A stretch of DNA of 34,187 nucleotides from Jiangellaceae bacterium (lineage in GTDB: Bacteria > Actinomycetota > Actinomycetes > Jiangellales > Jiangellaceae), in the NCBI GenBank assembly GCA_014534205.1, contig JACVRX010000004.1, positions 1-34,187 of the forward strand, given 5' to 3'. The position numbers were made by a program, and so were the translations under genes. Under the pieces are notes generated by a model that was not told the origin of the DNA, ran no database searches, and worked only from the letters and a program-made list of their open reading frames with translations. How positions within the stretch are numbered: the first letter of the stretch is position 1; each line of letters starts with the position of its first letter. Shown here one piece after another: positions 1 through 34,187 of the stretch.

Positions 1-926
1 CGGACGAAGGCGATGCCGCTGGGGGATGCTTCGTCGGTCGACCACTGGGCGACCGGGTTGACGAACCGGTCGTCATCGCCGATGCCCTCCACCTCGGGCC
101 AGCCGTAGTTCTGGCCGGCCCGGATGAGGTTCAGCTCGTCCCACCTGCTCTGCCCGAACTCGCTGGCCCACAAGTTGCCGTCGTCGTCGAAGGCGAGCCC
201 CTGCACGTTGCGGTGTCCGTAGGAGAACACCGGTGAGCCGCCGAACGGGTTGTCGGCGGGAACGGAGCCGTCCGGCTCGAGCCGGAGGATCTTCCCGCCG
301 AGCGAGTCGCGGTCCTGCGCTCGACTCGGTGAACCTGCGTCGCCGGTGCCGATGTAGAGCTTGCCGTCCGGACCGAAGATGAGACGTCCGCCGTTGTGGT
401 TGCCGGCCCTCGGAATACCGTCGATGACAACCGTCGGTTCACCCAGGCGCCCACCACGTAGAGGGAGGCGGACGACCCGGTTGTCGTCCGAACTGGTGAA
501 GTAGGCGTAGACCTCCCCCGCCGTGCCTGGAGCCACCGCGATGCCGAGCAACCCGCCCTCGCCGCCGGGATCGACGTCGGGCACGGTGCCCACCTCGTCG
601 AGCCGCCCGGAAGGCGACACCAAGAGGACTCGTGCCGTGTCCCGCTCGGATACGAGCGCCGAGCCGTCGGGGAGGAGCGCCAGTCCCCACGGCACGTCGA
701 GCCCCGTGGCCAGGTCATCGAAGCTGGCCGGGACGACCGGGCCCGGGGACGGAGTGGGAGTCGTCGGTGTCGGTGTCGGTGTCGGCGTTTCTGTGGTCGG
801 CGTCGGCGTCGCCGTCGGTGTCGTCGGGTCGTTGCCTGAGGCCTCCGGCTGGTCTCCGGCGCACGCGGTAAACGAAAGGACCGGAACGAGGGCGATGGCT
901 GCCGAGAGGAGACGCGGTCGGCGCAT
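1..926 (-). CDS. PQQ-dependent sugar dehydrogenase (glucose/sorbosone dehydrogenase family), secreted lipoprotein; 3' end outside window
   Basis: Minus-strand translation from ATG at 926-924: MRRPRLLSAAIALVPVLSFTACAGDQPEASG..(TP)n..FDDLATGLDVPWGLALLPDGSALVSERDTARVLLVSPSG...NHNGGRLIFGPDGKLYIGTGDAG...YGHRNVQGLAFDDDGNLWASEFGQSRWDELNLIRAGQNYGWPEVEG. Lipobox-like FTAC. Missing from the ORF track because it has no stop in the window. Confidence 0.9.
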   Translation of the reverse strand, partial: MRRPRLLSAAIALVPVLSFTACAGDQPEASGNDPTTPTATPTPTTETPTPTPTPTTPTPSPGPVVPASFDDLATGLDVPWGLALLPDGSALVSERDTARVLLVSPSGRLDEVGTVPDVDPGGEGGLLGIAVAPGTAGEVYAYFTSSDDNRVVRLPLRGGRLGEPTVVIDGIPRAGNHNGGRLIFGPDGKLYIGTGDAGSPSRAQDRDSLGGKILRLEPDGSVPADNPFGGSPVFSYGHRNVQGLAFDDDGNLWASEFGQSRWDELNLIRAGQNYGWPEVEGIGDDDRFVNPVAQWSTDEASPSGIAFV

Positions 927-2922
927 GCGGGTGATCGTGTCACGCCTGGTGCTGGCGTTGTCGGCATCCATGCTGGTTGTGATCTCCGCGACACCTGCAG
1001 TTGCCCAGGAGGAGGAGGACGACGGGCTGCGGCTGGAGACCTCGAGCACGTTCACGCTGGATCCGCAGGCGCGAGCGGTCCGGGTCACGGTGGACGTCAC
1101 GGCGATGAACGAGCTGAGCGACCCGCCCGGCGGCTACTACTACTTCGACGAGATCGTGCTGCCCGCGCTATTCAAAGTGACGAACGTGGCCGCACGGCGC
1201 GTCGGCGGCGACGAATTGCGCACGCGAGTGGAACCGGCCGGCGATGCCCGCTGGTCCGCCCTGCACGTGGAACTGTCACCGATCCTCCGATCCGGACAGA
1301 CGCAGCAGATCCGCGTGACCTACCACCTCCCGGATCTCCCACCGCGCTCTACGGGCTGGACCAGAGCCAGCCCGGCATACGCGACCTTCTCCGCTTACTG
1401 CATTGCGGATAATGGCCTCGCCGACGTGGAGGTCGTGATTCCCAGTGGGTACGTGGTCGACTACATGGGCTCCGAAATGCTGAGCGACACGGCAGACGGG
1501 GCGACCGTGTACCGGGCAACCGACATCGCGGACCCGGCCACCTGGATCGCGACCTTCGTCGCCCGCAACGATGCGCTGCTCGAACGGCGCCCGATGAAGG
1601 TCGGTGATCGCGACGTCGTACTTCGCGCCTGGCCCGGTGACACGGCATGGGTCGACTTCGTGCAGTCGATTGTCAGCAGCGGGGTGCCCGCGCTCGAGAA
1701 TCTCATCGGCCAGCCGTGGCCGGTCGCCGACGAGTTGCAGATCGTGGAGACGTCGACTCCCGACCTGTATGGCTACGGCGGATGGTACGACGAGCGCACT
1801 GACGTGATCGAGATCAGCGACTCGCTCGACCCCCGACTCGTGCTGCACGAGCTCGCGCACGCCTGGTTCAACAGCACGCTGTTCGTGGACCGGTGGTTCA
1901 CCGAAGGGCTGGCCGAGGACTATGCCTGGCGCGCGCTTCCCGCCGGCCAGCGGTGGGCGCCACCCACTCCGCCGCCTGCGGACCATCCGGGCGAGCAGCC
2001 GTTGTCGGCGTGGCAGCACGGTGACTTGCGTGGCGAGCTGTCGCTCGCCCACGAGGAGTACGCGTACGCCACGTCGTGGTGGCTGGTGCACGAGTTGGTG
2101 GAGGACGTCGGCACGGCTCGGATGACCGACGTCATCGACACGGCAGCGGAGTCCGTCATCGCGTATCAAGGGGATCCGGAGCCGGAACGGTGGCCCGGTG
2201 AGAACGATTGGCGCCGAGCCCTGGACCTCGTCGAGGAGGTCGGGAGGTCCACGGAAGCCGGCGAGCTGTTCGCGACATACGTCGCGGATCCAGCGGACAA
2301 GCCGCTGCTCGCGGCGCGGGCAGCGGCGCGCGAACTGTACGGCGAGCTCGTCGCTGCGGGAGCGGGCTGGACGGCTCCGTACGGACTCCGTAACGCGATG
2401 GGCCAATGGCGATTCGACCAAGTCGGCACGCTGATCGATCGCTCGGCGGAGGTGCTGGATCGCCGGGAGGCGGTTCTCGCGGTGGTGGACGACCTCGGCG
2501 TCCTGGAGCTGCCCGCCTTGGAGGACGACTATGAGACCACCGACGACGTCGACGCCGTGGTCGGTGTGGCCGATCGCTATGACGACGTGGCGGCCGCAAT
2601 CGAGTACGCGCTGGAGAGTGGGACCGGGGAGCTGAACCCGCTGGAAACAGTTGGCCTGCTCGGTGCTGACGTGGAAGGGGACCTGCGCGCCGCCGCAGCT
2701 ACGCTCGCCGCGGGCGACGTCGACGCGGCCCGGCGGTTGGCCGGCGAGGCGGCGGAGCAGGTCGACGAGGCCGCGGTGAAGGGTGCGGGCCGATACGTGT
2801 CCGCTGCTCTGCTCGTCGCCGGTGTGGTGCTTGCCTGGCGGTTGCGGGAGAGCCGGGTAGGTTCGGATGGATGGGTCGTCGGCGGGTCGTCCTGGAGCCG
2901 TTCGGCTTCGCCTCGGTACTGA
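925..2922 (+). CDS. Secreted/membrane-anchored gluzincin-like zinc metallopeptidase (HELAH...TEGLAE) with C-terminal TM helix
   Basis: Signal peptide MRVIVSRLVLALSASMLVVISATPAVAQ, HExxH motif VLHELAHAWFNSTLFVDRWFTEGLAE, C-terminal hydrophobic helix YVSAALLVAGVVLAWRLRESR. The 523 start in the ORF track is antisense to the sugar dehydrogenase. Confidence 0.75.
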   Translation: MRVIVSRLVLALSASMLVVISATPAVAQEEEDDGLRLETSSTFTLDPQARAVRVTVDVTAMNELSDPPGGYYYFDEIVLPALFKVTNVAARRVGGDELRTRVEPAGDARWSALHVELSPILRSGQTQQIRVTYHLPDLPPRSTGWTRASPAYATFSAYCIADNGLADVEVVIPSGYVVDYMGSEMLSDTADGATVYRATDIADPATWIATFVARNDALLERRPMKVGDRDVVLRAWPGDTAWVDFVQSIVSSGVPALENLIGQPWPVADELQIVETSTPDLYGYGGWYDERTDVIEISDSLDPRLVLHELAHAWFNSTLFVDRWFTEGLAEDYAWRALPAGQRWAPPTPPPADHPGEQPLSAWQHGDLRGELSLAHEEYAYATSWWLVHELVEDVGTARMTDVIDTAAESVIAYQGDPEPERWPGENDWRRALDLVEEVGRSTEAGELFATYVADPADKPLLAARAAARELYGELVAAGAGWTAPYGLRNAMGQWRFDQVGTLIDRSAEVLDRREAVLAVVDDLGVLELPALEDDYETTDDVDAVVGVADRYDDVAAAIEYALESGTGELNPLETVGLLGADVEGDLRAAAATLAAGDVDAARRLAGEAAEQVDEAAVKGAGRYVSAALLVAGVVLAWRLRESRVGSDGWVVGGSSWSRSASPRY

Positions 2923-3803
2923 GCCAGCTCGCCGATCGCCTGGAACTGCACGGCTGGGATGGCTCCGGCGAACCGCCCGCTGATCTGCTCGAGCGGGTCG
3001 AGCTCTATGTCATGCCGTACACGTTCGCTCCCGTCACCGGCGAGCTGATCCGGCGCATGCCCAACGTACGAATCGTGCAGACGCTCACCGCGGGCGTCGA
3101 GCACGTGCTGCCGTACCTGCGGGACGGCCTGACGCTGTGCAATGCGCGCGGCGTGCACGATGCGAGCACCGCCGAGCTCGCCGTGGCGCTCATCTTGGCA
3201 TCGTTGCGGGGGGTGCCGGACTACGTCCGCGGCCAGGACCGCGAGGAATGGCGGTTCGGTCAGCGCCCGTCGCTTGCCGACCGGACCGTGCTGATCGTGG
3301 GCTACGGCTCCATCGGCGCAGCGGTCGAGAGCCGGTTGCGTCCGTTCGAGTGCGACGTGATGCGGGTGGCCCGTCGGGCGCGGGAGGGAGTTGCCGGCCT
3401 GGAGGCATTGCCGTCCATTCTGGGGTGGGCCGACGTGGTGGTGCTCACTGTGCCGCTGACCGAACAGACCCGTGGCATGGTCGACGCCGGCTTCCTGGCC
3501 CGCATGCGCGACGGTGCGCTGCTCGTCAACGTCGCTCGTGGGCCGATCGTCGACACCGACGCCCTACTGGCGGAGCTCCGCACCGGCCGGCTTTCGGCCG
3601 CGCTCGACGTCACCGATCCAGAACCACTGCCTACCGGTCATCCGCTGTGGTCTGCGCCCGGGTTGTTGCTCTCGCCGCATGTCGGCGGCAACACCACGGC
3701 GTTCCTGCCGCGGGCAACGAAACTGGTGCAGGACCAGCTGGAGCGTTACGCGGCTGGCGAGCCGCTGGTGAACGTCGTGCTCGCGGGTGGATCAGACTCC
3801 TGA
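2871..3803 (+). CDS. D-isomer specific 2-hydroxyacid dehydrogenase
   Basis: NAD-binding motif VLIVGYGSIGAAVESRL; ..LLVNVARGPIVDTDALLAELRTGRLSAALDVTDPEPLPTGHPLW..SPHVGG..; overlaps the upstream stop by 52 nt. Confidence 0.9.
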   Translation: MGRRRVVLEPFGFASVLSQLADRLELHGWDGSGEPPADLLERVELYVMPYTFAPVTGELIRRMPNVRIVQTLTAGVEHVLPYLRDGLTLCNARGVHDASTAELAVALILASLRGVPDYVRGQDREEWRFGQRPSLADRTVLIVGYGSIGAAVESRLRPFECDVMRVARRAREGVAGLEALPSILGWADVVVLTVPLTEQTRGMVDAGFLARMRDGALLVNVARGPIVDTDALLAELRTGRLSAALDVTDPEPLPTGHPLWSAPGLLLSPHVGGNTTAFLPRATKLVQDQLERYAAGEPLVNVVLAGGSDS

Positions 3804-3822
3804 CCGGGTGCACACTGCCGGG

Positions 3823-4914
3823 ATGACCGCGTTGCTGATGATCGGCACCCGCAAGGGCCTGTGGCTTGCGCAAAGCGATGACGACCGGCAGAGCTGGCGG
3901 CTGGGGCATCCGCACTTCTTCATGCAATCCATCGCGTCTTGTGGAATCGACAAGCGCGGCGGTCGTGTCCGGCTGCTCGTCGGTGCCCACAGCGAGCACT
4001 GGGGGCCGTCGGTCTTTCATTCCGACGACCTCGGTGCGTCGTGGCAGGAGCCCGACGGGGGAGCCGTCCGGTTCCCGGCCGAGGCCGACACGGCGGTGGC
4101 CGCGATCTGGCAGCTGCGTCCCGACACCGACGGGCGTCGCGGTGTGGTGTGGGCCGGAACCGAACCGTCGGCGCTGTGGCGCTCCACCGACGGTGGCGAG
4201 ACCTTTGCACTCGTCGAGGGCCTGTGGAACCACCCGCACCGGCCCACCTGGCAGCCGGGCGGCGGCGGGCAGGCGATCCACACCGTGCTGCCGCACCCCG
4301 GCGACGACGCACGCATCCTCGTCGCGATGTCCGCTGGCGGGGTGTACGTGACCGACGATGGTGGCGGGTCGTGGCGGCCGTCGAACCAGGGGATCAAGGC
4401 GTACTTTCTTCCCGACCCGTGGCCGGAGTACGGCCAGTGCGTGCACAAGGTCGCCCGCGACGCGATCGACCCGCAGCGGTTGTTCGCACAGAACCACCAC
4501 GGCGTCTACCGTTCCGACGACGGTGGTTCGAGCTGGGTCTCCATCGCCGAGGGGCTGCCGAGCGACTTCGGCTTCCCGATGGTCACCCACCCCGCCCACC
4601 CGAGCACAGCGTGGACCGTCCCGCTCGTTGCTGACAGCCAGCGCGTGCCGCCCGGCGAGGCACTGAAGGTATGGCGAACATCCGACGGCGGCGAATCGTG
4701 GTCTCCCCTGTCGAAGGGGTTGCCGGAATCCGGCTTCTACGCCGCCGTTCTTCGCGACGCCTTCACGTCCGACGACGTCGCCGATCCGGCGGGGCTCTAC
4801 CTCGGCGCGCGCGACGGGTCGGTATACGCGAGTGCCGACGAAGGCGAGACGTGGAATGAGGTCGCGAGCCATCTTCCGGACGTGCTGTGCGTGCGAGCCG
4901 CGGCACTGCTGTGA
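3823..4914 (+). CDS. BNR/Asp-box repeat beta-propeller protein (exo-alpha-sialidase-like / WD40-YVTN-BNR type)
   Basis: [25 protein letters not shown]...; repeated Asp-box-like motifs [48 protein letters not shown]. Confidence 0.8.
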
Positions 4915-5222
4915 AGGTGACTGTCCGGCTCCCGGGCGCGCTGCGCGAGCTCGCGCGGGGTCAGGCCGCGATCGCGTTCGATCTCGACGAGTCCGCCACG
5001 GTCGGCGGCTTGTTGGACGCACTCGGCGCGCAGCTGCCTGCCGTGGAGCGCCGCATCCGCGACGAGACGAGATCGCTGCGCCGGCACGTCAACGTGTTCG
5101 TTGGCGACCGCAACATCCGCGACGGGTCCGGCCTGGCCGAGCCGCTCTCCGACGGTGTCGACGTGCACGTCATCCCCGCAATCTCCGGCGGTGGTTGTCT
5201 GGAACGTCGGCCAGCGCGCTGA
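4911..5222 (+). CDS. MoaD/ThiS-family ubiquitin-like sulfur-carrier protein with C-terminal extension after Gly-Gly
   Basis: [106 protein letters not shown] start overlaps the upstream TGA (GTGA). Confidence 0.8.
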
Positions 5223-5305
5223 CGGACGCCGCGACTTGTCCGGCCGGACAACTCGGTCAGGCTGGAGCGCGGCCGGGCTGGACAGGCGGTCTAGCGTGGG
5301 CGGCT

Positions 5306-6984
<1,679 letters not shown>

Positions 6985-7139
6985 GCTGAGGCGCCGCTTC
7001 GGCGTTCCCGATAGCGAGATCGCCGGTTTCCGGCCGGTCGGGTGCTCTTCGGGGAATCTTGCTGGTGAAGATGTGGGTCAATCACGGCGGTACATCACGC
7101 GGGGGAATACGACGTGTCTGGTCGCCGTAACGTCTGCCC

Positions 7140-7784
7140 ATGTCGTGGCCGACGCTTCGTGTTACGTGTGCATACACCGTGCCGGTTCTTGCCGTAATCG
7201 CCTCCGCGACGGTGGCGCGCTGGGGCGGCGCCCTCGCGGCGATCCCGGTTGTCGCGTTCGTCGCCGGGTGGCAGGCGCTGCTCCTGCGAGCCCGGTTGCA
7301 GGCCGACCGACTGGCTCGATTGGACGCTCTGACCGGTCTGCCAGACCGGGCGGTGCTGCGGGACAAGCTCCGCCAGCGAGGTGCGGATGTCGGGATGGTC
7401 TTCGTCGACCTCGACCGGTTCAAGGACGTCAACGACACATACGGGCACGTTGCGGGGGATCGCGTGCTCGTCGAGGTCGCACACCGGCTGCAACAGGCGG
7501 CCGGCCGGTCGGCAACTTTCGCCCGATACGGGGGTGACGAGTTCGCGGTCCTGGTTCCGGCGAGCGCAACGGCAACGGTCGCGGAGGACATCGCGAACGC
7601 GCTACGCCGCCCGATCGACAGCGTGGAAAGCCTACGGCTGTCCGCCAGTGTCGGTGCCGCCGTGCGGGTCGGCCTCGGCGGCGGCGAGCTGATCGCCGAC
7701 GCCGACGCGGCCATGTACCGGGCCAAGCGCGCCGGCATGTGGACGCACGTTCCGTATGCCGAGATGCGGCCGGCCCTGGCTTGA
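7140..7784 (+). CDS. Membrane-associated diguanylate cyclase (GGDEF domain)
   Basis: N-terminal hydrophobic segments, then [13 protein letters not shown]...[25 protein letters not shown]...[14 protein letters not shown]...[12 protein letters not shown]. Confidence 0.92.
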
Positions 7785-7816
7785 CGATAGACACCAGCTC
7801 CGGCAGCCTGCGCTTC

Positions 7817-7858
7817 GTGCGATTCAGCACTCTGGTACTTGGACGGCGCGTCGGCTGA
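7817..7858 (+). CDS. Putative ilvB leader peptide (V/M)[12 protein letters not shown]
   Basis: GTG CGA TTC AGC ACT CTG GTA CTT GGA CGG CGC GTC GGC TGA; Leu-Val-Leu run just upstream of an intrinsic-terminator-like hairpin and ilvB. Ribosome binding site weak. Confidence 0.65.
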
Positions 7859-7876
7859 CCCACCCGGCCGGCGCGC

Positions 7877-7913
7877 GACCCCTTCTGTGCCCTCGGGCCG
7901 AAGGGGTCTTTTC
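7877..7913 (+). terminator. Attenuator terminator hairpin upstream of ilvB
   Basis: Perfect 9-bp inverted repeat GACCCCTTC (7877-7885) / GAAGGGGTC (7900-7908) followed by TTTTC. Confidence 0.8.
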
Positions 7914-7955
7914 ATGCACACAGCTGTCACCGACGAGGACCCAGGAAGGCCGCAC

Positions 7956-9746
7956 ATGTCGGAGCCCCGAACCAGCCGAGAGATCCCGGCCGCCATGTCG
8001 ATGTCTGGGCCGATGTCCGGTGCCGCGAGCTTGATCCGCTCCCTGGAGGCCGCGGGAGTCGACACCGTGTTCGGCATCCCGGGCGGCGCCATCCTGCCGG
8101 CCTACGACCCGTTGCTTGACTCCACGCAGATCCGGCATGTGCTCGTCCGACACGAGCAAGGCGCCGGCCACGCCGCCGAAGGGTACGCGCTCGCGACTCG
8201 CCGAGTGGGCGTGTGCATGGCTACCAGCGGCCCGGGAGCGACGAACCTCGTCACTCCCATCACCGACGCGCACATGGACTCCGTTCCGATCGTCGCGATC
8301 ACCGGTCAGGTGCCGAGCGCAGCGATCGGCACCGACGCGTTCCAGGAAGCGGACATCCGCGGCATCACGCTGCCGATCACCAAGCACAACTACCTCGTCA
8401 CCGATCCCGACGACATTCCGCGGACCATCGCGGAGGCGTTCCACATCGCCGCGTCCGGCCGGCCGGGTCCGGTGCTGGTCGATGTCGCCAAGGACGCGCT
8501 GCAGAAGCCGACCACGTTCCGCTGGTCGGTCGACATCGACCTGCCTGGGTACCGGCCGGTGATTCGGCCACACGCCAAGCAGGTCCGCGAGGCCGCTCGG
8601 CTGATCGTCGAAGCACACCGACCGGTGCTCTACGTAGGCGGTGGGGTGATCCGCGCGGGTGCCTGGGGCGCGCTGCGCCGCCTGGTCGAGCTGACCAGCA
8701 TCCCGGTCGTCACCACGCTCATGGCGCGCGGAGCGTTTCCGGATAGCGACCGGCGCAACCTCGGCATGCCAGGAATGCATGGCAACGTCGCTGCGGTGAC
8801 GTCGCTGCAACGGTCAGACCTCATCGTGGCCCTGGGCGCGCGGTTCGACGACCGGGTCACCGGCAAGCTCTCCACGTTCGCCCCTCTTGCCAAGGTCGTG
8901 CACGCAGACATCGACCCGGCTGAGATCTCCAAGAACCGCGTGGCCGACGTACCGATAGTGGGTGACTGCAAGGAGATCATCACCGATCTGGTCGTCGCCA
9001 TCGAGGCAGAGCACGCCGCCGGCCGCCACGGCGACTACACCGCGTGGTGGCAGCAGCTCGACGGCTGGCGGCGCAGGTTCCCGCTCGGTTACACGCCGCC
9101 GGAGAACGGGGAGCTCGCGCCGGAGTACGTCATCGAGCGGCTCGGCTCGCTGGTCGGACCGGATGCGCTGTACGTGGCCGGCGTCGGCCAGCACCAGATG
9201 TGGGCGGCGCAGTTCATCAGCTACGAGCATCCCGGCACCTGGCTCAACTCCGGCGGGCTCGGCACCATGGGTTTCGCGGTGCCGGCGGCAATGGGCGCCA
9301 AGGTCGGCCGGCCGGACGCCACGGTGTGGGCCATCGACGGCGACGGCTGCTTCCAGATGACCAATCAGGAGCTGGCGACGTGCGCGATCGAGGGTATCCC
9401 GATCAAGGTGGCGGTGATCAACAACGCCAGCCTCGGAATGGTCCGGCAGTGGCAGACACTCTTCTACAACGAGCGGTACTCCAACACCGACCTGGACAGC
9501 CGGCGCATCCCGGACTTCGCCAGTCTCGCCGACGCCTACGGCTGCGTCGGGCTGCGCTGCGACACCGCCGAGGACGTCGACGCCACGATCGACAAGGCGA
9601 TGACGGTCGACGACCAGCCCGTCGTGATCGACTTCGGCGTACACCGGGACGCGATGGTGTGGCCGATGGTGCCCGCCGGCACCAGCAACGACGAGATCCA
9701 GATCGCGCGGGGAATGGCCCCGGACTTCGACCGGACGGAAGAGTGA
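7956..9746 (+). CDS. ilvB: Acetolactate synthase large subunit
   Basis: [56 protein letters not shown]...[16 protein letters not shown]...[48 protein letters not shown]. Confidence 0.96.
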
Positions 9747-9753
9747 GACGACG

Positions 9754-10278
9754 GTGAGCAAGCACACCCTGTCCGTGCTGGTGGAGAACAAACCCGGCGT
9801 GCTCGCCCGCATCGCGGGGCTGTTCTCGCGGCGCGGCTTCAACATCGACTCGCTCGCCGTAGGGCCGACCGAGCATCCCGCGGTTTCCCGGATGACCGTC
9901 GTAGTGGACGTCGAGGCAAAGCCACTGGAACAGGTCACCAAGCAGCTCAACAAGCTGGTGAACGTCATCAAGATCGTAGAGCTGGAGCCGGCGCAATCGG
10001 TCCAGCGCGAGCTGCTGCTCGTCAAGGTCAAGGCGGACCCAGAATCCCGTTCCCACGTTCTCGAGACAGTCCAGCTGTTCCGCGCCAAGGTCGTCGACGT
10101 CACGTCGGACGTCATCACCGTCGAGGCGACCGGTTCCACCGACAAGCTGGCCGCTTTACTGCGGGTGCTGGAGCCCTACGGCATCCGCGAGCTGGTGCAG
10201 TCGGGCGTGGTCGCCGTCGGGCGCGGCTCGCGGTCGATGACCGACAGAGCGCTGCGACCCGTGGACCGTATCGCCTAG
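9754..10278 (+). CDS. ilvN: Acetolactate synthase small (regulatory) subunit
   Basis: MSKHTLSVLVENKPGVLARIAGLFSRRGFNIDSLAVGPTEHPAVSRMTVVVD (ACT domain); immediately follows ilvB. Confidence 0.95.
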   Translation: MSKHTLSVLVENKPGVLARIAGLFSRRGFNIDSLAVGPTEHPAVSRMTVVVDVEAKPLEQVTKQLNKLVNVIKIVELEPAQSVQRELLLVKVKADPESRSHVLETVQLFRAKVVDVTSDVITVEATGSTDKLAALLRVLEPYGIRELVQSGVVAVGRGSRSMTDRALRPVDRIA

Positions 10279-10279
10279 A

Positions 10280-10365
10280 AATGACCACGTTCACCACCCG
10301 TGCCCGTACATCACTAGGCCTGCAGGCCTGGTGATGTACCCACAGGCATGGTGTACGTGGTCATT
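10280..10365. repeat. Nested extragenic palindrome, copy A
   Basis: Outer arms AATGACCACGTTCACCA / TGGTGTACGTGGTCATT; inner arms GTACATCACTAGGCC / GGCCTGGTGATGTAC around TGCA; begins 2 nt after the ilvN stop. Related copy at 29921-30000. Confidence 0.85.
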
Positions 10366-10395
10366 CCAGAACGGAGACTGCAAAGGAGACAACCG

Positions 10396-11424
10396 ATGGC
10401 TGAGCTTTACTACGACGACGACGCCGACCTCGCGGTCGTGCAGTCCCGAAACGTGGCCGTGCTGGGCTACGGCAGCCAAGGCCACGCCCACGCGCTGAGC
10501 CTGCGCGACTCCGGCGTGGACGTCCGGGTGGGTCTACCGGAAGCGTCGAAGAGCCGGCCACGGGCCGAGGCGGAGGGGCTGCGCGTGGTCACGCCGTACG
10601 AGGCCTGCGAGGAGGCCGACCTGATCGTCGTCCTCGTGCCCGATCCTGCGCACCGCCACTTGTACGCCGAGGCCATCGAGCCGAACCTGGTCGACGGGGA
10701 CGCGCTGTTCTTCGGGCACGGTTTCAACATCCGGTTCGGCTACGTCAAGCCGCCTGCCGGCGTGGACGTCTGCATGGTGGCGCCCAAAGGGCCAGGGCAC
10801 CTCGTGCGTCGTGAGTTCACCGACGGGCGCGGCGTGCCGGTATTGGTGGCCGTCGAACAGGACGCCACGGCTGACGCCTGGCCGCTGACCCTCTCGTACG
10901 CCAAGGCCATCGGCGGGCTGCGCGCCGGCGCCATCAAGACCACGTTCGCCGAGGAGACCGAGACCGACCTGTTCGGCGAGCAGGTGGTGCTCTGCGGCGG
11001 GCTCACCCGACTCGTGCAGGCGGGTTACGAGACACTGACCGAGGCGGGCTACCAGCCGGAAGTCGCATATTTCGAATGCCTGCACGAGCTGAAGCTGATC
11101 GTCGACCTAATGTACGAGGGCGGCATCGCGAAGATGCGCTGGTCGGTTTCGGACACCGCGGAGTACGGCGACTACACGTCCGGCCCGAAGATCATCGACG
11201 AGTCGGTCGAGAAGCGGATGCGGGAGATCCTGCGCGACATCCAGGACGGCTCGTGGGCTGCCGGGTTCATCTCCGACCAGGACGCCGGTGCGCCGGAGTT
11301 CAAGCGGCTGCGCGCCGAAGGCGAGCGGCATCCGATCGAGGCGACCGGCCGGGAACTGCGCAAGCTGATGAGCTGGATCAAATCCACCGAGGACGACTTC
11401 ACCGAGGGCACCGCTGCTCGCTGA
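10396..11424 (+). CDS. ilvC: Ketol-acid reductoisomerase
   Basis: [49 protein letters not shown]...[15 protein letters not shown]...[29 protein letters not shown] upstream. Confidence 0.96.
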
Positions 11425-11630
11425 TGTTCGGGCACCGACGGCGGCAGCAGTGGCGGAGCCGCAATGGGCGCCTGATGGCGCGACGAGACGGAGAGGACAT
11501 GGAGAAGACGGGCACGAAACGAAGGCGGCTCGAGCTTTCGTCGCCCGCAAGACTTGGCGGAAGGCGCATTGTGCTAGTGGCTCGACCGGGGCAGCTCGAC
11601 CGCTTGTCAAGCAATGAGACAGAGGGATCC

Positions 11631-12404
11631 ATGCGTACTCCCGCCTTTCAGATCGCCCACTCAGCGTCGACGTCCGAACTCGATGCCCATTACGTGCGAG
11701 TGCCAGGGCGGCGGTCGGGACTCGTCCTCGCCCTGGTGGGCCTCCTCGCCGGCGCCGCGCTGCTCCTTGCGGAGGCGCCGGTAGCCGGCGCGCAAGTCAT
11801 CAACCATCCGCCGAGTACGACCGACGACGCCTACTCGACGAACGTCGGTACGTCCCTGACGGTGGCCGCTCCCGGCGTGCTCACCAACGACTCCGATCCC
11901 GACGGCGACGCACTTACGGCAATGCTCGAATCCGGGCCCGCCCGCGGGACTCTGACGCTGAATGCGGACGGCTCCTTCAGCTATGCGCCCGCGCCCGGCT
12001 TCACCGGCGCGGAGTCCTTCACGTATCGGGCCGCGGATGGAAACGGCGCCGTCTCAGCGGTGACCACGGTGACGATCACGGTGCTGCCGGTCGATGGCGA
12101 CAACGACGGCATCCCGGACACGCAGGATCCGGATAGGGTCGCTGCCGTGGTGTCCCCGCTGCCCGACAGCGCTTTCGCGAACGGGGAGCACAGGCAGCCA
12201 ATGCTGAATCGGCTCGACGCGATCGAGCAGCTGATCGCCTCAGGCGAGTTCGCTAGCGCGCGGGCCGAGCTGCAGAGCCTGCGCCGGAAGGTGGACGGCT
12301 GCGGCGCCGCCGCGGACACGAACGACTGGATCGTCGACTGCGACGCACAGCGGCAGGTGCGGGCGGTAATCGACGACCTGCTGGCCCAGCTCGTATCACC
12401 GTGA
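11631..12404 (+). CDS. Secreted protein with cadherin/Ig-like repeat (VCBS/Cadherin_5-like) and Ca-binding DxDxDG-type motif
   Basis: Signal-type segment SGLVLALVGLLAGAALLLAEAPVAGAQ; PPSTTDDAYSTNVGTSLTVAAPGVLTNDSDPDGDALTAMLESGPARGTLTLNADGSFSYAPAPGFTGAESFTYRAADGNG; DGDNDGIPDTQDPD. Confidence 0.75.
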   Translation: MRTPAFQIAHSASTSELDAHYVRVPGRRSGLVLALVGLLAGAALLLAEAPVAGAQVINHPPSTTDDAYSTNVGTSLTVAAPGVLTNDSDPDGDALTAMLESGPARGTLTLNADGSFSYAPAPGFTGAESFTYRAADGNGAVSAVTTVTITVLPVDGDNDGIPDTQDPDRVAAVVSPLPDSAFANGEHRQPMLNRLDAIEQLIASGEFASARAELQSLRRKVDGCGAAADTNDWIVDCDAQRQVRAVIDDLLAQLVSP

Positions 12405-12473
12405 CGCTTGCTGGTGCCACCTCCGTCGCCCGCACGTAGCTGGGCCAGCCGCAGCTCACGCGCAATCCGCGCC

Positions 12474-12590
12474 GCTTTCGCCGTCCAGCATCTCGAGACG
12501 CACCCGAGAGACCTGGAGGTGCTCCAGGCGCCCATGGGGCATACGCGCTCGGACACGACGCAGGCCCACCAGATCGTCGACGCGTCTTAG
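12474..12590 (+). pseudogene. Tyrosine recombinase C-terminal remnant
   Basis: FAVQHLETHPRDLEVLQAPMGHTRSDTTQAHQIVD resembles the catalytic C-terminus of tyrosine recombinases (LQ.LMGH..I.TTQ.Y); no upstream core domain. Confidence 0.5.
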
Positions 12591-12905
12591 GCGGCCAGGA
12601 TCTGTCCACGACACGTCGTTCGGACACGGGGTGTCGCGATGCGCCCGTTGCGGGAATGGAACGGCTTTGGGCGGGGCAACGAGGTGTTTGTCGCGGCGGC
12701 GGACGACATTGCTGGTATCAGATCCGCTCGAGAACTAGCCGAGCGCCTCGCATTACGCGGGCGGCTCCGAGAAGGCCCGTTCGTCGTCGACGTCTTCGAT
12801 ACGCCGTCCGGCATAGCGAGCCCGATCCGGAGAATCCTTCCTGGCTTCGTCGGCGGTGGGCGAACGGCCGGTGCCCGCGAGTTCGTCATTCCCACCCTGG
12901 CGCGC

Positions 12906-12986
12906 TCACAGCTTCTCGGCCGAGCCGGATGCCGCCACGACGACCGGGACCGCAAATGCGGCTGCCGCAATGACACTGCGGCGCAT
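12906..12986 (-). CDS. Possible short exported peptide (signal-peptide-like) or gene fragment
   Basis: Minus strand GGAAGGGAGCACACC-ATG: MRRSVIAAAAFAVPVVVAASGSAEKL*; good SD-like sequence. Confidence 0.3.
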   Translation of the reverse strand: MRRSVIAAAAFAVPVVVAASGSAEKL

Positions 12987-13124
12987 GGTGTGCTCCCTTC
13001 CGATGCGGAACGCTGCGATGACCGGTATCCGGGCCCGCGGCCGTACGTGGATGCACCCGGTCCACAATCGGAAAGGAGTCGAGCGAGGCGAAGCCGTCGC
13101 AATGCGGCTTCCACAACAATCAAG

Positions 13125-13352
13125 TCAATAACCGACGACGTCCAGGTTGTACGCCAGCGGGCATTGCCGGGAGTCCGGTGGCACCCACAGGTGCCAGTAC
13201 GCCGGAGCAGCGTCGGTAGGTGCGACGCGAAATCCGGCGCAGGCAACCACACCGTCTGCTCTGACCCGGACGCACCTTCCGGACGTCGTGGGCCCGAAGC
13301 ACTGGTCGACTTGCGTCAAACTGACCGGATCGAGGATGTCGACGCACTCCAT
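13125..13352 (-). CDS. Small Cys-containing hypothetical protein (75 aa)
   Basis: MECVDILDPVSLTQVDQCFGPTTSGRCVRVRADGVVACAGFRVAPTDAAPAYWHLWVPPDSRQCPLAYNLDVVGY*; GC-rich third positions, but no clear RBS. Confidence 0.3.
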   Translation of the reverse strand: MECVDILDPVSLTQVDQCFGPTTSGRCVRVRADGVVACAGFRVAPTDAAPAYWHLWVPPDSRQCPLAYNLDVVGY

Positions 13353-13492
13353 ACGCCCAGTGAGCGCTTTTCAGCGTGCGACACCTAGGGCCAAAGGTCC
13401 CGATTCTCGGGCCGGGAGCTAGACTCGCCAGGCCGAGCCCAGTGGTGCGCTGGTGGCCTCCGTAGCTCCCGTCTCAAAGGTACGCCTGATCC

Positions 13493-15085
13493 GTGACCAA
13501 GCCCGTCGTCCTCATTGCCGAAGAGCTCTCGCCCGCCACCGTGCAGGCCCTCGGACCAGACTTCGACATTCGCTTCTGCGACGGGACGGACCGGGCTGCG
13601 CTGCTCGCCGCAGTTCCGTCGGCTGCTGCCTTGCTCGTCCGGAGCGCGACGAGAGTCGACGCTGAGGTCATCGCGGCCGCGTCACTGCTGCGCGTGATCG
13701 CGCGCGCCGGCGTCGGACTCGACAACGTCGACGTCAAGACCGCCACCCAGGCCGGCGTCATGGTCGTCAACGCGCCGACGTCGAACATCATCAGCGCCGC
13801 GGAGATGACGATCGGTTTGCTGCTCGCGGCGGCACGGCACATACCGACGGCGAATGCCGCGTTACGCAGGGGCGAGTGGCAGCGCAGCAAGTACGTCGGC
13901 GCGGAGCTGTACGACAAGGTGGCCGGCATCGTGGGTCTCGGCCGTATCGGCGTGCTCGTGGCACAGCGGCTGTCGGCGTTCGGTATGCGGGTGATCGCGT
14001 ACGACCCGTACGTGCCCGCCGCACGGGCGGCCCAGATGGGCGTGCGAAGCCTGTCGCTGGAGGACCTGCTGCGGTCCAGCGACGTCATCTCCATCCACTT
14101 GCCGAAGACGCCGGAGACGGTGGGACTGATCGGGGAACAGGCCCTCGCGTTGGTCAAGCCGTCGGTCCTGATCGTCAACGCAGCGCGCGGCGGGATCGTC
14201 GACGAACACGCCCTTGCCGTGGCGCTCAAGGAGGGCCGCATCGCCGGTGCCGGCATCGACGTCTTCGCGAACGAGCCATGCGCCGACTCCCCGCTGTTCC
14301 AGTTCGACTCCGTCGTCGTCACGCCACACCTTGGTGCATCGACCGCGGAGGCGCAGGAGAAAGCCGGGGTCGCCGTCGCGCGCTCCGTTCGACTCGCCCT
14401 CGCCGGGGAGCTGGTGCCAGACGCGGTCAATGTCAAGGGCGGCGCGATCGCCGAGGACGTCCGGCCCGGCATACCGCTCGCCGAGAAGCTAGGGCGCATC
14501 TTCACCGCGCTCGCCGGAGGGGTCGCTACCCAACTCGACGTCGAGGTGCGCGGGGAGATCGTCCAGCACGACGTGAAGATCTTCGAGCTCGCGGCGCTCA
14601 AGGGCGTCTTCGCGGACGTCGTGGAGCAGGCGGTGACCTACGTCAACGCGCCGGTGATAGCGGCAGACCGTGGCGTGGCAGTGCGGCTCCTCACCGCCGA
14701 GGAGTCACCGGACTACCGGAACGTCTTGACGGTTCGCGGCACGCTCGCCGACGGTCGCACGCTGTCGATCTCGGGCACGCTGTCCGGGCCTCGGCACATC
14801 GAGAAGATCGTCGAGGTGCTCGGCTACGACGTCGAGGTGCAACCCAGCGAGCACATGGCGTTCTGGCGGTACGCCGACCGACCGGGCGTGGTCGGGACGG
14901 TAGGCCGCATCCTGGGCGACGCCGGCGTCAACATCGCCGGAATGCAAGTGAGCCGGGACACCAAGGGCGGGCATGCAATGGTCGTCATGACCGTAGACCA
15001 GGCGATCCCCGGCCAGGTGATGGACGAGATCGTCGCCGCCATCGGAGCCGAGTGGGGTCGAGTCGTCGACCTCGCCAACGGCTGA
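13493..15085 (+). CDS. serA: D-3-phosphoglycerate dehydrogenase
   Basis: VTKPVVLIAEELSPATVQALGPDFDIRFCDGTDRAALLAAVPSAAALLVRSATRVDAEVI...VIARAGVGLDNVDVKTATQAGVMVVNAPTSN...GLGRIGVLVAQRL...; C-terminal ACT domain GVVGTVGRILGDAGVNIAGMQVSRD. Confidence 0.96.
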   Translation: MTKPVVLIAEELSPATVQALGPDFDIRFCDGTDRAALLAAVPSAAALLVRSATRVDAEVIAAASLLRVIARAGVGLDNVDVKTATQAGVMVVNAPTSNIISAAEMTIGLLLAAARHIPTANAALRRGEWQRSKYVGAELYDKVAGIVGLGRIGVLVAQRLSAFGMRVIAYDPYVPAARAAQMGVRSLSLEDLLRSSDVISIHLPKTPETVGLIGEQALALVKPSVLIVNAARGGIVDEHALAVALKEGRIAGAGIDVFANEPCADSPLFQFDSVVVTPHLGASTAEAQEKAGVAVARSVRLALAGELVPDAVNVKGGAIAEDVRPGIPLAEKLGRIFTALAGGVATQLDVEVRGEIVQHDVKIFELAALKGVFADVVEQAVTYVNAPVIAADRGVAVRLLTAEESPDYRNVLTVRGTLADGRTLSISGTLSGPRHIEKIVEVLGYDVEVQPSEHMAFWRYADRPGVVGTVGRILGDAGVNIAGMQVSRDTKGGHAMVVMTVDQAIPGQVMDEIVAAIGAEWGRVVDLANG

Positions 15086-15191
15086 ACCGCGTCTCGGCAT
15101 CCGAGACGGCGGTCCACGCCTCGCGACAGCAGCTGCTACTAGCCGGTAAGGTCCCAGCCGTCATGGCGTGGTCGGTAGTCATCCTTCGCCG

Positions 15192-15229
15192 CCGCGACGG
15201 GGCCCGTTAAGGCCGGCTCCCCGTCGCGG
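15192..15229. terminator. Strong hairpin downstream of serA (possible terminator)
   Basis: Perfect 11-bp inverted repeat CCGCGACGGGG (15192-15202) / CCCCGTCGCGG (15219-15229); no U-tract. Confidence 0.45.
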
Positions 15230-15833
15230 GGTTGGCGTTGCTGCTGGCCGACTGTTCTGTCACCTGACGAGGGACCGCCCGCGATCCGGGTTCCGCGAAG
15301 CGCGGCTCACACCACCCCGTGGACCACAGCTTCCGGTACGCGCCCCGTCAACCTCGGATGGACTTTGGCGGAGTGCGATCATGACCGACGAACAGCGCAA
15401 CGCTCAGCACGCGTTGCAGGAGGCGATGGACCGCCGAGACAACGGCGGCGAGACGGGCCACTGATTTTCCACTGGCCGGCGGGGCTCATGCCGAAGTAGG
15501 AGGCGTGGGTCCCGCACCGTTTACGCCGGGAGCGGTCCACCCTTACCACCCATTGCAGCACCGTGCTGGGCCCGCTATCGGAAAGACGACCCGCGCAGGC
15601 CTTGCTGGAGCGCAAGGGATCGACAGCGATTTCTACTGCGCGCTGACGATCGCCTTTGGTGTCGTCGATGCGTCATGTGCCTTCACTACGGGCTGGCCTA
15701 GTTGGGGGTCGTCGGTCGACGACTCTGGACAGCCGACGCCCTATGCGCCCTGCTCCTCCGCGCCCCAACGTCGAGAACTCCATCCAGACCCTGACGCCAA
15801 TGATCCGCTGGGACGCATAGATCACCGCGATGG

Positions 15834-16697
15834 TTACCGTGCCTGCGGCAGTCGGACCGCCCCTCGCTTGGGCGCCAGTGCGGAGGGCGGCGGCACCACG
15901 GGGCCGATGTCGCCGTCTGGCGCTTCGTCCAGGTCGACGATCACCGGTGCGTGGTCGCTGGGTCCGGTGCCTTTGCGAGCATGGCGGTCCACCCAAGCTG
16001 CCCGCACCCGGCTGGCCACCGGCGTCGTGGCCAGCACGAGGTCGATCCGCATTCCCAGGTCCTTGTGGAACATACCGGCCCGGTAGTCCCAGTACGTGAA
16101 AACTCGCTGGCCGGGCCACCTGTCACGGACTAGGTCGCGCAGGCCGACTTCCTGTAACTGCGCCAGCGCCTCCCGCTCGGGCACGGTGACGTGCGTCTGG
16201 CCGATGTAGGCGTCGGGGTCGAACACGTCCGCGTCGGTGGGCGCAATGTTCAGGTCGCCGCACACGACCGTCGCGTCCGAACCCGCACGGACGAACTCAC
16301 GCAACGTCGCGAGCCATGCCAGCTTGTAGTGGTAATGCTCGGAGCCTGGGACCCGCCCATTGGGTGCGTACACGGAGTAGACCCGTACACCACCGCACGT
16401 TGCGGAGAGCGCGCGCGCCTCTTGATGCGGAAAGCCGGGCCCGCCGGTCAGGCCGGGCACCACATCGTCTAGACCGACGCGAGACAGCATCGCTACGCCG
16501 TTCCATTGCGTCTCGCCATGACTTGCGACGGCATAGCCGCGGCGGTTGAGCTCGTCGCCGAGCAGCGCGGCGAAAGCGTCGTCGGCGAGCTTCGTTTCCT
16601 GTAGGCAGACGACGTCGGGCTGGCGCTGATCAAGCCACGGCAACAACCGGGGAAGCCGTTGCTTGACCGAGTTCACGTTCCACGTGGCTATCCGCAC
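15834..16697 (-). CDS. xthA: Exodeoxyribonuclease III (AP endonuclease, EEP family)
   Basis: VRIATWNVNSVKQRLPRLLPWLDQRQPDVVCLQETKLADDAF...VYSVYAPNGR...VVCGDLNIAPTDADVFDP...TYWDYRAGMFHKDLGMRIDLVLAT...GPSDHAPVIVDLD. Confidence 0.95.
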   Translation of the reverse strand: MRIATWNVNSVKQRLPRLLPWLDQRQPDVVCLQETKLADDAFAALLGDELNRRGYAVASHGETQWNGVAMLSRVGLDDVVPGLTGGPGFPHQEARALSATCGGVRVYSVYAPNGRVPGSEHYHYKLAWLATLREFVRAGSDATVVCGDLNIAPTDADVFDPDAYIGQTHVTVPEREALAQLQEVGLRDLVRDRWPGQRVFTYWDYRAGMFHKDLGMRIDLVLATTPVASRVRAAWVDRHARKGTGPSDHAPVIVDLDEAPDGDIGPVVPPPSALAPKRGAVRLPQAR

Positions 16698-16829
16698 CAG
16701 CTCACGGTAGCCGTCACGCGGGCACCGAATCCGGCGCCGGTCGCGGACCCGCAAGACCGCGCGTATGAGCCGGTGCAGGAGTGACTACCGCGTCGCCATC
16801 CGCAACCGGCGGCGCGTAGCGTGACCGGA

Positions 16830-17873
16830 ATGCCGCGCAGCATCAACCTGGCCGTCATCGCCGGAGACGGCATCGGTCCGGAGGTCGTCGCAGAGGGGCT
16901 GAACGTACTCGACGCCGCCGTGGCCGGTGGCGACACGAAGGTCGAGACGACCGAGTACGACCTCGGCGGGCGACGCTGGCTCGCGACCGGCGAGACGCTG
17001 CCGGACTCCGTGCTCGCCGAACTGCGCGAGCACGACGCGATCCTGCTCGGTGCCGTAGGACACCCCGCGGTGCCCAGCGGCGTGCTCGAACGCGGGCTGC
17101 TGCTGCGGCTGCGTTTCGAGCTCGACCACTACGTGAACCTGCGGCCGGCCCGGCTCTTCCCGGGCGTGCAGAGTCCATTGCGCGACCCTGGCGAGATCGA
17201 CTTCGTGGTCGTCCGGGAGGGCACCGAAGGGCCATACGTCGGCAACGGTGGCGCCGTGCGCGTCGGCACCCCGGCTGAGATCGCGAATGAGCTCAGCGTC
17301 AACACCGGTTTCGGCGTGGAGCGGGTAGTCCGGGACGCGTTCGCGCGGGCTCGAACACGGCCTCGCCGCACGCTGACGTACGTCCACAAGCACAACGTGC
17401 TTGTCCACGCGGGGCACCTCTGGCGGCGCACCGTGGAGCGACTGGCGGCGGAGTACCCTGACGTCGCCGTCGACTACTTGCACGTGGACGCGGCCACGAT
17501 CTTCATGGTCACCGACCCGGGCCGGTTCGACGTGATGGTCACCGACAACTTGTTCGGCGACATCCTCACGGACCTCGCCGCTGCGATCACCGGTGGCATC
17601 GGGCTCGCTGCGAGCGGCAACATCAATCCAGACCGAACAGCGCCGTCGATGTTCGAGCCGGTTCACGGCTCCGCTCCGGACATCGCCGGGCGCGGAGTGG
17701 CCGACCCCACCGCTACGGTCCTCTCGGTTGCGATGCTGCTCGACCACCTGGGCCTATCAGACGCCGCCGGTCGGGTCGATGATGCAGTCACCGCGGACCT
17801 CGCCAACCGCCAAACGGCGCTACGCCGCACTGCCGAGATCGGCGACGCCATCGCGGCCCGCGTCGCCGGGTGA
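16830..17873 (+). CDS. leuB: 3-isopropylmalate dehydrogenase
   Basis: [30 protein letters not shown]...[17 protein letters not shown]...[49 protein letters not shown]...[22 protein letters not shown]. Confidence 0.95.
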
Positions 17874-17932
17874 CGCGACGGCCGAGTACGGTTCGGTTGG
17901 ACGTCCTAGCAAATTCCGTAAGGGGTGCCTCG

Positions 17933-19039
17933 ATGGTCGACGCGCCGCGGCGGCTGGAGTTCTCGACGACGCTGTCGCAGAGCCCGGTTACGACGCGGCG
18001 CCGGGCTGAGATGCTGGCCGATCCCGGCTTCGGCCGATGGTTCACCGACCACATGGTCACGGCCACCTGGACACCGGATGACGGCTGGCACGACGCCGGC
18101 GTCCGACCATACGGGCAACTGAGCCTCGACCCGGCCACGGCAGTCCTCCACTACGCCCAAGCCATCTTCGAAGGTCTGAAGGCGTACCGGCACAGCGACG
18201 GCTCGATCTGGACGTTCCGGCCAGCAGCGAACGGAGCCCGTTTCGCACGCAGCGCGCGGCGGCTGGCTCTCCCAGAACTACCCGTAGACGACTTCATCGT
18301 GGCCATCGATCTACTGGTGCGTACCGACGCCGCATGGGTTCCCCCGGCGACCCGCGTACGGGAAACCAGCCTCTACCTGCGGCCGTTCATGTTCGCCTCC
18401 GAGGTCTTCCTCGGCGTCCGGCCGGCCAAGGAGGTCATGTTCTGCCTGATCGCATCGCCGGTCGGCCCATACTTCACCTCGGGTGTGGAGCCGGTGCACA
18501 TCTGGCTGTCGGAGAAGTACGTCCGCGCCGCGCCCGGCGGCACCGGCGCGGCGAAGTTCGCGGGCAACTATGCAGCGAGCCTGATCGCGCAGCAGGAGGC
18601 GTCCGCGCACGGATGCGACCAGGTGTGCTTCCTCGATGCAGTCGAACGCCGGTGGGTCGAGGAGCTGGGCGGCATGAACCTGTACTTCGTCCACTCCGAC
18701 GGCTCGATCGTCACCCCCGAGCTCACCGGAACGATCCTGGAGGGCGTCACCCGAGCGTCGATCCTGCAACTGGCGTCCGACCTCGGGCACAAGGTCGAGG
18801 AACGCCGGGTCGGCATCGACGAGTGGCGCGAGGGGGTCGGCTCCGGGGAAATCGCCGAGGTATTCGCGTGTGGCACCGCAGCGGTCGTTACGCCGCTTGG
18901 CCGGCTGCTGTGGGACGGCGGCGAGTTGCACATAGCAGACGAGCCGGGCCCGGTGACCATGAGCCTGCGCACGGCGTTGCTGGACGTGCAGTACGGCCGA
19001 GCTGAGGACATCCACGGGTGGCTGCACCGCGTCGCCTGA
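17933..19039 (+). CDS. ilvE: Branched-chain-amino-acid aminotransferase
   Basis: FTDHMVTATWTPDDGWHDAGVRPYGQLSLDPATAVLHYAQAIFEGLKAYRHSDGSIWTFRPAANGARF...GTGAAKFAGNYAASLIAQQEA...VEELGGMNLYFV. Confidence 0.95.
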   Translation: MVDAPRRLEFSTTLSQSPVTTRRRAEMLADPGFGRWFTDHMVTATWTPDDGWHDAGVRPYGQLSLDPATAVLHYAQAIFEGLKAYRHSDGSIWTFRPAANGARFARSARRLALPELPVDDFIVAIDLLVRTDAAWVPPATRVRETSLYLRPFMFASEVFLGVRPAKEVMFCLIASPVGPYFTSGVEPVHIWLSEKYVRAAPGGTGAAKFAGNYAASLIAQQEASAHGCDQVCFLDAVERRWVEELGGMNLYFVHSDGSIVTPELTGTILEGVTRASILQLASDLGHKVEERRVGIDEWREGVGSGEIAEVFACGTAAVVTPLGRLLWDGGELHIADEPGPVTMSLRTALLDVQYGRAEDIHGWLHRVA

Positions 19040-19127
19040 CCCGTGCCCACCCCGCTATAAGGACCGGGTGTCCACCATGTGGTCATTGGATCTCGGTCCG
19101 CGTGATCATGTGGCAAGCTCGGCGGCG

Positions 19128-19154
19128 ATGTCCTTCCGGATGATCATTACCTAG
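19128..19154 (+). CDS. Putative cimA leader peptide MSFRMIIT (or in-frame GTG-started MASSAAMSFRMIIT)
   Basis: ATG TCC TTC CGG ATG ATC ATT ACC TAG; stop adjoins hairpin GCGCGCC (19155-19161)/GGCGCGC (19180-19186), followed by a terminator-like hairpin and the citramalate synthase gene. Confidence 0.5.
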   Translation: MSFRMIIT

Positions 19155-19187
19155 GCGCGCCGGCCCAAGCACAACGCCAGGCGCGCA

Positions 19188-19214
19188 GACCCTTCGCAGC
19201 CGCGAGGGGTCTTT
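19188..19214 (+). terminator. Attenuator-like terminator hairpin upstream of cimA
   Basis: 10-bp stem GACCCTTCGC (19188-19197) / GCGAGGGGTC (19202-19211), one G-U, AGCC loop, followed by TTT; stem sequence resembles the ilvB attenuator. Confidence 0.75.
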
Positions 19215-19247
19215 CGCATTCTTGAGACGCCAGCTCGAGGAGATCCC

Positions 19248-20837
19248 ATGAGCGTCGACGGGTTTCACGTCTACGACACCACGCTTCGCGACGGCGCCCA
19301 GCAGGAGGGCTTGTCCCTGTCGGTCAACGACAAGCTCACGATTTCCCGCCATCTGGACGAGCTGGGCGTCGGGTTCATCGAGGGCGGCTGGCCGGGCGCA
19401 AACCCCAAGGAGACCGAGTTCTTCCGTCGCGCCCGATCGGAACTCGACCTGCGGCACGCCAATCTCGCGGCATTCGGTGCCACCAGGCGGCCGAACGTGC
19501 GCGTCGACGACGACTCCCTCGTGCGTGCGCTCGTCGACGCGGAGACCCCGGTCGTCACGGTCGTCGCCAAGAGCCATACCGGCCACGTGGAGCGGGCACT
19601 GCACACCACGCTCGAGGAGAACCTCTCGATGGTGCGTGACACGGTCCGCTTCCTGGCCGGCCTCGGCCGGCGGGTCTTCCTCGACGCCGAGCATTTCTTC
19701 GATGGCTACCGCCGGGACCCTGCCTACGCCCTGGCGGTCGTCACCGCGGCTGCGGAGGCCGGCGCGGAGCTGGTCGCCCTCTGCGACACCAACGGCGGCC
19801 TGTTGCCGGACGACGTCGGCGAGATCGTCGTCGCAGTCAACGACGCCGCAGGAGTGCGGCTTGGTATCCACTGCCACAACGACACCGGGTGTGCGGTAGC
19901 CAACTCGATCGCGGCCGTCGACGCCGGCGCGACGCACGTCCAGGGAACGTTGAACGGCTACGGCGAGCGCACAGGTAACGCGGACCTGGTCACCGTGGTG
20001 GCGAACCTGGAGCTCAAACGCGGCCGGCAGGTACTGCCGCCCGGAGCGCTGCGCGAGGCGACCCGGATCGCACACGCTGTGGCGGAGGTCACCAATGTGG
20101 TCCCGTACTCGCGGCAGCCGTACGTAGGTACGAGCGCGTTTACACACAAGGCCGGGCTGCACGCCAGCGCGATCAAGGTGGACCCGGACCTCTACCAGCA
20201 CGCCAACCCCGGCGACGTCGGCAACGACATGCGGATGCTGGTGTCCGACCTGGCCGGGCGGGCGAGCATCGAACTCAAGGGCCGCGAGCTGGGCTACGAC
20301 CTGTCCACCGACCGGGAACTGGTCGGCCGGTTGACCGAGCGGGTGAAGGAGCTGGAGGCGCGCGGCTACACATTCGAGGTCGCCGACGCATCGTTCGAGC
20401 TGCTGCTGCGGACGGAGGCCGACGGTGGGCACCCGCAGTTCTTCCACGTCGAGTCCTGGCGTGTCATAACGGAGTCGCGCCCGGGTGGCGAGGCACCCAG
20501 CGAAGCGACCGTGAAGCTGCGCGCCGGCGGTGAGCGGGTCGTCGTCACCGGCGAGGGGAACGGCCCGGTCAACGCGCTGGACCACGCGCTGCGGCAGGCG
20601 ATCGGCACTCTCTACCCAGAGATCGACAAGCTGGAGCTGGTCGACTACAAGGTGCGCATCGTCGACGCCAGCCACGGCACCGGCGCGGTCACCCGGGTGC
20701 TCGTCGAGCTGACCGACGGCAAGCGGTCGTGGGAGACCGTGGGGGTTGGCGCCAACATCATCGAGGCGTCCTGGGAGGCGCTCGTCGACGGCGTCACGTA
20801 TGGCCTGCTGCACCAGGTGGCCGAACCGCCGCGCTGA
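19248..20837 (+). CDS. cimA: (R)-citramalate synthase (LeuA/CimA family)
   Basis: MSVDGFHVYDTTLRDGAQQEGLSLSVNDKLTISRHLDELGVGFIEGGWPGANPKETEFF...HCHNDTGCAVANSIAAVDAGATHVQGTLNGYGERTGNADL...AFTHKAGLHASAI; C-terminal regulatory domain. Confidence 0.93.
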   Translation: MSVDGFHVYDTTLRDGAQQEGLSLSVNDKLTISRHLDELGVGFIEGGWPGANPKETEFFRRARSELDLRHANLAAFGATRRPNVRVDDDSLVRALVDAETPVVTVVAKSHTGHVERALHTTLEENLSMVRDTVRFLAGLGRRVFLDAEHFFDGYRRDPAYALAVVTAAAEAGAELVALCDTNGGLLPDDVGEIVVAVNDAAGVRLGIHCHNDTGCAVANSIAAVDAGATHVQGTLNGYGERTGNADLVTVVANLELKRGRQVLPPGALREATRIAHAVAEVTNVVPYSRQPYVGTSAFTHKAGLHASAIKVDPDLYQHANPGDVGNDMRMLVSDLAGRASIELKGRELGYDLSTDRELVGRLTERVKELEARGYTFEVADASFELLLRTEADGGHPQFFHVESWRVITESRPGGEAPSEATVKLRAGGERVVVTGEGNGPVNALDHALRQAIGTLYPEIDKLELVDYKVRIVDASHGTGAVTRVLVELTDGKRSWETVGVGANIIEASWEALVDGVTYGLLHQVAEPPR

Positions 20838-20886
20838 GGTTGATTTCACGAAGAACTTCACGACCTGAGCGGTCTGCGGTTTTGGA

Positions 20887-21840
20887 ATGATGACCGGGGT
20901 GCGCGAGTTCGTCGTCGCGAAAAACCCGGAGCCAGAATCGCGGCTGCCGTACCTGATCGCCGTGCCGTACAGGACGGGGCTGGTGTTCCGCGCGGGCGAC
21001 ACCTGGCCGCGCACCAAGGCCGTGTACTGCCACCCGCTGGCCGAGTGGCCGGTCGGCGCGCACGTCGTGGAACGGGTGCCGGTGCGGTCGGTGGTCCGCC
21101 GCGGCGCCGCCATCGACCTGGTGCTGGACCGCGCTCGGGAGAATCGCTCCCAACTGGTGTTCACGACGGCACGCGGCCGCGAGGTGGTGTTCTGGCAGAG
21201 CGCGCGCACGCGCAAGCAAGCGCGCCCGGGCATCCGAACACCCTCCGCCCGAGCGGCCGGTCTGGCCGAGCTGCTGATCATCGTCGACTCGCACGAGCGC
21301 TACGGCTATCGGTTCGCCGACCAGCAGGTCACGACCACCCGACGGGCGCTGCCCGCCGGGGATTACGCGATTGAGCGGGACGGCCGGCTGGTGGCGGTGG
21401 TGGAGCGCAAGTCGCTGGCCGACCTGGTGTCGAGCCTGACCACCGGCAGGCTCCGGTTCACGATGGGCGAGCTCGCCGCGCTGCCCCGAGCGGCGATCGT
21501 GGTCGAGGACCGCTATTCCCAGGTGTTCAAGCTGGAGCAGGTGCGGCCCGCGGTCGTGGCCGACGGGCTGGCCGAACTGCAAGTGCGCTACCTGTCGGTA
21601 CCCATCGTCTTTTGCGAAACTCGGCCGCTGGCCGAGGAGTGGACCTACCGGTTCCTCGCGGCCGCGTACTCGGCCGACGTCGAGCGCACCGACACGGCCG
21701 CGCGGCTGGCCACGGTGGAGGCGCCGCCGACCACGGGCGAGATCCGAGCATGGGCGATCTCCCGCGGACTCGCCGTTGCCCACCGCGGGCGGCTCTCCGC
21801 AGAGGTCGTGAGTGCCTACCACGCGGCGCATGCCACCTAG
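20887..21840 (+). CDS. ERCC4 (XPF-type) nuclease domain protein with C-terminal Lsr2-like DNA-binding segment
   Basis: LLIIVDSHERYGYRFADQQVTTTRRALPAGDYAIERDGRLVAVVERKSLADLVSSLTTGRL (GDY..ERKxxxD); C-terminus TTGEIRAWAISRGLAVAHRGRLSAEVVSAYHAAHAT resembles the Lsr2 C-terminal IRxWAxxxGxxVxxRGRIxxxVxxAYxAAH. Confidence 0.85.
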   Translation: MMTGVREFVVAKNPEPESRLPYLIAVPYRTGLVFRAGDTWPRTKAVYCHPLAEWPVGAHVVERVPVRSVVRRGAAIDLVLDRARENRSQLVFTTARGREVVFWQSARTRKQARPGIRTPSARAAGLAELLIIVDSHERYGYRFADQQVTTTRRALPAGDYAIERDGRLVAVVERKSLADLVSSLTTGRLRFTMGELAALPRAAIVVEDRYSQVFKLEQVRPAVVADGLAELQVRYLSVPIVFCETRPLAEEWTYRFLAAAYSADVERTDTAARLATVEAPPTTGEIRAWAISRGLAVAHRGRLSAEVVSAYHAAHAT

Positions 21841-21851
21841 GCTTGCCCACC

Positions 21852-22691
21852 GTGCGTATCGCCAGGTTCGCGACCGACGGTGAGCCCCGCTTCGCCGCCG
21901 TGGGACAGGACCATACCGGCGCGGCCATGCTGGCCGTGCTCGACGGCGACCCGCTGTACCGACCGATCCGGCTGACCGGTGAGACGGTCCCGCTAGCCGG
22001 GGCCCGGCTGGTGGCGCCGGTGCTGCCGCGAAGCAAGGTCGTCGGCGTGGGCCGCAACTACGCCGCGCACGCGGCGGAGCTCGACCACGACGTCCCAGCA
22101 GAGCCGCTGCTGTTCCTCAAGCCCAACACGTCGGTCATCGGACCAGACGAGCCGATCGTGTTACCGCGGCAGTCGCAGAACGTCCATCACGAAGCAGAGC
22201 TCGCGGTCGTCATCGGCCGGGTGTGCCGCGATGTGCCGCGGGAGCGGGTAGCCGATGTCGTGTTCGGTTACACCTGCGGAAACGACGTCACCGCTCGCGA
22301 TCTGCAGGAGCGCGACGGTCAGTGGGCCAGAGCGAAGGGCTTCGACTCGTTCTGCCCACTCGGCCCGTGGATCGAGACCGAACTCGACCCGTCCGACGTA
22401 GCGATCACGTGCACTGTGAACGGCGAGAAGCGTCAGGCGTCGCGAACGTCGTTGATGGTCTATGACGTCGCGGCCCTGGTCTCGTACATCACCGAGGCGT
22501 TCACCCTTTTGCCGGGCGACGTGGTCCTCACCGGTACCCCGGCAGGGGTCGGCCCGATCGTGGATGGCGACGAGGTCACCGTGGCGGTGGAAGGACTCGG
22601 GGAGCTCACCAACCGGGTGGTGACGCCGCACCCGGATCCCGTTGATCACGGCGATGCGGCTGGCTATGGAGATCCAAATGCCGCCACTTGA
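21852..22691 (+). CDS. Fumarylacetoacetate hydrolase (FAH) family protein
   Basis: [18 protein letters not shown]...[63 protein letters not shown]...[15 protein letters not shown]...[17 protein letters not shown]. Confidence 0.92.
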
Positions 22692-24228
22692 CCGAGATCA
22701 ACGTGATATCTCGGTGTTGGGCGACCTCGCTCCGGCGGATGTGCGAGTCCGCTTTTGCCCGTCGCCGACAGGCAACCCGCATGTCGGGCTGATCCGCACG
22801 GCGTTGTTCAACTGGGCTTTTGCGCGCCACCACGGCGGCACGTTCGTGTTCCGGATCGAGGACACCGACGTAGCCCGCGACTCGGAGGAGTCCTACCTGG
22901 CACTGCTCGATGCGTTTGGCTGGCTCGGGCTGCGCTGGGACGAAGGGCCGGACGTCGGCGGCCCGCACGCGCCGTACCGCCAGTCGCTGCGAATGGACAT
23001 CTACGCCGACGTCGCCGACCGGCTCACCAAGACCGGCCATGCGTACTACTGCTACTGCACGCCGAGGGAGCGCGAGGAGCGCCGGGAGGCCGCTCGTGCC
23101 GCCGGTCGGTCGAGCGGGTACGACGGCCACTGCCGCCATCTCACCGACGCGCAGGTCGATGCCTACCAAGCGGAGGGTCGAGCACCGGTGCTGCGCTTTC
23201 GCATGCCGGACCAGGCGATCTCCGTATACGACCTGGTGCGCGGCTGGATCACCGTTGAAGCACAGAACGTCTCCGACTACGTCATCGTGCGCGCGAGCGG
23301 ACGGCCGCTGTACCCGCTCGTGAACCCGGTCGACGACGCACTCATGGGCATCACCCATGTGCTGCGTGGTGAGGACTTGTTGCCGTCGACGCCGCGGCAG
23401 CTGCCACTGCACCAGGCGCTGCGCGAGATCGGCGTGGCGAGTGCTCCGCTGCCGAGGTTCGGCCATTTGCCGTTCGTCATGGGTGAAGGCAACCGGAAGC
23501 TGTCCAAACGGGATCCGCAGTCCTCGCTGCAGCACTACCGGGATCGAGGGTTTCTGCCCGAGGGCCTGCTGAACTACCTGGCCCTATTGGGCTGGTCCAT
23601 GGGTGACGATCGCGAGACCTTCTCGCTGGACGAGATGGCGGCCGCGTTCGACGTCACCCGGGTGAACCCGAACCCGGCGCGGTTCGACGCGAAGAAGGCG
23701 GAGGCGATCAACGCGGTCTGGGTGCGCCGGCTGCCGGCCGACGACCTGGCCACCCGCATGGTGCCGTACCTGCAGGGCGCAGGGCTGCTGCCGGATCCGC
23801 CCGGTGAGGAGCAGCTGACCATGCTGCGCGCCGCGACGCCATTAGTCCAGGAGCGGATCACCGTGCTTGAGGACGCCGTCGGCATGCTCCGCTTCCTGTT
23901 CAACGACGCGGACGTGCTGCCCGCCGATGACGAGAGCGCCGCCGCGCTGCTGCCGCCGGACACGCGCCCGGTGCTCACCGCTGCGCACGACGTGCTCGCC
24001 GCCCTGCTGACCTGGACTGCCGAGGTGATCGAGACCGCGCTGCGCACCGTGCTGGTCGACGGCCTGGGGCTCAAGCCCAAGCACGCATTCGGCCCGGTAC
24101 GTGCGGCGGTGACCGGACGGCGGGTGTCGCCGCCGCTGTTCGAGTCGCTGGCATTGCTCGGCCGGGATCGCACGCTCACGCGTATCCGGCGTGCGCTGCA
24201 GCGCCTGGACGCCGCCGCCTCCCGTTGA
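22678..24228 (+). CDS. gltX: Glutamyl-tRNA synthetase
   Basis: [74 protein letters not shown]...; KLSKRD; start position uncertain (overlaps the FAH stop). Confidence 0.95.
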
Positions 24229-24270
24229 TCATGTTCACCAAACCTGGTCCGTTCTTCTGCGTTCAGGCAG

Positions 24271-24399
24271 TGGTTCACCAGGCGCGGGTCCGCAGGGGCT
24301 CCGCTCGGGCTCCGCGTCGCTCCGATGGGTCCGGTCGCACTCGGACCCTCGCTCGTTCCTCGCTCGGGCTCCGCGTCGCTCCGACGGTCTGGTGAACCA
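24271..24399. repeat. Nested inverted/direct repeat element between gltX and tRNA-Gln
   Basis: Terminal inverted repeat TGGTTCACCAG (24271-24281)/CTGGTGAACCA (24389-24399); internal 23-bp direct repeat GCTCGGGCTCCGCGTCGCTCCGA (24303-24325, 24362-24384); internal GGGTCCG/CGGACCC. Confidence 0.75.
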
Positions 24400-24516
24400 G
24401 CGTCGGGCCTGGTGATGTATCGGCCGGACGCCTCGGCCGCTTGGAGCCCCGATCGGATGACGGCTATTCTTGCGGAGCGATCGTGCGCCAAGTGCGTCCG
24501 TTCCGTCGCAGTTCAT

Positions 24517-24588
24517 TGGGGTATGGTGTAATTGGCAGCACGACTGACTCTGGATCAGTTAGTCTAGGTTCGAGTCCTGGTACCCCAG
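24517..24588 (+). tRNA. tRNA-Gln (anticodon CTG)
   Basis: TGGGGTA acceptor pairs with TACCCCA; anticodon arm ACTGA-CTCTGGA-TCAGT; T loop GGTTCGAGTCC. Confidence 0.95.
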
Positions 24589-24600
24589 CGCAACTCCCAC

Positions 24601-24673
24601 GGCCCCGTTGTGTAGCGGCCTAGCACGCCGCCCTCTCAAGGCGGTAGCGCGGGTTCAAATCCCGTCGGGGCTA
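24601..24673 (+). tRNA. tRNA-Glu (anticodon CTC)
   Basis: GGCCCCG acceptor pairs with CGGGGCT (one G-U); anticodon arm CCGCC-CTCTCAA-GGCGG; T loop GGGTTCAAATCCC. Confidence 0.95.
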
Positions 24674-24848
24674 CAGCGGGAACCCCCTCGCCCGGTGGGT
24701 ACACCTCAACTCAAGTTGATCATCTCCGCTCGGGGAACCATCGGTATTCATTGGTCACCGCAGATGTCCGTGCCGCGTCCATTGCACGGGCCACCAAGTC
24801 CAGCGATCGCCGAACATGTGGCCGTACTGGTCAAGCCGCCGGGCTCAC

Positions 24849-24957
24849 CGAGGTTGAGTAAGTGTCATCAGGGGCCGACTTGTGGCCGAGCATCTGCTGC
24901 ACCACGTCGATGCCAGGGCCCGACGCGATCGCGGTGACCGGGACGACGCATTGTCTG
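24849..24957 (-). pseudogene. Tyrosine integrase C-terminal fragment, inverted
   Basis: Minus strand VTAIASGPGIDVVQQMLGHKSAPDDTYSTSV resembles integrase AIASG..VKVVQ.MLGHKSA.MTLDTY. Confidence 0.7.
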
Positions 24958-25044
24958 ATCCGGTGATGAAGGAGCCGTCTGGTCCCATGAGGTACGCGGC
25001 TGCTGCTCCCACCTCGTCCGGCGTCTGGACGCGCCCAGCCGCCG

Positions 25045-25290
25045 ATGGTTAAGGGCGTGATGACGTTTGGCCCGGCCAAGGGCCACGAGCGCCGCAGGGA
25101 GCCGCTGCCCAGGTTGCCGGGCGTGCTGCCGGCGATCTGGTGTTCACCCAGGAAACGGGGCGCGGTGATGCGCTTCCAGAATCTTCAGCGAGCAGCGCGG
25201 ACGGAGGCGGCGAAGACGGTCAGGCTGCTGGGCTTCCACCCCCACGAGCTGCGCCACACGGCCGCCAGCGCAGGAAGGCCCGGAAACCGA
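25045..25290 (+). pseudogene. Tyrosine integrase catalytic-core fragment
   Basis: VMTFGPAKGHERRREPLPRLPGVLPAI.. / DLVFT in a shifted frame / RFQNLQRAAR...LGFHPHELRHTAAS; HxLRHTAAS catalytic motif; frameshifted and lacks the C-terminal part. Confidence 0.75.
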
Positions 25291-25408
25291 GTAGGGCGAG
25301 CACTCACCGATGAGGAATATGGCAGCCGTTAGAAGATAGGTTGCGCAGCGCGGTCGAGGGTATGCCGGCCAGCGCTGCGGGCGCTGTGCAGATGGCGCGT
25401 CGGGTGAT

Positions 25409-27037
25409 ATGACGCAGCGCGAGGAAGCGGCGGGGAAGCCCGCCGCTTCTACTGGGGCCGCATCGCCAGCAGTGGCCGCGTCACCTCCTTGGGCGCCGCT
25501 CAAACAGAGGGCTTTTCGATGGCTCTGGCTGGGCATGCTGATCAGCTTCATCGGGGCCTGGATGCAGGTTGTCGGCGCCCAGTGGCTACTCGTGGACGCC
25601 CCCAACGCTGCCACGCTCGTCTCGTTGGTCCAGGCGGCAAACACCCTTCCGGTCATGCTGATGGCGTTGCCAGCAGGAGTTCTGGCCGACAGCTTCGATC
25701 GACGCCGCCTGCTGCTCGCGGTGCAGGCCTATTTCTTCGTCGTCGCCATCCTGCTGGCCGCACTCACAGCAGCAGGGCACATGACTTCCGCCCTGCTTGT
25801 CGCATTCACATTCGCCCTCGGTATCGGCGGGGCGGTGCTGATCCCGGTATGGCAGTCCATCATCCCCGAACTCGTGCCCAGGACAGAGCTGCGAGCCACA
25901 GCCAGGCTGGATGCGGTCAGTGTCAACGTGGCCCGTGCCGTGGGGCCGGTGCTGGCCGGAGTGATCATCACTCGGCTGGGCGTCCCGACGGTCTTCGCCC
26001 TCACCGCGGTATCCGTTGTCTTCCTGGCGATCGCGCTCCTGTTTTGGCGTCGGCAGCAAGCTCTCTCGCAGACCCGAGAGCGCTTCCTGCCGGCGCTTCG
26101 CGCTGGTGGGCGCTACGTGTGGCACGAGCCCGTCGTGCGCCGCATTCTGGTTCGGGCGTTCCTGTTCGTCGCGCCGGCCATGGCGCTGTGGGCGCTGCTG
26201 CCGGTTATCGCCAATCAGCACCTAGGCCTGGAAGCCGACGGCTACGGAGCTCTGTTCGGCGCCATGGGTGCTGGCGCCGTTCTCGGCGCTTTGGTGTTGG
26301 GACCGGTGAGGATTCGTCTCGGGACCAACGGCATGCTTGCTGCGGCAGGCATCGTCTACGCGTTGTCGCTGGCCCTGATCGTCCTTACCGCGAGTCCCGT
26401 GGCGGCTCTGGCGTCCTTGCTCTTCGCCGGCCTTGCCTGGACGTCGGTGCTCTCCACTCTGGTTGGCGAGCTGCAGCTCTTCCTTCCGGGCTGGGTTCGA
26501 GCCCGCTCCCTCGCAGTGCTCGTGATCGTTTTCACCGGTTCAATGACGGTCGGTTCGTTGGTCTCGGGACCGGTCGCCGAGTTAGTCGGCCCTAGGGCGA
26601 CGCTGGTGATCGCGGCCATTGTGATGGTGGTCGGCGTGGTCGCTGGAATTTTTCTGCGAGTTCCGGAGACAGGTCATCTCGACCCCGAGCCGGCCATCTA
26701 CTGGCCGGAGGCTCGACTGGCGTTCGAACCCGAGCCAGACACCGGACCTGTCGTCATCACCGTCGAATACACCGTCGCGCCGGAGCGAGAGGCGGCGTTT
26801 CTGGAGGCAATGGACGCCCTGCAGCTATCTCGCCGCCGAACCGGCGCGACGCGATGGGAGCTGTACCGAGATGGCGAGCGACCGAACCGTTTTGTCGAAA
26901 TCTTCAGCGTTCCCTCCTGGGAGGAGCATCTGCGGCAGCACGAGGGCCGCCTGACCGCGACGGATCAAGAGATCGAGGAGACCGCGCTGGCCTTTTCCGA
27001 TCCGCCGGCGCGGGGGGAGCACCTGCTTCCGCCATAG
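25409..27037 (+). CDS. MFS transporter, EntS/MFS_3-like, with C-terminal ABM-like domain (paralog 1)
   Basis: FRWLWLGMLISFIGAWMQVVGAQWLLVDAPNAATLVSLVQAANTLPVMLMALPAGVLADSFDRRRLLL...; C-term VVITVEYTVAPEREAAFLEAMDALQLSRRRTGATRWELYRDGERPNRFVEIFSVPSWEEHLRQHEGRLTATD. Confidence 0.93.
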   Translation: MTQREEAAGKPAASTGAASPAVAASPPWAPLKQRAFRWLWLGMLISFIGAWMQVVGAQWLLVDAPNAATLVSLVQAANTLPVMLMALPAGVLADSFDRRRLLLAVQAYFFVVAILLAALTAAGHMTSALLVAFTFALGIGGAVLIPVWQSIIPELVPRTELRATARLDAVSVNVARAVGPVLAGVIITRLGVPTVFALTAVSVVFLAIALLFWRRQQALSQTRERFLPALRAGGRYVWHEPVVRRILVRAFLFVAPAMALWALLPVIANQHLGLEADGYGALFGAMGAGAVLGALVLGPVRIRLGTNGMLAAAGIVYALSLALIVLTASPVAALASLLFAGLAWTSVLSTLVGELQLFLPGWVRARSLAVLVIVFTGSMTVGSLVSGPVAELVGPRATLVIAAIVMVVGVVAGIFLRVPETGHLDPEPAIYWPEARLAFEPEPDTGPVVITVEYTVAPEREAAFLEAMDALQLSRRRTGATRWELYRDGERPNRFVEIFSVPSWEEHLRQHEGRLTATDQEIEETALAFSDPPARGEHLLPP

Positions 27038-27295
27038 CGGCCGGCGGGTTGATTCACCCAGCTCTTGACCAGGGCGGGAATCTGGCGCTGTCAGCGTCAG
27101 CCGGCGTGTGAGGATCAAGTGAGGACGACGACCGCGCTGCGAAGCTACATCTTCTTCGGTCACGCCGCGGCGACGTCGGCCACCGGCGACCGGCCCAATT
27201 CATGAGGCCTCGGACCTCCGCGATTCTCTCCAAGCACCGTCGAAGCACGTGAGCGACCCAACCAGCGGTCGCACCAAGCTCCGTAGAGTCACCCT

Positions 27296-28111
27296 GTGTT
27301 TGACGTCTGTTTCGCCGGCGTCACCGGGTGGACGGCGCCGCCAATCCTCGCTGCGATCGAGCAGGCCGACGACCTGGCTTTGATGTGCGGTGTGTCGCGC
27401 TCCGCCGCGGGGAAGAGCCTCGCCGAGGTCACCGGTCTACAGAGCGCGGGAGCTGTCTACGCGACGGTTTCTGAGGCGTTGGAGGCCACGCCGGTCGACG
27501 TGCTGATCGATTTCACCAGTCCCTCCGCGGTCAGAGGCAACGTCTGGAGCGCGGTCGACGCCGGGGTACACGTGGTGATCGGTTCCAGTGGTCTGACCGC
27601 GGGCGACTTCGAGGAGTTGGATCGCGTCGCCCGCGATCGAGGTGTCGGCGTGTTTGCCGCCGGCAACTTCTCCGTCATGGCGGCAGTGCTCCGCCGCGCC
27701 GCCGCGATTGCCGCGGAACACCTGAGCCAGTGGGAGATCCTCGACTATGCCAGCGCCGGCAAACCGGACGTGCCGAGCGGCACGTCGCGAGAGCTCGCTG
27801 AGACGCTGAGCAAGGTGCGCAGGCCGCACGCCGCGGTGCCGCTGTCAGAGCTGGACGGACCGGTCGAGGCACGAGGCGCCGAAGTTGCCGGTACGCGAAT
27901 CCACTCGGTGCGGCTGCCCAGCTTCGTGGTCAGCACCGAGATCGTCTTCGGTGGGCCAGGAGAACGACTCGTGATGCGCCATGATCCGGGCCTCGATCCG
28001 GCACCTTACGTGGTCGGCACGCTGCTGGCCGTGCGCAGAGTGGGCGACGTGCCGGGTGTTCGCAGAGGCCTGGACTCCCTGCTGTTCACTGAGCCCACCG
28101 CGGTGCGATAG
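27296..28111 (+). CDS. Divergent 4-hydroxy-tetrahydrodipicolinate reductase (DapB)-like oxidoreductase
   Basis: MFDVCFAGVTGWTAPPILAAI...VDVLIDFTSPSAVRGNVWSAVDAGVHVVIGSSGLT...GVFAAGNFSVMAAVLRRAAAIAAEHLSQWEILDYASAGKPDVPSGTSRELAE. Confidence 0.85.
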   Translation: MFDVCFAGVTGWTAPPILAAIEQADDLALMCGVSRSAAGKSLAEVTGLQSAGAVYATVSEALEATPVDVLIDFTSPSAVRGNVWSAVDAGVHVVIGSSGLTAGDFEELDRVARDRGVGVFAAGNFSVMAAVLRRAAAIAAEHLSQWEILDYASAGKPDVPSGTSRELAETLSKVRRPHAAVPLSELDGPVEARGAEVAGTRIHSVRLPSFVVSTEIVFGGPGERLVMRHDPGLDPAPYVVGTLLAVRRVGDVPGVRRGLDSLLFTEPTAVR

Positions 28112-28236
28112 GAACATGTTGCCTCGACCCTCGCGATTCGAACCTGTCGAGGTTGCGCGCCGCCCGACGGCTCCCGGTGCCGGTGGACTGACGCGACCGG
28201 GTGCCGGGTCGAACCGATCGAGGCGCAGTCAGCGGC

Positions 28237-29898
28237 ATGAGCGCTGAACAGAGCGAGACTGCTGGCCAATCGCCGGCAGCGAGTGCGACACCAGCGACTG
28301 CGCCATCGACCGGGCCGGCATCGGCGTGGGCGCCGATCCGCTACTACCCGGTCTTCCGGGCACTCTGGATCGCGCAGTTCGCCTCGAACGTCGGCACTTG
28401 GATGCAGACGGTCGGCGCACAGTGGCTGTTGGTCGACCGCTCGCCGTTGCTGGTCTCGCTGGTGCAGACCGCGTCCAGCCTGCCCATCGTGATGCTCGCC
28501 CTACCGGCTGGTGCTTGGGCGGACCTGGTCGACCGGCGGCGGTTGTTGCTCGGCGCCCAGTTCGGCATGTTCGTAGCTGCAGCGACGCTAGCGGGCACCA
28601 CCTTCCTTGGTGCGGCTTCCCCTGCCATGATCCTCACGCTCACATTTCTGCTCGGCTGCGGTAACGCGGTTGCCGGTCCCGCCTGGCAGGCGATTCAGCT
28701 GGATCTGGTGGACCGCGCGGTGCTGCCCCAGGCGGCTGCCCTCAACGGGGTCAACATGAACCTGGCGCGGGCCCTCGGACCTGCTCTCGGCGGTGTCGTC
28801 GTCGCGACTGCAGGAGCGGCGTGGGTGTTCGCGCTGAACGCGTTGTCGTTCGTCGGCATCGCGGCAGCGGTGGCGAGCTGGGGTGGGCCGGAGCGCATCG
28901 ATGTCGACTCCCGCGAACGTCTGGTGGAGGCCCTGAGGGCTGGCGGCCGATACGTGCGAAACGCACTCGTCGTGCGACGGTTGCTGTTCCGAGCGATCTT
29001 GTTTATTCCGGCTGCCAGCGCGGTGTGGGCTCTACTTCCGGTTGTTGCAGCCAGGAACCTAGGCCTGGGCTCTGCGGGGTACGGACTGTTGCTCGGCATG
29101 GTGGGGATCGGCGCCGTCGGGGGTGCGTTGATGATCCCGCGTTTACGAGCCAAGGTCGGCTCGGCCCGGTTGGTCACGGGGGCGATGATCGTCACCGCCG
29201 CCGCGATCGCACTGGTCGCAACCGCCGGCAACGAGGTGCTGGTAGGACTTGCCCTGGTGCCGGTCGGCGGTGCGTGGATCGCGGTGATGTCGAGCCTGAA
29301 TTCCGGGCTGCAGTTGGCGTTGCCGAACTGGGTCCGAGCCCGCGGCCTGGCCTATTACCTCGCCGTCTTCCAAGGTGCCCAGGCGCTCGGCGCGGTGATC
29401 TGGGGCGCCGTTGCCCATCGCACCTCCGTGACGACGGCGCTTCTTGGTGCAGCCGCGGCGTTGGCGTTGGCGGCCGTGCTCGGTCTGCGGGCTCCAATGC
29501 CGGACACGAGCAAGCTGGACCGAACGCCCTCGGCACACTGGCCGGCTCCGCAGTTGACGTTTGCCCCGAACGCCGAAGACGGACCAGTGCTGGTCACCGT
29601 GACGTATCGGGTCCCGGAACACAACGCGGTCGCCTTCACCGACGCCATGCGACGTGTCGGCCGTTCGCGGCGGCGCACCGGTGCTCTGCGATGGGAACTC
29701 TTCCGCGACGGCAACGACCCGACCCGGTTCGTCGAGTCCTACTTGGTGGGTACCTGGGCCGAGCATCTGCGGCAGCACGAGTACCGGCTCACCGGCGCCG
29801 ACCGCAGGTTTGAAGAAGAGGCGAATCGCTTCACGCTCGGCGCACCGGAGGTTGCGCACCTGTTTCCACCCCCTCCGTCCGAGCCGACCAGCCGTTAG
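28237..29898 (+). CDS. MFS transporter, EntS/MFS_3-like, with C-terminal ABM-like domain (paralog 2)
   Basis: FRALWIAQFASNVGTWMQTVGAQWLLVDRSPLLVSLVQTASSLPIVMLALPAGAWADLVDRRRLLLGAQ...; C-term VLVTVTYRVPEHNAVAFTDAMRRVGRSRRRTGALRWELFRDGNDPTRFVESYLVGTWAEHLRQHEYRLTGAD. Confidence 0.93.
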   Translation: MSAEQSETAGQSPAASATPATAPSTGPASAWAPIRYYPVFRALWIAQFASNVGTWMQTVGAQWLLVDRSPLLVSLVQTASSLPIVMLALPAGAWADLVDRRRLLLGAQFGMFVAAATLAGTTFLGAASPAMILTLTFLLGCGNAVAGPAWQAIQLDLVDRAVLPQAAALNGVNMNLARALGPALGGVVVATAGAAWVFALNALSFVGIAAAVASWGGPERIDVDSRERLVEALRAGGRYVRNALVVRRLLFRAILFIPAASAVWALLPVVAARNLGLGSAGYGLLLGMVGIGAVGGALMIPRLRAKVGSARLVTGAMIVTAAAIALVATAGNEVLVGLALVPVGGAWIAVMSSLNSGLQLALPNWVRARGLAYYLAVFQGAQALGAVIWGAVAHRTSVTTALLGAAAALALAAVLGLRAPMPDTSKLDRTPSAHWPAPQLTFAPNAEDGPVLVTVTYRVPEHNAVAFTDAMRRVGRSRRRTGALRWELFRDGNDPTRFVESYLVGTWAEHLRQHEYRLTGADRRFEEEANRFTLGAPEVAHLFPPPPSEPTSR

Positions 29899-29920
29899 CA
29901 CACCCAAAGTCACCCTTCTG

Positions 29921-30000
29921 GAATGACCACGTACACCACCCGTGCCCGTACATCACCAGTCCTGCAAGCCTGGTGATGTACGGACAGGCCTGGTGATGGC
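29921..30000. repeat. Extragenic palindrome, copy B
   Basis: GGAATGACCACGTACACCACCCGTGCCCGTACATCACCAGTCCTGCAAGCCTGGTGATGTACGGACAGGCCTGGTGATGG; left arm nearly identical to copy A, outer right arm diverged or truncated. Confidence 0.85.
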
Positions 30001-30039
30001 TGACCAGCGCGCCCGACTCCCGCTGGCGCTCAGCGAAAG

Positions 30040-30535
30040 CTCCTGCCGAGCGCAGCATCAAACGGCCTTTGAGAGTGATCATCTAGTTCGGTCGGTTCCG
30101 GCCCAGTGACGCATCGACCGGCCCGCAACGTCCCGGCAGTGCCGACCAGGATCCGTTCGCTTCCCATCGACCGTCGGGTCCGTGGCAACTTCGGATGTAC
30201 TCGATGGCTTCGGTGGCCTGCAAAATCTGTCCGCCTTGCCCAGCCGCGCGAGCAACAGCGACATGACCAGAACGTCGTAATGCCAGACGGGATAGCGAAT
30301 CGCGAGCCAGCGCCGGTTGATCACCTCACCGGCACGAACCGGGCGGATGCCTTGCTCCAAAACAGTTGCGCGGTCGGAGCCGCCGTGACGGGCGCCCAGC
30401 TCGCTCGGGCGGCCCGGCCGTACCCGAACAGGCCCCCACCTCGGGATCAGCGACTCGTGGAAGGAGGACCGGTAGCCGGACGCATTCACGCCGCAATTCC
30501 AGCCGTCGTCGTCGATTGGCTGCTGGAGTCAGCCG
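30040..30535 (-). pseudogene. Decayed prenyltransferase/squalene-cyclase-like (alpha/alpha toroid) C-terminal gene fragment
   Basis: Minus strand: LQQPIDDDGWNCGVNASGYRSSFHES ... EQGIRPVRAGEVINRRWLAIRYPVWHYDVLVMSLLLARLGKAD, then frameshift to QATEAIEYIRSCHGPDGRWEANGSW...SLGRNRPN-stop-MITLKGRLMLRSAG. Confidence 0.65.
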
Positions 30536-30612
30536 AATCCACGGCTGCGGCGTCACTGCCTAGCATGTGACGCGGTGTCTCTGCGGAACGTCTATACGGA
30601 CGAGCAGCGGCG

Positions 30613-31332
30613 CTACCCGTCCGCGCTGCGCAACACCGCCGTGAGCCGCTCGCTTGCCGCGAGCACGGCGGGTGCGTGCATCCGGCCGGGCTGTCGGGTC
30701 AGCCGCTCGATCGGGCCGGACACCGACACTGCCGCGACGACCCGTCCGCTCGGCGCCCGTATCGGCGCCGACACCGACGCCACGCCAGGCTCACGCTCGG
30801 CCACGCTCTGCGCCCAGCCGCGACGGCGCACGGCTGCCAGCATGGTTGCGGTGAACCGGGCGCCCTGCAGCCCGCGGTGCATCCGCTCGGGCTCTTCCCA
30901 GGCGAGCAGGATCTGGGCGGCGGAGCCGGCGAGCATGGTAAGTGTTGCGCCGACCGGGATGGTGTCCCGTAGACCGGTGGGTCGTTCGGCGGCGGCCACG
31001 CAGATCCGGTGGTCGCCCTGCCGCCGGTATAGCTGCGCGCTTTCACCGGTTGCGTCCCGCAGCCGGGCAAGGACCGGACCGGCCGCCGCTAGCAGCCGGT
31101 CCTCGCCGGCCGCGGTGGCCAGCTCCCCCAGCCGGGGGCCGAGGATGAACCGGCCGTGCATGTCCCGGGAGACCATCCGGTGGTGCTCCAGCGCGACAGC
31201 GAGCCGGTGTGCGGTGGGCCGGGCAAGGCCCGTTGAGTTCACCAGGTTGGCCAACGTCGCGGGGCCGGCCTCAAGTGCGGACAGCACCAACGCAGCTTTG
31301 TCGAGGACACCGACTCCACTAGAGTTGTCCAT
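30613..31332 (-). CDS. ndgR: IclR-family transcriptional regulator (NdgR/LtbR-like)
   Basis: MDNSSGVGVLDKAALVLSALEAGPATLANLVNSTGLARPTAHRLAVALEHHRMVSRDMHGRFILGPRLGELA...; divergent from leuC, the arrangement known for NdgR (Streptomyces) and LtbR (Corynebacterium). Confidence 0.88.
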   Translation of the reverse strand: MDNSSGVGVLDKAALVLSALEAGPATLANLVNSTGLARPTAHRLAVALEHHRMVSRDMHGRFILGPRLGELATAAGEDRLLAAAGPVLARLRDATGESAQLYRRQGDHRICVAAAERPTGLRDTIPVGATLTMLAGSAAQILLAWEEPERMHRGLQGARFTATMLAAVRRRGWAQSVAEREPGVASVSAPIRAPSGRVVAAVSVSGPIERLTRQPGRMHAPAVLAASERLTAVLRSADG

Positions 31333-31345
31333 GAAGCGATATTGC

Positions 31346-31364
31346 CATCTCACGATCCGAGATG
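31346..31364. promoter_or_regulatory. Candidate operator in the ndgR-leuC divergent intergenic region
   Basis: Inverted repeat CATCTC-ACGATCC-GAGATG located 14 nt upstream of the ndgR start codon. Confidence 0.4.
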
Positions 31365-31446
31365 CCAACTGGCGCTGCACAGAACCGAGTACGAACATCC
31401 TGCCGGTCCGGTGCTCTGAGTGCGACGTGGAGGTAGGACCAACGTC

Positions 31447-32862
31447 ATGGGCAAGACCCTTGCCGAGAAGGTATGGGACGCGCACGTCGTCCACCAGGCC
31501 CCAGGCGAACCGGACCTGCTCTACATCGATCTGCACTTGGTGCACGAGGTGACCAGCCCCCAGGCCTTCGACGGCTTGCGCCTATCCGGCCGGCAGGTCC
31601 GCCGGCCGGATCTCACCATCGCCACCGAGGACCACAACGTGCCGACGATCGGGATCGGTCTTCCCATCGCCGACCCCGTGTCGCGGACCCAGGTTGAGAC
31701 ATTGCGACGCAACTGCGCGGAGTTCGGCATCCGGCTACATCCCATGGGTGATGACGACCAAGGCATCGTGCACGTGGTCGGGCCGCAGTTGGGATTGACG
31801 CAACCCGGACTCACCATCGTCTGCGGCGACTCGCATACCTCCACTCATGGGGCGTTCGGTGCACTCGCGTTCGGCATCGGGACCAGTGAGGTCGAGCACG
31901 TGCTCGCGACACAAACCTTGCCGATGCGCCCGTTCAAGACGATGGCGATCACGGTCGACGGGGAACTGCGGCCCGGTGTGACCGCCAAGGACCTGGTGCT
32001 CACGATCATCGCCACCATCGGCACCGGCGGAGGCCAAGGCCACGTGATCGAGTATCGCGGCGAAGCCATCCGCGCGCTGTCGATGGAAGCGCGAATGACG
32101 GTCTGCAACATGTCCATCGAGGCTGGAGCCAGGGCCGGGATGATCGCGCCGGACGATACGACGTTCGCCTACCTCAAAGACCGTCCGCACGCGCCGCATG
32201 GCAGCGGCTGGGACACCGCACTGGAGGGCTGGCGGGAGTTGTGCACCGACGACGACGCCCACTTCGATACCGAAGTGGTCGTGAACGCGGCGGACGTCGA
32301 GCCCTTCGTCACGTGGGGAACGAACCCTGGCCAGGGTCTTCCGCTGTCGGCATCGGTTCCTGATCCTGCGTCGTTCGCCGATCCGAGCGAACGCAACGCG
32401 GCAGAGCGCGCACTCGCCTATATGGACCTAGCCCCGGGCACGCGACTGCGCGAAATCACGATCGACACCGTGTTCCTCGGGTCGTGCACCAACGGCCGGA
32501 TCGAGGACCTACGCGCTGCGGCCGAAATCATCCGCGGGCACCGGGTGGCGGACAGGGTCCGCATGCTAGTCGTGCCCGGCTCGATGCGGGTCCGTGCACA
32601 GGCCGAAGTCGAAGGCCTGCACGAAGTCTTCATCGCCGCCGGAGCCGAGTGGCGTTCGGCAGGCTGCTCCATGTGCCTCGGCATGAACCCCGACCAGTTG
32701 GCGCCGGGAGAGCGCAGCGCGTCGACCTCCAACCGAAACTTCGAGGGGCGGCAAGGCAAGGGCGGCCGAACGCATCTCGTCTCGCCGGTGGTTGCAGCCG
32801 CGACCGCGGTCGCGGGTCATCTCGCCGCGCCGGCGGATCTGCCCGTGCTGGTCGAGGTGTGA
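31447..32862 (+). CDS. leuC: 3-isopropylmalate dehydratase large subunit
   Basis: [67 protein letters not shown]...[34 protein letters not shown]...[20 protein letters not shown]...[41 protein letters not shown]. Confidence 0.97.
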
Positions 32863-32863
32863 C

Positions 32864-33454
32864 ATGCAGGCGTTCACGCTCCATACGGGAACGATGCTGC
32901 CGCTGCGGCGAAGCGACGTCGACACCGACCAAATCATTCCCGCCGAGTACCTCAAGCGGGTGAGCCGCACTGGGTTCGAGGACGGGCTGTTCGCCGCCTG
33001 GCGTAAAGACCCGGCCTTCGTCGTGAACCGGCCCGAGTATGCGGGGGCGTCGATTCTCGTTGCGGGCCCGAACTTCGGTACTGGGTCGTCCCGCGAGCAT
33101 GCTGTGTGGGCACTGCAGGACGCCGGTTTCCGAGCCGTCGTCTCGTCGCGGTTCGCCGACATCTTCAGAGGCAACGCCGGCAAATCCGGTCTGCTGACTG
33201 CCCAGGTGGACCAGGACGTTGTAGATCGGCTGTGGGCCATGGCGGAAGCGCATCCCGACGCAGTCGTCACCGTTGACTTGCCGGCGCGGCTGATCCGGGT
33301 GGTGGACATCACCGCTGACTTCGGAGTGGACGACTACACCCGATGGCGGTTACTCGAAGGACTCGACGACATCGACCTATCGTTGCAGCACATAGAAAAA
33401 ATTGAACGATACGAGTCGGCGCGGTGGTCGTATCTGCCGCGGACGCTCAGCTGA
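32864..33454 (+). CDS. leuD: 3-isopropylmalate dehydratase small subunit
   Basis: [111 protein letters not shown]. Confidence 0.97.
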
Positions 33455-33583
33455 GCCGGTCCCGCAGTAGCCGACACGCCACAGCGGAATTGCAGTGGTC
33501 GTTGTGCTCGTCAGGGTTTCTCCCTAACTTGCAATGGGAATCGGGTTGTCAACCCGGTCGTACGCGAACCTTTGGGGGACGCA

Positions 33584-34187
33584 GTGAACAAGTCGCAGCT
33601 CATCGACGAGCTCGCCGACCGCTTCGGCGGCAACAAACGGGTCGCCACGCACGCGTTGGAGTCGGTGGTCGACGTCATCACCCGGTCGGTGTCCGCCGGG
33701 GAGAAGGTCGTCATCACCGGGTTCGGTGCGTTCGAGCGGACCGTCCGGAAAGCTGGCGTGGCCCGCAACCCGCGCACCGGCGCCTCGGTAAAGACGCGCA
33801 AGAAGTTCGTGCCGCGGTTCCGGCCCGGTAGCGAGCTGAAGGAGGTCGTGAGCGGCGCGCGGAAGGCGCCAAAGCGGGTCGCTCAGTCGTTCTCGCTCGT
33901 CCCGGAGACTGCAGCCACCGGCCTCCGTGCCGCTGCGGGCGTCGCTCGGGGCGCCATGGGCGAGGCTTCGGGTACTACGCGGATCGCCGCGGCTCGCACC
34001 AGCACGGCGAAGAAGACGACCGCGTCGGCGAGCTCGGCGGCGAAGAAGTCGACGGGTGCGAAGAAGACGTCGGCGGCGAAGAAGTCGACGGGTGCGAAGA
34101 AGACGTCGGCGGCGAAGAAGTCGACGGGTGCGAAGAAGACGTCGGCGGCGAAGAAGTCGACGGGTGCGAAGAAGACGTCGGCGGCGA
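33584..34187 (+). CDS. hup: HU-family DNA-binding protein with long lysine/alanine-rich C-terminal tail (open at window end)
   Basis: VNKSQLIDELADRFGGNKRVATHALESVVDVITRSVSAGEKVVITGFGAFERTVRKAGVARNPRTGASVKTRKKFVPRFRPGSELKEVV...AAKKSTGAKKTSAAKKSTGAKKTS...; not listed in the ORF track. Confidence 0.93.
   Translation, partial: MNKSQLIDELADRFGGNKRVATHALESVVDVITRSVSAGEKVVITGFGAFERTVRKAGVARNPRTGASVKTRKKFVPRFRPGSELKEVVSGARKAPKRVAQSFSLVPETAATGLRAAAGVARGAMGEASGTTRIAAARTSTAKKTTASASSAAKKSTGAKKTSAAKKSTGAKKTSAAKKSTGAKKTSAAKKSTGAKKTSAA
34037..34187 (+). repeat. 36-bp perfect tandem repeat inside the hup C-terminal tail
   Basis: GCGGCGAAGAAGTCGACGGGTGCGAAGAAGACGTCG x4 exact copies (34037-34180) plus partial, encoding AAKKSTGAKKTS; continues past the window edge. 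Confidence 0.95.

What the first reader, a model, noticed from the sequence alone, without database searches (positions are those of the whole stretch)
19128..19214. Putative Ile-responsive attenuator (leader MSFRMIIT) upstream of citramalate synthase
Seen: ATG-TCC-TTC-CGG-ATG-ATC-ATT-ACC-TAG (Ile-Ile-Thr at its end) whose stop adjoins a 7-bp GC hairpin (19155-19161/19180-19186), followed by a 10-bp terminator hairpin with TTT and then cimA. Ile codons fit the pathway, since citramalate leads to 2-ketobutyrate and isoleucine. The terminator stem (GACCCTTCGC/GCGAGGGGTC) resembles the ilvB one, suggesting related or co-opted control modules. I am not aware of a described cimA attenuator of this form, but I could not search.
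Basis: partly seen in the sequence, partly recalled or inferred. Interest (0 to 1): 0.75.

Follow-up and report, generated by a model that had tools for sequence, protein, structure and literature searches.

The report
Isoleucine-sensing attenuator upstream of cimA
A short stretch before the citramalate synthase gene encodes a tiny isoleucine-containing peptide followed by two RNA hairpins, the second a transcription terminator; it is conserved before this gene across the Actinomycetes and very probably lets the cell make the enzyme only when isoleucine runs short.

Summary
Leader 19109-19214 holds a probably leaderless 8-codon uORF (MSFRMIIT*), a GC hairpin starting right after the stop, and an abutting terminator, about 34 nt before cimA. 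It is not a chance pattern. A covariance model built without the window's family finds it at E=2.6e-17. 61 of 80 sampled actinomycete cimA upstream regions carry it, as do 47 of 80 named cimA loci. Both hairpins covary strongly. Consecutive Ile codons are kept in 44 of those 47, with the otherwise rare ATT at 59% versus 2.5% in the cimA genes themselves. The same model also hits the window's ilvB leader and, elsewhere, leuS leaders: one chassis with swapped regulatory codons. Best reading: ribosome-mediated Ile attenuation, with hairpin 1 gated by the stalled or terminating ribosome. Unresolved: three tests found no conserved antiterminator pairing, so how hairpin 1 affects the terminator is inferred from ilvB precedents. 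I found no published cimA attenuator and no Rfam family. New member of a known kind.

The parts
19109..19119 (+). Promoter -10 element TGTGGCAAGCT (consensus TGTGgCAnACT), placing the start of transcription at or next to the uORF start codon
   Evidence: Conserved in all 20 family sequences and in most leaders across the class. The transcription start itself is inferred, not measured; the sigma-70 consensus scan finds nothing.
19128..19154 (+). Leader uORF MSFRMIIT*, probably leaderless; regulatory Ile codons ATC ATT at 19143-19148
   Evidence: Relatives: MTFCLIIT, MSFCLIIT, MTYSLIIS, MSFWMIII and, in the long form, MFYGLLIIGRRAG.
19155..19186 (+). Hairpin 1 (GCGCGCC...GGCGCGC), begins directly after the stop codon; candidate ribosome-gated antiterminator
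   Evidence: Basal GCGC/GCGC nearly invariant; inner pairs covary (6 of 10 pairs with compensatory changes). Base lies 8-9 nt after the first base of the last Ile codon in most leaders.
19187..19214 (+). Intrinsic terminator hairpin AGACCCTTCGC-AGCC-GCGAGGGGTCT with a short U-tract, abutting hairpin 1
   Evidence: covaries in all 10 modelled pairs in the named set.
19237..19242 (+). Shine-Dalgarno-like GAGGAG of cimA
   Evidence: Read from the sequence.
19248..20837 (+). cimA, citramalate synthase
   Evidence: TIGR00977, E 1.8e-191, over cut-off.
7786..7912 (+). Related leader of ilvB: uORF GTG..TGA = [13 protein letters not shown], hairpin 1, terminator; same chassis with Leu-Val-Leu codons
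   Evidence: 43-51 bits, full-length matches to models trained on cimA leaders only; ORF read and translated.

Best explanation
A ribosome-mediated transcription attenuator that senses charged tRNA-Ile and controls cimA. RNA polymerase starts at or next to the ATG; a ribosome loads on the leaderless uORF and follows closely. With enough isoleucine it runs to the stop codon at 19152, covers the 5' arm of hairpin 1, and the abutting terminator forms and ends transcription. When isoleucine is short it waits on the Ile-Ile codons (often the slowly read ATT), its front edge lies at about the base of hairpin 1, hairpin 1 forms, and termination is reduced so that cimA is transcribed. Shown here: the parts, their conservation, covariation, spacing, codon bias and shared origin with ilvB and leuS leaders. 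Inferred: the transcription start, stalling, and that hairpin 1 antagonises the terminator (by analogy with the C. glutamicum and M. tuberculosis ilvB attenuators). About 0.85 that it is an Ile attenuator; about 0.5 for the hairpin-1-as-antiterminator step.
For: Phylogenetic reach: 61 of 80 cimA upstream regions of the class with E<1e-9 (about 32 of them in the training set); 47 of 80 named cimA loci with E<1e-8, all on the coding strand within about 460 nt upstream of cimA and none elsewhere in 431 kb. Leave-family-out score of the window leader 71 bits, E 2.6e-17. Covariation 0.33 versus 0.18 shuffled and at most 0.13 slid; 0.38 versus 0.16 and at most 0.10 slid (alignment fitted to the model). 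Ile-Ile in frame in 44 of 47 named leaders. ATT 60 of 101 leader Ile codons versus 18 of 727 in the same organisms' cimA genes. Fixed spacing of 8-9 nt from last Ile codon to hairpin 1 in most, shared with ilvB and leuS leaders; hairpin-to-terminator gap 0-1 nt. The regulatory codons match the product of the downstream gene: Ile at cimA, Leu at leuS, Leu/Val/Ile at ilvB. Experimental precedent: M. tuberculosis ilvB1, where LVVI to AAAA abolished induction (PMC13236596), and C. glutamicum ilvBNC, where terminator-base mutations raised expression 7-8 fold (PMC11857589).
Against: No experiment. No conserved complementarity between the terminator's 5' arm and the upstream region (mean z +0.11), between its 3' arm and the hairpin 1 interior (mean z +0.10), or by outward extension of hairpin 1 into the terminator, so the classical mutually exclusive antiterminator is not seen. 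The window's own U-tract is short. Only two Ile codons here. In S. coelicolor, codon changes in the ilvB leader had no effect on regulation (Craster 1999, as cited in PMC1262725).
Confidence: 0.82

Rival explanations
1. Ribosome-mediated Ile attenuator, but hairpin 1 is not the antiterminator. It is a pause or synchronising hairpin, or helps termination by stacking on the terminator; the stalled ribosome lowers termination by blocking the base of hairpin 1.
For: Gap of 0-1 nt between the two hairpins in nearly all members. A ribosome whose last Ile codon is in the A site would cover about 12 nt downstream of that codon, which includes the invariant GCGC 5' strand. No antiterminator overlap found.
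Against: Published models of the related ilvB leaders treat the corresponding hairpin, or an alternative fold, as the antiterminator. The exact ribosome edge is uncertain by about 3 nt, so the spacing does not decide.
Confidence: 0.3
2. The hairpins are only the terminator of the upstream leuB-ilvE unit, and the uORF is incidental.
For: ilvE ends at 19039 on the same strand, about 150 nt upstream of the terminator.
Against: A conserved -10-like element, uORF, Ile codons and fixed codon-to-hairpin spacing precede the terminator throughout the class, and a plain terminator needs no Ile codons or rare ATT bias.
Confidence: 0.03
3. A protein- or ligand-binding RNA (riboswitch-like or like the proposed LEU element) rather than a ribosome-sensed leader.
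For: Two well-conserved hairpins; a LEU element of unclear mechanism exists before leuA in Actinobacteria (PMC1262725).
Against: Loops vary freely in length and sequence, and the conserved unpaired part is coding: Ile codons keep the frame while switching ATT/ATC. No Rfam match.
Confidence: 0.04
4. Chance assembly of a short ORF and GC hairpins in high-GC DNA.
For: High-GC DNA is rich in hairpins; weak half-matches of the model occur in the window.
Against: E 2.6e-17 for a leave-family-out model; only the cimA and ilvB leaders score strongly in 34 kb.
Confidence: 0.005

Closest known systems
Actinobacterial ilvB leader-peptide attenuators (S. lividans ilvL MRTRILVLGKRVG; C. glutamicum ilvBNC / ilvB-II motif; M. 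tuberculosis ilvB1)
   Same: Leaderless or near-leaderless uORF with branched-chain codons close to a first hairpin, then an intrinsic terminator. Long-form cimA leaders end ..IIGRRAG*, like the window's ilvB leader ..VLGRRVG*. Models trained on cimA leaders find the window's ilvB leader.
   Different: Regulatory codons are Ile-Ile(-Ile) only; the gene is cimA. The C. glutamicum antiterminator shares three bases with the terminator; no such overlap is seen here.
leuS leader-peptide attenuators of Streptomyces (Seliverstov 2005; S. lividans LeuL2 MRAVRLLLSEPR)
   Same: Same tandem-hairpin layout and about 8-nt codon-to-hairpin spacing; found by the cimA model in several genomes.
   Different: Leu codons; hairpin base GCCGCG instead of GCGC.
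Classical E. coli trp/his/ilv attenuators
   Same: Leader peptide codons for the end product, hairpins, terminator.
   Different: Much shorter peptide, no ribosome-binding site (probably leaderless), and no detectable 2:3 antiterminator complementarity.
LEU element before actinobacterial leuA (a paralogue of cimA)
   Same: Leader peptide before an isopropylmalate/citramalate-synthase-family gene.
   Different: Described as a pseudoknot with a base stem that includes the Shine-Dalgarno box and no obvious terminator; here there are two nested hairpins and a terminator.

Membership tests
Ribosome-mediated (leader-peptide) transcription attenuator | Short translated uORF with codons for the pathway's end product | tested here: met
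   Ile-Ile in frame in 44 of 47 named leaders; synonymous ATT/ATC variation. Translation itself not measured.
Ribosome-mediated (leader-peptide) transcription attenuator | Intrinsic terminator between uORF and structural gene | tested here: met
   the U-tract is weak in the window but 4-6 T in most relatives.
Ribosome-mediated (leader-peptide) transcription attenuator | Alternative antiterminator mutually exclusive with the terminator | tested here: inconclusive
   No excess complementarity of either terminator arm with the upstream region and no outward extension of hairpin 1; hairpin 1 is correctly placed for ribosome gating.
Ribosome-mediated (leader-peptide) transcription attenuator | Expression rises on starvation for the amino acid and depends on the regulatory codons | not testable with these tools
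   Needs reporter or transcriptome data.
Actinobacterial ilvB/leuS tandem-hairpin leaders | Full-length match to one covariance model (start codon, regulatory codons, hairpin 1, abutting terminator) | tested here: met
   Window ilvB leader 43-51 bits over model positions 1-118; ilvB and leuS leaders in other genomes at 29-46 bits.
Actinobacterial ilvB/leuS tandem-hairpin leaders | About 8 nt from the first base of the last or next-to-last regulatory codon to the base of hairpin 1; 0-1 nt between hairpins | tested here: met
   Streptomyces cimA leaders are the exception at 11.
LEU element (leuA leader) | Pseudoknot with base stem including the Shine-Dalgarno box, no terminator | tested here: not met
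   Two nested hairpins with a terminator that covary as such.
T-box | Match to the Rfam T-box model | tested here: not met
   No Rfam match except two tRNAs in the window, and none in 20 loci carrying such leaders.

The most novel reading that the evidence does not exclude
cimA, ilvB and leuS leaders (and a likely leuA leader in one group) are copies of one ancient actinobacterial attenuator chassis in which only the regulatory codons were exchanged. It works without a conventional mutually exclusive antiterminator: the front edge of the ribosome gates a hairpin that abuts the terminator.
Probability: 0.3. Interest if true: 0.75.

Novelty: new member of a known kind. Interest (0 to 1): 0.55.

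Why it matters
It would explain how a large part of the Actinomycetes, including many antibiotic producers, controls citramalate synthase. The 2005 survey of RNA regulation in this phylum listed trp, cys, leu, ilvB and leuS elements and no cimA element, and the S. lividans re-annotation lists none at cimA. The codons give a sequence-only check of function: Ile codons mark a synthase as serving isoleucine, Leu codons as serving leucine. The shared layout of cimA, ilvB and leuS leaders makes a codon-swap test of attenuator logic direct, and the missing antiterminator poses a clear mechanistic question.

Tried and rejected
Classical antiterminator: duplex energies of the terminator 5' arm against the upstream region (mean z +0.11 over 49 leaders), of the 3' arm against the hairpin 1 interior as in the C. 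ulcerans ilvB-II model (mean z +0.10; some families do have GGACCCC loops, but this is not general), and of outward extension of hairpin 1: all negative. Rfam at gathering thresholds: nothing but two tRNAs. A first alignment with some loci in the wrong orientation was discarded (redone). Sigma-70 and terminator consensus scans found nothing and are uninformative here. Naming the organism by nearest CimA gave no clear answer. Literature searches for a cimA attenuator found none, but most subscription journals are not in the library.

Full report
OBSERVATION. The fold is far more stable than shuffles (z -4.6). The U-tract is short, and a simple consensus scan does not call the terminator; most relatives have 4-6 T.

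CONSERVATION IN THE FAMILY. DNA search over 60 relatives found the leader in 20 of 21 other same-family genomes. The aligned leaders share TGTGnCAnnCT, a start codon a few bases later, Ile-Ile in frame, hairpin 1 and the terminator. Peptides are MTFCLIIT, MSFCLIIT, MTYSLIIS, MTFCLIIP, MSFWMIII and the like. The -10-like element ends 8 nt before the ATG in the window, so the transcript probably starts at or next to the start codon; this is inferred.

CONSERVATION IN THE CLASS. CimA was located in 235 of 297 genomes and the DNA upstream of 80 was fetched by gene position only, without regard to leaders. An independent pattern script found Ile-rich uORFs followed by a terminator in most families. 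A covariance model without any sequence of the window's family (R3) matches 61 of the 80 at E<1e-9 (about 32 of these were in the training set). It is missing in families f18 and f25 and in a few single genomes. On 80 further cimA loci from named genomes, R3 gives 47 strong hits, all on the coding strand just upstream of cimA and none elsewhere in 431 kb: Streptomyces, Nonomuraea, Acrocarpospora, Actinomadura, Streptomonospora, Kribbella, Nocardioides, Cellulomonas, Cellulosimicrobium, Micromonospora, Pseudonocardia, Kutzneria, Amycolatopsis and others. Four weaker hits (E 1e-4 to 0.04) include loci labelled Acidimicrobiaceae and Ilumatobacteraceae, two of them with runs of Ile codons. The window leader itself scores 71 bits, E 2.6e-17, with R3.

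STRUCTURE. On the 35-sequence alignment both helices covary: score 0.33 against 0.18 in shuffles and at most 0.13 with slid partners. In hairpin 1 the basal GCGC/GCGC pairs never vary, while all six inner pairs show compensatory changes. On the 51-sequence set (aligned to the model, so biased towards it) the score is 0.38 against 0.16, and 16 of 20 pairs have compensatory changes.

CODONS AND SPACING. In-frame Ile-Ile is present in 44 of 47 strong named hits. ATT makes up 60 of 101 regulatory Ile codons but 18 of 727 Ile codons in the same organisms' cimA genes (odds ratio 58; the sequences are related, so the p-value is not to be taken literally). From the first base of the last Ile codon to the base of hairpin 1 is 8-9 nt in most leaders; Streptomyces has 11. 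The two hairpins are 0-1 nt apart in nearly all.

RELATED LEADERS. In the window the cimA-trained models have two strong hits: the cimA leader and 7786-7912, the leader of ilvB, u[16 protein letters not shown]. In 21 other genomes the weaker second and third hits lie before ilvB (e.g. VRFGILVLH*) and before leuS (e.g. VRGLLLLIGPR*), the downstream genes recognised by reading their translations. In family f11, where no cimA was found, a leader MTNLLLT* stands before what reads as an out-of-frame leuA-like gene. In genus g5 a second Ile leader stands before a small ACT-like ORF. Long-form cimA peptides (..LLIIGRRAG*) resemble the ilvB peptide.

MECHANISM. With the ribosome at the stop codon the 5' arm of hairpin 1 is covered; with it on the Ile codons hairpin 1 is free or covered only at its base, depending on the exact footprint. 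This is the logic proposed for M. tuberculosis ilvB1, where changing LVVI to AAAA abolished induction (PMC13236596), and for C. glutamicum ilvBNC (PMC11857589). However, the usual mutually exclusive antiterminator is not detectable here: three complementarity tests were null. I therefore hold the Ile attenuator with high confidence and the role of hairpin 1 as antiterminator with moderate confidence. The rival is that hairpin 1 is a pause hairpin or helps the terminator.

KNOWN OR NEW. Seliverstov 2005 (PMC1262725) describes trp, cys, ilvB, leuA and leuS leaders in Actinobacteria and reports nothing conserved for other pathways; the S. lividans re-annotation (PMC8079986) lists eight leader peptides, none at cimA. 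Eight literature searches found no cimA attenuator, and Rfam has no match. The library omits most subscription journals, so earlier description cannot be excluded. I file it as a new member of the actinobacterial leader-peptide attenuators.

Noticed in passing
L131 (G007:C37:283436-283553) and L132 (G004:C6:196636-196756), minus strand: A second Ile-type leader (MFALVIIM*, MFTPRIII*) with the same tandem hairpins stands before a small ORF with a weak ACT-domain match (PF13291, E 0.001-0.004, below cut-off), not before cimA: a possible Ile-controlled ACT regulator.
   Followed up: partly
L117 (G054:C27:88774-88890): In family f11, where no cimA was found, the same chassis with Leu codons (MTNLLLT*) precedes what reads as an out-of-frame leuA-like gene.
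   Followed up: partly
cimA upstream regions L057-L066 (family f18) and L080-L083 (f25): cimA is present but this leader is not recognised; control of cimA there is unknown.
   Followed up: no
Hairpin 1 basal pairs, window 19155-19158 with 19183-19186: GCGC/GCGC is nearly invariant in sequence, while inner pairs covary freely; pairing alone does not explain this.
   Followed up: partly
window 19188-19211 and relatives: The terminator stem usually carries a U.G wobble in its lower half (UG the commonest pair at one position), here U19193.G19206.
   Followed up: no
window 19083-21281, minus strand: A 732-aa open frame antisense to cimA, probably a high-GC artefact.
   Followed up: no
window 24517-24674: tRNA-Gln (CTG) and tRNA-Glu (CTC) genes in tandem.
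   Followed up: no
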